Translations under genes and position numbers: made by a program | In this document: positions 1-64,000 of the stretch, piece after piece | How the letters are laid out: every line of letters begins with the position of its first letter | Numbering within the stretch: the stretch's first letter is position 1 | Assembly: GCA_025201375.1 (NCBI GenBank) | Contig: JAIWZP010000004.1 | Location: 682,001-746,000, forward strand | Direction: 5' to 3' | DNA length: 64,000 bases | From: Gongronella butleri | Lineage: Eukaryota; Mucoromycota; Mucoromycetes; Mucorales; Cunninghamellaceae | The notes under the pieces: generated by a model | Seen by the model: the letters and a program-made list of their open reading frames with translations, nothing else | Told to the model about the DNA's origin: nothing | The model's database searches: none

Positions 1-1945
1 TGCGGCAACGAGCGATCCATCCGCATCCGCAGCAACAGCACACGGGTATGGAGACCATCCACAGCGTGATTGACGAGCGCACCAACTTTGATCTGGCGAA
101 ATTCAGCAATGTGATTGATATTCTGCAATGGCGTACAGCCATCCACCCGGAAGAAATTGCCTATGTGGCCTTGTCGCACAACAGCTCCGGTGTCATTGAG
201 ACCAAGCCGTACACATGGCGGAAAATCAACTATTCCATCGCGTACGTGGCCAACTACCTTTTGAAACGCGGATTTAAGCGTGGACGCAAAGCACTTGTCG
301 TTGTTTCCTTTGGGGTGGACTGGATCCTGGCGATCCACGCGTGTCTCGCGATCGGCGTGATTCCCGTGCCTATGCCCATGCCCGATTCCGAGCAGCAGCA
401 GCCGCAACGCATCAAGGACGAGGTCGAGGCCATCTATGCCACGGCTCGCGACCTCAATTGCTCGCACATGATTGTCAACAGTGTCTCCGAGGCCACATTC
501 AAGCACAAGTACGTCGGTCAGGCCATGCGCCAGCTCGCCATTGCTAATTACAAGGGATTCAAGCTGCCAGAATTCACAAACATCAACCGCGCCTCCAAAC
601 ATCACAAATTGCTCGGCAAAGAAAGTGGCATTGTCCTGTCCCCAGACTGGGTCATGGCCGACCATCCACACATCGTCCTGTCCGTCCTCGCGGCAGATGG
701 AAAACGCGTTTACACGGCCCTGCGCCATGATACCATCATCCAGCAATGCCGCGTCCAAAAGACAACCAGCCAGATGAAATGGCAGCGCGGCATCGTCGCC
801 ACTGGCCTCGGCGCGTCAGAAAGCATCGGCCTGCTCTTCAGCACCTTTTGCGGCATCTACGTCGGCTGCATCACCGTCCTCGTCCCCACAGACGATTATT
901 ACCTCAATCCTTTCTGCTTTTTCGATATGGTCCAACGCTACAAAGGTAAAAATGGCAAATTGAACGAGAATCCAATCGAGGAAAAAAGCGAGAAAAAGAG
1001 AGAAAAAGAGGGAAAAAGAAAAAACGAGAAAAAAAGTGCGAATGGAGAGCTGACGCGCCCCTTCCTTTATTTTTTTCTCATAGCCAAGGACGTGTGCGTG
1101 ACGCTCCCCATGATGCAATACGCCATGAATCGCATGAACAGCGGCCCAGAGCAACAACGCCGACTTGCCTTGCACAATGTGCAAAACGTGATGCTTGTCA
1201 CCGAGGGACGCCCTCGCCCACTATTTTGTACGTCCGACGCGTTTGCAGCCAATCAGTTTTCAGCTATTTTTATTGAGTGCTTTTGCCTTTTTTTCGCGTT
1301 TTTCTCATTTTTTTCTCGTTTTTTTTTTTTTACGATTAGACCAACACTTGGCGCGGTTCTTTGCAATGCACCGTCTTGAAAAGGAGGCGCTCAACACGGC
1401 GTACAGCCACATTGCCAACCCTATGATCTCGACGCGGTCGTACATGCTGTCCGAGCCAATCATGCTGATTGCCGATCTGTATTGGCTGCGCAGGGGCATC
1501 ATTCGCGCACTGCCGCTCGAGGATGAGGCGCATGGCGTGGTGCTCAATGACTCGGGCATTGTGCCCAGCAACACGATGATTGCCATTGTCAATCCCGAGA
1601 CGCACGCGCTTTGCCCAAGCAACATGGTCGGCGAGATCTGGGTGTCGTCCGATTGCAACGTGCGCGGGCTCATCACATCCAATGGCGCCACCGATGCACA
1701 GATGCTAGAGGCCACGCTCCCCGGAAACGACCCGCGCATCAAATATCTGCGCACCGGCGATCTCGGCTTTTTGTGGAATGTGCACCGCCGTGGCAATAGA
1801 ATGGACCCCATGATGGAGGAAGGCCAATGTCTCTACGTCCTCGGACCAAAATCAGACGTCCTCGAGCGCAATGGCCTCATGCACTTCCCAATGGACGTCG
1901 AGGCTACCATTGAGCGCTGCCACGTAGCAATTCCAGCAAACGGAA

Positions 1946-1981
<36 letters not shown>

Positions 1982-2603
1982 GTGTAAATCCGAGAAACGC
2001 GCGACTGATCCTGTTTTTTTTCTTTTCTTTTTTTTACGCGCAGCATTGTCATCCAAGTCAATGGCGAGATCATCGCCATTGTGGCGGTCAAGGGCAAGGA
2101 GCAAGCCATTGCCGTCACACCGCTCGTTGTCAGTGCCGTGCTTGAGAATCACTCGTTTTTGATCGACACTGTCGCCATTGTCCTGCAAAACAACCTGCCA
2201 CGCTCACGCTTTGGCGAAAAGCAGCGCGACAAGGCATTGCATGCCTATCTCGAAAAGAAGCTGTAAGACCCTTGGATGATAGATTTGTTTTTTGAATGGT
2301 ATTTCTCATGTTTTTTCCATTTTTTTTAACAGGCAATCCGTGTACGTCAAGCGCATCACGAACCAGCATGAGCCGCTGCACCTCAACTGGGACCAGTCGC
2401 AGCACTCCAATGACAACAATGACACCATGTCAATGCGCACAACGACCACACGTCCCATGTCGACACGTGCATCCTCCATTGCCGACGTCAACGACTTTGA
2501 TCTCAAGCACATGTCGTCCAACAGCGAGGACGGATTGACACGTAATGATTCTGTCGGCACAAAGCGGTCTGCCACCATGGCACCTTCCATCCATCTGCCA
2601 TGA
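1..2603 (+). CDS. DIP2/Cps1-like AMP-binding (adenylate-forming) protein, 3' part
   Basis: The frame is open from the first bases, so the 5' end lies outside the window. Exons read 1-945, 1084-1227, 1340-1946, 2044-2262 and 2333-2603, all with GT-AG introns that keep frame; about 728 codons are visible. The protein resembles the second adenylate-forming module of fungal Cps1/Mug62 and animal DIP2 proteins: an ANL-type fold with a block around 'YTWRKINYSIAYVANYLL', an acceptor-like segment ending 'YLRTGDLGFL' (the TGD motif of the family) and a C-terminal subdomain. The last ~90 residues are Ser/Thr/Asp-rich and look disordered. Family members are large proteins thought to act on fatty-acyl or acetyl groups; the substrate here is not evident. 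A poly(A) signal AATAAA lies near 2920. Intron 1947-2043 begins with a run of more than 30 A. Confidence 0.85.
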
Positions 2604-3629
2604 GCCTCTTTTTTTTTGTTTTCCCTGTTCTCGCCCTCCTTTCCTTGCACACACTTCATTCCCTTATGTATTTAGTTCTTCCTTTTTGCCATCTCTTGTT
2701 CCGCTATTATGTATCCATTGCATCTACCACCATCTTGTCTTTTTCCCGCCTTTTTCGCCGCTCCCTGTCTCATTCCATTCATTTCATCGCTTACTTCTTC
2801 TTTTTGCTGGCATCCTAGCCCCTCTACCTAATTTTTTTTTCTCTCTCTTGCTTCTCCGTGTATTCTCATTTCACTTGTTTTCCATCCCTAGAATCTGTCC
2901 TATCTCGCGTACCCACTAATAAATTGAAACTTATTTAAAAAAAAAATGACGGAGCAGCGGCTGATCTTGACCGAGACAATCAAGGAGATTGCACATTCAA
3001 ACCTTGTATTTTGCAAATACCAAGTATAGCGGCGGGCCGTCCTGGGCTACTGTGGGCATATTCTCACACAAAATGGTCCCTTGCAAAGGAAAAAAAAAGG
3101 AAAAAAAATTAAAGCAAGGGGTATAATGCCTCGCCTCGCAGTCTCTTGACACCCCCAAGTGCACCAGACACATGCGATCCATCATTTTGACGTGCATGGA
3201 CAAGCCTATGGATGCATGCAAGCCTAAAAAAAAAAAGCGAGCCGTGGGCTTTTTTTCTTGCTTCCCCCTCCCCCGCCTCACCGCCTCACCACCTCCCAGG
3301 CTCCCCCACCCCTTTTCCACTGCGCCCTGTTTCATCTCTTTCAGATGATGCCTATATAAGGTTCAAAAGCATTGGCTCGCATTGTACAACGCCGGGTTTC
3401 TTGATCCATTGGGCGCGCCAAGCGCTTGTTCTGCCAACTGCTGGCACAATTTAATTCCGAGGACGGCGGAAACGCAATTTGGTTGCCACCCACACGGCGC
3501 TCAGGTCCGAAACAAGGGCAATGGATCACGTCGGGCATATAAAAATGTTTTTTTCTTTCTTTTTTTCGTTCCTATTCTTCTTTTTCCATCCTTCTTCAAA
3601 AAGTTTTTTTTTTTTTTTTTTTGAGAGCC
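2604..3629. other. Intergenic region: 3' UTR then promoter of the MFS gene
   Basis: No gene seen. The first 330 bases are T/C-rich and hold a poly(A) signal (AATAAA near 2920), followed by an A-run at about 2937. TATA-like words occur at 3353-3360 (TATATAAG) and 3538-3544 (TATAAAA). A T/C-rich stretch with a 16-T run ends directly before the start codon at 3630. Short open frames here are low-complexity. Confidence 0.6.
3538..3544 (+). promoter_or_regulatory. TATA-like element upstream of the MFS carrier gene
   Basis: TATAAAA lies 92 bases before the ATG at 3630, followed by a pyrimidine-rich leader. A second TATA-like word (TATATAAG, 3353-3360) is further upstream. The assignment rests on motif and distance only. 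Confidence 0.4.
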
Positions 3630-5886
3630 ATGACTGTCACCAGCGAGCAGCCTGATCATACCCGCTTTTCAGTGACCACTGTGTGCGAAGTCAGAGAGGA
3701 CGTGCTTGTCCCTGAAGCTACTTTTGAAGAAAAATCGGCCAAAGCAGACCCATTGAGCGGTAAGGCTGTCGGGGAGAGTGCGCATTTGTGTGATTCCATC
3801 CAAACTCACATGAGACGTATGAACTGATCTGATCTTTTTACTTTTTATAATTCTTTTCTGGTGTTTATCCGTGGTCAGAAGATACACGACAGCCTGACGG
3901 ACATGATGATCCAAGCTTGCCTCCTCTGGATGGCAAGCGCGGATGGCTTGTTGTCGTCGGCGCCCTCTGTATCCAAATCCTCGCCTTTGGGACTGCAAGT
4001 AGCTGGTAAAAAAAAAAAAAAAAAAAAGAGAGAGAGAGAGAGAGAAAAAAACGAAAAAAGGGGACTGGTTGCCATGGATTCCCATTGTTCGTCTGTGTGG
4101 GCTCACCCTCCATGTTTATTTTCTGCTCAGGGGTACGTAGGGTAACACAGGGAACGCATGGAAATGACGAAATGGGGGTTCAGTGCCCAAGGCCCCCGTT
4201 TGTCGCTTGAATTCTGTTCTTTTTCCTTGCCTTGATCCTGTCTTTTTCTTTTCATATGCATTGCGGCGCCATGGGGAGGAGTGGCCATGGCTTTTTATTT
4301 CTCTTTCCCTTGTGCACGAGGAATCTCACCTTTTTTTCTACACACAAAAAAAAAAATCTTTCATTTTTTTTTCGGATTATTACGCATTCTCGTTATGATC
4401 ACTTTTTTTTTCCCATTCACTTTTTTCTTTGTCTGGGCTAATTTAGGTGTGATGCAAGCCGAATATGAGCAAGTGTTTGCAGGCACGCCCGATGTGCAAT
4501 TGTACCTCAGCTTTGCCGGCACGCTGATGGAAGTCTTTGTCAATCTCATGGGCCCTGCTGCCCAATACATCCTCGCCAGATGGGGACTGCGCCCGCTGCT
4601 GCTCCTCGGCAGCTTCTTGTCCGTCCTCGGCCTCGAAATGGCAGGCTTCACCACGGAAATCTGGCATCTTTACCTCTGTCAAGGCGTCGGTAAGCTTAAT
4701 GCTGAAATGAAAAGGGGGGGGATCCCTCCATTAGGCCATGCTCAGCTCACATTGTGTATTTTTTTCAGTCTTTGGCACCGGCGCAAGCCTTGTGTATGCG
4801 GCCGTCATGACCATTTTGCCAACGTAAGCCATCTTTTTTTTCTGTTTTATGCTGCCAATTGGCCTTTTTTTCTCATTTTTATTGTGATATTTTAGCTGGT
4901 TCTTGAAGCGCCGCAGTCTTGCCATGGGCGTGGCCAGCAGCGGCTCGGGCCTAGGCGCCATTGTCCTGACATTTGTGCTCAACGCGCTCAACGGGTCTGT
5001 AGGCCCCGCATGGGCGTATCGTGTCCTCGGCTTCATCATCCTTGGTCTGTGTGTGCTCGCCAATCTGCTCGTGCGCGAACGTGTCAAGGTCCAGCGCCAG
5101 GCGCGCAAATTGAACGAAGTCTTCAGCCTGTCCATCCTCAAGGATGTGACTTTTGTTCTCTGGATGGTCGGCAGCATGATTAAATTGGCCGGGTTCTTCT
5201 TGCCCTTTTGGTTTATCCCATGTAAAACAACGCGGCACGCGCAAACACGATCAAAAAAAAAAAGGGAGAAGTTGCTTACTTTTTTTTTATTTACCTTGTT
5301 TTGTATGCAGCTTATGCGTATTACATTGGTTTGAGCGCTGACCAAGGCACCGTCTTGATTGCCGTGATGAGCGCGGGCCAATTCATCGGCCGCATCACCA
5401 TTGGGTACCTGGGCGACCGTTTTGGCCGCTTAAACACGGATATCGTCATCAGCACCATCTGTGGCCTTAGCAGCTTCCTGATCTGGACCTTTGCTACCAC
5501 CTACGGCATCCTCATGGCCTTTTGTATCATCTTTGGCTTCACGTGCGGCGCCTACTTTACACTGAGTAAGCTAAAAAGCGCAAAATGGGACGAAAATGTG
5601 ATTTCTGACGCGCACTTTGCTTTTTTTCCCCTCTTTTTCCCTAGTGTCCCCCATCACGTATGACATTGTCGGTCACGACCGGTTCCCCACAGGCGTCAGC
5701 ACCATGCTGCTCAGCAACGTCGTCTCTGTGTTTGGCCCAAACATTGCCAGTGGCATCCAAGCGGCCGTGCCACAGTCGCCCTACCTTGTGTACATGATGT
5801 TCACGGGTGCGACTTACATTGTGGGCGCCATGATCTTGGTCGTCGTCCGTTTCAGAATCAGCCCAAGCATTCGATACCATATTTAA
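3630..5886 (+). CDS. MFS monocarboxylate-type transporter (MCH/MCT-like)
   Basis: A twelve-helix membrane carrier of the fungal monocarboxylate/riboflavin (MCH) branch of the major facilitator superfamily. Exons: 3630-3759, 3879-4005, a proposed 2-nt exon 4131-4132, 4447-4689, 4769-4823, 4896-5221, 5311-5565 and 5645-5886, giving 459 residues. The N-terminal tail is cytoplasmic-looking. Helix 1 reads 'GWLVVVGALCIQILAFG', then 'SSWGVMQAEYE', matching the family pattern S-x-G-V-x-Q-x-Y-Y. 'WFLKRRSLAMG' is the typical loop after helix 4, and 'GRITIGYLGDRFGR' is the second-half loop motif. The frame between 4005 and 4447 cannot be kept by one intron from the donor at 4006; see findings. An alternative donor at 3999 would give 456 residues without S-W-G. 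The substrate cannot be told from sequence. ATG 3630 is the first ATG after the pyrimidine-rich leader. Confidence 0.85.
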
Positions 5887-7964
5887 ATCTGTTTTTTTCC
5901 TAAATCATCCTCTTTGTGAATAAACTCATCCATCATGCTATCCATCCTGTGGATCAAAGCCCCTGGCTCAAAAGAGACAAGTGCAAGTGTTCATTTGAGC
6001 CGCTGTTTGTCGCGCTGCGGCCATTGGATCGTGCGCAATTGCCTGTTTGCAATTTATACAGTGACCGGCCTGATTTTTTGGGAAAACAGGCAAGGTACAC
6101 CGATTGCTCTCAAATTTGGAGTGAAGGTGTGTGGCAACGAGTAATCGACAATGGGACAAGTTTGGCCGGATTCGGTTGGCCATGGCTCAAGAACGACGTA
6201 TTTTAGAGTACAAAATAACGACTTTTCAAATACCTGTGGTTCGACGAGAAATGGCCCCAGAGATGAAAACTCGGCATTGTCTGATAGAGCATGGCGAAAT
6301 GCTTCAAATATGTGCGCAGCGCGCCTCGCTAGCTGCCCAGCGTGGCGCGATATCGACGCGTCTTTGTTCATAATAACCATCGACGTGTCGCCACTCGCCC
6401 GGATCGCGTCATTTTTTGTGATCACCGACACCCACGTACGCGCGCTCCCAAAAGACGCGAGAATACCAAGTTTCAGACCGCTCTGACGCGTCTTCGCAGA
6501 GTGGCCACCGATGCAAAATATGATTTTTCGGACATCGTTTTGTCCATTTTCTCTGCAACCTGCTTTACAACGCCGGGGCTTGCCAGCGTAATAAATAATG
6601 AGGGAGACTCGATCTTGCTACCCCATGAGTTTTGTGGAGCTCGCTCAACCTTTTTTGGTTTTTGAAAATTTGTCCATGGGTCATCAATGGATTTTGGCCA
6701 TTTTTAATTCGGGCTGTTTGCTCGCCATCTACGCGGCCTAGTGATCTGTGGGTGCGTTCAAATGAATGCGGAGAGCGAGCTAGAGCATCTCCAGAAAAAA
6801 AAAAGGTATAGCAAGTCATTGTTCATCCGTTGGCATAGGCGATAACGTGGTTTTTCCAAAATCATTAATTGACGTTTTACATCACTGCGAAGTAGCGCGC
6901 TGAAACTGCACATGCAGCAAAAACGCGACAGGGGCCAGCTCAAAGGACGCGTTTCAGGCACCTCCGATGCAACTGGGCCAAGGTGTGACGAGAAACCTCG
7001 TTGGAAAACGCACGTTCATTTTCTAGTTTGTCGAGATCGCGCCCAAATTGCTTCAAAACACAAGCATCTTTGACCGCGTCGTCGCGCTTTCGCTTCTGAG
7101 AGCCATGACAACACGAGCAAACCGGGTAAAATGCTGGTTGTTAGCATTTTAAAGCTTGTTTGAACAAATGAGCCTAAGCTGAAGTACGCCTAAATTGCTT
7201 TTAGAGTACATGATCCCTTACTGGTTTGGTGCGCCCTGCTCGCTGGTTTCGTCCAGCGTCGTTACAATGCAAGATTTACACCGTTGAGCATAGAGCAAAC
7301 GGCCATTTTCGTTCATTTGAGTAAATTGGCGATTTTCTTGCCAACCACCTAAACGATGCCCGAAGTTTAATGCATTTCACCAAAGAAACAACCCGAAAAA
7401 ATAGAAAGCATCATTAGCGGCCACACTACAGTGAACGCGTCGAGAAAACCCCGCAAAAGTGTCTAATAATGAGGAGCGCACATCAAGAGATCGTATTTTT
7501 GGGAAATCACGTGAGCATTGGATCTCAGTGGGGGGGCTTCCTCGGATTTGATTTGTGCAAATGAGGGCCAACAGGGTTGTGATGCGGCGCTACAAATTGA
7601 TGTCGATCTGTGATCTACGCCCGTTTCAGGTACGATGTGCTGGGCAATTCTGCCAGGAAAAGCCAAGCTTGCTTTTCGGGGCCAAATGAAGGGATCTAGA
7701 CGTGGCAAACAAAGGACGATAGGCCCACGTCCCAAGAGAGTGGGCCATTGGATGGTTACAATGGGCGTACAAACATGCACCTTCAATGCGCGGGGCCTGG
7801 CTGGCCGCAATTTCGTTGAGGTGACACAAGCGCACTGGGCTTTTTCAGGGCAAAATTGGCGGGATTTCAGGGCCAAATTCAAAATTTGGATGGTGCTCCC
7901 TTTTTCGCTCTTTTCCTCACTTTCTTCCCTCCCTCTTCTCTTTGTTCACTTTTTTTACATTATA
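5887..7964. other. Long gene-free region with a dispersed repeat copy
   Basis: AATAAA near 5918 probably ends the upstream transcript. No frame here resembles a protein. About 6538-6790 is similar to 51803-52045 (see the repeat entries). The last ~80 bases are T/C-rich and lead to the ATG at 7965. Confidence 0.55.
6538..6790 (+). repeat. Dispersed repeat, copy 1 (diverged)
   Basis: Aligned by eye to 51803-52045 in the same orientation. Shared blocks include 'CTTGCCAGCGTAA', 'ATGAGGGAGAC', 'TCTTGCTAC' and 'ATTTTGGCCATTTTT', in the same order and with similar spacing. There is no coding capacity, and termini and target duplications are not visible. It may be a decayed mobile element or an old segmental copy. 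Confidence 0.6.
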
Positions 7965-10768
7965 ATGGATGACGATCGCCCTGCAGGGCTCAAGTTCACG
8001 CGCAATTACTATGGTTTCCAGCGTGACCAGGGGTCTGTGTCTGACAAGCCGTCGTTTCTACCAGGCTTCAGCTCATCGCGCTATGGCGACAATGCCAACA
8101 GCTTGCTTTCACGGCCATCGCTCGACATTTCCGCCGACAGGCCCATCCTGCCGGCCGCACGCGACACGCCGAGCAACAAGAATAGCTTGCTGTCGCCCAC
8201 ACTGCCTTCACGCTCACCACAGCGCGTCAGAGACTCGCAAACGTCCACGGCGTACACGGGCGAACACGGTAAAAATGCCCTCTGAAACCCTCTCTTGTTC
8301 CCTCTCCCCCTCCCCTTTTTTCTGACGCCGCGCACTCCTTTTTTTCTCTTTCTTTGCAAATTCATACTCTTTTGCAGGCTCTCGCTTCTCATCCACGATG
8401 ACCACGCCCACACCATCGAAAAAAGAGGAATTGGCACCACCTCCAGTGCGACCGCGACAGAGCGAGGCGCGATTCAGCCTTTCCAAGCAGGTGGATCATC
8501 TCTGGCATGGCCATGCCACCTCTGGCGATGCAGACGACGCGGTCATTGCCTTGCCAAAGGACTTGCTGCATCAATTGGCCGTGTCACAAGCGGTCATTGA
8601 GGCAAACGACTATAAAGCCTTGTCTCCAGAAGAGGCCGACGCGGTGAAAAAGGTAAAAAAAAAAAAAGGAAAAAAAATAGAAAAAAAAAGAAATGGGTTT
8701 TCTCAAAAAATTGATTTTCGGGCTAGGAATACGACGAAGTCAAGCAGCAGGTGGCGACGGCGACGTCGCAATTGATGCTTGAGATGAAGATGCAGCACAC
8801 GTCTGTGTCTTTGGCATATTTGGTGGATACACGGCACAATCATTCGATTCTCAAGCAACAGCAGCAGATCCGTGCGTTGGGCCAGCAGGTGTCGTCGCTG
8901 GTCGACGCGTACCAGCAGCTCAAAGATCGCGAATTGGCTCTCGCGCACAAATTACATCAGCACACCGCCGCACTTTTAGTCCAGGGCATCCAGCAAGCCG
9001 ACAAGCAGCGCATTGTCGCGCCATTCACTGCCAATGACAAGCAGCAGCCATCGCAGCAGCAACAGCAGCAGACACAGCACCTTGCGCACGATTCGCACGA
9101 TGCTAACACGGAAGAATTGCTTGCACAAAAGGACAAGGAGATCGACCAGCTGAGAAAGCAGCAGAAAGAGCAGCAAAACAGCATGGAGCATCTTGTGCAT
9201 CAATTGACGTCCTTGCATCAGCGCTTTGCAGCCGTGGACGGCCTTCAGTCGCGCGATACGCTCCATGATGACGAAAACGACGATCCCACCGATCCGCTTA
9301 GCCTCGTCTCACGTCTGGACAAGACCCTCAACTCCCAGAAGCTCAAGACGCATCAATTGGAGCGCGAAATCGAGTCGATCCACGAAAAGCAGCGCCTCGA
9401 GGCTCTCGCCGAGAAAAAAATCGAGATCCAGCTGCGTGCCGCTCAAGAACGCAAAGAAGCCGCCGAAGCACGCGCAGCAGACTTGCAAAAAGAATTGGAC
9501 GCGCTTAAAAACAATCACAACTCGCTCTCCGACCTCGACAGACTCAAGGCAGATCTCGACAGCCTCAACTTTAACGAGAGCAGGTAAAAAAGAGAGAGAG
9601 AGAGACAAAAAAAAAAAAAAGAGAAAAGAGAAAAAAGCGGTGCTTCTTTTTTCGAATTGTAGAGAATGGCGTCCATTTATTTCCTCTTTTTTTCTCACTC
9701 TCTCTCCCATTTAGCGCGCACCTGGGCCAGATCAATGAGCTCGAGTCGCAATTGGCGCAAACGGAAGAGCACCGTCAGCGACTGGAAAAGGAGCTTTTGG
9801 AGGTGCGCGAGCAGGTGACGGAGCTGCAGATGGAGGCGAGCAAGTCCAATGCGGAATTGGCGTCTGCAAAGTCGCGTGAAAAGGGCCAGCATGTGGAATT
9901 GCAGCAATATCGCGACGAATTGTTTGCTTTGGAGAACGAAAAGAAGAAATGGGAACGCATGATGAAGCGTCAGACGGTGATGCAGTTGATGGACGACCAT
10001 GCAGGTGGCGTGAGCATCAAGGACAAGTACGAGCAGCAGCTCGAGGAGCAGGCGCAAGAATACATGGCACAACTCAAGGAGCAGCAAGTGTTTTTGGACA
10101 AGGTTGGCAAGGACAAGGAGGCCATCCAGGTGGAACGCGACCAATTGCAAGCCACATGCCACGACCTCGAAGAATTGATCCGCGGAAAGACGCGCCTGCT
10201 GGACTCGCGTGATATCCACATCAGCGAATTGGAGGCACAAGTCCACGAATTGCGCCGCCAGAGCAATCGCAATGCCAGCAAATTCGCAGGCCCGACCATC
10301 GACGTGTCCGTCCTTCAAGAGCTGCAAGAGGCCTTTACGCGCAAGGAAATCGCATGGATGGAACAGAGTGCAAGCATGGAAACCAACTTTGAGGGCATCC
10401 TCAAGGAATTCGATCGTCTCACAGGCACCGCCGTCGAGTTTGAGAATGAGCGCATGAATTACGAGAGGCGCATTGAGGAGCTCACGCAGCGCATGAACGT
10501 CCTCGACGAGGAGCTCAATCAGGCACGCATCAACGGGCTCGGCTATGAGGATGGAAACACGCCGACCACCGCGTCGCTGCGCAAGGAATTCAGACGCATG
10601 GTCAATGACATGAAACTCGAGCACCAGCGCCTTCTCGACAAGGAAATTAGTGAAACAGCACGCGTCGAGAAGCAGCTCAAGGATCTGAAGCACGAAATTG
10701 CCATGGCCAATTACGAAAAGGTCAACAAGGGCATTCAAACTCTCTCTGATAAGGAATACATGATCTAG
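7965..10768 (+). CDS. Uds1-domain (up-regulated during septation) coiled-coil protein
   Basis: Exons 7965-8268, 8378-8652, 8727-9583 and 9715-10768 give 829 residues. The first ~100 residues are Ser/Pro-rich with an N-terminal 'MDDDRPAG'. Residues about 165-260 ('LPKDLLHQLAVSQAVIEAND...LSPEEADAVKKEYD...') match the Uds1 domain, named for the Schizosaccharomyces pombe septation-induced protein. The rest is almost continuous coiled coil: heptads of Leu, Glu, Gln and Lys, with Gln-rich stretches around residues 330-360. Proteins of this type are usually cytoskeletal or septum-associated; that role is inferred from the family. ATG 7965 follows a T/C-rich leader, and AATAAA at about 10783 lies just after the stop. 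Confidence 0.85.
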
Positions 10769-10972
10769 ATTCGCACATGAAATAAAAAATTGGGACGCGC
10801 CCCTCCTGCATCGGACATTGAAACAAGGAAAAACAAGAAGACGCCATTGTGCCCTTCAGTCCCCTTGTTTACCCTTTTTTTTTTGGTTTTTTTTTCGTTT
10901 CTCTTTTTCGTTTTTTTTCTTACTGTATCTTTTCAGAGAACAAAAAAACATACAGAGACAAAGACAAAGAAA

Positions 10973-12106
10973 ATGTCGCCCCTGTCTGAACAAACGCGGT
11001 GGCATAGCCCGTGCAAAATACGAAAAAGCCGGACGAGCGCGTCGGCAATCGAAAATGTCAAGCAACTTTTGCGTCAAGGCAACTCAATTGCCAAGGTGGT
11101 CGCAGCCAGTGGGGTTGGCACGGGCACGGTGCGCAAAATCCGCGATTCCCGCAAGTCGGCCTCGTGCACCGCCAGTGAGCGATGAAACCAAGCAAAAGAT
11201 CAAGGAGCTCCTTCTCGATGGCAGCTTGTCCATGCACAAAGTGGCACAAATGTGCAATGTGTCCATGTGCACCGTCAGCAGAGTGCAATTCGTGAATGGT
11301 CTACCTTGCAGCAGAGCCATATATGATAATGCCGTGCTGCAAAGAGTCAAAGAAGAGCTTACAAAAGGCACCACACTCAAAAAGGTGGCCGAAACGTGCA
11401 ACGTGACTCTGCGCTTTGTCAGACAGGTCAAGTTGAGGTATGGTCTCAACGACGCCCACCCATCCGGCAACCCGCTCACCAGCCAAAAAATCGATCAAAT
11501 CAAAGCATGCTTACTTGGCGGCCTCTCGCATGCCGAAACAAAGGAATTGTGTGGAGTGAGCAGAGGTGCACCAAGCATCATTCGCAAAAAATATAAAATC
11601 GATTTCCCTTGTGCCATCAAGTATGCGTCCGTGGCCAAACAAAAAAACTGAAAAAGATGCTCAATGCGCGCCGCGTGCCTGGGAGTTGGTGCGCGACTTT
11701 AAAAGGACAGGAGGCAACCTCAACTAGTCAGTCGTCCAAAAAGAACCGCGCGCCGGACCCCATAACATTGGCCGAAAAACCAAAAATCAAGCGTATTCTT
11801 TACAACAAAATGAAAGGGAAGGACAGTGCAAAATCGTGCGGCGTCTCGCAGACAACCGTGTGCCTGATCAAACAGAAATTGAACCATGCCAGCGCGTCAA
11901 ACACGAGCACACGCCAAATCAAACTGGAAACCCCCATGCTGGCGCAAATTAGCGACTCTGCAAGCCAAAGTCCGAGCTCCAGCAGCACACACGGGGCCAA
12001 TTCTCTGTCATTGGCTACCCCAAGCGATGCTAGCAGCACTTTGTCTGGCGAGGCATGGAAAAATATCAATTTTATTGATGACATGCCCTTTTTTGTTTTG
12101 ATTTGA
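10973..12106 (+). CDS. Tandem helix-turn-helix array protein, reading frame broken twice (pseudogene or recoded)
   Basis: Five related ~40-residue helix-turn-helix units are encoded in order: 'SIAKVVAASGVGTGTVRKI', 'SMHKVAQMCNVSMCTVSRV', 'TLKKVAETCNVTLRFVRQV', 'SHAETKELCGVSRGAPSII' and 'DSAKSCGVSQTTVCLIK'. Each resembles the N-terminal DNA-binding helices of Tc1/pogo-type transposases or homeodomain-like proteins, but no catalytic DDE domain follows. Unit 1 is in one frame (from ATG 10973), units 2-4 need a +1 change between about 11120 and 11163, and unit 5 needs a -1 change at 11642-11648. There the bases read A AAA AAC followed at once by TGA. The C-terminal ~60 residues are Ser-rich. No intron of usual size resolves either change. 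A poly(A) signal lies near 12170. The gene may be decaying, mis-sequenced or truly recoded. Confidence 0.5.
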
Positions 12107-14290
12107 TGCAAAAGTGTCTCGTTCGTTTTCATTGAATTCCTCTTTCTTCTACTGCAGCTCCGTTTTCAGTCAATAAAACAAACATGTTTATCGGACAGAT
12201 CAGGTTACAGAGAAAAAAGAAACGCGAGATTGCAAATGCAATGCCAGATTTGTCAGACTTTTGTAATGCGGAAACTGTAATAAAGATTCGCTCTCATTCA
12301 ATTGTGCGCATGCACGTGTCTTTATAGATGGATAAATGACGAGCATTGGCTGAATTTGGTGAAAATGTTGAATTTTCGCAAGAAAACAAAAAAAAATGAA
12401 ATGAAAAAAACACCCAGATACAACACGAGAGGGAGGGATCATTGGCTCGATGTTTTTGCGTCAGGGACAGGGACATTGAACATTTCCATATTTGGGTCAT
12501 TTTGTGCGCCGAGCCGCGCACAGGCGCCAAACCCGCCGCGTCGTGCCCCTCCCCCACTTTCGATCCAAGCGGCGAACAAAAAAAAAAATAGACTGACTAT
12601 GTTCATACCTTACCAGAGTGCTGGGTGTGGTCATCGCGCAGTCAATGGCGTCTGCAGACGACGAGACACCTTGCATTGTCGATCAGTTGCATCAATATGC
12701 CGACAACACACACCCCGCCGCGGCATCGTCTCATCCATTCTCCTCATGAGCTCAAGTATGGACGCGTCATATCATAATTTGGTTGCCAAGTGAAATGACG
12801 ACGATTTGGCTCGGCGCGAGTCTTGCCGGCGGCCGGATGAGCGCACAGGTTCTGCCAAACCTTGTCCAATTTGCTGCACAACGGGAAAATTTAACGTTTG
12901 AGCTCGCGTTGTCTTCAATTTGCGGTAAGGTTGCACAGAAAAAAAAGGGCTATTCGCCCTTTTTTGTGGAAACCTTTTTGTTTCGGCTGACCTAATACTG
13001 TAAGCTTCTGTGACAGATGACAAGAAACCAAAAAACAAGCGAGCCAACCTGGAGGCGCCATGGACGCCCGGAGTTTCACGTCGCTCTCTCTCTCTCACGA
13101 AACAACGCAAACACGAGACCATCCATTGGCAAGAGCTTGGGAAACCACTGGAAAAATCTGTGTGACAGGATCATTCTGAACAATGCGCACAAACTCGCAC
13201 ACACGCGCCATGGGAGCTCCTTCTTTGGCTTTCCCATCTTGCTTACCCACCTCTTCCCACTTGAGATCTTGCATTGTATCCTCCAATTGCAACTAGCGCA
13301 CTTCTTGGCTTGTTTTTTTCCGTTTTACATGTGTGTCCCTGCACCCTGACGGCGGCCATGCGATGTTTCACTCCTCTTCAATCGCTAGGTTCAGAGGTTT
13401 CCCAACTAAACACCTGCGGGGTGAGAGTCAAAAAAAAAAAACATGACAAAAATATGGGCCGCGCGCGCGGTGAGAGGAGAAAATGGCCCATTGTTGCTCC
13501 ATGACAATCAGATGATGCATCCATGCTGCCGACCCCACTTGACTGATCCCAAAAAGCAACCAGCAATCCAGGAGGAGGGCGATGCACATCCCCCAATGGG
13601 AAGCGCGCGAGCTCTTTTGCTCCCCCACATTTTTTTTTTTTTTTTTACTTTTTGGTCCTCTTTCCCTCACACTCCTCCATCTAACGATGAGCCCACTTGT
13701 ACTGTAGCGACCTTCTCGATAGCGGGAAATCTGTCGATAAATGGTGGGATCAAAGGGTCCACTTTGGCAATTGATTGGCTGTGAGGCAACAACAGTTTCC
13801 GAATAGTCCTTTTTCGTCCTATTTTTCTGCAGACATGAGAATTTGTGATGCGCAACACACGCTCAAAAACTTCCCACACTGGGCAATTGCAAACACAGAT
13901 TAAAGTTGGGTGACCCCCTTGTGGCTCAGAAGCGGCGCGCAGTGCAAAAAAAAAAAAGAAAAGCGATGTTGCCGTCGCTTGTGCGACCCTTTCCCCCTTC
14001 CCCGCGCCATTTTCATACGCGAGAGCGAGTGCATTTTCCCCTTTTTGGCCAAATTCATCCGCGGAACTCCGCCTGACCGCCCACCTTAAGTAAGCACCCT
14101 GTTGTCACACGCCAGTTTCAATCTGGGGAACAAAGAAAATAATCCTTCGCGACCAATCGGCTTTTGCACCAACGCCAACTCAATTTCTGGGTGTGCCCCT
14201 GTATTTATTTTGTGATCGTCAGCTTTCTGATGCGGCTCTTTTGCTTCATCACTCTTTTTTTTATTCTTTCTCGTTACTTTTTCTTCCAGG
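12107..14290. other. Gene-free region between the HTH array and the hexose transporter
   Basis: Contains a poly(A) signal near 12170 and several A-runs and T-runs (for example 12581-12590, 13629-13647, 13946-13956). No protein family is recognisable in any frame; open frames of 60-160 codons are low-complexity. The last ~100 bases are T-rich and form the leader of the gene starting at 14291. Confidence 0.5.
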
Positions 14291-16371
14291 ATGGTGAATT
14301 GGACAAAGCTAACGACGAACGTCTATGCTGTAAGTCCTTTTGCAAATCGCACTCGACACGGCGCCTCCCCAATGCCTTGACAGATCAGCAATTGGGATGA
14401 GAAATGAACTGACTTTTTATGATTTTCTGCGATTTTAGATTTCGCTCTTTGCTTCCCTTGGTGGTAAGCCTTTTTACCCGAGCGATCCCAGAGCTCCATC
14501 TTGCTCGCCAAACATTGCTCACTCTTTTTTTTTTTTTTTTCTTTCTGGCTTCATTTTATGCGGCCTTGATCAGGCATTACCTTTGGTTTCGACATTGGTA
14601 AGGATTTTTTTTTTCGACAATGTGCTCATTTGCAATGGGCCAATGGCTCACATGATCTTCTCGCATGTCGTTTGTTGTTCCAGGTTCCAACTCTGGTATC
14701 ATCGGTACCTCCCAGTAAGGAAAAAATCGCATCACGCTGCCATTTGCAGCTTAATTTAACCTATTTTTCGATATTTTCCTCACTGATTAGGTATTTGGAC
14801 TACTTTGGCCATCCAAACACTGTGCTTCAAGGTGGCATCAACGGCTCGCTGAGTGCTGGCTGTTTTGTGGGCGCTCTTTGCGCCGGTGTCATGGCTGATC
14901 GCATCAGTCGCAAGTACACCTTGATCTTTGCCTCGGCTTTGTTTGTCGTTGGCTCCTTGCTGCAGTCTGCCACCAATGGTGTTGCCATGCTTTGCGTCGG
15001 CCGTGCCGTCAATGGTAAAAACAAATAAAGCGCTCAATTCGAGGAAAAAAAAATCTCATCCAAGTCATTTTTCAAAAAAAAAAACAGGTCTTTCTGTCGG
15101 CGTCTCGTCCATGGTCATTCCCTTGTACCAATCCGAAGTGGCTCCCAAGGAAATCCGTGGTCGTCTTGTGTCCATCCAGGTAAAAAAAAAAAAAAAAAAG
15201 AAAAAAAAAAGCGCGCGCACGCATCACTTTTTTTGCTTGTGGGAACGTTCCAAAGATTCACATATTTTGAACTTTATAGCAATGGGCTATCACATGGGGC
15301 ATCTTTTTGGCGTAAGTCCACCCTCACGACTTGTCTCACGCGCATTGCACCACCCTCACCCAAAAACAAATACAAAAAAAAAAAAAAAAATCGCGTGACT
15401 CACGCGATTTCTTTAGTTTCTGGATCCAAATTGGTTTCCAAAAGATTAACGACACAGCTGCGTTCCGTGGTCCCTGGGCCATCCAGGCCATTCCTGCCAT
15501 CATCCTCTTGATTGGTCTTTGGTTCTTCCCCTTCTCCCCTCGCTGGCTCGCTGATCAAGGCCGTATGGACGAGGCCATCAAGGTTCTTGCTGATATTCAT
15601 GGCGATGGCGATGTCAATCACCCCCGTGTCCAGGCTGTAAGCGTCACTTTCACCATACAAAAATACAAAAAACAAAAAAGATGTGACACGGTCAATTGAC
15701 GCGTAATATTTTTTTCAAAATTAGGAAATCACTGAGATTCAAGCCGTCATTGACTTTGATAAGAATATTGCCTCGCACCGCTATGCCGACTTGCTGCAGC
15801 CTGGCCTCGCGTACCGCGTGTTCCTCGGCGTGTTCCTTCAAATCTGGCAGCAATTGACCGGCATGAACATCATCATGTTCTATGTCGTGCTCATGTTCCA
15901 GCAAGCTGGCATTGGCGGTGGTGGCCAAGACACCACGCTCATTGCCTCGGGTGTCAACTATGTCGTCAATGTTGCCATGACTGTGCCTGCTATCCTGTTC
16001 GTTGATCGATGGGGTCGCCGTCCCACGCTGATTGCCGGTGCCCTTTTGATGTCCACCTTCCTCTGGATTGTCGGTGGTCTCATGAAGACCGGTTACTGGT
16101 ACATTGAAACCAACCCCGCCTCTAACAACTTTGACAAGTGGGTCGTCCATTTCGACAATGACCACACTGTCAATGCCATTGCCGCCATGGTCTACCTCTT
16201 TGTCGCCTCGTTTGCCACCAGTAAGTTGCCAATGCCTGTGCTCTCATGACCATCACCTGCACCATGCTCACCATTCTTTTTCTTTCTATAGCCTGGGGTC
16301 CTCTTGGCTGGGTAAGAATTAGCAAAAAAAAAAAAAAAAAAAGACCCCAATTCTTACCTGTTTGGCGCATT

Positions 16372-16419
<48 letters not shown>

Positions 16420-16868
16420 GACGCGCTCTGCCCAATACTAGATCTACCCTGCCGAAATTTATCCCCTTCGTGTGCGTGCGCTCGCCGTTTCTCTGTCCAC
16501 TGCTGGCAATTGGCTTTTCAATTGGGTTCTCAACTTTATGGTGCCCTACGCCATGCAGAGCTTGCGCTACGGTTTGTACATGCTTTTCGCTGGGTTCAAT
16601 TTCCTGATGGCTGTGCACGTCTTCCTGGCTTACCCTGAAACCAAGGGCTACACGGTAAAAAACACACACACACAAAAAAAAGCACATGGCTGATTTTTTT
16701 TTAATTTTTTGCAATGCCATCCAGCTCGAGGAGATGGATATTGTCTTTGAATGCAACCCTCGCAAGCCCGTTGACCCCGAGTACATGGCCCGCCGCATTA
16801 GGGAGCTCCACCTTCTCGATGAGGATCAAGTCCACGTCGAAAAGAAGGAAATTGAAGAAACCGCTTAA
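14291..16868 (+). CDS. MFS hexose (sugar) transporter, HXT-like
   Basis: Twelve exons: 14291-14329, 14439-14463, 14574-14597, 14684-14714, 14791-15014, 15088-15179, 15280-15311, 15417-15636, 15725-16220, 16292-16311, 16442-16654 and 16725-16868; 519 residues, the usual length. Several exons are only 20-40 nt. Sugar-porter signatures are all present: 'FGFDIGSNSGIIG' in helix 1, 'PLYQSEVAPKEIRGRLV' after helix 4, 'SPRWLADQGR' (PESPR-type), 'QQLTGMNIIMFY' in helix 7 with the Gln and Asn of the sugar site, 'VDRWGRRP', and 'YPETKGYTLEEMD' after helix 12. It should be a plasma-membrane carrier of glucose or a related hexose. Intron 16312-16441 has a T-run of about 38, and intron 15312-15416 holds a perfect inverted repeat. 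Confidence 0.93.
15391..15411. repeat. Perfect inverted repeat inside a hexose-transporter intron
   Basis: AATCGCGTGA, one base, then its exact reverse complement TCACGCGATT, directly after a run of 17-18 A and just before the acceptor (CTTTAG, 15411-15416). The intron could fold here. Confidence 0.85.
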
Positions 16869-17988
16869 GCGCGTTTAATTTGTTCCCTTTCCTTCTCTTG
16901 CCCTTATGGCTTTATCTGTACTCTACCTTATCTAACATTTTGTTCTTTACTAAATTTATTTAATCCAGCTCTTTGCATTGTTTTGCGATTTTGATGTTCC
17001 TAAAGGTCAAAATATGTTTTATGATATTTCGGTTTTCACGGATTCTTTCCAGCCATGCCAAGCGACTTGTGTCAGAAATAAAGGAAGCGCAACACCTCGC
17101 AGGCTCATGAGCCCGAGTCATCTTGCCATTGTGCCCCCTAATGCTCGATGGAGAGGGGAAAGGGATTTACGATACCTAATCCCGTGTTGTGCGCAGGCAC
17201 AGATGCGTCAATGGCCACAATGCAGGATTGGTGGCGACGAATCTAGTCTGGAATCCAAGATCCGGCGCGTCTCGTCACTTCACTTGAGGTCCACATTTTT
17301 TTCGATAATGTTCTACTGTAGTTACAATGCCGGGATTGAAACATCTCAATCAGGGAGCACGCTCCCCGCCTTTTTTGTTGTTGAAATTAACGAAGATTGC
17401 CAATTGCGTTTTTGTCTCTCTTTGCGGACAAGCGGTATGCGCTCATCATTGTCGCTGGCGTCGTCATCCATCGGAAAGCGTGCTCAGCGGTGCGCATTGG
17501 ACGACGACAAGCGACAATCCTGTCATTCCGCTCATCACTGCTGTAGGAATACACATAATTCTCGTTTTCGTCCGAATCTAGCACCTTTTAATATTTTTTT
17601 TAAAAAAAAAAAGAAATGGACATGGACAATGGCTGCCCAGCGTGAATAGGCAACAAAAAACCAGGTATATAGAACACGATCAATAAAATTGACGGTAAAA
17701 ATGCCATTATTGCGTGCCTTTATTTTTTCTTTATTGAGCGGCAGACAAGTCATACAATTGTACTTGCATGAATCATGCACGCGCACGGTGGAAGAGGGCA
17801 AAGCGCGTCGCTGTTTTGGGCCAATCAGAGGCACCCACCCGTCAAGCAGCAAGGCTGCCTACAAATTTTGAGCTCCCCTCTTTTTTTTTTTTTTTTTCAA
17901 CACCTTTTCTTTCTTGTTTCCTTCTCTTTTGCCCGCAACACCACCCTTTCCACCCACGTGTCCTTCCTTTTTCTTGTTCAGCAACGCC
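16869..17988. other. Intergenic region between the hexose transporter and the Hrd3-like gene
   Basis: The first ~100 bases are T/C-rich 3' UTR. No protein family is seen in either strand between 16980 and 17690. The final ~110 bases (T-run at 17881-17897, then a T/C-rich stretch) are the leader of the gene starting at 17989. Confidence 0.5.
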
Positions 17989-20900
17989 ATGACGACCAAG
18001 AAAAGGCTTTCCTTTGCTTCGATGATGGGTAAGCAGGCGCTGTACCTCGATGCCACGAGCGACTCGAGCGTGCATTTTGTGCATTTTACTTGAATGAGCT
18101 GCGACACGTGTGCCTTTTTTAACCAACACGTCGCCCTGTTCTTGAATAGCCTTATTGCTGCTGACAACGACAGTCATCTGTGCTGCCAATGGCGACTCGG
18201 AACAGCAAGCCGTGAGTTGAGAGAAAAACAGCTGGAAGCGTGTGCATTGGCTGACAATACCCCTTTTCTTTTTACCAATTGTAGGTGCTAACTGTGGAAA
18301 AGAACGCGCAGCATGTGGAATCCAATGGTAATGAAACAAGCATCCCTTGAATTGACGCGCGCTCACTCTTTTTTTTTTATTTGATTTTTTTCGATAGGCG
18401 ACGAGTTGTATGCCAAGGCAATGCAATATTTAAGGCCGCTCGCACACGACGACGCGCCCAAATCATCGGGGCGTAGCGGTGGCGCGGCGCTGCCGCCTGT
18501 TCTCGACCATTTGTGGGCAGATGTGCGCGCATGGTGGGCCGCGCCACACACGCACACATCCACGGCCACCAGTGACCAGGCGGCCGTGTCCACAGACTCC
18601 ACGGACGGCGACAGCCCACGCACGCGTCAACCCGCCGATGCAGCCGCTCACGATGCTCTGCAAAAGGGCATTAACTTGCTCAAACAGGCCGCCGACATGT
18701 ACGGCCACAAGGACGCACTCTTCTCACTCGCTGACTTGTATTTTGTACGTGGGAGGTGGAAGGGAATTGAGGGTGTGAGGGTGAGATTGCTCATTCTTGT
18801 TTTTTTTTTTTTTTGGCGCCTTTTAGTACGAAAAATATGGTCAAACGCGCGATTTGAAACAGGCTTTTCACTTTTACCACAAGATGGCCGATCTCGGCAA
18901 TGCGACGGCGCAGCACATGGTCGGCTTCATGTACGCGACGGGATTTGGCAATGTGGTGCCGCGTGATCAGGCCCAGGCGCTGCTTTATCACACGTTTGCC
19001 GCGCACGGCGCAAATACTGCCGCCGAAATGACGCTTGGCTACCGCTATCTGCTTGGTATCGGCACGGAGCAAAAGTGCAGCGATGCCGTCTACTATTACA
19101 AGAATGTCGCCGCCAAGGGTAAGAAGGAAAAAGCGAGAATAAATGGAGAAAAAGTGACACTCACGCATGCTTTTATTTTTTTTTTCCTTCTTGCAGCCAT
19201 TGATCACTACTTGTCTGGTCCTCCCGGCGGCCGCGCCATGCCGCTGCCCAAGGTACGTCTGTCGGACCAAGCGGGTGGTGTGTACGGCTTTGGTGCAAGC
19301 ATGGTCATGGATAAGCCGTCATGGACAAACAGTGACAACTCCGTCAGCATTGAAGAAGTCCTGCAATACCTACGCTATCTGGCGCTTGTCAAGGGCGATG
19401 TCGAGGCACAGGTAAGCCAGAATCGCTTGGAAACAATGGAAAAAAGGACGATTTCTCATCTTATTTCTTATAAACAGCTGATGTTGGGCGACATGTATTA
19501 TTACGGTTCGCGCAATGTGCCTCAGAATTTCCAAGAGGCGCTGACGTTCTTCAAGGCGGTCGTGGAGCGGTTGCCCACGAGTGGCAGAAAGATTCCGGAC
19601 ACGGTGATCAAGAGCAAGTCTGGCGAGGCCATTGGCCAAGCGGCCGGCTATCTTGGCAAGATGTTTATGCGCGGCGAGGGCGTCCAGGTCAATTACCAGA
19701 CCGCGTACAAGTGGTTCCTCGTCGGCGCAGAGCTGCAGGACAGCGCGTCCATGAATGGTCTCGGCCTGCTGCTCCTCAAGGGCAAGCAAGAGGTAAAATT
19801 GCAAAAACACGAAAAAGTGCACCAAATTCATCTTTTTATTCTGATTTAGGACTATGATCGTGCGATTGATTACTTTACAAAGGCCAGCAACCTAAAGAAC
19901 GCGGATGCACGCGTCAACTTGGCGCTCGAGTACATCAAGCACGAGTCGACTTTTGACATGGGCATTCAACTTTTCAATCTTGCTGCGGATTCGAAGCATC
20001 TGCTCGCTTACTGGTACCTCGGACAGATGTATCAGGAAGGCATTGGCATGACGGCGCCATCGTGCCAGCACGCTGTCGCTGTAAAGTCGCACTTTTTCCA
20101 TGAAAACAGGCGAAATACTCATCGTTTTCGTTTTGTTTTCTTTTTTTCTTCTGTTTTAGTTCTACAAAGCGATTGCGGAGCGCGGCGACTGGCTGTACCC
20201 AACGGTGGAAACGGCCTACAAGGCGTACGAGGACGGTGACTTGGATGGCGCGCTCCTACACTACATGTTGGCTGCGGAGCGTGGCTACGAGATTGCACAA
20301 GCCAATGTCGCCTATCTGCTGGACACCCGTAAGACGCGCCCTGCTTGATTTTTGTTGTTCATTGCTTTGATTTTCTTTTGACCAATTTGACTAATTTTTT
20401 CTTGTTTTTTCTTTTTTTTTCCAAAAAGACTATGTTGCGCAGACGCTTCCGCAGCGACTTGGGCTGCAACAATCACGTGCACGCGACACGGACTTGGAGC
20501 AATTGGCGCTGATCTACTGGTCACGCTCGGCGAACCAAAACAACGTGGATGCGCGCGTCAAGATGGGCGACTATTACTATTTTGGCATTGGGGCACCAAC
20601 AGACTTTGAAAAGGCAGCTGCGTGCTATCGCGTGGCGGCGGAGCTCGAGAACTCGCCCATGGCCATGTGGAATTTGGGCTGGATGTACGAACACGGCATT
20701 GGCGTTGCGCGTGATTTCCATTTGGCGAAGCGCACGTATGACAATGCGCTTGTTGCCAATGGCAATGCGTATTTGCCCGTTAAATTGTCATTGCTCAAGC
20801 TATACTTGCGCCAATACGTCGATTTCATCCTGGGCCGCGATGTCGATCATCCATTGTTCCAGACAAAACCAAAAAATGGCGCAAACGACGCGTACCCGGC

Positions 20901-21330
20901 GCACGCGGAGCAAGCGCAGCACCGCGATCCACAGCACGCAGGTGACGCGCACGGCCATCAGCTGGGCGAGCACCCATTGGACGATTTTTCAGAGCAGCGC
21001 GTCGCATTGGAACAAGCGCGTCGCCGCAAGGAAATCGAGGGTCATGACGCGCTTTGGGACCGCGGCGCAGAAGAGGAATTGAGACGCCAGTACAATCGAC
21101 ACATGCGCGAGCTTGAGGACCAGGACGACGCTGCGTTTAGACGCTACGATGATGACGAAGAAGACGATGAATATTCGGAAGAGGAGGAGCTCATCGAAAG
21201 CATCATCATCCTTGGCATTTGCATCCTCGTCGGCTACCTCGTCTATATCCGCAGACACCGCGTCAACAACAACAACCCTGTCGCACAACAACAGCAGCAA
21301 CAACATCCGCCAGCACCCCCACACCTCTGA
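17989..21330 (+). CDS. HRD3: Sel1-repeat ER membrane protein, Hrd3/SEL1L-like
   Basis: Ten exons: 17989-18028, 18150-18211, 18285-18327, 18398-18744, 18827-19118, 19197-19411, 19478-19792, 19850-20080, 20160-20328 and 20429-21330; 871 residues. The first two exons join to make a signal peptide (Lys-Lys-Arg, then 'ALLLLTTTVICAA'). Many Sel1 (TPR-like) repeats follow, for example 'AQHMVGFMYATGFGNV', 'GYLGKMFMRGEGVQVN' and 'MWNLGWMYEHGIGVARD'. One membrane helix lies near the C-terminus ('SIIILGICILVGYLVYI'), with an acidic stretch before it and a Gln/Pro tail after it. This order (signal, Sel1 array, single helix) is that of Hrd3/SEL1L. That protein scaffolds the Hrd1 ubiquitin ligase in ER-associated degradation and presents misfolded proteins to it. 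Acceptor 20428 follows an A-run (CCAAAAAG). Confidence 0.87.
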
Positions 21331-21691
21331 TTTTTCCTCTTATTATTTTGTATTGTACCGATTTTGCCCCCACTTTTTCCCAATTCACCACATCCCTGCT
21401 CTCACACACCTTCCTCGCCTGCTCAATTCGGGCGCCATGATACCACAATGAACGAAAAAAAAAAAACCAGATGTATGTACGAAATGGAAGCTTTATTATC
21501 ATTGTTGCAAAGAAAAAAAGAAAACATGCGATGGTCAGCGAGTGAAAAGCAAACAAAAGATGCTAGTGACATACATGTGAGCGTGTTTTGGAGAGAGAGA
21601 GAGAAGGGTGGGGTGTGTAAACAAGGGGGGGGATGACTATGAGACAAGAAAAAAGAGAGAAAAAGAGAGTAGACTACAAAAAGAAGTACAT
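21331..21691. other. Intergenic region between convergent genes (HRD3-like and PHB2)
   Basis: T/C-rich 3' sequence of the plus-strand gene. A minus-strand AATAAA at about 21490 fits PHB2. A GA-rich purine tract with a short (AG)n run lies around 21590-21670. No gene is seen. Confidence 0.5.
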
Positions 21692-22911
21692 TTACTTCTT
21701 GGCCGAAGCAGGGCTGGCTTGGGCATTGTTGATGTTGAGCAACAAAGTGTCGGAATCCAACATGACGCGGTTGCCCGAGCGAGAAATCACTGTGGCAATC
21801 TCGCGCGCAGCCTCAATGCGCTTGAGTTCCAAGAAACCAGGCTTGTTCTTGATCGCCTCACCAATCAGCTCAGCAGACTTGGCCTCACCCTGGGCGCGGA
21901 CAATCTAAAGATGCAAAAAGAAAAAAAAAAAAAGAAAAAAAGGGGAGGGTGAGCAATTGGTGAAAAAAAAAAAAAAAAAAAAAAAAAAAATGAGGCAAGT
22001 CTGCATGCCAAGAGTGGAAATGACTACATACGACGGATTGCTTTTCCTGGCGGGCCTTGTCGACCACAAAGGCGGCACGCTGGGCCTCCTGCTGGGCAAT
22101 CTGCTTGGCCTCAACGGCAGACTCGAACACGGGCGAGAAGCCGACATGGGTGATGGACACATCGTCCAAGACAATGTTGAAGCGCAGGGCGCGGCGCACA
22201 AGGTTCTCGCGGACAAGACGCGACACACGTTCACGCTGGGTGATCAGCTGCGAAGCCGTGAATTGCGCAACAACCGACTTGAGCACTTCGTTCACAATCG
22301 AGGGCAAAATGCGTTCGTCATAGTCAGTGCCAAGCGTGCGGTACACGGTCGCAAGCGATTCGACACGAGGCTTGGACAGCACACGGCACGTGATGTTCAC
22401 CATTTGCAAATCTGAGCGAGAGAAAAAAAAAGAAAAAAGAAAAAAAAAAAGAGGAATTGAGCATCTGGGCACGCTCTCGATGGCTCAATGGCTTCCATTG
22501 TCATCTTTTTTTCTTTACCCTTGGTGCCGGTCAGCGAGCCAACGTTGCGAGGTTTGGCACGCACATCGTAGATGATGGGCGTCTCGAACCAGGGAATCAT
22601 AAAGTGGGTGCCTTCGTTGAAAACTTCATTTTGCACACCAAAGAGACGGGTGTACTTGATGGCACGGTGACCACCATCCACTAAAAACCACCGAAAAATC
22701 ATGCCATTGTCAGCTTTCTTTTTCCCTTTTTTTTTTTTTTTGTTTACTTTTTTCGCTTTTATGTCTTACCGTTGAAAAGCGAGGCGTTCACGCCATAGCC
22801 AAGAGCGCCCAGGGTGAGCAGAGCACCGGCGGCGGTGCCGGCACCCTTGCCAGAGCCCTTGGGGAACATACCTCCCAACTTTTGCGCAGCTTGCTTAGCT
22901 TGTTGAGCCAT
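21692..22911 (-). CDS. PHB2: Prohibitin 2
   Basis: Exons on the minus strand: 22770-22911, 22519-22680, 22032-22411 and 21692-21904; 298 residues. The N-terminus has a Gly/Ala-rich hydrophobic helix for the mitochondrial inner membrane. It is followed by the prohibitin/SPFH core ('[15 protein letters not shown]', '[17 protein letters not shown]', '[16 protein letters not shown]', '[15 protein letters not shown]') and a C-terminal coiled coil ('[15 protein letters not shown]', '[13 protein letters not shown]'). The asparagine- and lysine-rich end fits PHB2 rather than PHB1. PHB1 and PHB2 form ring complexes that stabilise inner-membrane proteins and cristae. The intron between the last two exons (21905-22031) carries a T-run of about 29 on the coding strand. 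Confidence 0.93.
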
Positions 22912-23273
22912 GAGTCTATCGATTTATATTAAGAGAAAAAAAAAAAAGAGGAAAAAGAAGAAGAATGGCAACAAAGTTCGCTTATGTTTTCTCTTGGGGC
23001 CCACGCTTCCACCCTTCCCCGGCCAAAAAAACACCGCCTGGCCGGTGGCTGAGCTTTAAACCCCGCCCGAGCACACACAAATCGAGCTCGGCTAGGCAAT
23101 GCCCCCAATTCACCCCGCTCAATGCGTCATCTTGCTTTTTGTCCGTGAATTCAACACCTGGGCATGATCGTTTCGGCCCGACGCGTCTTTTTGCTTTTTA
23201 TTCGTAAGATTTGGCCATTCACCGATTTTTTTTTTTGCATGAAATGGCGGCCCGAGGTGTCTTTTTGCGCACT
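22912..23273. other. Intergenic region upstream of PHB2 and downstream of the F-box gene
   Basis: A purine-rich stretch at 22934-22965 is the (coding-strand T/C-rich) leader of PHB2. The rest is unique-looking sequence with several GCC/GGC-rich words. No gene is seen. Confidence 0.5.
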
Positions 23274-25013
23274 TTAATCGTAAGAATGGATGCAATCAAA
23301 GCTAAATTCATCTTGAGGAGCAAGATTGCAATGGAGGCGCTTCATGTGTCTGAAGATGGAGCGACAAATGAGCGTGATGGACAGATTGTTGCGATTTGAT
23401 GGCTCCAATGGTTCCAATGGCGCATTTGTCAGCTCTTCCAGCACGAATGGCATTGGGCGCATCACTTCAATATGATTGTCCATGGCCAGAATCTCACCGA
23501 CGTGCAATCGCTTCAAATCATGCTTGGGCATATAAATGACAATGGAAGAAAGCGCGCGGGAACCATAATAGATGTAAATGCTGCGAATCAGGACGTCGAC
23601 AAGCACAGGACATCGCGTCAAAAGATCAGGAAGCACATCGGGCGACATGAGCACCACGCCATCCGTCAGCCGCAAGCCGCAAAGATGCGGAAAGAGTCCG
23701 GGGCCAACGCCGTCACCAATGGGGTCGAGCATCATCCTGCCATTGAGATCAAGCACTTTTAACCGAGGAAAGCGGCGTGCAAGGCGGCGAAACGGCAGAT
23801 GCACGTGGACAGCGTACGATTTCGCAGGATCAAAGGCATCCGAATTAAAAACATGGCGATTTTGGCCCGCACCCGTCACTCGCAAGCACAGCCTCTGCAT
23901 CAATGGACGCTCCTCGCCATTGTTGTTGCCTTCAATGCACGTCTCGTGCGTACAAATATGCAACCAGCAGCGAAATGGCGCGTCCACCACGACATCAATG
24001 GCCAACTCGACTAAATTGTCGCAGACCCCCAAAGGAAGACGATATACGCAGCTGGGTACGCTGTCTTGCGCCGTCATTGGAAGGAACGACCAATTCAGCT
24101 TTTGAATGCGGCTATCCGCCGACATCACGGGCCAATCTTCCACGGCGGCCGTGTGACATAAGCTGCCGACATGCATAGTCAAGCTCTGAAGCTGGGATGC
24201 ATGCAGATCATACTCTTGTGGCACACGTCTGAAGGTGGTATTTCGTTGACATATTTGATACTCAATGAAAAGAGCCGTGAGATTGGGATATTTTACATGG
24301 ATAAAATCGCTCCATTGGCGATCAAACACTAGGTGACGCATGCACAACGAGCGCAAAAGGGGGCACGGATCAATTTTGTCGAGCGGTGGCATCGCAAAAA
24401 GGGGACGATGGTAATTGAACGTGCTGCAAATCGCGAGATCCACAAGATTCGGCGCAACGGCGTGAATTTCGTCCAAAATGGCGAGAATCCTTTCTCTGGC
24501 CTTGCCGGACACAACCAATTTGGTCAATCCGGGCAGCACATTTTCTTTAAAAGCCGCGAGGGTCTCGGCGCTGCACTCAAGCGTCGTCAAATTCAACGAC
24601 AAAATAGCCTGGACAGGCATGTTGCGCTGCCAGCTCGTCAGGCGCTTAAGATGCGGCCACATGACCTTCACGTACGAGAAATCAACACTCTTGGACACAC
24701 GATAGCTACGTGGGACGTCCAGGACGCGCAAATTCCGCGTCACGCGTGCCAAATGGCCAATCCAAGTGTCAATGGCAAAGACACGCTCATCATACACCAA
24801 AACGGACTGAACCAGAGCCCCGACACCATCGGGGCCGCCACCTTGGAGCCCCCGACAAAAGCTTTCAGCTTGTCGCTTCGTGTACAGGTGCACGTTGGGG
24901 TACAATGCCTGCGTTGCAATCGGATACAAGGCTCGGCTGACAGTGGAAAGTTGACCAAGCGTCTCCGGCAGCATGACGTCGGCAATTAATACCCAAAGCT
25001 CCAAAGGAAACAT
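23274..25013 (-). CDS. F-box protein with LRR-like C-terminal region
   Basis: A single-exon gene of 579 residues, unlike the intron-rich neighbours. Residues 1-45 ('MFPLELWVLIADVML...LGQLSTVSRALYPIATQALY') fit an F-box, the Skp1-binding motif of SCF ubiquitin ligases. The rest contains irregular leucine-rich segments such as 'LRVLDVPRS', 'LTTLECSAETL', 'LTKLVVSG', 'LVDLAICS' and 'LKVLDLNGR', typical of substrate-recognition solenoids in fungal F-box proteins. The target is unknown. The ATG at 25013 was chosen because the F-box begins there and the open frame upstream has no ATG start and no similarity. An A-run just upstream (coding-strand T-run) fits the leader pattern seen at other genes. 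Confidence 0.75.
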   Translation of the reverse strand: MFPLELWVLIADVMLPETLGQLSTVSRALYPIATQALYPNVHLYTKRQAESFCRGLQGGGPDGVGALVQSVLVYDERVFAIDTWIGHLARVTRNLRVLDVPRSYRVSKSVDFSYVKVMWPHLKRLTSWQRNMPVQAILSLNLTTLECSAETLAAFKENVLPGLTKLVVSGKARERILAILDEIHAVAPNLVDLAICSTFNYHRPLFAMPPLDKIDPCPLLRSLCMRHLVFDRQWSDFIHVKYPNLTALFIEYQICQRNTTFRRVPQEYDLHASQLQSLTMHVGSLCHTAAVEDWPVMSADSRIQKLNWSFLPMTAQDSVPSCVYRLPLGVCDNLVELAIDVVVDAPFRCWLHICTHETCIEGNNNGEERPLMQRLCLRVTGAGQNRHVFNSDAFDPAKSYAVHVHLPFRRLARRFPRLKVLDLNGRMMLDPIGDGVGPGLFPHLCGLRLTDGVVLMSPDVLPDLLTRCPVLVDVLIRSIYIYYGSRALSSIVIYMPKHDLKRLHVGEILAMDNHIEVMRPMPFVLEELTNAPLEPLEPSNRNNLSITLICRSIFRHMKRLHCNLAPQDEFSFDCIHSYD

Positions 25014-27006
25014 GGTAAAAGCTGAAAGGACAAAAAAAAAAGTGCAGTGAGAAGGAAAACAGGCAAAAAGAAAAAGAAAAAGATAAAAGCAAGTAACCCC
25101 TCCACCCCTTTTATGGCTCACGGATGCGAATTGACCGCGCCACGACCTGCGGCATCTCCTCACATCTTTGTTTGCACGACGTTGCACATGGAACCCCAAT
25201 TCAAAGGACGACCAGGCACACAAAGCAAGCAAATCAAGGTTTCCATTGGCAAACCACGCACAACACGAGCCGAAACGCGTCCCAATGTGAAAAAAGCAAG
25301 CGAGAAACACTAATGGGACAAGTTGGAAACCAAGTGGCAGCTGTCGAAACTCGAAAGTCCCTCACACGCCTATCTAAAAATCGGCTCCATAGCCAAAATT
25401 GAAAAATTGATCGCCAGAATTGCGCCAGCTTTTTAATAAGAGCAACGGCATGGAGAAACCATGAGAAACGCCAAAAAAGAGGGGGGCCCACTTGCTCGTT
25501 GACTAGGCAATCTGTGATTTTCGATTAAATTTCAAGCCCAAATATCACGTGAAAAACGCGTCGATAGAGCCGCGTCCACGCGTGCACTAGCAAGGGCGAC
25601 GACACATGCTTAGATTGATTAAAAAAGTCGCGTCTAACTCGACGTTTGATGCACTCTTTTCATGCGTTGAAGTAGATTTTGAAACCGTGTCAAATATGCT
25701 GTCAAAGTCTGAAAAACATCACTTTTGTCATTTTACAGGGGCAAATGAGATTCTTTTGAGTATGGTACACTGCATGCCCCGCCGCACGATCTCGAGAAAA
25801 AGCTTTTCCAACCGAGCCGCCTGCTAAATAGGCACGTCAAACTGCTACAATACAATACATATCATATCATACGACTTTATCTTTTACTCTCTTTTTTAAA
25901 ATACTCTTTATCTTCATGTGATGAAGTGTTTGGGATTGGTGCTTCTTCTTTATTTATTTATTTTTTTAAAAAAATTCACAGCATAATATAATGTAGAAGT
26001 AGAAAATCTGTTTTTCTCAACGTCGTCGTTCAGAAGATATTAATGCTAGTCGGTTTGCACCGCCGTACACGGGTGCTTTGTCCACGGAGGAGGGAGCTGG
26101 GGTCATATATATAATAGACAAAATGGTGGTTTTACCCCCTTGACGCCTATGAAACTGGCGCTTCATCAGAAACTTGCTCATCTGGTACCAAATTTGGACC
26201 TGTTGATAGTAGACCCGATTCTCCAGCGTTGTTAAGTTTTTTCGCGAATCGTATCACTCAGTCCTGAGAAATCTTGAGATTCGTGTTTGCTAGTGAATAC
26301 CCAAGGTCAAACAATATTCTACGCGTTTCTCTCGATGAGCCTGACCATATGGCGCCAAATCTAGACCAGTGGATATTGAACTCGAAACTTCGATGATTCC
26401 AAGTTTTTTTTCGCAAACGGATCACTCAGTCTTGAGAAATCTCGAAATTGGTGCTTGTTAGTGAAAACCAGAGCTACAATAATATTTTACGCCTTTCTCC
26501 TGATATGCTTGACCACATGGCGCCAAATTTAGACCAATGGAAAGCTGACTCAAGGCTCCAATGATTCAAAGTTTTGATGCGAATCGGATAACTCAGTCTT
26601 GAGAAATCTTGAAATTAGATTGTTTGCTAGTGAAAAACAGCGCCAAATCAAAATGTACCTTATCACACGATAAACGATCAATGGTATTCTACGTAGCAGG
26701 ACCCCTATATGGGAGGATTGTTCTATCGAAAATGATACTCTGTGATAAGCGCAAAAAAGAAAAAGAAAAAGTGAAAAATCATTAGGACTTGCTTTATATT
26801 ATACATTTTGTTTTTCTTTTGACACTTTAGATAAATCAAGCTTGGACAACACGGTGAATAATGCGCATGCATGATGCTATACACAGGCGGGCAATAATCT
26901 ATGTCAATGGCGTGATTTATTAAAAATATAGTGAATAAAGGCTTGTAAAATATGCTATGAAAGAAGACTATGGTACAAAAAGTAGGGGAATCGAAGGGAA
27001 ATGGGC
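25014..27006. other. Gene-free region with tandem repeat
   Basis: No protein-coding frame is credible. Base composition becomes AT-rich after 25850. A three-copy tandem repeat occupies about 26169-26645. Around 26916 a minus-strand AATAAA probably serves the gene at 27007-27642. The stretch 25500-25850 looks like the repeat-like intergenic DNA at 6-7 kb and 51-52 kb in word use, but no alignment was firm. Confidence 0.55.
26169..26645 (+). repeat. Tandem repeat, period about 168 bp, three diverged copies
   Basis: Copies begin near 26169, 26336 and 26504; the third is partial. Conserved blocks in each are 'TGGCGCCAAAT'-like, 'CACTCAGTC(C/T)TGAGAAATCT' and 'GTTTGCTAGTGAA', followed in copies 1 and 2 by 'CAATATTCTACGC'-like sequence. 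All copies are in the same orientation. Divergence between copies is roughly a quarter of positions by eye. Confidence 0.8.
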
Positions 27007-27642
27007 TCAGAGCAGAATGTAGGTCATGATGAGGGCGGGGAAAAGGAGGTACGATGCGGCAAAGGTGGCGACGGACGATGCGGCGCCGTTTTGGGCAAAT
27101 GTCAAAGGCTTGCCGTCCGGACCGAGGATAGAAATGGACGCGACGGCCGAGTAACTGGCATTGCTGATGGTCGCGGTGGTCTGGGGCTCATGGGCAATAT
27201 CATTGGAGATGGTGAATGCGCCCGAGTAAACGACAGGATCCGAGCCATGCGCAATGGCAATGCGCCACGCGGTCGTGCCATTGGCAAACGACGCGGACAG
27301 AGGCACAATCACGGTGCCAATGGAGCCGCTCAGGCCCTCGGACACCACAATGCTGTTTGCAGAGAGAGGTTGGTCCGCGCCGGCCACAAGACCAATGTTG
27401 ATCGGCGAGTTGTCAGGCGGCTGCGTCCACGTCACAACCAATCTACAATTAAAAAAGAACGAACATTAGGTTTCTCTTCGTTTTCTACCATTTTTTACAT
27501 CTCAAACTTACTGCTGGTTCGTGTACCAGGTGGAATTGGCAGCGGGCGACGTGATTTGGTATGCATCGCGCTTGACGATTGGCGAGCCTTGGACGGCGAC
27601 GGCCAGGGACAACAGGAGAGCAAGAATGGGACCAGACTTCAT
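27007..27642 (-). CDS. GPI-anchored cell-wall protein with Kre9/Knh1-like N-terminal domain
   Basis: Two exons, 27512-27642 and 27007-27442, encode 188 residues. A clear signal peptide ('ILALLLSLAVAVQG') is followed by 'IVKR', a likely Kex2-type site. The module 'YQITSPAANSTWYTNQQLVV' with 'TWTQPPDNSPINIGLV' is characteristic of fungal Kre9/Knh1-like (Ser/Thr-rich GPI) proteins. The C-terminus ends in small residues ('NGAASS') and a hydrophobic tail ('YLLFPALIMTYILL'), as expected for GPI attachment. The mature protein is short, with several N-x-S/T sites. The likely location is the plasma membrane or cell wall; a role in beta-glucan assembly is suggested by the family only. A TATA-like box precedes the start. 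Confidence 0.8.
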
Positions 27643-27721
27643 TGTCAAAAGTGAGAGCAAGAGTGGGAGATTTAATGTGAATGAAAAAAAAAATAGAAGA
27701 AAAACAGACCTGACCATGGTC

Positions 27722-27730
27722 ATTTTATAG
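27722..27730 (-). promoter_or_regulatory. TATA-like element for the GPI-protein gene
   Basis: On the minus strand the bases read CTATAAAAT, about 80 bases before the ATG at 27642, with a T-rich leader between. Assigned by motif and spacing only. Confidence 0.4.
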
Positions 27731-28509
27731 CGTGCAGGTCGATCCGTCAGATCGAATGACAAAAGGTAAAAGGGGCAACAAGCCGACGGCACCCGTGCCT
27801 GGACGTTGCACAATGCTGCTTTTCTTTTTTCACATGATTGTAGTATTCCGAGACTTGACCGCTCTTTCCAGCTTTCAAATTCACGATCCGACCCGTTTTA
27901 ATAAAAAATACGGCGGCCCTTGCATTGCCTCGGATACGAAAATGTGCCTGAAAAGGCACAATCATGGTGTCATTCGACTTTTGTCAGCGTTATCCCGTCG
28001 CCCAAGGGCCACACAAAGGGATATCATGACAATTTGGTAATCGGATCAAAGTAGAAGGCGCGATAACCAGGGACAGGGCCATGCTAATGCCTCCCTTGTC
28101 ATTGGACAGCAGCTACCATGCGGACTAGATGCACGCCATGGCGACACAACAGCTCGCAGCTCGAGATGGCGAGGAAAAAGCAGAAAAAAGGGGATCCACA
28201 ACGAGATTTGCGCGCATGTGCCGCTGACACTTGCATTGGCGTGCATCCATTCCTCTTTTTTTTTCCCCACGGGCACATCCATAAGATATAGGACACGGCA
28301 ATTGGAGGAATTGGGCCACGAGAAAAGGCATTGAGGCGTTAAAACAACATCCATTGGGGGGCCGTCGATAAGGCGACAAAACAAGGTCAATGGTAATGGC
28401 AATGGCAGTGCGCGCAGCCTTTGTTTTGGAACCAGGCAGAAAAAGGCAAGAGGGTGTGTGCGGGGTCTGCGTTCTCTTTTTTTCCACAACCTTCTTTTTT
28501 GACGACACC
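27731..28509. other. Intergenic region between divergent genes (GPI protein and NudC)
   Basis: No gene is seen. Together with the leaders this should hold the promoters of both flanking genes. A T-run at 28255-28264 and the T-rich stretch at 28470-28500 (NudC leader) are the only marked features. Confidence 0.45.
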
Positions 28510-29372
28510 ATGGCCGACACGACAAAAGCACGCGACGATATGACCCCCGAGGAGCGCGAAGCGTTTGACAAGCAGGAAAAGCTGCGCGAGGATGCGGAAC
28601 AGGCGGCGTTGCCTTACAAGTAAGCGAGAAAAAGGGATAAAGAGCAAAAAATACTGACGTTGCCCGTTTTTTTTTTTTCGTGTACACCAGGTGGAAGCAG
28701 ACGTTGCAAGATGTTGACGTGGTGATCCCTGTGCCTGCTGGCACGCGCGGCCGCGATCTGGAGGTCGTGCTGAAGAAAAAATCGATCAAGGTCGCGCTAA
28801 AGGGCCAAGCGCCTATTCTTGAAGTAAGACGCGTCACCGTGTGCAAAAATGCGCAAAGCTGACCGATTTTTTAGGGCGAGCTGTGCAAGGAAATCCAGGT
28901 GGACGAGAGCACGTGGTCCTTGCAGGATCAAAAGGAAGTGGAGGTGCATCTCGAAAAGCAAAACCAGATGGCTTGGTGGGAACACGTTGTGACCAGCGCG
29001 CCAAAGATCAACACCAAAAAGATCCAGCCCGAGAATTCAAAGTTGGGCGACCTCGACGGCGAGACGCGCGCCATGGTCGAGAAGATGATGGTAACACCTG
29101 CAAAAGAAGAGGCTGTGCCCATTTGAGTCATTTTAACGCTTTTTTTTCTAGTTTGACCAGCGACAAAAGGCGATGGGCAAGCCGGACAGCGACGCGCTCA
29201 AGAAGCAGGAGATGCTTGCAAAGTTCAAGGCGCAGCACCCGGAGATGGACGTAAGAAAACGAGAAAAAAAATCGCGCCTTTTTTTTTTTTTTTTTTGGCA
29301 CGCCATGGACACTGACGCGTAATCATTGGTTTTTCTTTTTCACAGTTTAGCAAGGTCAAGATGGACCAATGA
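28510..29372 (+). CDS. nudC: Nuclear movement protein NudC (CS domain)
   Basis: Exons 28510-28619, 28691-28823, 28875-29090, 29152-29250 and 29346-29372; 194 residues. A charged N-terminal helix leads to the CS/p23 domain, starting '[18 protein letters not shown]' and including '[16 protein letters not shown]' and '[15 protein letters not shown]', with the conserved 'WWEHVV'. The C-terminal '[16 protein letters not shown]' and '[13 protein letters not shown]' are typical of the NudC end. NudC acts with dynein/Lis1 as an Hsp90 co-chaperone in nuclear migration. The last exon is only 27 nt. AATAAA overlaps about 29382. The kinase gene on the other strand ends 129 bases away, so the transcripts converge. 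Confidence 0.93.
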
Positions 29373-29500
29373 TGGATTTTTAATAAAAAAAAAAGAAGAA
29401 TAAGCTTTATTTTGCAACAATTCCTAAAGTATCATGTAAAATGGTGTAAATGCATCTTGTAGTATAAAGAAAAGAATGAGTGGGGATGGGGAAAGTGTGG

Positions 29501-32500
29501 CTAGGCAAAGTAAGGGTGATCGAGCAGCTGTGTGGCATTGCCGCGTTTGGCGGGATCACGGCTCAGCAGCTGTTTGATGAGTGCGCGGGCGTGTTTGTTT
29601 TTGATTTGGCGGTCGAGTTGGGGGATTTCGAGCTCTTTTTGGTCGTTCCAGCGCAGGCCATTGTTGAGGATGGGTGTGGATGACGAGGGGTGGGAGACAA
29701 AGTGCAGGATGGTCTCGTCCTTGATGGTGGCGGCGAACAGCGGGCGTTTTGTCTCGAGTTCGTACAAGACGCAGCCAAGGGCCCACAAATCGACGCTGGC
29801 GGTGGCCACGACGCCATTGGCGCCCTCGAGACCATAGGTCGTTGCGCGCGCGACCTCGGGCGGGCAATAGCGAGGCGTGATCACGCCTACACATTCCTCA
29901 CCAATCGTGCGACTCGCCTCGAAATCAATGAGCTTCCACGGACCTTGTGTGCGGTGCATTAAATTGCTCGGCTTGAGGTCGCAGAACGCGACGCCCTTTT
30001 CGTGGCACCATTTTAAGCAGCGCACAATGTCCATGGCGATGAATTTCGATTGACGATCATAAGCGGACGCGTCTGTGGCGTTTCTCGCGCGTCGAATGAC
30101 GGTGGACAGGGTCTCATCGAGGCGTTCCATGACCGTAAGGTATTTGACATCGTCGTCTTCATTATCATCATCGTGATTTTCGTCGTCTGTCTTGTGCTTT
30201 TGATGGTCACTCAGGGACGCCGACGATTGTGGGGTGCCGCGTGCAGTGGTGGAGGTGGACGACTCGTCTTGGATGGTCAGAACCTCGAGAAGATCAACGA
30301 CAAACGGCGATTTCAGCTTGACAAGTGACCTGCATTCGCGTTCCCAAGCCTCGCGTCTTCCAAACGACTTGACGACGGCATTTGAGCTCGATTCTGCTGA
30401 TTGAGGGCTGTGGACAGAAATGTACAGAATGCTATTTGTGGGCCCAATGACAGGGGCAATGGCTCGGTCGACGCGATAACGGCGTGGCAGCATATTGCCA
30501 ATGGCGGCAAGTGATGCATGCTTGTCATTGGCCAGGCTCGTTTCCTTTGGCGGCTCGTGGCTATGCTCTGTCGTCGTGGATGTGGTGGTAGTGGACGGTG
30601 TTGACACGGGCGCAGCATAATTGGCGCCATTGGGTGTGCCATTGGACGTGTGGGGCGGAGTAATGTTCTTTTCATCATCCAAAGTGCCATTGTTACTTGC
30701 ACTTTGCTGTTGTTGTTGGTTGTTGTGGATGGATTCGGCGCTTGCTGCAGCAGCAGCCGCCAAGAGGGTGGGATTTGCACTGAGCGTGGCTAGGCGGTCC
30801 AATGGGCTGACCGAATCGTACAATTCCGCCGTGTTGGGCACACGATGGTGCAATGTGTCGTTTGCGCCATCGTCAACTTGATCGGGCGACGAATTGGACG
30901 CGTCCGGAGCACTCGAGGACGCGGTGGGGGCACCATCGCCATGGGTGGTCGCGTCGTTAGGTGGTATCGGGTGGTGGTGATAATGTGTGGCGGCCGACGA
31001 GGACACTGGCCTTGCAACAGGCACGCTGGACGATGGATACTGGTGGTGCGTGAGCGGCACAACACGCGTCGTGTCCGTTGACGCGCCGCCAAGTTGCGAT
31101 GGCGCGCTATTGTTCGTCGCCGTTGTCGCAACGCTGAATTGCTTGCTCGCACCAGGGATATATTGGATCGGCGCCTCGGGGAGTACCGCAATTGAATCGT
31201 CCTCGTCGCCCGTCGCCGTGCTAAATGCACGCGAAAGAGACGCGTCTTTTTTTTTTTTTGGAAAGAGAATGAGAAAAAATGAGAGAAAAAAATGAGAAAA
31301 AAATGAAATTTGAGATCTTCCACTTGCAATTTGGCTTACCATCTCTTTTGCGGGCGGCAAGATCGTGGTGATAGGCGTGTGTAATAGGGACATTTCGGGT
31401 GGTTGTGGCGGTTGTGTTGGTTTTTATGCTTTGAAGGACTTCCATGCTGCTGCTGACGGGCGCGTCCTCGTGGCGATGGCTGCTGGTGACGTCATCTTCG
31501 CGGTCCGAGTTGTAGTGATGGATTCGGATGCTATTGTTCATGTGAGCAGCGAATTGGGACGCGGGTACCGAAAATTCGTTGGGTTTTTGCGTAATGACCT
31601 CATTAGGGACCTGGCCGGGGCCTGACAGGTCATTGGAGCCGCCTGCAAGGTACTGCTTGCTTGCGAGCGAATGGCGCGACCCGCGCAGCGAGTGTGGGGA
31701 CGCGGTGGCGGCGTCATCGGAGGGCGACATTAAATCGAGGACGACATGGCCGGTACTGGTGCCTGCAGCCATATCGCCCGCGCTCTGGTGGCCATCGGAG
31801 CGTCTGTAGAACGAATCGGTGTTGGTATTGCCTGTTTTTGCGGTCCAGGCCTTGGACACGCGTTTGTGGCTGTGCGAGATCTGATTGGCCGAGTCATGGA
31901 AGCCGAATCCGTGATTGTCGTCGTGATAATGGTTTTGAGGGTCATCGTAGTGGGTGTCGTGGTGGACTGGGCTGCCATAGCGCCAATAATAATCATCTTG
32001 GTCGTCATCGTCATCCTGGTCCATCATTTTCTTTTCTGTGTGCAATGATTTGCCCGTTTGCTGCTCTTTTTGCTGATTTCGACGGCGACGATAACAGAAA
32101 AAGGCAAGCGCACCGACAATGGCCAATGCCGCCACACCACCAACAACACCACCAGCAATGGCACCGACATTGGCACCGGCGCCATTGTTGCCATTGCCAT
32201 TGTTGCCATTGTTGCCATCGCTGCCATTTCCTTGCTGATTGGACGCGACGCCATTGGATTTGACATTGGACCACGACCACGCATTATAGTCGAGCACATA
32301 GATGTTATTGTCCGTGTACGACGAGCCCCAGCCGCCATAAATGTAGATTTTTTGATGGTTGGGATCATGGACGGCGGAATGGCCCATGCGCACACGTGGC
32401 CCCTGGTCCTGATTCGCCATATTTTGATAATACCACGTGAAATTCGGATACGCCGACGCATCCAGGATCCACACGCCCGAGTCGGACGCCGTCGTCGTGC

Positions 32501-33511
32501 CGCCACCATACACAATCATCTTGTTTTGCAAACAAGTCGCCGTGTGCAAGCGTCGCGGGCCCGGAATCGCCCCATTGACCGACCCAGGATTCACCTGCAA
32601 GTTCCACGTACTGCTGTTCAGATCGTACACGTACACGTTGCGCGACGCGTCCGCCGGATTGCCCGTCTGCGTGCCGCCAAAGGTGACCAAGCAATTGCAA
32701 GATGAAATGAAGCATGTCGAATGGTCCGTGATCGCAGGCCCATTGGACCCAGAGCTCCATGCATACGAATTGGCGTCGAGGAAATAAAGGCTGTTGAGCA
32801 CCGCGCCATTCATGCGATTGCCATTGCCATCCACCCCCACGCCGCCAAACGTGTAAATTCGATTGTCGACAATGGTCATTGTGTAGCCAGATGCCGTGGC
32901 AGGTGGATCTATGAGTGGAAAATAAAAAGAGAGAGGCAAAAAGTGGGCAATGGAGGGCAAAAGAGGGAAAGAGAAAAGGTCGGGATGAGCACATTTTGGG
33001 GATTTGAGGGTGGATCACCTCATTTTTTTTCTTACTGAGCGAGGTGGGATTGGCCCACGACCAGACATTTGTATCGAGCTTTTGTAAGAGGGCGCCATTG
33101 TTGGTGGTGTTGCTAGCGAGCATGAGTGTCTGGCCGGCGGCGGGCAATGACACCGCCTGGAAAAACACCTGAAGGTCGTTTGTGGCGTAATTGGAAAGCG
33201 CCTGGGCATCGTACCAGGTGCGGTTTTGTGAGTGCCATGCCCACACCGAGTTAGTGCCCATTGCGCTTGTCGTGTTCCCCGAGGTGTCCGTCGTACCACC
33301 ATAAACAATCACATACGGGTCTTGGAACACTGGAAAAAAAAACGCAATGGATGAGCAAATGCGCAATGGCTCTCGAAGAAAAAAACTTACCCGACGCATG
33401 ACCGGCTTTCCAAGGCACATTTGTCGACACGGTGCCTGGCGACACAGACTGCGCGCGGGCAACTGGGAAAAGAGCGAGAAAAAACAAGGAGGGCCGCTTC
33501 CTGAGCTTCAT
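29501..33511 (-). CDS. Kelch-domain, single-pass membrane protein with cytoplasmic protein kinase domain
   Basis: Exons on the minus strand: 33391-33511, 33036-33329, 31340-32908 and 29501-31245; 1242 residues. Residues 1-20 form a signal peptide ('SLFFLALFPVARA'). Residues ~40-340 carry kelch-type beta-propeller repeats ('YTFGGVGVDGNGN', 'LVTFGGTQTG', 'MIVYGGGTTT', 'IYIYGGWGSS'). A Gly/Asn-rich stalk leads to one membrane helix near 390-412 ('AIAGGVVGGVAALAIVGALA') followed by 'CYRRRR'. A long low-complexity cytoplasmic linker precedes a protein kinase domain from about residue 918 to the end. 'VVKSF' gives the ATP-binding Lys. The catalytic loop is 'FCDLKPSNLM' (HRD replaced by FCD, but Asp, Lys and Asn kept), DFG is 'DFE', and 'CPPEVA' is the APE-like motif. 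A glycine loop is not obvious. The last intron uses acceptor 31246 after an A-run, the only acceptor that keeps frame. AATAAA is near 29407. Confidence 0.72.
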
Positions 33512-34227
33512 GACAAAGAAATTGGGACAAAAAAAAAAGTAGAGCAACAAAGGGGTGCCTCACGTGGCAAGGAACGATCGAGACAATAGAGGCGGGGATG
33601 CAGGAAAACGAGGGGAAAAGCGAACAACAAGGAAAACGAGAGCGAGAACGGGTGGCCAAAAAAAAAAAAAAAAAAAAACCTTTCGCGAAAAAGAAAAAGA
33701 AGAACAAGAGCAAAACGAAAAAAAGGGAACCCAACCCTTTTTGTGCTCCTTTTTTTGCTTGCTTTTTGCGCGGAGTTTGATCACGCCCTGAAATTGAAGC
33801 CTTGTCTTTTCGTCACTGACGCGCCCTGCACGCTCCTTGATTGGCCATGTCTTATTTGATTTATTTCTGACCCTTTCCCGGGATGACTATAAGCACATTG
33901 ATGCAACATGCTGCAACATGACAGCCCGCATTTCTCTCAATTTTCCATTTTTTTTAAAAAAAAACAAAAAGCACAATAAAAACCTTGGCTGCCACTTTGC
34001 AATCTCCATCTCCTTTTTTGGCTGCGTGGTCTATTTTTGTCTACGATTTTTTTTTTGCTACGCGCGGCTGTCTGTTTCTCCAAAAGGACAAATTGGGTCT
34101 TGGGGCCTTCATTTTCACACATCATCTTGCTTTTTCTTTATTTTGATTGAATGGGGGAGGAGGAGAATGGCAAAGGGAGCCAAGGGGGAGGGGTATCACG
34201 GTCCATCACGACCCATCACGCTGGGTT
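33512..34227. other. Intergenic region upstream of the kelch-kinase gene
   Basis: Purine-rich from 33570 to 33725, including a run of about 20 A (33659-33678); on the coding strand of the kelch-kinase gene this is a pyrimidine-rich leader. A TATA-like word is not convincing. The part after 33780 holds the 3' flank of the AT-hook gene. No gene is seen. Confidence 0.45.
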
Positions 34228-34803
34228 TCACTCTTTTGTATTTTGTTTTCGATGTTTTTGATATTTTTGATGCTTGGACCGCCGAATTGCGCGGGAAAAA
34301 TTGCTGTCCTCCTCATCTGAAAACCCGCCAAAGCCATTGTCTTCACAATCATCCAAAATCAGCAGCTGCTGAAGGTCCAAGGCTTGCGTCACCTTGGTCC
34401 CCACTTTTTCACCCAAAATAGCCGCTGGGCCCTGGATCGACGTACTTTGTGTGTTCGATTGGCCGCTGTTCTTGTTGCTATTGGCGCAATTGGGCGCCAA
34501 TGGCTGCTCAGACCGTGCTTGTGGCGCCAGTGGGGGTGACAGTGATGGCGAATGCCGCTTTGCACGCTTGTTGTGCCTATAATTGACGCCTTTAGTGCCT
34601 GGTGGACGCCCGGGCCTGCGCTTGGGCGCCGCTGCTTGGACGCTGCTGAGGTCAACTTGCTTGCGCGGACGTCCCATCGGCTTTTTGGGTAGCCCGCGAC
34701 CATACGACGTGCGCTTCCGCCCAAAAAGCGCGTCAAAGCTGCTAGCTTCCATATCACCTTCGTCTATAGGCCGCTTTTGGCCACCGCCATCCGCCTGATC
34801 CAT
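34228..34803 (-). CDS. AT-hook DNA-binding protein
   Basis: A single-exon gene of 191 residues. Two AT-hooks are visible at about residues 42-75: 'KKPMGRPRKQ' and 'KRRPGRPPGTKG', each with the R-G-R-P or G-R-P core that binds the minor groove of AT-rich DNA. Around them the sequence is basic and Pro/Ser-rich. The C-terminus has an acidic patch ('LILDDCEDNGF', 'SDEEDSNF') followed by a basic tail ('RRSKHQKYQKHRKQ'). The protein is likely nuclear, a chromatin or transcription accessory factor; nothing narrows its targets. ATG 34803 begins 'MDQADGGG'. The frame stays open upstream, but that part is translated leader with Phe-rich low complexity. The gene is divergent from the mL59 gene. Confidence 0.75.
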   Translation of the reverse strand: MDQADGGGQKRPIDEGDMEASSFDALFGRKRTSYGRGLPKKPMGRPRKQVDLSSVQAAAPKRRPGRPPGTKGVNYRHNKRAKRHSPSLSPPLAPQARSEQPLAPNCANSNKNSGQSNTQSTSIQGPAAILGEKVGTKVTQALDLQQLLILDDCEDNGFGGFSDEEDSNFSRAIRRSKHQKYQKHRKQNTKE

Positions 34804-35197
34804 TACCAACAACCAGAAGCTCAACGATAAAAAATCAGAAAAGTGAGAAAGAACAAAGAAAAAGGAGCGCGGGGCCTGAAAAAATGCCATAAAACATAAA
34901 AATCAGAACTTTGAGCGCTTTCCACCCCACCCCCATGAGCCATTGAGACCCGTTCAGACCAGGTACAACATCAGCGCACCATGTTCAACTTTACAGAGGA
35001 AATAGGGCCTTGGTACTCATGAAAACGGCATTAAACGAGCCATTGCACATCTATTAAGGGCTTCCAAGCCTCCTGTTGGCTGGTTTGAACGCTGTTGACA
35101 GCCAATTGGGGCCGCTGCTCTATTTGGTCCCCCGCCTTGTTTTGATTTTTTTTGTTTTTTTTTGCTTTTCTTCTTCTTGACACTTTTATTTTTTAAC
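34804..35197. other. Divergent promoter region (AT-hook gene / mL59 gene)
   Basis: 394 bases between two divergent start codons, with T/C-rich leaders at both ends in the sense of each gene (34845-34900 and 35140-35195). No gene is seen inside. Confidence 0.5.
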
Positions 35198-35689
35198 ATG
35201 TCGACGCACCGCCTCTTTACGTCCAAATTTGTGTCGCGCCTCGCACGCCCCCTGACGGAAGCCGACGTTCAGCCGCAGCTGGTGTACAACGAAGCCAAAC
35301 AAAAGAGCTTTTGGCGCCCACCCCGTGTTTCTCGCCGTGTTCAAAACGACCTTCGCAAGGCTTGCCTGCAGCACGGCGTCGACCCCGTCGCCTACGGCCT
35401 GCCCCCCGTCGCCGCGCCCAAGCCCCTCAAATACAAGCCTAACAAGCTCGAGAAGCACGAACGTATGCGCGCCGAAAGACAAGAAAACATCCAAAAGAAC
35501 CTGCAAAAGATGCCCCAGACCATCCAGGCTTGGAAGGAGGTAAAAAAAAAAAAAAAAAAAAAAAATTTGAACGCTTGCCGAGGGCAACGTCTGGTCAATT
35601 GATCCCTCACTCACTCCCTCTTCACTTTCACTCTTTCTTAGGACAAATTGAAGGAATTGGCCAAGCAAAAGTCCTCGTTACCCATTTAA
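35198..35689 (+). CDS. MRPL25: Mitochondrial large-subunit ribosomal protein mL59 (MRPL25 family)
   Basis: Exons 35198-35539 and 35642-35689; 129 residues. The characteristic core 'KSFWRPPRVSRRVQNDLRKA' is followed by 'YGLPP' and a basic helix ('KYKPNKLEKHERMRAERQ'), as in fungal mL59/Mrpl25. The N-terminus 'STHRLFTSKFVSRLARPLTE' has no acidic residue before position 20 and fits a short mitochondrial targeting or rRNA-binding segment. The protein is a fungal-specific component of the large mitoribosomal subunit. The intron starts with about 22 A. It ends '...SSLPI'. Confidence 0.85.
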
Positions 35690-36209
35690 AAAGGATTTCG
35701 TGTCTTTTTTTTCTTCTCATCTTGATCCCCCATCCCTTTTTGTACATTTCCCCTTTTTTCCTCAATATTTCGCAATTGCATTTGATCACTCTGCCTCGTT
35801 GTTTTCCCCAGTTTCCATAGAAATAAACATCATTATCACGTTTTTGCTGAATTTGGCCGTGTCGTGTCGCGCTGCTTGGAATTTTTAATCCGTCTAGCCG
35901 GGCTCGCTCGTCATCCACTCTGGAAATCGTGTCGACGGATTGGAAAAATGGCACCATATTTGGCCAGCACGGGTAAAATGGCATCATCTTGCACCAGGAT
36001 GGCCTCCAATGCCTCCAATGTGTGGTCTCACTTTACACAAACGCCATCTCATCATCTTCATCTTTACCCTGGACTTTCTGTTATCGGCATCGTATAAATA
36101 CCCTTCCTTTCATAATGTTGGTTTCCATACATTTGGCTGCTTTTTCACCTTTTTACCCTCCCCCTTTTTCCCCTCTCCTTTTTTTTTTCTTTTCATTTTA
36201 CCCAAATAC
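35690..36209. other. Intergenic region and promoter of the first permease gene
   Basis: 3' UTR of the mL59 gene, then a unique stretch. A TATA box at 36093-36100 and a strongly T/C-rich leader (36140-36200) lead to ATG 36210. No gene is seen. Confidence 0.5.
36093..36100 (+). promoter_or_regulatory. TATA box of permease copy 1
   Basis: TATAAATA, 117 bases before ATG 36210. Permease copy 2 has the same word 112 bases before its ATG, which supports function. Confidence 0.5.
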
Positions 36210-38308
36210 ATGGCTGCATTGGATGAAAAGAGGCCAATTGGCTCTAATGGCGTATCAGTCGCGCATTATGACGAGGAAATCAAGCAAGTGATTGTTTCCA
36301 GCGTCGCCAGCACGTCCAGCGACGAATTGTCCGCGGACAATGTCTCCGTCGAGGGCTACGTGCCTGACCTCGAGTACACGCCACAAGAAGAAAAGGCCGT
36401 GCGCCGCAAAATCGACCTCCACCTCATGACTTTTGTCCTCGCATGCACATTCATTCTAAACATGGACCGCACAAACATCTCCAATGCCATCTCGGATCAT
36501 ATGCCTCAACATCTCGTAAAAATACACACAAAAAAAAAGGGGCGGCGGGGATGCGAGGCGCGACTGACACGCGATTTTTTTTTTTTTTTGCATGAATGGC
36601 CCATTTTAGGGGTTCGACAACACATGGGTCAATAACACAGGCACGGTCTATTGTATTGTCTTTACCCTGTTCACCCTGCCCAACAATTTCATTGTCAAAC
36701 GCGTTGGCGCGCATCGCTGGATCCCCATTCTCATGACAAGCTGGTCCATTGTCACGTAAGATTTGGCAAATGCTGCTTCGCGCCTCCATCGCCCTCCTTT
36801 GGCTCATTTCTACATTTTTTTTTTCTTCAGTTGGGCACATTGCTTTTTGCAGAACAAGGCCGGCTACATGATCGTCCGCATCTTTATTGCCATCACCGAG
36901 GCCGGATTCATCCCCACATGCCTGTTTTACTTGACAACTTGGTATCGCACAAAGGAATTGCCAGAAAGACTCGCTTGGTTCTGGGCCTTGCAGGCATTTG
37001 CTTCCGCGTTCTCGGGCCTCTTGGCCTTTGGCGTCTTTCAACTAGCCGGACGAGCAGGTAAAAACGCCAAAAAAGCCCAATTGACTGTTTTTTACTGACT
37101 ATTTTTTTTTCCACAGGCTTGTACGGCTGGCAATGGCTCTTCCTCATCGACGGGGTCGTGTCCCACTTTGTGGGCTTCCTTGCATTGTAAGATTTCGCGT
37201 GATGCGACGCGCATTTTCATTGCGCAAAAGCTAATATACTTTTCTCAATATTTATTGTTAGCTTGTACTTGCCGTACACGCCTGCACACACGGGCACGTT
37301 GCTGCGCGGGCGCAAGCCATGGCTCACGGAGCGTGAGGTGCAAATTGCCGTGACGCGCATCATCCGCGACGACGCGTCAAAGGCAGACCAGCAGAAACTC
37401 TTGACTTGGGCCGACATCCGGTCCGCCGTCACCGACAGCCGCGTGTGGATGCATCTGCTCATCATCATGGTCCAGTAAGTTAAAAAGGGCGCGCGCCCAT
37501 GGGCAACCAAATTGACCCCCCAATTCGTTTTTGTATCATAGATTTATCCCACGCGTGCCCATTGACGCCTACTTCCCTACCATGATCCGCGACTTTGGCT
37601 TCGAGGTGACCATTTCCAACCTTTTGACCGTCCCGTCCTACATCATTGGCCTTGTCGTATCCGTCATTGTCGCCAACAGTGCCGACAAGCGCTGTTACTA
37701 TGCATTCCACGTCATCTTTTGCTGCGTGTGGTTCCTGGCGGGCGTCCTCGCCCTGGAACTCTTGCCCGACAATACTGGCAGGTGGTCCCTGTACGCGGCC
37801 CTCCTCTTCACGCAATCCGCGCCATCGTATCATGGTAAAAATACTATCACAACCCCTTGAAATACGCTGTTCTCACCTTTTTTTTCGTACCATTAGGCCT
37901 CCACATTGGCTGGTCCTCGGCCAATCTCGCCCCTGTCGGCAAGCGCACCATCTTCCTTGGCGCCGCCATTGGCGCCGCCAATATTGCAGGCGTCCCTGGC
38001 TCACAAATCTATCGTAAGCGCAATTTTAAGAAAAAAAGGCGCCATCCAAGCCATTGTTGCTGACTTTTGTATTTTATGGCAATACAGAGCAAAGCGACTA
38101 CCCACGTTATCACACTGGCAACTGGGCAAATGTGGGCCTTGCCATTCTGCCGATTTTGCTCCTCACGTTCCAACATTTCCGTTATGTGCGCCTCAATCGC
38201 AAGCGCGAAGCCACTTGGAATTCCATGACCGAAAAGGAACAAAAGCATTACACCGAAACCACCACAGACAAGGGCAACGACCGCCTCGACTATCGATTCA
38301 CCATCTAG
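36210..38308 (+). CDS. Dal5/allantoate-family MFS permease, copy 1
   Basis: Exons 36210-36515, 36610-36755, 36831-37057, 37117-37186, 37262-37474, 37542-37834, 37897-38013 and 38088-38308; 530 residues. It belongs to the anion:cation symporter (Dal5/Tna1) branch, which takes up allantoate, nicotinate, pantothenate or similar small anions. Typical signs: an N-terminal cytoplasmic tail ending 'RRKIDLHLM', helix 1 'NMDRTNISNAISD', 'AHRWIPILM', 'EAGFIPTCLFYLTTWY', 'PAHTGTLLRGRKPWL' in the central loop, 'GSQIY' before the last helices and a charged tail. Two more copies follow in the same orientation, about 70-80% identical by eye. This copy lacks one intron found in the others (after 'ILM'). The substrate is not identifiable. 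Confidence 0.9.
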
Positions 38309-39057
38309 TCCATTCCCTTTTTTTTGTATTATTTTTATTGCATGAATAATAAACAGGCGCCCATTGCGCCCCCTCTGATACTAAAATTTGCCAATCTGGC
38401 ACGGCAGAACCCTAGGGCGCGTAATAATTGAAAAATCGAGGTCATTTTACACGACAGAAATTATAAATTCATCAATGGCGTCTTTTGCCATTATCGCCCG
38501 CCGAGCAGGGCGCCGCCGAGCACCGAAACGTATCCCACAGTGAAAAAGACACGCTGAAATAGCCATACGGATCCAAATTTGAGGTTGACATCAATTTAAG
38601 ACTTTGTATTTTTTCAAAGAATTTCTATTCGATTTTTCTTTTGCTCTGCCTTTGATCCCAAGTTTCTGTCGTCTTGCATAGAAATCAGCGTCATTGTGAC
38701 GTTTTTGCTCAGTTTGGCGCAACTCGTGCCGCAAATGTCCAACGTTGATCTAGAAAACCGGTTTGATTTTTTTTTTCGGCATTGAAAACCAAGCCTTGCA
38801 GCTAAGAGCTCCATTCTCGATCCGTCTATCATAGCAGAATGATATCATTGTGAATAAGCATGTCCCTCAAATGCCTTTTATAATAATGGCCCGCAGACAC
38901 TACTTATGCAAGCAGCACACCTGATCAGCCCACCTGGCATTGTGTCCTATAAATATCGGACATTCCTGAACGCTGGCATCACCAATCGTGGATTCTTCTG
39001 CCTACCAGGCTCTATACACGCTTCTTTCCTTGCTTTTGAATTGTTTTGCCTACTCTC
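38309..39057. other. Intergenic region between permease copies 1 and 2
   Basis: AATAAT/AATAAA words near 38345-38352 serve the upstream gene. No gene is seen. A TATA box at 38946-38953 belongs to copy 2. Part of 38580-38720 resembles 35810-35880 ('GAAAT...CATTGTGACGTTTTTGCT', 'GTGTCGC'-like), so promoter or 3' flanks were probably duplicated with the genes. Confidence 0.45.
38946..38953 (+). promoter_or_regulatory. TATA box of permease copy 2
   Basis: TATAAATA, 112 bases before ATG 39058. Same word and spacing as at copy 1. Confidence 0.5.
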
Positions 39058-41218
39058 ATGTCAATTTTCGATAAAAACAGCGCCAATGGCACTGCCGCCG
39101 CTCAATATGACACGGAGCATTATGAGATGATGGTCCCAAGCGCGACAGGCCCTTCTAGGAAAGAAATGTTGACAGATGACGCTGTAATCGAGGGATACGT
39201 GCCCGATCTCGTTTACACGCCACAAGAAGAGACGGCGGTGCGCCGTAAAATTGATTTTCATCTCATGACCTTCCTCCTTGTCTGTATGTTTGTGTATAGA
39301 ATGGACAAGGCGAATATTTCCAATGCCATCTCGGATCATCTTCCCCAACACCTTGTGCGATAACAAAAAAAAACATATAAAAAAATAGAAAGGGGGCATC
39401 ATGGCTGACATTTGAATCTTTTTGCATTGCATTGCAGGAATTTAGCTACTCATGGATCAATGACACAAACATGGTGTGCAGCATTGTCGTTGCCCTAGTT
39501 TCGATTCCAAACAATTTCATTGCCAAACGTATCGGTGCGCATCGCTGGATCCCCATTTTGATGGTTTGTAATGACCAGTGGTGCGTTGAAAGCTCTCTGA
39601 TACAACGTGTCACATTTTTTTTTAGGCGAGCTGGGCAATTACCACGTAAAAATGCTCTAAATACGCACAATGCTGCGCAATGGACTAAAAGTTCGCTTTT
39701 ACTTGTCATGTAGATTGGCACATGTCTTTTTGCAAGATAAAGCAGGCTTCATGGTTGCACGCATCTTCATCGCCATCTCGGTGGCCGGCTTTGTTCCTAC
39801 GTGCCTTGTGTATTTGACCTCATTTTACAAAACCAGGGAATTGCCTGAGCGACTTGCCTGGTTTTATGGTTTGGAAACCTTTGCTGCCGCGATCTCTGGG
39901 CTTATTGCCTTTGGTGTCTTTCAATTAGCCGGTCGAGGAGGTAATGGCCCGTCAGAATCGTCAGTTTCACGCTCTAAATTGCTGTTTTCCCACCTTTTTT
40001 CTTTTTTCTTTTTTTTTTTTTTACGTGCCATCATCAGGTTGGCACGGCTGGCAATGGCTCTATCTCATTGACGGTGTCGTGTCTCTCTTTATGGCCATTC
40101 TCGCATTGTGAGATTTAGAGTTTTTATGATGTACTTGTGTTGACACGACGTGTTGTGATTTGCTTTAGCTTGCATTTGCCTTTGACGCCTGCGCACACGG
40201 GCACGTTGTTACGCGGGCGCAAGCCATGGCTCTCGGAGCGCGAGGCGCAGATTGCCGTGACGCGCATCATCCGAGACGACGCGTCAAAGACAGAACAGGA
40301 AAAATTCTTGACACTAGCTGACATTCGATCCGCCGCTTCCGACAGCCGCGTGTGGGTGCATCTGCTCATCATCGTGGTCGAGTACGAAGAGCTATCGAGG
40401 TCCATGGAAAGTGCAAATGCCGTTGATATATTTTTTTTGTAGAATCATTCCACGCGTGCCAATCGAAGTTTATTTTCCCACCATGATTCGTGAATTTGGC
40501 TTTGAGGTCGCGATTTCAAACCTTTTGACGGTGCCTGCGAATCTCATTTGCCTCGTCGTGTCGGTGATCGTGGCGCGACATGCAGACAAACGCGGATTTT
40601 ACGCGTTCCACGTGATTTTTTGCTGTGTGTGGTTCCTTGCGGGCGTCCTCGCTCTTGAATTGCTTCCCGACAATGCAACGAGGTGGGCACTGTATGCGGC
40701 GCTCCTCTTCACACAATCGTCACCCTCCTATGAAGGCAAACAACCAAAACAAACTCTAAAACACGCGCTTACAACCATTTTTCGAGCAATTAGGACTTCA
40801 CATTGGTTGGTCTTCGGCAAATCTCGCGCCCGTCGGCAAGCGCGCCATCTTCCTTGGTGCAGCTAGTGGTTGTGCTCATTTCTCAGGAGTGCCAGGCTCA
40901 CAAATCTATCGTACGTACCCCTAAAAATGCAAATCATACGCGCAGACCGAGCTAATTCCGCCCGCGTCATGCCTTTTTATTTTTTTCTTCCATGCAGAGG
41001 AAAGAGACTACCCGCGATATCACACGGGTAATTGGGTATGTGTAGGTCTTGCCATTGTGCCGATTTTGCTTTTGCTATGGCAGCATTTCCGCTACTTGCA
41101 TCTCAATCGCAAGCGTGACGCGAAATGGACCGCCATGACTGACAAGGAACAAGCGCACTACCTCGAAACCACCATGGACAAGGGCAATGACCGCCTCGAT
41201 TACCGGTTCACCATCTGA
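39058..41218 (+). CDS. Dal5/allantoate-family MFS permease, copy 2
   Basis: Exons 39058-39354, 39438-39563, 39626-39645, 39714-39940, 40038-40107, 40169-40381, 40443-40735, 40794-40910 and 40998-41218; 527 residues. It aligns end to end with copy 1 and copy 3 and has the same family motifs ('MDKANISNAISD', 'PAHTGTLLRGRKPWL', 'IIPRVPIEVYFP'). Exon 3 is only 20 nt and is shared with copy 3 but fused to exon 2 in copy 1. The donor of the seventh intron (40736-40793) is GC, not GT; the frame and the match to the paralogues require it. At 39714 the residue corresponding to Trp in copies 1 and 3 is Leu (TTG for TGG). Its stop lies 90 bases from the end of the FANCE-like gene on the other strand. 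Confidence 0.88.
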
Positions 41219-41307
41219 TCCATCCATGTTTTATGATTTTATTTGTCCTGTACGCATAACAAAAAAGAGACAAATTGGCCAAATGGTGGATTTGTGAAGC
41301 CTGAAAA

Positions 41308-43085
41308 CTAAGGTGGTCGCTTCTTTTTGAGGGCGGTGAGCTGGTTGAGGATGTTGCGTTTTAAAAACATCTGGCTTGATTGCGCAATGGCTTCCATGTC
41401 GGCCAGCAGGTTGTCGCCGGCAGCGACTAGCGTGGGTCCGTGCTTACTGGTCAGGGCAAGCATCACCTGCATTGCCTCCTTGTTGCGCGGCTCCTGCAGG
41501 ATCACCGACCGGCAAGTCAAAAGGATCTGCTGCAGCACGGGCGTTTCCAAGGCCACCAGTGGTGTGGCCGTGCACACCGTGTTCACGAGCTGCAGCGCCG
41601 ACTTTGAGAATGCCGTGCCGTTCCATTGTGCCAAAGGAAGCTTATCAAGACTGCCAAACAAGAGATATCTTCAAAAAAAAAATAGGAATTCAGTCAAGCT
41701 CATGGTCAAAAAGACGTGAAGATTCCTTTACCGAAGCAAGACAAGCCGAGTCGTTTGACCTAATGCCTCTTGAATCAGCTTCACAACAATATCCGAGTGC
41801 CGCAATTCATGATGCTCTATTTTTTTTAAAAAAAAAAAAAAAAAGAGAGAGTGTTTAAAAGAAAAACGCGAAAAAAACGTCCCTTCCACTCGTTTTTCAC
41901 GCGTCTTTTTCGCGTCTCGCACCTTGTAACGCGTCATTGAGCAGCGGCATGATCAAGCAGTCGACGGCAATGCTGTCAAAGCGCTTGGACACAAGCACCA
42001 GGTCGTTGAGCAGCACCCTAGGCAGGTTGGACGTCGTTTTGGACATCTAAAAAGAGGATTTGTTGAATGACGCGGCCCATCAACCCGCTATTGAATGCCT
42101 TACATAGGGGTATAGAAAAGATTGGTATGCTAGGCGCACCGATGCGGGATTCGCATTGTCGTCACGCCCAATCGCAGCACAAAGATCGGCTAAAAGCGCG
42201 TCCGTCCACGTCAATTGTACATGTTCGCACGCAATTTGCAACTAAAACGAGGGCGATGCTTGCGTTGAGCGCCTGCAAATAACCTTTTCTCAGCTTTCTC
42301 TTTCGCAATACTTACCTGCTCCGGTGTCAGTGCGAGCAAATCTTGGAAAACGCCCGGGCCATCGTGCTGCGACGACTGCGACATCTCTGGTGTGGCCCCG
42401 AGCCGATTGACACGTACGAGCACATCCTGAATCTCTTCCAAAATGCCGTCCACGTCCATGTCGTCGCCATTGTCTGCGTAAAATTTAAAAAAAGTGAGAA
42501 TTTTTTTCAAGGAAAACGAAACAGTCCACGCATTTTACCCATCTGTGATACCTGCGACGCGCCAATTGGCTGGCTTGAGCGCGTGGCAGACGTGTCGTGC
42601 AAAAGTCGGCGCGGTTTACGGGGCTTCAACGTGCCTGAGGTTGCGCGCTAGAGAAAATGTGAGCCATTCTGGCCTTTTTTTCACATGCTCCCGCCCCATC
42701 CCCTCTTACAATAACCGGTGCAAGACGGTCGTCGGCCGCTTCACACGCGTCATGGTCGTCGACAACCGGGAATAAAAGATCTAAAACGCCAAAAGTGAGC
42801 TTAAAAAGACGAAAAGCGGGCACTGGTTGTCCTACCTGGTGTAGACATGTACGTGTCAACATAGCCAAATGCATGCTGTAGAGACGGCGAGAACCCCTGG
42901 TTATGTTGTTGGATTTGTGCTTTCAGCTGCTGGATGCGTTCCTCGCGAAGGGCGGCAAAAGACATGTACAAAAATTCGAAAAGACGGTGCAATGGGTCTC
43001 CAGGCGCTTGCCTTTTTTTTTGTTGACCGCCCGGTTCAATCTGCGCTCCTGCGCACTGCGGAATTGCCTCTTGCAGCCCCATCAT
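41308..43085 (-). CDS. FANCE: Fanconi anaemia group E (FANCE)-like protein
   Basis: Eight exons on the minus strand: 42836-43085, 42710-42780, 42539-42647, 42316-42473, 42104-42241, 41923-42046, 41732-41816 and 41308-41668; 431 residues. The C-terminal ~250 residues are an all-helical repeat matching the FANCE C-terminal domain in order: 'ADLCAAIG', 'NLPRVLLNDLVLVSKRFDS' with 'LIMPLL', 'KSALQLVNTV', 'AMQVMLALTSKHG' and the final 'SSQMFLKRNILNQLTAL'. The N-terminal part has a helix ('PLHRLFEFLYMSFAALREER') and a basic linker ('KPRKPRRLLHD'). FANCE bridges FANCC and FANCD2 in interstrand-crosslink repair. The start is uncertain: ATG 43085 is the first in frame, the open frame continues upstream, and a run of 9 A lies inside exon 1. 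Similarity was judged by eye from known family patterns. Confidence 0.6.
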
Positions 43086-44046
43086 GGGGCGCTGCGCAAT
43101 CGTGCAACTAGATGACGATCGGCTAAATGCTCCATTGTCACCCAATGACAGATTTGTAAAAGGCCATCGACTCTATTTTCTGCAAGTTTCAGCTTATTTT
43201 TTCAAGTTTATGGGCTGGACAGCCAAGGAGTTTGCAAGAAAAATGCTGCTTTCATCGCGAAAATGCATTTTGACGCCCAAAAATCGCCCAAAAACCGGAA
43301 CAAACTGGCAATGCTCTTTGATTTTTGAATGCAATACATTTGCCTCGGTTGTGTGCCGGTTGTGTGTATGCCTATGCAAGGCAAAAAGTAGTCGCAAGCT
43401 CAAATTTTGCCCGCCTCGCGTTTAATCGTTAAACAGCGCATTGCTGTGATAGAACCAACCTGTTGGGGCGTGGCGCGCCAGACTTTTTGGCGCCTTCCCA
43501 AGTCACTCATGTCAATAAAATAAGCTTCGTGTCAAAGAAAGGCGTCATTGTCGAGAAATGGCACTTTTTTTTTTTGAAAATCAAGTTTAAATCACGATTT
43601 ATCGACGTCCAACTAGTCACATGCCCCTTGCACCACCAGATTGTCGGATTGGTTCAACCAGAGAGTATGCATCTGCACCTATCCCGCAAGCAATGCCAAT
43701 GTCCAAAAAAAAATGGTAAATGTATGTTAACCGGCTTGAAAATCGTGACGATGGACGTCGCAATGGGCGCCGTTTTCGAGGCTGCCCGCATTAAATGACC
43801 TCATCTTGCGCCAGATTGCTAATGACACGGTGCCTCTAATTCGGTTCCCCTGATTATATTATACACCTGCAATTGATCATCTCCCCCTTTTCCGTGTTTT
43901 AATCCCGTCACTCCACCTGCATATGCTTCATTCACGCAAGCCGCGATACTTGCGGGCCGTGCACTACGTTTGACGGATTCATACAACTCTTAACCCGCCT
44001 TTTCCCCCTTTTTTTCCTCTTTCTTTTTGATTTCTGCCCCAATATC
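43086..44046. other. Divergent intergenic region (FANCE-like gene / permease copy 3)
   Basis: No gene is seen. A TATA-like word (TATATTATA) at 43855-43863 and a T/C-rich leader (43990-44040) precede ATG 44047. A T-run at 43566-43575 and an A-run at 43706-43714 are present. Confidence 0.45.
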
Positions 44047-46220
44047 ATGGCAGCATTAGATGAAAAGTGGCTAATTGACGACACTGACACGTCAATTGGG
44101 AACTTGTCTGCAGACAATGTTGCGGTGGAAGGCTATGTGCACGATCTCGTCTACACGCCTCAAGAAGAAATAACGGTGCGCCGCAAGATTGATCGCCACC
44201 TCATGACTTTTGTTCTCGTCTGTGCACTCATTCTCAGCTTGGACAATTCAAATCTCCCCAATGCCATTTCGGATCACATGCCCGAGCAGCTCGTAAATTT
44301 TTCAAAAAAAAATGAAATATGACGAAAACGAAAAAAACGAAAAAAAAAAAAAAAAGGAGGGGCGCGGCGCAATTGACGCGCTCGTTTCATTTTGCATGAA
44401 AATTCAGGGGTTCGACAACACATGGATCAACGCCGCAAACACGGTGAGTTGCATTGTCGTCACCCTGGGCGCCCTTGCAAATAATTTTATTGTCCCGCGC
44501 GTCGGTGCTTATCGCTGGATTCCGATTCTGATGGTACGATGGGAAGGACCGTGGCGCGTGGATGGCAGACACTGACCGCGTCTTTTGTATTCTAGTCAAG
44601 CTGGGCCATTGCTATGTAAGGCCGCTGCAATGTTCATGCGTGTCCCTTGTGTCCATTTGCTGACCTTTGCGCAGATGGGCACATTGCCTTTTGCAGGATA
44701 AAGTGGGGTACATGGTGGTACGCATCTTCCTTGCGCTCCCGTTGGCTGGCTTTATCCCCACATGCCTTGTGTACTTGACAACATTTTACAAAACCAAAGA
44801 ATTGCCCCAAAGACTGGCTTGGTTCTGGGCCATGTCGACCTTTGCGTCGGTATTCTCGGGTCTCTTGGCTTTTGCTGTTCTTCATTTGGCCGGACGCGCA
44901 GGTACGACGCGAAAACGGGGGTCATTTTGTGCGCTTTTGGCTCATGATGTTCGTTTTATGCGTTATTTCAGGGCTGCACGGCTGGCAATGGCTCTTTCTC
45001 ATTGATGGCGTCGTGTGTCACTTCGTGGCCATCCTTGCTTTGCAAGTTTTGTTTTTATTTCGCGCGTTTCTGTTGTGCGACTTGTGTTGACCCGCCATCT
45101 TTCGCGTTTTATTATTATTATTATTATTCTAGTCTTTTCTTGCCATCAACGCCTGCTCACACCGGCACGTTGCTGCGTGGACGCAAGCCGTGGCTCACAG
45201 AGCGCGAGGCGCAGATTGCCGTGACGCGCATCATCCGAGACGACACGTCAAAGACGGAACAGAAGAAATCATTGACATTTGCCGACATCCAGTCCGCTGT
45301 CACTGACAGCCGTGTCTGGGTGCATCTGCTGATCATCATGGTCCAGTAACGTACCAAGTGCGCCGCCAAGGGGCTGTCAAATTTATCTCATTCTTTGTAG
45401 TTGTATTCCACGCATACCCATTGACGTGTATTTTCCGACAATGATTCGCGAATTTGGCTTTGAGGTCGCGATTTCGACCCTTTTGACGGTCCCTGCGTTC
45501 CTTGTATGCCTGACAGCGTCGGTGCTTGTGGCGCGCCATGCAGACAAACGTGGGAACTACGCGTACCACGCGATTTTTTGCTGCGTGTGGTTTCTTGCGG
45601 GCGTCCTTACCCTCGAATTGCTTCCCGACAATGCAAACAAGTGGACACTCTATGGCGCCCTTCTCTTTACGCAATCGTCGCCGTCTTACCAAGGTAAAAA
45701 AAAAAAAAAAAAAAAAGGCAAAGATGGATATATCCATGGGCTGTAAAACACGCATTATTCTCTTTTCTTGAATTACCAGGCATGCTCGTTGGATGGTCCT
45801 CGGCAAATATTGCACCTGTTGGCAAGCGTGCCATCTTCCTTGGCGCTGTCAATAGCGTGGGCTATCTGTCGGGCGTGTCAGGCTCACAAATCTACCGTAC
45901 GTACGCGCCCTAAAATCCAAAAAAAAAAAAAAATGCACGCAGACTGGAGCTAATTCTGCCCGCGTCGCGTCTATTTTTATTTTATTTTTTTCCATGCAGA
46001 GCAAAGCGACTACCCGCGGTATCACACGGGCAATTGGGTGTGCGTGGGTCTTGCCATTGTGCCAATTTTACTCTTGGTGTTCCAGCATTTCCGTTACCTG
46101 CATCTCAATCGCAAGCGCGAAGCCACGTGGATCGCCATGACCGAAAAAGAACAAAAGCAGTACCTCGAAATTACCGCCGACAAGGGGAATGATAGGCTGG
46201 ATTACAAGTTCATCATCTGA
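44047..46220 (+). CDS. Dal5/allantoate-family MFS permease, copy 3
   Basis: Exons 44047-44292, 44408-44533, 44596-44615, 44675-44901, 44972-45041, 45133-45345, 45401-45693, 45780-45896 and 46000-46220; 510 residues, with a shorter N-terminal tail than copies 1 and 2. The same motifs are present ('LDNSNLPNAISD', 'AYRWIPILM', 'PAHTGTLLRGRKPWL', 'CIPRIPIDVYFP', 'GSQIY'). The fifth intron (45042-45132) begins GCAAGT, a GC donor, and is needed to restore the segment 'LFLP' shared with the paralogues. The Arg of the helix-1 DRTN-like motif is replaced by Asn ('LDNSN'), which could alter substrate binding. It lies 960 bases from the divergent FANCE-like gene. Confidence 0.88.
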
Positions 46221-48978
46221 TTCTTGCAAATTTTAAAAAATTGTTCAAGCTGGACTATAAACTTGAGGTGCGACGCGCCTCGTATGATAAGAGCCAAAAG
46301 GGATTGGATCACGTCGTTGCCTTTTGGGAGTGCAGAGAGCTGAATTATTCAGAGATTTGGCGTGACCAGCGCAGCCAAGCGAAGCCTCAGGTTTTGTGTA
46401 GCACTTCAAGGCAGCAATTTTATCCGCCGGAATCGTTGCTCCCGACACACCCCATGTCCGTGCTCTTTTTGTTGACACCGGAGATGAAGCAATGCCAGCG
46501 CAAAATGCTTCATTTGTGATCTTTTTTTTTCATTTTCATCTTTTTGCCCACCATTGGTCATCAGCCTTGAGCGGCTGCAAATGCAAGTTGTCAACAGGGC
46601 ACCATTGTTCGTTGTGTGAATCTCATTGCTTGTAGTCCACACCAAGACAGCACATGAACAGCCATTGGGCGTGATTGATGGCTGTTGTCATGGGACTGTG
46701 TTCCTTGTCGGGCCATGTCGTCATGACTCTTTATTTTCTAAAGGACGCGACGACCCTATTTTTGGAAGCCCTTTGGTGCGAAAAAAAACAAAAAAAAAAC
46801 AATGTGGCAACTGACACGTTCTTTTTTGTCACGATGATTCGATTTCCCATGCGACAGAGCCCATTGTATAGGCTCCCAGGCCGTTGCTGGGCGTCGGCAG
46901 CGCCTTTTAGCGCGAGAATGAAGCTTTTGTAGGCATGCATTACGACCCCCGGGCACATGCATAGTTGACAACCCTTCTTTTTCGCACTTTTTTTTTTCCA
47001 AAAGACGGTCTTCTTGTACTTTCCTTGCAATGAGGGAGCTGGGAATAGTGCAAGGCGCAGGCGTGACCATGCTGATGAAAAAAAAAGTGGGGTCTGGCCC
47101 CGTGTCATGAAGAGTGTTCACGCCATCCATTGCCCATTTTGATCAAAACAAAAAAAAAAAAAAAAAACCAAGCGATGGCATGATCATGGCTTTGCTCTGC
47201 TGCGGTCTCGGCACAATTGGTTTGCCGGCGTCTCCATGGCCATGGGCGGGGCGGTCAAAAAAGGACAATTGGACAAAGAATGGCGCGGTCGTGCTCATTT
47301 CCGCGCTTGAAACATCGAAAGCATCGCCACAATGCTTTGTTTGTTGGCTGTGTCTTCCTTTGTGTACCATCAAAAGGGCGCCAACTTCGGAAACGGATCC
47401 GTTTCCTGTGGCAAGGGGGGGGGAGACATCGGGACGATAGCGATGCGGGCAGGGAAAAAAGAAGGGATTTCTGTGCGCCCCCCTTTTTTGTTTGCAAGTG
47501 ACCCGCCTCACGCCCAAAAAAATAGCGGATTGATGTTGATCCTTTTTTTCGTGGCAGGCAATCTCGTTCCGCGCGCGCACGCGTCTTGGCAAAAGGGAAA
47601 TGACGACGCCTGGCCTCTGCAACCCCCCTTTTTGTGCGCAAGCAAGAGGGAACAAAAAAATTAGGTTCATCTGACGGTGACCAATGGGCATCCCAAGCAA
47701 AATAAGCGAATCACAAATGCCAAATCTAAACAAAATGGATTGTTCTCATTGATTTAAGAAGGTCGTTTTGGGATGAGATGCTTGGTTTGCTCAAGAAAAA
47801 GAGGGGGAGCCGATGCTTTTTAAAAGACAAGGACCACATGTTCAACCGGATGAACCATTGGCATTTTGCCTATTGTCCTCTCTTTGTTGTGTCGCGCCGC
47901 GGCGCGCGATAGGTTTCCCCTTTTTTTTTTTTTCTTTTTATTTGTTTATGTCCTTTGATTGTTGGGTGCCACCAAAAAAAAAAAAAAAAAAGAACAACAG
48001 GGTGTCAACAAAGCCGGAGACCCAATGTTAAATAATGGGTGCGGTTCCGATGCCCGTGACGATCCCTTTTTTTTTTTGGCTCCAGAGCAACGGTGCGGCA
48101 ACATTGCGCGCGCGGGGGCGTTTGCTTTGAGCGGATCGGATACCCAAAAGCACAGACAGATGCCCATTGGCGCGTTGCCACGCAGGCAAAACGCGTAGAG
48201 CAGGCGATCAAATGGGCGAAAAGGAAGAAAACGAAGAAATTTGGCGTGTCCGATGCGGCTGACAAGGAGAAAGGGGGGTGGTGCTCATGCGCACCCATAC
48301 ACAAAGCACCCGTCCACACATGCACACAACTCACACACAAGCGCGCACATGAACGACAAGTCGTTTTTCTCTATTTTCTCTCTTTTTCTGGTGATCATGG
48401 GGCTCTTTGTATGACGATGGCCGCTGGCTCCCGAAAAAAGAACCTAATGAGAACCTGGTTGGCTTGGGCCCCCCTCCGTCGCTGTCCCTCATTTTTATTT
48501 GACGTATTGCCCATACGACGGGTTTTTGCGCTTTTTTTTTTTTAAACGCAGGCTACGTAATTTTTGTTTCCGTTTCCGCACAAAAAGAATAAGATTCCGG
48601 GCCCATGGCAGCCATTGGAACAACCATAATTGGCAACGCTTGATTCGTTGTATTTCGGCTGAACTAGTGTGCAAAAAAAAAAAAAACCAGTTCCTGACGC
48701 CCCGAGAATCCCGTGTAACTCGGTCCATCATGTGTCACCTCCGTCCCCCGCAAAGGAAACCTTCTTTCTCTTTTATTTTTTTATTGCCTCTTCCGAGGGC
48801 CTATACCTGCTGCCTCTGGCCCTTTTGATTTTCCTCTTTCTCTTCCATCTCTTTTTCTCTCTCTTTTTTTTTTTTCTTTTCATCATTTCCCCGCTCTTAC
48901 CTTTATTTTTCATTCCTCATCCCCGCCCCCCACTCTTTCTCTCTTTTTTTATTGCCTTTTGGACACAACACACGCACG
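46221..48978. other. Long gene-free region before the zinc-cluster gene
   Basis: No family is recognisable in any frame over about 2.7 kb; the long open frames are low-complexity or antisense to one another. Homopolymer runs occur at 47151-47167 (A), 47921-47932 (T) and 47974-47991 (A). From 48750 to 48960 the sequence is almost pure T/C and forms the leader of the regulator gene. A long 5' regulatory region would suit a transcription-factor gene. Confidence 0.5.
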
Positions 48979-50505
48979 ATGCACGCCTCTACCACTGGCC
49001 GCAAATCGATGGATCGGCTGTCGATGCGGTCGTGTGATTATTGTCGACGAAAAAAGAAGCTGTGCAATGGGCAACAGCCATGCTCATTGTGCCAAGTCGA
49101 GGCTTATGAATGCCAATATACCATGCCATCGCCCCCACCACCACCACCACCTTCGCAACAGGGGCAACAACAGACGCTTTTGCAAGAAAAAGACGGCAAC
49201 AGGACGACGACAATGACGACAACGACGACAACGGCGCCATTGCATCCGTTCGCACACGCGCGCGGCAGCATTTTGACGACGAATGCGTCTCGACGCCTGA
49301 GTTCCGGATCGGCGTGTGAGACGTGCCGTCGGCGCAAGACCAAATGCGATGGCGGGTCGCCATGTGCCTTTTGCGCTGCCAACCAAATACCCTGTGTGAA
49401 CCACTTTGGCCAGCGGCGCAAGCGGTCGAGCATCCAGCAACATACCCAGTCGGCGCTTGCGCAGCCAATGACGCCCGCAGCGTCCACAGCCGCCCAGCAT
49501 CTGACAAAGACGTCCAATTCGCAACAAAATGCCAAGCCGGCGTCACAACAACACCACAGTCAAGGCGCAGCGGCCGCGGCCACCGCCGCTGTCGAGGCCA
49601 TGAGCATTAGCAATACCAGCGAAAGTAGCCCCAATGGCAAGAGAAACTCCTTGTCGGCTGGGCGCCATGATCACGAGGCCATTGATCGAATCCAGGTGCG
49701 CCTCCGACGCATCGAAGATCTCATGACCGCCTTCACCTCTTCCGCCACTGCGCCCTCGCCCAAAAGCCCTCTCGCCCAGTCTGTGCATCCCACAAATAGT
49801 CCTGATAGGTCCTCGTTTGTGCGTCCACAACGCCATTCCGTCCAAGGCATCTCCGCAAAAAGAGAGCAACTCCACCTGGCTCGGAGAGGTAAGAAAAAGA
49901 GCAAAAAAGAACCAAAAAAAAGAGAAAAAAAGAGCAAAAAGAAAAAAAGGGCCCCAGGCCCGGCCCCCCTCCCTAAATTTGACGCATTTCTCTTTTTTTT
50001 TAAATGAAAGCCATGTCATCCTCACCGCCCTACACGATCAACAAGCATGGAAATTCGATGAATGAGGCGGCCGCTGCCGTCAATGGTTACCTGACGCCGC
50101 CCAACAGCGGAGGAAAGAAACGGTACGGGTCGCCTCCGCCACCAGGCAGTGACATGTCCAGGCAACACTCGGCCGGCTATACCCTGCCGTCGGCCATGGG
50201 CCAATTATCCGTGTCACCACCCTCTTCCTCATCCACCACAGGCACACCACCTGACGGCGGATATACACCCGCATCCTCGCTTTCCACTCCGCTGCTCGAG
50301 CCATGCTGGGACAACAATGCCTCCCTCAATGCACACGCCATGGCTGCACAAAACGCCATGCCGAGCCTCATGGGTAAATATTCTAGATCGACAAATGTCA
50401 CGTGCCAATCTGATCTCATTCTTTGTTTCTTTTTTTTTTCTCCCTTTTTTACGCGTAGATCAACTGTCAGAAAGGACGTTTTGCCGCCACGGGTCCTTTG
50501 CCTAG
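48979..50505 (+). CDS. Transcription factor with two Zn(II)2Cys6 clusters
   Basis: Exons 48979-49888, 50011-50373 and 50459-50505; 439 residues. Two separate binuclear zinc clusters lie in the N-terminal half. The first is 'CDYCRRKKKLCNG' + 'PCSLC' + 'YEC' (residues ~19-45). The second is 'CETCRRRKTKCDG' + 'PCAFC' + 'IPC' (~114-140). All six cysteines are present in each, with the basic residues that contact CGG half-sites. Between and after them are Pro, Gln, Thr and Ala runs. A short helix 'DRIQVRLRRIEDLMTAF' may dimerise. The usual fungal-specific middle homology region is absent and the protein is short. The C-terminal third is Ser/Pro-rich and could activate transcription. ATG 48979 follows a 200-base T/C-rich leader. 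Confidence 0.85.
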
Positions 50506-52590
50506 CTGCTTTTTGGTTTTCCTCCTCACAGCTCTGCCCCTCTCCACTTGTCCCCTTGGGCTTGGCTTGCCAATTGCCTGATTTCCTCGCCCTTTTTTCT
50601 ATTTTTTTATTCGCCTTCCCCCATTTTTGCTGTACTTGTTTTTACTTTAATTCGCCCCCCATTCATGGCACATCGGCCTTGAACCTCGCTCTTTTATGAT
50701 GATATGTATTCGTTCCCCTGTCCATTGAAAAGTAGTCCAAAAGAAAATAAATTGATCCGTGCCTCCCCCCCCCTGTCAATGGCTTGAATCAAGCTTGCAT
50801 CTGCATTGTGCAACATCCGCGGCAAGTTGTCGCAGCAAAAAGAAAAAAAGGAACACGCATTTTCCTTTTTAGTCCGTCAGCTGTATTTCGGACCTTGAGG
50901 CCCCGGGCAGCGACACGATTCGCAGCCGCCGGTTGCGTCTAAAATTGCCTTGGAACGCAATGCAAAGGAAAAAAAAAAAAAAAAAAAAAACTCAAAAGTC
51001 ACCAATTTGGAAAATCACGCTTCTGCGTATTATTTGCGAACGAAACCACGTAAAAATGCGAAGTTTGTTGGATAGACGACGATGGATACGCTAATGCAAA
51101 TAAAAAAGGGCAAAGGAGGCACAAGAAAAAAGACAAAAGGATTGAAACAAGCATATTTTTAAGTTTTACGGGCAAACATCTCAACCCCTGCAAGAGGCAC
51201 ATAGCTTCATGCGCTCCGTTGTTGCAAATAAAAGAAAAGAGACCAGGTTTTCATTTGAGCCCATCCTTGTGCTTCTGGGCGCGCAATTCGAGGTACGATG
51301 GCCTGCTTGAGCTTTGGCACGCAGCCGCGACGATTTCGACTGAAAAAAACTCAATTCCTCAGACCAGCCTCAAACCTGAAGGGAAGGTGGACACCAAAGA
51401 GTAGTAACAACAGGGCAAGTTTCAGACGGTTCTGCTTTGTGGATTTTGAGAAAATCGCGTTTTAGTAAGCTGGAGGCTTTTGTTTCAAATGCTCATCGAT
51501 CGACGATGAAATGCGCTAGAGGTGAACACTTGGCATTTCCTCGGAGAGAATCAGCCAAAGATTATGTGTGTTTATTTTGTGGTGCTTTGATCTGTATGAT
51601 CTAGGGCATCGATGCGTCAAAAATCACCTTCAAAAACACGGATTGGACGCACCCCCATTCACGCGCAAAAGCGCGTTTTCTAGCGCCCCCTGGGCGTCCA
51701 CGTGTACGCACGATCCTTATGCACGAGATATATTTTTTTCAGACCGCTAAAAGCAAGTTTATCGAGCGATGGCATTGGATTGAAAATCGGCGTTTTTCGT
51801 GCTTCCATTGCCACTTTCTCCACAACTTACTTAACAATGCTCAGCCCTTGCCAGCGTAAGACATGATGAGGGAGACACGTTCTTGCTACTCTCCAAGTTT
51901 CGCAGCAATCCAGCGACATTTTCTGATTTTCGAAAATTGGCCAGGGGTGCATCCAGGGATTTTGGCCATTTTTTATTTCGGCTGCTGCTGGCCTTCCAAC
52001 GATCGCAGTGCCGCAAGGGTGGGCTCAAATAAAAGCCTGGCGGAACCTCTATGGCGCGACGCAAGAAATCAGCCACATCGGCTTCTAGGACACACACGAA
52101 AAAGTCGAAATGTATGTTTTATCGCTTTTTTGCATTTTAGTCGCGTCTGATCATGGCGCGCCGGAATAAAATCGATATCATTCGAGAGCCACAAGGGTCT
52201 ACTAACATCCGTCTGCCCAGAGCAACTTCAGATTCCTTGCTGCTTCTCGAGCAACTCGCGTCTTTCGAATGAAAAATCAATCTTTGGCGCCACTGCTGTG
52301 AAATTGCGTTGACTATCGATTCCCAAAAGGCCCAAAGCAGCGTGGTGGGTGTCTGGATCTTCTTCGTATATGCACCAACTAATCCTGGTACGATTTTATG
52401 CTGCCTGCGGCTCAAATGACGAAAATTGACACATCCGTACATATTGGGAAAGCAGTTTGTGCGCCAGGTCCACCCGCCGCAGCGCTCAAAAAAAAGTCCG
52501 CACAGGCTTAGCGGGGCTGGATATAAGATCAAAATGACAATTGTCCCTCTTTTCCTTGTCTTTTTTACCCCCTTTTTTTATTTTTGCAAA
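50506..52590. other. Gene-free region with dispersed repeat copy 2
   Basis: T/C-rich 3' UTR up to about 50690, then AATAAA at about 50746. An A-run of ~22 lies at 50969-50990. Repeat copy 2 is at 51803-52045. No credible protein frame is seen. Near 52515 'GGATATAAG' lies 70 bases before the ligase start and may act as its TATA element. Confidence 0.5.
51803..52045 (+). repeat. Dispersed repeat, copy 2 (diverged)
   Basis: Matches 6538-6790 in order and orientation (shared 'CTTGCCAGCGTAA', 'ATGAGGGAGAC', 'TCTTGCTAC', 'ATTTTGGCCATTTTT'). Similarity probably begins further upstream, at 'TTCAGACCGCT' near 51739 (also at 6472). Ends are not defined. Confidence 0.6.
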
Positions 52591-53875
52591 ATGGACGCTT
52601 TGACGATCGACGCGTTCAATGAAAAGTGGCTCGATGAGGACCATGCGGTGGTCGAGGCGCTGTACAATATCAAAAAGGAGACCAAGAAGGATCTGCGCAA
52701 CAACGACTTTGGTATAGAAAACGACACCTGGACGAGCTGGAATATGCACGACCACCTTTACAAAAAGAACAGATACCCGACCATGGCCCGTGGTCTCTTT
52801 ACAGCCAAGCAAAAGGAAAAGTACGTCGTCCGGGTGCGCGGCTACGACAAGTTTTTCAATATCAATGAGACGAGCAATACGCAGGTACGATGAAAATGGC
52901 AAATTTCCTTCTTTTTTTTTTGACTTTTTTTTTCTTGTCGTCAAGTGGCCGGCGCTCACGACCGACACCAAGGGCCCGTACGAGGTGTCTGCCAAGGAGA
53001 ATGGATGCATCATCTTTGTTGCGGCAGTGTCGGAGACGGAACTGATTGCAACATCCAAGCACATGATTCCCACGCCAAAGGACCATGCAGAGAGTCATGG
53101 CGGCGTCGGCTACCGGTGGACTCTCAAGCACTTGAAGGCGGCGGGACGTGCACCCGAGGAATTGGCGCAATGGCTGCATGATCACCGCGTCACGCTTGTA
53201 TTTGAGTTGTGCGACGACGAATTCGAGGAACATGTGGTGCCATACGTCGGCCGTGAGCGCGGACTGTACCTGCACGGCATCAATTACAACGCCACGACGC
53301 TGCGCACGCTGCCAATGACGACGGTCCACGTCGTCGCGGATCATTTTGGGTTCCACAAGTGCCACACAAAGGTATTTGACGACATCAAGGACATCAAGGA
53401 CATGTCGGACCACATCAAGCAGAATCAGGAGGCCGTGCTCGCGCGCCTCGGCGTCCATTCCGACCGAGAGTGCGAGGGCGTCGTCGTGCGGTGCCAGCGC
53501 CGCCAAAAAGACGGCTCGTACGCCGATTTCTTCTTCAAGATCAAAAACGACCAATACCTCATGTACCGCGAATACCGTGAGGTCACACGCAAGCTCCTCA
53601 CCATTGACAAGACCACGGGCCAGCCAAAGGTCATCCTCCAGCTTCCCAAAACGACAATTTCCAAAATCCGCTTTGAAAAGACAATGTATTACGCGCAATG
53701 GCTCAAGCTGCGCGTCAACGACCACCCCGAGTGGTTCACCACTTACCTCCAGAACAAGGGCATTGTCGCTGTGCGCCAAAAGTTTGAAGAGGATTGGGCC
53801 AATGGCCTCATCATCACCAATGACGAAGGCAATATTGATGTGCCATTGGCACGAGATACCACGCGCCGCACATGA
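52591..53875 (+). CDS. TRL1: tRNA ligase, Trl1-type adenylyltransferase domain protein
   Basis: Exons 52591-52884 and 52946-53875; 407 residues. The sequence fits the N-terminal ligase domain of fungal tRNA ligase (T4 Rnl1-like). 'VVRVRGYDKFFNINE' lies upstream of the nucleotidyltransferase motif I 'KENGCIIFV', whose Lys takes AMP. 'FELCDDEFEEHVVPY' (motif III/IIIa-like), 'EGVVVRC' (motif IV) and 'FFFKIKNDQYLMYREYRE' (motif V) follow. The enzyme seals exon halves in tRNA splicing and HAC1-type mRNA splicing. The kinase and cyclic phosphodiesterase domains that follow in yeast Trl1 are not encoded here: the frame stops at 53875, and a different gene begins ~200 bases on. The intron acceptor is TCAAG. 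The leader is pyrimidine-rich. Confidence 0.87.
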
Positions 53876-54027
53876 TCCCTTTTTTTGTCATCAACTATTG
53901 TACAAATGATTAAAAGAAAAATCCGTGTACCATCATCAGTTTTTTTTTTCTCAAACAGACGCAATGCACGATAAACGACAATCTTCTGTTTTTCTCTTTT
54001 CACGCATGGCATGATACATCATTTGAC

Positions 54028-54058
54028 GACGCGTGCGACGCGACGCGACGCGACGCGA
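54028..54058 (+). repeat. Short (GCGAC)n array at the broken 5' edge of the NOB1 copy
   Basis: About five head-to-tail GCGAC units directly before the first recognisable NOB1 sequence, at the place where the missing 5' exon would be expected. Confidence 0.7.
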
Positions 54059-54401
54059 TGCAGTGCCACGAAGATCATCTCAAAAAAAATCGTCCGAGGA
54101 GGCTGTCAAAGCAGGTACGTCTTCAGTTGACTCCAGAGAAGCGTGCAACGCAGACAATTCACCCTTTGTTTTCTTCGTTTTCTGCGTTTTTTTCTCTAGT
54201 CATTCAATTTGCCAAGCAGACTGGTGACTATGCGTCCCTATCGATGCCCGATATCAAGGTGATTGCCCTCACTTACTCGCTCGAAGCCAAGTACAATGGC
54301 ATTGATCACATTCGCACCGAGCCCGTCAAGGTAAAAAGTGAAATTGACAAGAAAATACGAATATTTAGCTCATTTTTGGTTTATTTTTTTTTTTTTCTTT
54401 A

Positions 54402-54597
54402 GAACCGCCCCAATGGCACGCTGGGCAGCGCACCGCCTCCTTACCAACCAAAAGACGATCACCACGGTGGCCGTCGACGACGATGGCTGGGAGATTGCCG
54501 GCTCTGCGCGCAAGGAGACGCTGAAAAAGAAGAACAAGAAGAATTGCAACAAGAAAAAGACCCAGAATGCCGTCCAGGTCGCTGTGACGCCCAAGGA
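54402..54597 (+). repeat. Duplicated NOB1 exon block, copy A (frameshifted)
   Basis: Nearly identical to 55069-55263. Differences are one extra A in 'CCAAAAGACG' (CCAAAGACG in copy B) and two substitutions. Both copies are preceded by a T-run and an acceptor-like TTAG. Copy A diverges after 'CCCAAGGAC'. Confidence 0.9.
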
Positions 54598-54666
54598 CGT
54601 CGCTGTTTCAGACGTCGCTGCTTTCTTACGGGCATTGCCACGATTACCCGGTTTTTTTTTTTTTTT

Positions 54667-55027
54667 AGCTTTGGCTAGCAACGTGGCTAGCAGCTTGGCT
54701 AGCAGCTTTGGCTAGCAGCTTTGGCTAGCAGCTTGGCTAGCAGCTATTTTGGCTAGCAGCTTGGCTAGCAGCGATTTTTTTTTTGGGCGAGCAGCCTGGC
54801 TAGCAAGCTTTGGCTAGCAGCTTGGCTAGCAGCTTGGCTAGCAGCGGTTTTTTTTTTTTTTTTTGGCGGCTTTGGCTAGCAGCTTGGCCTTTGGCTAGCA
54901 GCTTGGCTAGCAGCGGTTTTTTTTTTTTGGCGAGCAGCCTGGCTAGCAGCTTTGGCTAGCAGCTTGGCTAGCAGCTTGGCTAGCAAGCTTTAGCTAGCAG
55001 CTTTGGCTAGCAGCTCTGGCTAGCAGC

Positions 55028-55029
<2 letters not shown>
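54667..55029 (+). repeat. GCTAGC minisatellite with interspersed T-runs
   Basis: About two dozen units of a 12-14-base word (TTGGCTAGCAGC and variants) in blocks separated by T-runs of 8-18, each introduced by GCGG or GCGA and followed by 'GGCGAGCAGCCTGGC'. The blocks form a higher-order repeat of roughly 80-130 bases. It lies between the two copies of the NOB1 exon block and ends in a T-run of about 33. Confidence 0.9.
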
Positions 55030-55065
<36 letters not shown>

Positions 55066-55068
55066 TAG

Positions 55069-55263
55069 AACCGCCCCAATGGCACACTGGGCAGCGCGCC
55101 GCCTCCTTACCAACCAAAGACGATCACCACGGTGGCCGTCGACGACGATGGCTGGGAGATTGCCGGCTCTGCGCGCAAGGAGACGCTGAAAAAGAAGAAC
55201 AAGAAGAATTGCAACAAGAAAAAGACCCAGAATGCCGTCCAGGTCGCTGTGACGCCCAAGGAC
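55069..55263 (+). repeat. Duplicated NOB1 exon block, copy B (in frame)
   Basis: The partner of 54402-54597. Reads 'NRPNGTLGSAPPPYQPK' onward and is in frame with the preceding PIN exon if spliced from 54330. Confidence 0.9.
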
Positions 55264-56124
55264 GAACCTAAAGAAGAGGCCATTGAGCAGGCTCAGGAAG
55301 AGACAAAGGAGGAGCCCCTTGAAACGCCAAAGGAAGAGATTCAAAAGCAGACCAAGGAAGAAGAGGCCATCGAGCAAGCTGTGAGCAGCAGCAGCAGCAA
55401 CGACCGGGCCGTGGATCAATTGGCGCAAGGCGTGCAAGATGCGGTGATTGAGACAGAACCTCCCATTGGACGATGAAGAAGATGACGGCGAATGGATCAC
55501 GCCCGAGAATCTCGATGAATTCCGTGCAGCTGCTCTCGGTGTCACGCCCGCGGATTACCAGCGCCTGAACACGATGAACGTGGCGTGTATGACAAACGAT
55601 TTCGCTATGCAGAACGTGCTGCTACAGATGAACATGAATTTGGTGTCGACTGGCGGCCATCGGATCACCAAGATCAAGAATTGGGTGCTGCGGTGCCACG
55701 GCTGTTTCTCGGTGACGAGCGATATGGAACGCAAATTCTGCCCGAAATGCGGCGGCGCGACTTTGACGCGTGTTTCGTGCTCGACAAACAGTAATGGTAC
55801 CGTCCGCTACCATTTGAAGCACGGCCATTCGTACAATCTGCGCGGCACCGTGTTCAGTATGCCCAATCCAAAGGGCGGACGCGTCCACAACAACATTGTG
55901 CTGCGCGAGGACCAGCGCGAGTATGTCAAAGCAAAGGAAACACAGTCCAAGAAGAAACTCGTCGACATTTCTATCCAGACTTTATTCCCATCTACGGCAG
56001 CAAAACAGGCGAACGCGATCTCAACAACAACATGTTTGGCACAGACGTCATCGGCTCCGGCAGACGCAACCCCAATCAATCGCGCAAGCGCACAGGAAAG
56101 AAGCAACAGCCCTCCATCTTTTAA

Positions 56125-57104
56125 TTTTTTTGTTATTTTTTTATTTGTAGCATATCACGCATCCATTCCTTCTTTAAACACAAAAATAAAGCCATTGATT
56201 CCAACAAATGCGGTCGTACCTGCGCTATTTTCATGAGACATGATGAGAAAAATTAAAATAAAGGAAGAATGATGGTTGTGCGCCATCCATTCCTGCCTGG
56301 ATCACTTGGCCAGTAATCAAACTTCTTTGGGTGTGCGATCGGTCAGCAAGTTTGATGGCACTTTAGATGGAGGCTTGCTGAAAAACAGCGCGCAAAGCGC
56401 CTTTTTTTTTTTTGCATTTTTAGTCGTTTGACCAGGTGTGGTCCAAGTGCAACTCTGATGTATTGCATCATTGAGAGCTGGATAGTCATTTTGGATGGTG
56501 GAAAAGCTCAAAAAGGATTTGAGGTTAAGACTCGTATAGTACAAAATCGACAATTGAAGGTCGTGTCGCGTTTTTTTTTTTTTTTTTTTATAAAAAGATG
56601 CCAGTTTGGCTCTTTCTTTCGCAGCATCTCATTATCCCTATTCTTTTTAAACACGAGAGGAACGCCAAACAGCTACCCGGGCCGCGTTATTTTAAGCCCA
56701 AAGCGCCAGGAGATCCCAGGAAGACGTAAAATCAGCACTTTCTCCTTTTTTTTTTAATCACCATGCTTGCCTCCAATTCCTTTTTAAACACAAAGGGTAC
56801 ACTGTTGCTGTCAGCATGAATCCCATGCCGCCTGTCTTTAGCAGTTACGAGGCAGATCAGAGGCAAATGAGTGGCAAAAACAAAGAAATTAAGCAAATCA
56901 TGAATTGATTTCTCGAATTGTCGAGCGAGTTGTTGTTGTGGGGTGATTTATTTTTCTCAGTCTAGATATTTGACAAGATGCAAGGAAGCATCCCGTGCGT
57001 GGAGCGAGAGAGAGGGAACATTGGGATGCTGGGGTGAGAGAGGGAGTCGATTGGGTGTCATGGAAAGCGGTCCATTTGGTTGTCAATGGGGGAAAGGACT
57101 CTTT
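56125..57104. other. Intergenic region between the NOB1 copy and the COX subunit fragment
   Basis: AATAAA words at about 56185 and 56257 probably end the NOB1 transcript. A minus-strand AATAAA near 56948 fits the COX fragment. A T-run lies at 56571-56588. No gene is seen between. Confidence 0.5.
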
Positions 57105-57220
57105 TTACTGCTTGCTCGCCTCCAACTTGGCGTAGTAGGCATCGCGGCGCTGGACGTTGGGGATGTGGTAGAGGTTCCACCAGATAGCGCCACCGACGGC
57201 ACCGAGACCGAGGGAAATGG
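57105..57220 (-). CDS. Cytochrome c oxidase small subunit (Cox9/subunit VIIa-like), 3' part only
   Basis: On the minus strand a short frame reads 'LGLGAVGGAIWWNLYHIPNV' then 'QRRDAYYAKLEASKQ' and stops at 57105. A membrane helix with a glycine pattern followed by a Trp-rich, basic, Tyr-containing tail is typical of the small inner-membrane COX subunit Cox9/VIIa. The N-terminus is missing: no acceptor AG lies just upstream. The flanking bases (8 T, then a GC-rich middle, then 8 A on the coding strand) look like the inside of an intron, and beyond a run of 8 C (coding strand) the 3' UTR of ATP2 begins. Either the first exon is lost or a base error hides it. AATAAA near 56948 marks the 3' end. 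Confidence 0.6.
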
Positions 57221-57431
57221 TAAAAAAAATTGAACGCGACACGCTGATTTTTCGTGTTTTTTTTGGGGGGGGCAATTTCACTTGATTTCATACAAACAAT
57301 TTCAATTTTTATTGAAAGACACAAAGGCAAATAAGGCCTGTTGGTACAAGGAGGTAAAAGGGTGGGGTGGGGGAGGAGGAGATGAGGGATAGGAGAAAAG
57401 GGGCGTAAAAACAATGCAAAATTTAAGAAAT

Positions 57432-59402
<1,971 letters not shown>

Positions 59403-59941
59403 AGTCGAAAATGGAGACAAGGGGTGATAAAAAAAAAAAAAGAGAGGGAAAAGAAAAAGAAAAAAACAACAGATGCCTTGTTTATTTGGCAAGGAGCTGG
59501 GCTCAAAAATTTTTTTTGGGCTGGCCCCCCCGCCCTGCCAGCAAACAGCTCGGGTTGCCAGGGTCCAATGGCTCGGGCATTCATCACACTTTTTTTTTTG
59601 CCCTGTTTGCCCATCGCACGCTTTCCATGACCCAATGATGCACGTCACGCCACTCATAGAGAACAGGGGCAATCTAAAGAGCTCATAGAGACAAAAGGCA
59701 AGAAAAAAGGGCCCGCAAATGGGCACGATGACATGCATGAGATGCAAAATGGCAAAGACGCGGTCCGGGCGTGACGTGTTTGCAGCGAATTGAGCGGCGG
59801 CGCCAACCACCCAATTTCTGTCCGGACAAGGGCTTTCTGGCTTGGGCGGGGGTGGGCAAGCACTTGCCAAAAGAAGGGACATCCCTCAATTGTGTTTTTT
59901 TTTTCTTCCCTCCTCTTTTTCTTTCTTCATTCCTCTCCAAT
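59403..59941. promoter_or_regulatory. Shared divergent promoter region of ATP2 and ATP16
   Basis: 539 bases separate the two ATGs of genes for subunits of the same F1 complex. Each gene has a pyrimidine-rich leader in its own sense (59425-59470 for ATP2; 59893-59940 for ATP16). CCAAT/ATTGG words occur inside (for example 59567, 59634). Coordinated expression is likely but inferred. Confidence 0.65.
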
Positions 59942-60774
59942 ATGAACGCTCTTGCCCGATCCGCTCGTGTTGCCTCCAGCTCCGTCCGTTTGGGTAAGCA
60001 CGCCACCTAGAAAACCCTGCGTTTGCAAAAAAAAAAAAAAAAGAAACACACCACTCACGCCAAATTTCTGTTTTTAGCCCGTTTCTACGCCTCGGAAGCC
60101 GGTGCCGCCACTGACAAGCTTCGCTTGACCTTTGTCTTGCCCCACAAGGTACATACAGATGCTCTGCGCACACGCCTGGCCGAGAAAACAAGAGTCAAAA
60201 TCCTAAAAATACTCATTTTTTGACTTTTTCGATTTAGACCTTGTACACCGGCAAGGACGTCAACCAGGTCAACTTGGCCGCTACCTCCGGTGACATGGGT
60301 ATCCTCGCCAACCACGTCCCCACCATTGAGCAGCTCAACCCCGGTATCGTTGAGGTCATCGAGTCCGCCGAGGTCACCAAGAAGTTCTTTGGTAAGCGCG
60401 TGCACGAAAAGAAAAGAAAAAAAGCGACCAATTCGCTTCATCAGCCAAGCGACCACAGCTGGACGATCCGCATATTCGGCCCAGCCGTCGCAACATCCCC
60501 ACTCAATTGGACCTGAACGCTGATTTTTTTGCTTTTTTTTTTCTTTTCTTGCAATCTAGTCTCTGGTGGTTTCGCCATTGTCAACCCTGACTCGACCCTG
60601 AACATCAACGCCGTCGAGGCTGCTTCTCTCGATGAGATTTCGCCCGAGCGCGTTCAGGCTGCCCTCGCCCAGGCCCAGCAGGTCGCCAATGGCAACGGTT
60701 CCGAGGTTGAGAAGGCCCAGGCCAAGATCGAGGTCGATGTCTACGAGGCCATCCAGAGCGCCTTGAGCAAGTAG
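59942..60774 (+). CDS. ATP16: Mitochondrial ATP synthase subunit delta
   Basis: Exons 59942-59993, 60078-60148, 60238-60391 and 60560-60774; 163 residues. The presequence 'MNALARSARVASSSVRLGAR' is followed by 'FYASEA'. The core begins 'KLRLTFVLPHKTLYTGKDV', with 'VNLAATSGDMGILANHVP', 'LNPGIVEVI' and 'SGGFAIVNPDSTLNINAVEA', the beta-sandwich of delta/bacterial epsilon subunits. The two C-terminal helices follow ('LAQAQQVAN', 'KIEVDVYEAIQSALSK'). The subunit sits in the central stalk and couples rotation to catalysis. Confidence 0.96.
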
Positions 60775-61085
60775 ATTCACAACCCCTCCAACTCCTCTGT
60801 ACACCATCTCTCTATTGTCTCTTTCCCATCCCCATCCTCTCGTCTCCATCATTAAAAATCTGTTTGGAATTGTAAAACGGCGTGTCTATCTTATCCACCT
60901 TGCAGCCAAAAGTGAGGATTAGGGAGGAATCGTAGATCGTGCAGTAAAAAAAAAAAAAAAAAAGATGTAAAGTTGCGTTTTAAAAAGACGGCGGGCGAGA
61001 AAATGAAAAAAAAAGTGTACTGTACAAAGTGCATTGTTCATCAAGAGTTCAGCACGATTTCATGCACATGAGATCAGCGCCCATC

Positions 61086-61114
61086 ATATCATACAGTATG
61101 GAGTATGATATGAT
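61086..61114. repeat. Perfect 10-bp inverted repeat
   Basis: CATATCATAC, then an 8-base spacer, then GTATGATATG. Located in the gene-free region after ATP16; could form a hairpin. Confidence 0.75.
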
Positions 61115-61229
61115 ACGTACTGCCTACTGTAGTGCCGATGCAAGACGCACAGCACGCACAGCGGCTAGTTGACCTGATGAGCCTTTAAATCTCGAGTTTT
61201 GAGCAGATGCGACGCGACCGTGTCGATTT

Positions 61230-61700
61230 TCACAAATTCAGCCCTGCCTCGACATTTTTCGTGGATCGCGGTGAAACTGACACCGTTCGAAAGAGATACA
61301 CTCGGGCGACATTTTCAGATTGTTTACTGTACTTGGACGATGGACGTCCTTTGTATGCTTGCAAAGTCCGGGAAAACATGGGTAAATTTTCAAAATCAAA
61401 TTTCTCGACAATGGATATGATAGAACGAACAATGGTGCTTTTAACATGTCGAAAGCAGCTGTTGAATCTCTGTCAGCCAGATGAACAGGCTCACCATGAT
61501 CCGATACAATAAAAACTAACAGAGAAAACAGCTTTTTTACTACAATTTCTGCAGTTGCTAGTCGCTCGACAACGGCCTACTGTATGATATCATAATCGAC
61601 CCTCGATTTTTATTCCACTGACAAATAGGGGGCAAGGCATCTAATGAAATGTCTCGCAGGTCGCTAGCTCAGGTTTGACCATTTTTTTGCATCGGTCATT
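61230..61700 (+). repeat. Diverged segmental repeat, copy 1
   Basis: Collinear with 62345-62920: shared 'TTTTTC..TGATCGC.(A/G)TGAAA', 'GTTCGAA', 'GG.CG.CATTTC', 'GTGCTTTTAACATGTC.AAAGCA', 'TGAATCT', 'TTTTTATTC', 'GCA.CTAATG' and 'TTTTTGCATCGGT.ATTTC'. Distance between copies is about 1.1-1.2 kb. Confidence 0.7.
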
Positions 61701-62344
61701 TCTGTAGTATGCAGTATGCAACCGGAAATGCCGACTGATGGTCCCCTTGCAAAATCGCTTGAAAATCCCAATTTATAAAAAGCAACATTGCTCGCCTTCA
61801 AGCGCCCGTCCAGCCATGAAAATTATTGTCATTTATGCTTTTCGGCTACTTGCTTCTCGAAAACAAAGTAAAAACCGGGGGTCAATCGGGCCGTTGACGA
61901 GAAAATTGATACTGTATGATATGATTTTCCGATAAAAATGGGGGGGTGACGAAGTGGGGCAATCCCCCTAATAGTTCGCCACCCCCTGTGGTGGTGGAGA
62001 GCTATGATTTCCGTGGCCCCACTCATCCAATCGACCTAATACTATCAAGAGTTTATTAAAAGTCTAATTGAAAATGCCACAAACATGGAATTCTGACCGT
62101 CCTCCTTATTTTTAAAGTCATTACGTAAAAACCAGAAGCCAGCCAGCCGAGCTGTCGACAATTTTGAAAATTTAGCAATTTTTCAACGATTTTCACAAAA
62201 ATAAATCACAAACCATGGCTGTTGCGTCTCCCCTCCAATCCTTTTAGTGGTAGCATGTTTTTGCGTGCCTTTTTTTAACAAGCCGTTAAAATCATGAGAT
62301 GACTGGGTCGTTGTGCAGATGAATCCAAGATATCGACATTTGCA

Positions 62345-62920
62345 CAATTTGGCACTGTCTTGGTCAAATTTTTCTTTGATCGCAATGAAAAAACGTGCCT
62401 TGTTCGAATTACACGGGCTCGGACGTCATTTCTGGATTCTTATCATAGTTCGCCCGATGCGTGACCATTGTACTTCACAGACGAACGCACAAATGACGTC
62501 TACTGTATGTCCACTTGCCTTTGGTCTATTTTGCCATCGTTCCCATTTAAACGCAATGAACGCGCGTTTCGGGGCCATTTTACTGTACGACGTACGCTCG
62601 TGAAAGCCGTTCAAACATTTCAAAAATTTTCAACCTCAATGCTCTCGGCAACGAGTTCGACAGCACGTGGCGCTTTTAACGTGTCAAAAGCACCTGATGA
62701 ATCTATATCGTATGAGACCAGTTTCACCGATGGAGGACTAAAACTCGCAGAGAAAATCCACTTTTCCATTAAAATCTTCGATCGCGAATTGCTCGAGCAC
62801 AACGGTCTAATAAACCTGTGATTTTTATTCAGTTTTACTAACAAAAGGGGTGCAAAGCACCTAATGGGATGACTTGCGACGCGCTAACTTGGGTTTTAAC
62901 TTTTTGCATCGGTTATTTCA
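62345..62920 (+). repeat. Diverged segmental repeat, copy 2
   Basis: The partner of 61230-61700 in the same orientation and order of blocks. Internal length differences show several indels. Confidence 0.7.
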
Positions 62921-63595
62921 CCAGCCTGCTGCAGCCCACTCAGCGCACAAAAATGTGTACAGTAAAATAAAAAATAAAAATACTACAGTACAAAAATATT
63001 TCCATGCAATTTACACACCTTAATTTGGAAGGCCAAACCTTAAATTTATGCAAAAAAAATCTTGACCAAAGTAGGCAATTTTCTCAGTCGTTCGCCGTTC
63101 ATGGGTCAATCTTTGGGCTCTTTTCTAAGGTGGGGCGACCCGCCATGATGTCCGCCAATAGCAAATTGTCGAAGTTACCTGTTTTGGATGCATTGATCAC
63201 TCGGAGTTCGAAATTTCCCAAATTTGGCATTTTCTGAGATTGAAATGTGTGACCCCTGAGTGACCCCGAGTGACCCCTGAATTTTTCAAAAGTGGTCGTA
63301 GCGCTTTCGGGGTTTAAGCTTTTTTGTTGCAAATTTTGCGCTTAATTCGATGCAGCTGCTTTTGAGCGGAGTCGACCATGCAGATGGCGAGATGAATGCA
63401 AAATAGTACAAATAGGAGGGTTTTGGCATTTCCGAGTGCAAAAAAAATCGGGCGGGTTCGTGCGTTGTTTGATGATGAATGAACAACAACACTGCTGCTG
63501 GCGGCTACCGTTATACGGTACTGTAATACTGTATGTTGCTCTGTATGATAGTTTGCGACCCGCCAGACGCATATACAGTACTTTACAGTAATACG

Positions 63596-63622
63596 GTAAC
63601 AGTACAGTACAGTACAGTATTT
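63596..63622 (+). repeat. Short (ACAGT)n array
   Basis: Four to five ACAGT units in a row (…ACAGTACAGTACAGTACAGT…) within a region dense in the same word on both strands. Confidence 0.8.
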
Positions 63623-64000
63623 CGTTCGTTGTTGGCGGGCGAGCAGGCTGTACTGTAAAATAATTCTGAAGGCACAGCAGGCTGGTGGTGGTGCTGTAGT
63701 ACATCCCAGTCATCATGCTCTCGACGCGCCAGGCCTACCATCCATGCATTTTCTCGCGCAAAAATGCCGTCAATGCCACTCTATCTGCACAAAACGATGC
63801 ACAAGAAGCAAGGAACGAACACCAAGCAACGACGACAACAACGCGCGCGTCCCAGGGTGCTTCGTGGTCCTTTGCGGCGTCGTGTTGGGACACACACTTT
63901 TATCAACTTTCGTCGCGCGCAAATACGCTGAATGACATACAGTACTGTAGAAAAAAATAAAAACCGGAGGTCTCCAGCGGCTCCCATTTTTCTGCAGTGC

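What the first reader, a model, noticed from the sequence alone, without database searches (positions are those of the whole stretch)
29501..33511. Receptor-like kinase architecture in a fungus: secreted kelch propeller, one membrane helix, cytoplasmic kinase
Seen: signal peptide, four or more kelch repeats, a glycine/alanine membrane helix followed by CYRRRR, a long low-complexity linker, then a kinase domain with VVKSF, FCDLKPSNLM and DFE, all in one joined frame (1242 residues). Known: fungi mostly lack receptor-like kinases of the plant or animal layout. The kinase is atypical (HRD to FCD, DFG to DFE, no clear glycine loop) yet keeps the Asp, Lys and Asn needed for phosphotransfer. Inference: a surface sensor of a glycan or wall ligand that signals directly.
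Basis: partly seen in the sequence, partly recalled or inferred. Interest (0 to 1): 0.75.

Follow-up and report, generated by a model that had tools for sequence, protein, structure and literature searches.

The report
Fungal receptor-like kinase with kelch sensor
A soil mould and its relatives carry a gene for a membrane-spanning protein with a propeller-shaped sensor on one side of the membrane and a protein kinase on the other, a layout that papers on fungi say fungi do not have; its activity and what it senses are untested.

Summary
Real, correctly read, and not a single odd gene. Four minus-strand exons (33511-29501) encode 1242 residues, identical to a deposited "hypothetical protein" of Gongronella butleri: signal peptide, kelch propeller, one membrane helix, ~500-residue linker, protein kinase. 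Three searches gathered 153 proteins (this one included); 133 hold both domains, all 133 as kelch-helix-kinase. Named sources are Mucorales, Umbelopsidales, Endogonales and Mortierellales. The kinase oddities are fixed: HRD Arg is Cys in 146 of 146, DFG Gly is Glu in 148 of 148; ATP lysine, helix-C Glu, Asn and metal Asp never vary, catalytic Asp is kept in 144 of 146. The best sequence matches shown are CDK/MAPK kinases, so it probably arose independently of plant and animal receptor kinases. Conserved linker islands on both sides of the questioned intron support the joined frame. Two papers state that fungi lack receptor kinases or their domain architecture; this family contradicts the architectural claim. 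Untested: catalysis, membrane (surface or ER), ligand.

The parts
33391..33511 (-). exon 1: start codon, signal peptide (residues 1-20), start of ectodomain
   Evidence: donor GTAAGT at 33390
33036..33329 (-). exon 2: ectodomain, residues 41-138; holds the two sequons N76 and N114, kept in 23 of 23 chosen Mucoromycotina sequences
31340..32908 (-). exon 3: rest of kelch propeller, membrane helix, first half of linker (residues 139-661)
29501..31245 (-). exon 4: second half of linker and kinase domain (residues 662-1242), stop 29503-29501
32232..33448 (-). kelch beta-propeller ectodomain, residues 21-364 (genomic span includes introns 33330-33390 and 32909-33035)
32088..32174 (-). single transmembrane helix (residues 384-412) followed by basic stop-transfer
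   Evidence: a helix in 133 of 133 two-domain proteins, net basic flank in 131
31246..31339 (-). intron 3 (GTAAGC ... poly-A AG); frame-preserving acceptor at 31245, alternative AG at 31220 would shift the frame
31548..31610 (-). conserved linker island VPNE..QKPNEFSVP (residues 572-592)
31410..31463 (-). conserved linker island APxSSSMEVLxSIKTN (residues 621-638), just before intron 3
31136..31171 (-). conserved linker island PIQYIPGASKQF (residues 687-698), just after intron 3
31019..31060 (-). conserved linker island VPLTHHQYPSSSVP (residues 724-737), best conserved part of the linker
30782..30820 (-). conserved linker island YDSVSPLDRLATL (residues 804-816)
29504..30493 (-). protein kinase domain, residues 913-1242
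30146..30283 (-). acidic low-complexity insert in the kinase domain (residues 983-1028), low model confidence and low conservation
29963..29986 (-). catalytic loop FCDLKPSN (residues 1082-1089); Cys in place of HRD Arg in 146 of 146
29918..29926 (-). DFE in place of DFG (residues 1102-1104); Glu in 148 of 148

Best explanation
A single-pass (type I) receptor-like Ser/Thr kinase, conserved in Mucoromycotina and Mortierellomycotina, built independently of plant RLKs and animal receptor kinases. Shown by sequence or prediction: signal peptide, lumenal or extracellular kelch propeller, one membrane helix, long poorly conserved linker with conserved islands, kinase fold with an invariant non-RD (FCD/YCD) catalytic loop and an invariant D[FLM]E metal motif. 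Inferred: the propeller binds a ligand outside the cytosol, more likely a peptide or protein than a glycan; binding clusters or reorients the receptor; the kinase, which lacks the HRD arginine that usually couples activity to activation-loop phosphorylation, then phosphorylates substrates docked on the linker islands. Plasma membrane is the likeliest site.
Against: No expression, localisation, ligand or activity data. 21 of 60 N-complete proteins fall below my hydropathy cut for a signal peptide: 5 narrowly (1.7-1.8), 16 clearly, among them both named Umbelopsis models and a similar unnamed one; these may be mis-called starts. Outside Mucoromycotina the secreted-face marks are fewer: in the 14-row alignment with two Mortierellales only Asn 114 and Cys 204 and 264 are invariant. 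Glu for the DFG glycine and loss of the glycine loop could lower or abolish catalysis; two relatives lack the catalytic Asp (Gly, Ala). Kelch proteins are mostly cytosolic (recalled). A trypanosome kelch membrane kinase sits mainly in the ER.
Confidence: 0.62

Rival explanations
1. An ER-resident lumenal sensor that works like IRE1 or PERK: the propeller samples lumenal proteins and the kinase reports stress to the cytosol.
For: IRE1 has the same overall topology (recalled). A T. brucei kinase with a predicted signal peptide, two kelch domains and predicted membrane helices was localised mainly to the ER (PMC8519429, passages). A secreted-side propeller fits the ER lumen equally well.
Against: No IRE1-type RNase domain in this protein; the genome carries that domain elsewhere (C97), so IRE1 itself is a different gene. 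No obvious C-terminal ER-retrieval motif (ends LLDHPYFA).
Confidence: 0.2
2. A pseudokinase receptor or wall-membrane anchor: the kinase fold binds partners and signals without phosphotransfer.
For: DFG Gly is Glu in 148 of 148, HRD His and Arg are lost, the glycine loop is reduced to one Gly, and two relatives have Gly or Ala for the catalytic Asp. For the non-RD plant receptor EFR catalytic activity is dispensable for immunity (PMC8463890 passages).
Against: ATP Lys, helix-C Glu, Asn and metal Asp never vary and the catalytic Asp is kept in 144 of 146, across two phyla. Choline kinases, a distant kinase-like family, use an IDFE motif actively (recalled, not tested).
Confidence: 0.16
3. An annotation artefact: two neighbouring genes (kelch-membrane protein and kinase) joined by a wrong intron call.
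For: The acceptor at 31245 directly follows a poly-A run; a more ordinary-looking acceptor at 31220 breaks the frame.
Against: 133 of 133 two-domain proteins join the domains in the same order; linker islands on both sides of the junction are conserved; SRAFST shared with Hesseltinella starts upstream of 31220. These are predicted proteins, not transcripts.
Confidence: 0.02

Closest known systems
Plant receptor-like kinases (RLK/Pelle), especially non-RD immune receptors such as EFR
   Same: Signal peptide, ectodomain, one helix, cytosolic Ser/Thr kinase; EFR also has Cys for the HRD Arg (PMC8463890 passages)
   Different: Ectodomain is kelch, not LRR; the best sequence matches shown are CDK/MAPK kinases, no RLK/Pelle entry among the rows shown; DxE for DFG
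Animal receptor tyrosine kinases
   Same: Overall topology; one relative (Absidia glauca) is auto-named receptor protein-tyrosine kinase
   Different: Pkinase model 114 bits but PK_Tyr_Ser-Thr 17.8 bits, under its cut-off of 23.1; DLKPSN loop of Ser/Thr type (recalled)
IRE1 (fungal ER membrane kinase)
   Same: Type I topology with lumenal sensor and cytosolic kinase (recalled)
   Different: No RNase domain; that domain lies elsewhere in this genome
Trypanosoma brucei Tb927.5.3150
   Same: Predicted signal peptide, kelch domains, predicted membrane helices, kinase (PMC8519429 passages)
   Different: Distant lineage; relatedness not tested; topology uncertain in the paper; mainly ER
Fungal hybrid histidine kinases
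   Same: Named in print as the only fungal group resembling receptor kinases (PMC6733946 passage)
   Different: Different kinase superfamily and chemistry (recalled)
KLHDC2/3, LZTR1, Keap1 kelch propellers
   Different: Those are cytosolic, not membrane receptors (recalled)

Membership tests
Eukaryotic protein kinase superfamily (PF00069) | Match above the curated cut-off and kinase fold | tested here: met
Eukaryotic protein kinase superfamily (PF00069) | Canonical catalytic set: VAIK Lys, helix-C Glu, HRD, Asn, DFG | tested here: inconclusive
   Lys, Glu, Asn, metal Asp invariant and Asp 144 of 146; HRD is [FY]CD and DFG is D[FLM]E
Kelch propeller | Kelch repeats closing a propeller | tested here: met
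Receptor-like kinase (by architecture) | Signal peptide, ectodomain, one membrane helix, cytosolic kinase in one protein | tested here: met
   topology is predicted from sequence only; this protein and 38 others of 60 N-complete ones pass a simple signal-peptide cut
Receptor-like kinase (by function) | Plasma-membrane location and ligand-driven signalling | not testable with these tools
   No expression, localisation or ligand data
Plant RLK/Pelle family | Kinase domain belongs to the RLK/Pelle (TKL) clade | tested here: inconclusive
   The 60 PDB rows shown are p38 or CDK12 with the profile (1783 matched) and MAPK or CDK with one sequence (1148 matched); the two best own-genome kinase frames look like CDKs, the third like an AGC kinase. 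PDB is biased; no kinome-wide tree was built
Receptor tyrosine kinase | Tyrosine-kinase catalytic domain (PF07714 above cut-off) | tested here: not met
   17.8 bits against 23.1 for this protein; many relatives do list PF07714 in the precomputed column
IRE1 | Ribonuc_2-5A RNase domain after the kinase | tested here: not met
   Absent from the protein; present elsewhere in the genome, C97:67426-68031

The most novel reading that the evidence does not exclude
A third, independent invention of cell-surface receptor kinases, in early-diverging fungi: a CMGC-like kinase with its own catalytic signature ([FY]CD ... D[FLM]E) coupled through the membrane to a kelch propeller that recognises peptides or proteins of other microbes, hosts or the fungus's own hyphae, working like a plant non-RD pattern-recognition receptor.
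Probability: 0.3. Interest if true: 0.9.

Novelty: new variant of a known kind. Interest (0 to 1): 0.73.

Why it matters
[quoted passage not shown] I could not see which Mucoromycota it used). A family with that architecture, fixed across two fungal phyla and present in databases under Phycomyces and Rhizopus names, contradicts the architectural claim and gives a concrete gene to delete and localise. If it signals, it is an independent route to receptor kinases and a candidate sensor in fungi that live with plants, bacteria and other moulds. It also offers a natural test of how a kinase works with Glu in place of the DFG glycine.

Tried and rejected
Separate kelch and kinase genes, the alternative acceptor and intron retention were considered and rejected on relatives' architecture and island conservation. 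IRE1 was rejected as identity. A free-standing kinase progenitor was sought with a 20-row kinase alignment, which takes proteins of about 180-580 aa: 21 hits at E <= 1e-20. Four carry organism names (Spinellus, Dissophora twice, Modicella), seven only generic labels, ten none, so the origin of 17 is unknown; weaker hits were not asked for and only the 7998 candidates sharing most words were scored, so absence of a progenitor is weak evidence. Close paralogs in the own genome: none (best other kinase match 31% identity, E 3.8e-14; other kelch matches 26-33%). The kelch loci L023-L028 were looked at for a membrane helix plus kinase: no kinase motif in the frames shown (introns ignored). Kinase-group assignment is only by nearest match; no kinome tree was made. 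In one search my rooting step failed (the common ancestor of the 16 Mortierellales tips spanned all 63), but the printed tree sets them apart from the Mucoromycotina (support 0.786). One search read the wrong frame and was not used; the script stopped with an error and was rewritten. Literature: of ten searches, eight bear on the family; two of them returned no paper, one returned two papers and the others gave capped listings, in which I saw no description of it. Subscription papers are not held. Foldseek and VIA rows shown name only kinases and kelch-type proteins, apart from whole complexes and designed propellers; families not listed are not excluded.

Full report
What is there. The minus strand from 33511 to 29501 holds four exons (33511-33391, 33329-33036, 32908-31340, 31245-29501) that join into 1242 residues. 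The same protein, letter for letter, is deposited as BC940DRAFT_290850, "hypothetical protein", Gongronella butleri, a mould of the order Mucorales. Pfam finds a kelch domain (PF24681, E 4.8e-39), a membrane-juxtamembrane segment at 389-419 and a protein kinase (PF00069, E 8e-33). The hydropathy maximum of the whole protein is at residues 384-412, followed by a basic run.

The questioned junction. The frame depends on intron 3 (31246-31339), whose acceptor follows a poly-A run. Using the AG at 31220 instead gives an 804-residue product without kinase, and keeping the intron gives 700 residues. Two lines favour the in-frame acceptor. First, in an alignment of 23 chosen sequences (this one included; Mucorales and Umbelopsis only, of 153 collected) the linker, otherwise poorly conserved (mean identity to this protein 0.36 and 0.27 for its halves), contains islands on both sides of the junction: QKPNEFSVP and SSSMEVL in exon 3, PIQYIPGASKQFS, PLTHHQYPSSSVP and SVSPLDRLATL in exon 4. 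Second, SRAFST is shared with Hesseltinella, and its first four residues are coded at 31234-31223, upstream of 31220. These are comparisons of predicted proteins; no transcript was seen.

The family. A search of the kinase region among proteins of similar length gave 281 matches at E <= 0.001, of which the best 120 were listed. A search from a Mortierellales member gave 108, all listed; apart from two partial matches at 1e-12 and 1e-10 the weakest is at 2.4e-37, and no generic kinase follows. A third search with a kinase alignment gave 21 shorter proteins at E <= 1e-20. Together they are 153 proteins, this one included. All 153 match the family kinase profile (they were found by it or by its members), 133 also match the kelch profile, and 133 of these 133 have the order kelch, helix, kinase; 131 have a net basic flank after the helix; the linker runs from 177 to 519 residues, median 374. 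The 20 without kelch match are shorter (156-810 residues). Named sources belong to Mucorales, Umbelopsidales, Endogonales and Mortierellales (names; one species each looked up, other placements recalled); many metagenome hits are unnamed. Among the names I saw none from Glomeromycotina, Zoopagomycota, chytrids or Dikarya; 161 hits were not listed and the search reaches only relatives that share exact words, so absence elsewhere is not proven. In a kinase tree of 63 sequences (those I had labelled, of 153) the Mortierellales tips fall apart from the Mucoromycotina tips (support 0.786), with Jimgerdemannia and Umbelopsis outside Mucorales and extra copies in several genera (my rooting step failed there). 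That fits descent from a common ancestor.

Mechanism. Most likely a type I receptor-like kinase: the propeller samples a ligand outside the cytosol, and the non-RD kinase signals through partners recruited by the linker islands. Non-RD kinases are linked in print to innate immune receptors, and the plant receptor EFR has the same Arg-to-Cys change; yet EFR's catalytic activity is dispensable for immunity (PMC8463890, passages), so a non-catalytic mode must be kept open. The ER alternative is real: a trypanosome kinase with predicted signal peptide and kelch domains localises mainly to the ER (PMC8519429, passages). The protein is not IRE1: it lacks the RNase domain, which the genome carries elsewhere.

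What is known. [quoted passage not shown] its main text does not name Phycomyces, Mortierella, Rhizopus or Umbelopsis, so I do not know which of these it covered. A fungal kinome comparison (PMC2838846, term search only) does not mention kelch. Eight of my ten literature searches bear on the family; in their listings, most of them capped, I saw no description of it; no subscription papers are held. Databases carry it as hypothetical, or misnamed: F-box only protein 42, negative regulator of mitotic exit, cyclin-dependent kinase 12 or 13, once receptor protein-tyrosine kinase.

Verdict. Observation confirmed; interpretation partly supported. A new variant of a known kind: receptor-kinase architecture of apparently separate origin in fungi. 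Function, membrane and ligand remain to be shown.

Noticed in passing
window 28510-29372, + strand: Convergent neighbour gene with a CS domain (PF04969, E 1.2e-21), NudC-like (name recalled).
   Followed up: partly
window 34228-34803, - strand: Small basic protein with GRPRK and RRPGRPPG AT-hook-like motifs (recalled); no Pfam match.
   Followed up: partly
window from 35198, + strand: Gene for mitochondrial ribosomal protein mL59 (PF18126, E 7.9e-12), followed by a poly-A run in the reading frame.
   Followed up: partly
G000:C97:67426-69030: Likely IRE1 gene of this genome: RNase domain next to a kinase match.
   Followed up: no
P0053 (Rhizopus stolonifer): Deposited relative lists an HMG-box domain as well as kelch and kinase, perhaps a gene-model fusion.
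   Followed up: no
relatives in Circinella, Phascolomyces, Lichtheimia, Dichotomocladium (tree): A second paralog clade with shorter linkers (positions) exists in these genera; in Gongronella no close second copy was found.
   Followed up: partly
window, e.g. 33656-33680 (upstream) and 31247-31259 (intron 3): Long A or T runs are common in introns and intergenic stretches here, so acceptor and length calls may suffer from homopolymer errors.
   Followed up: no
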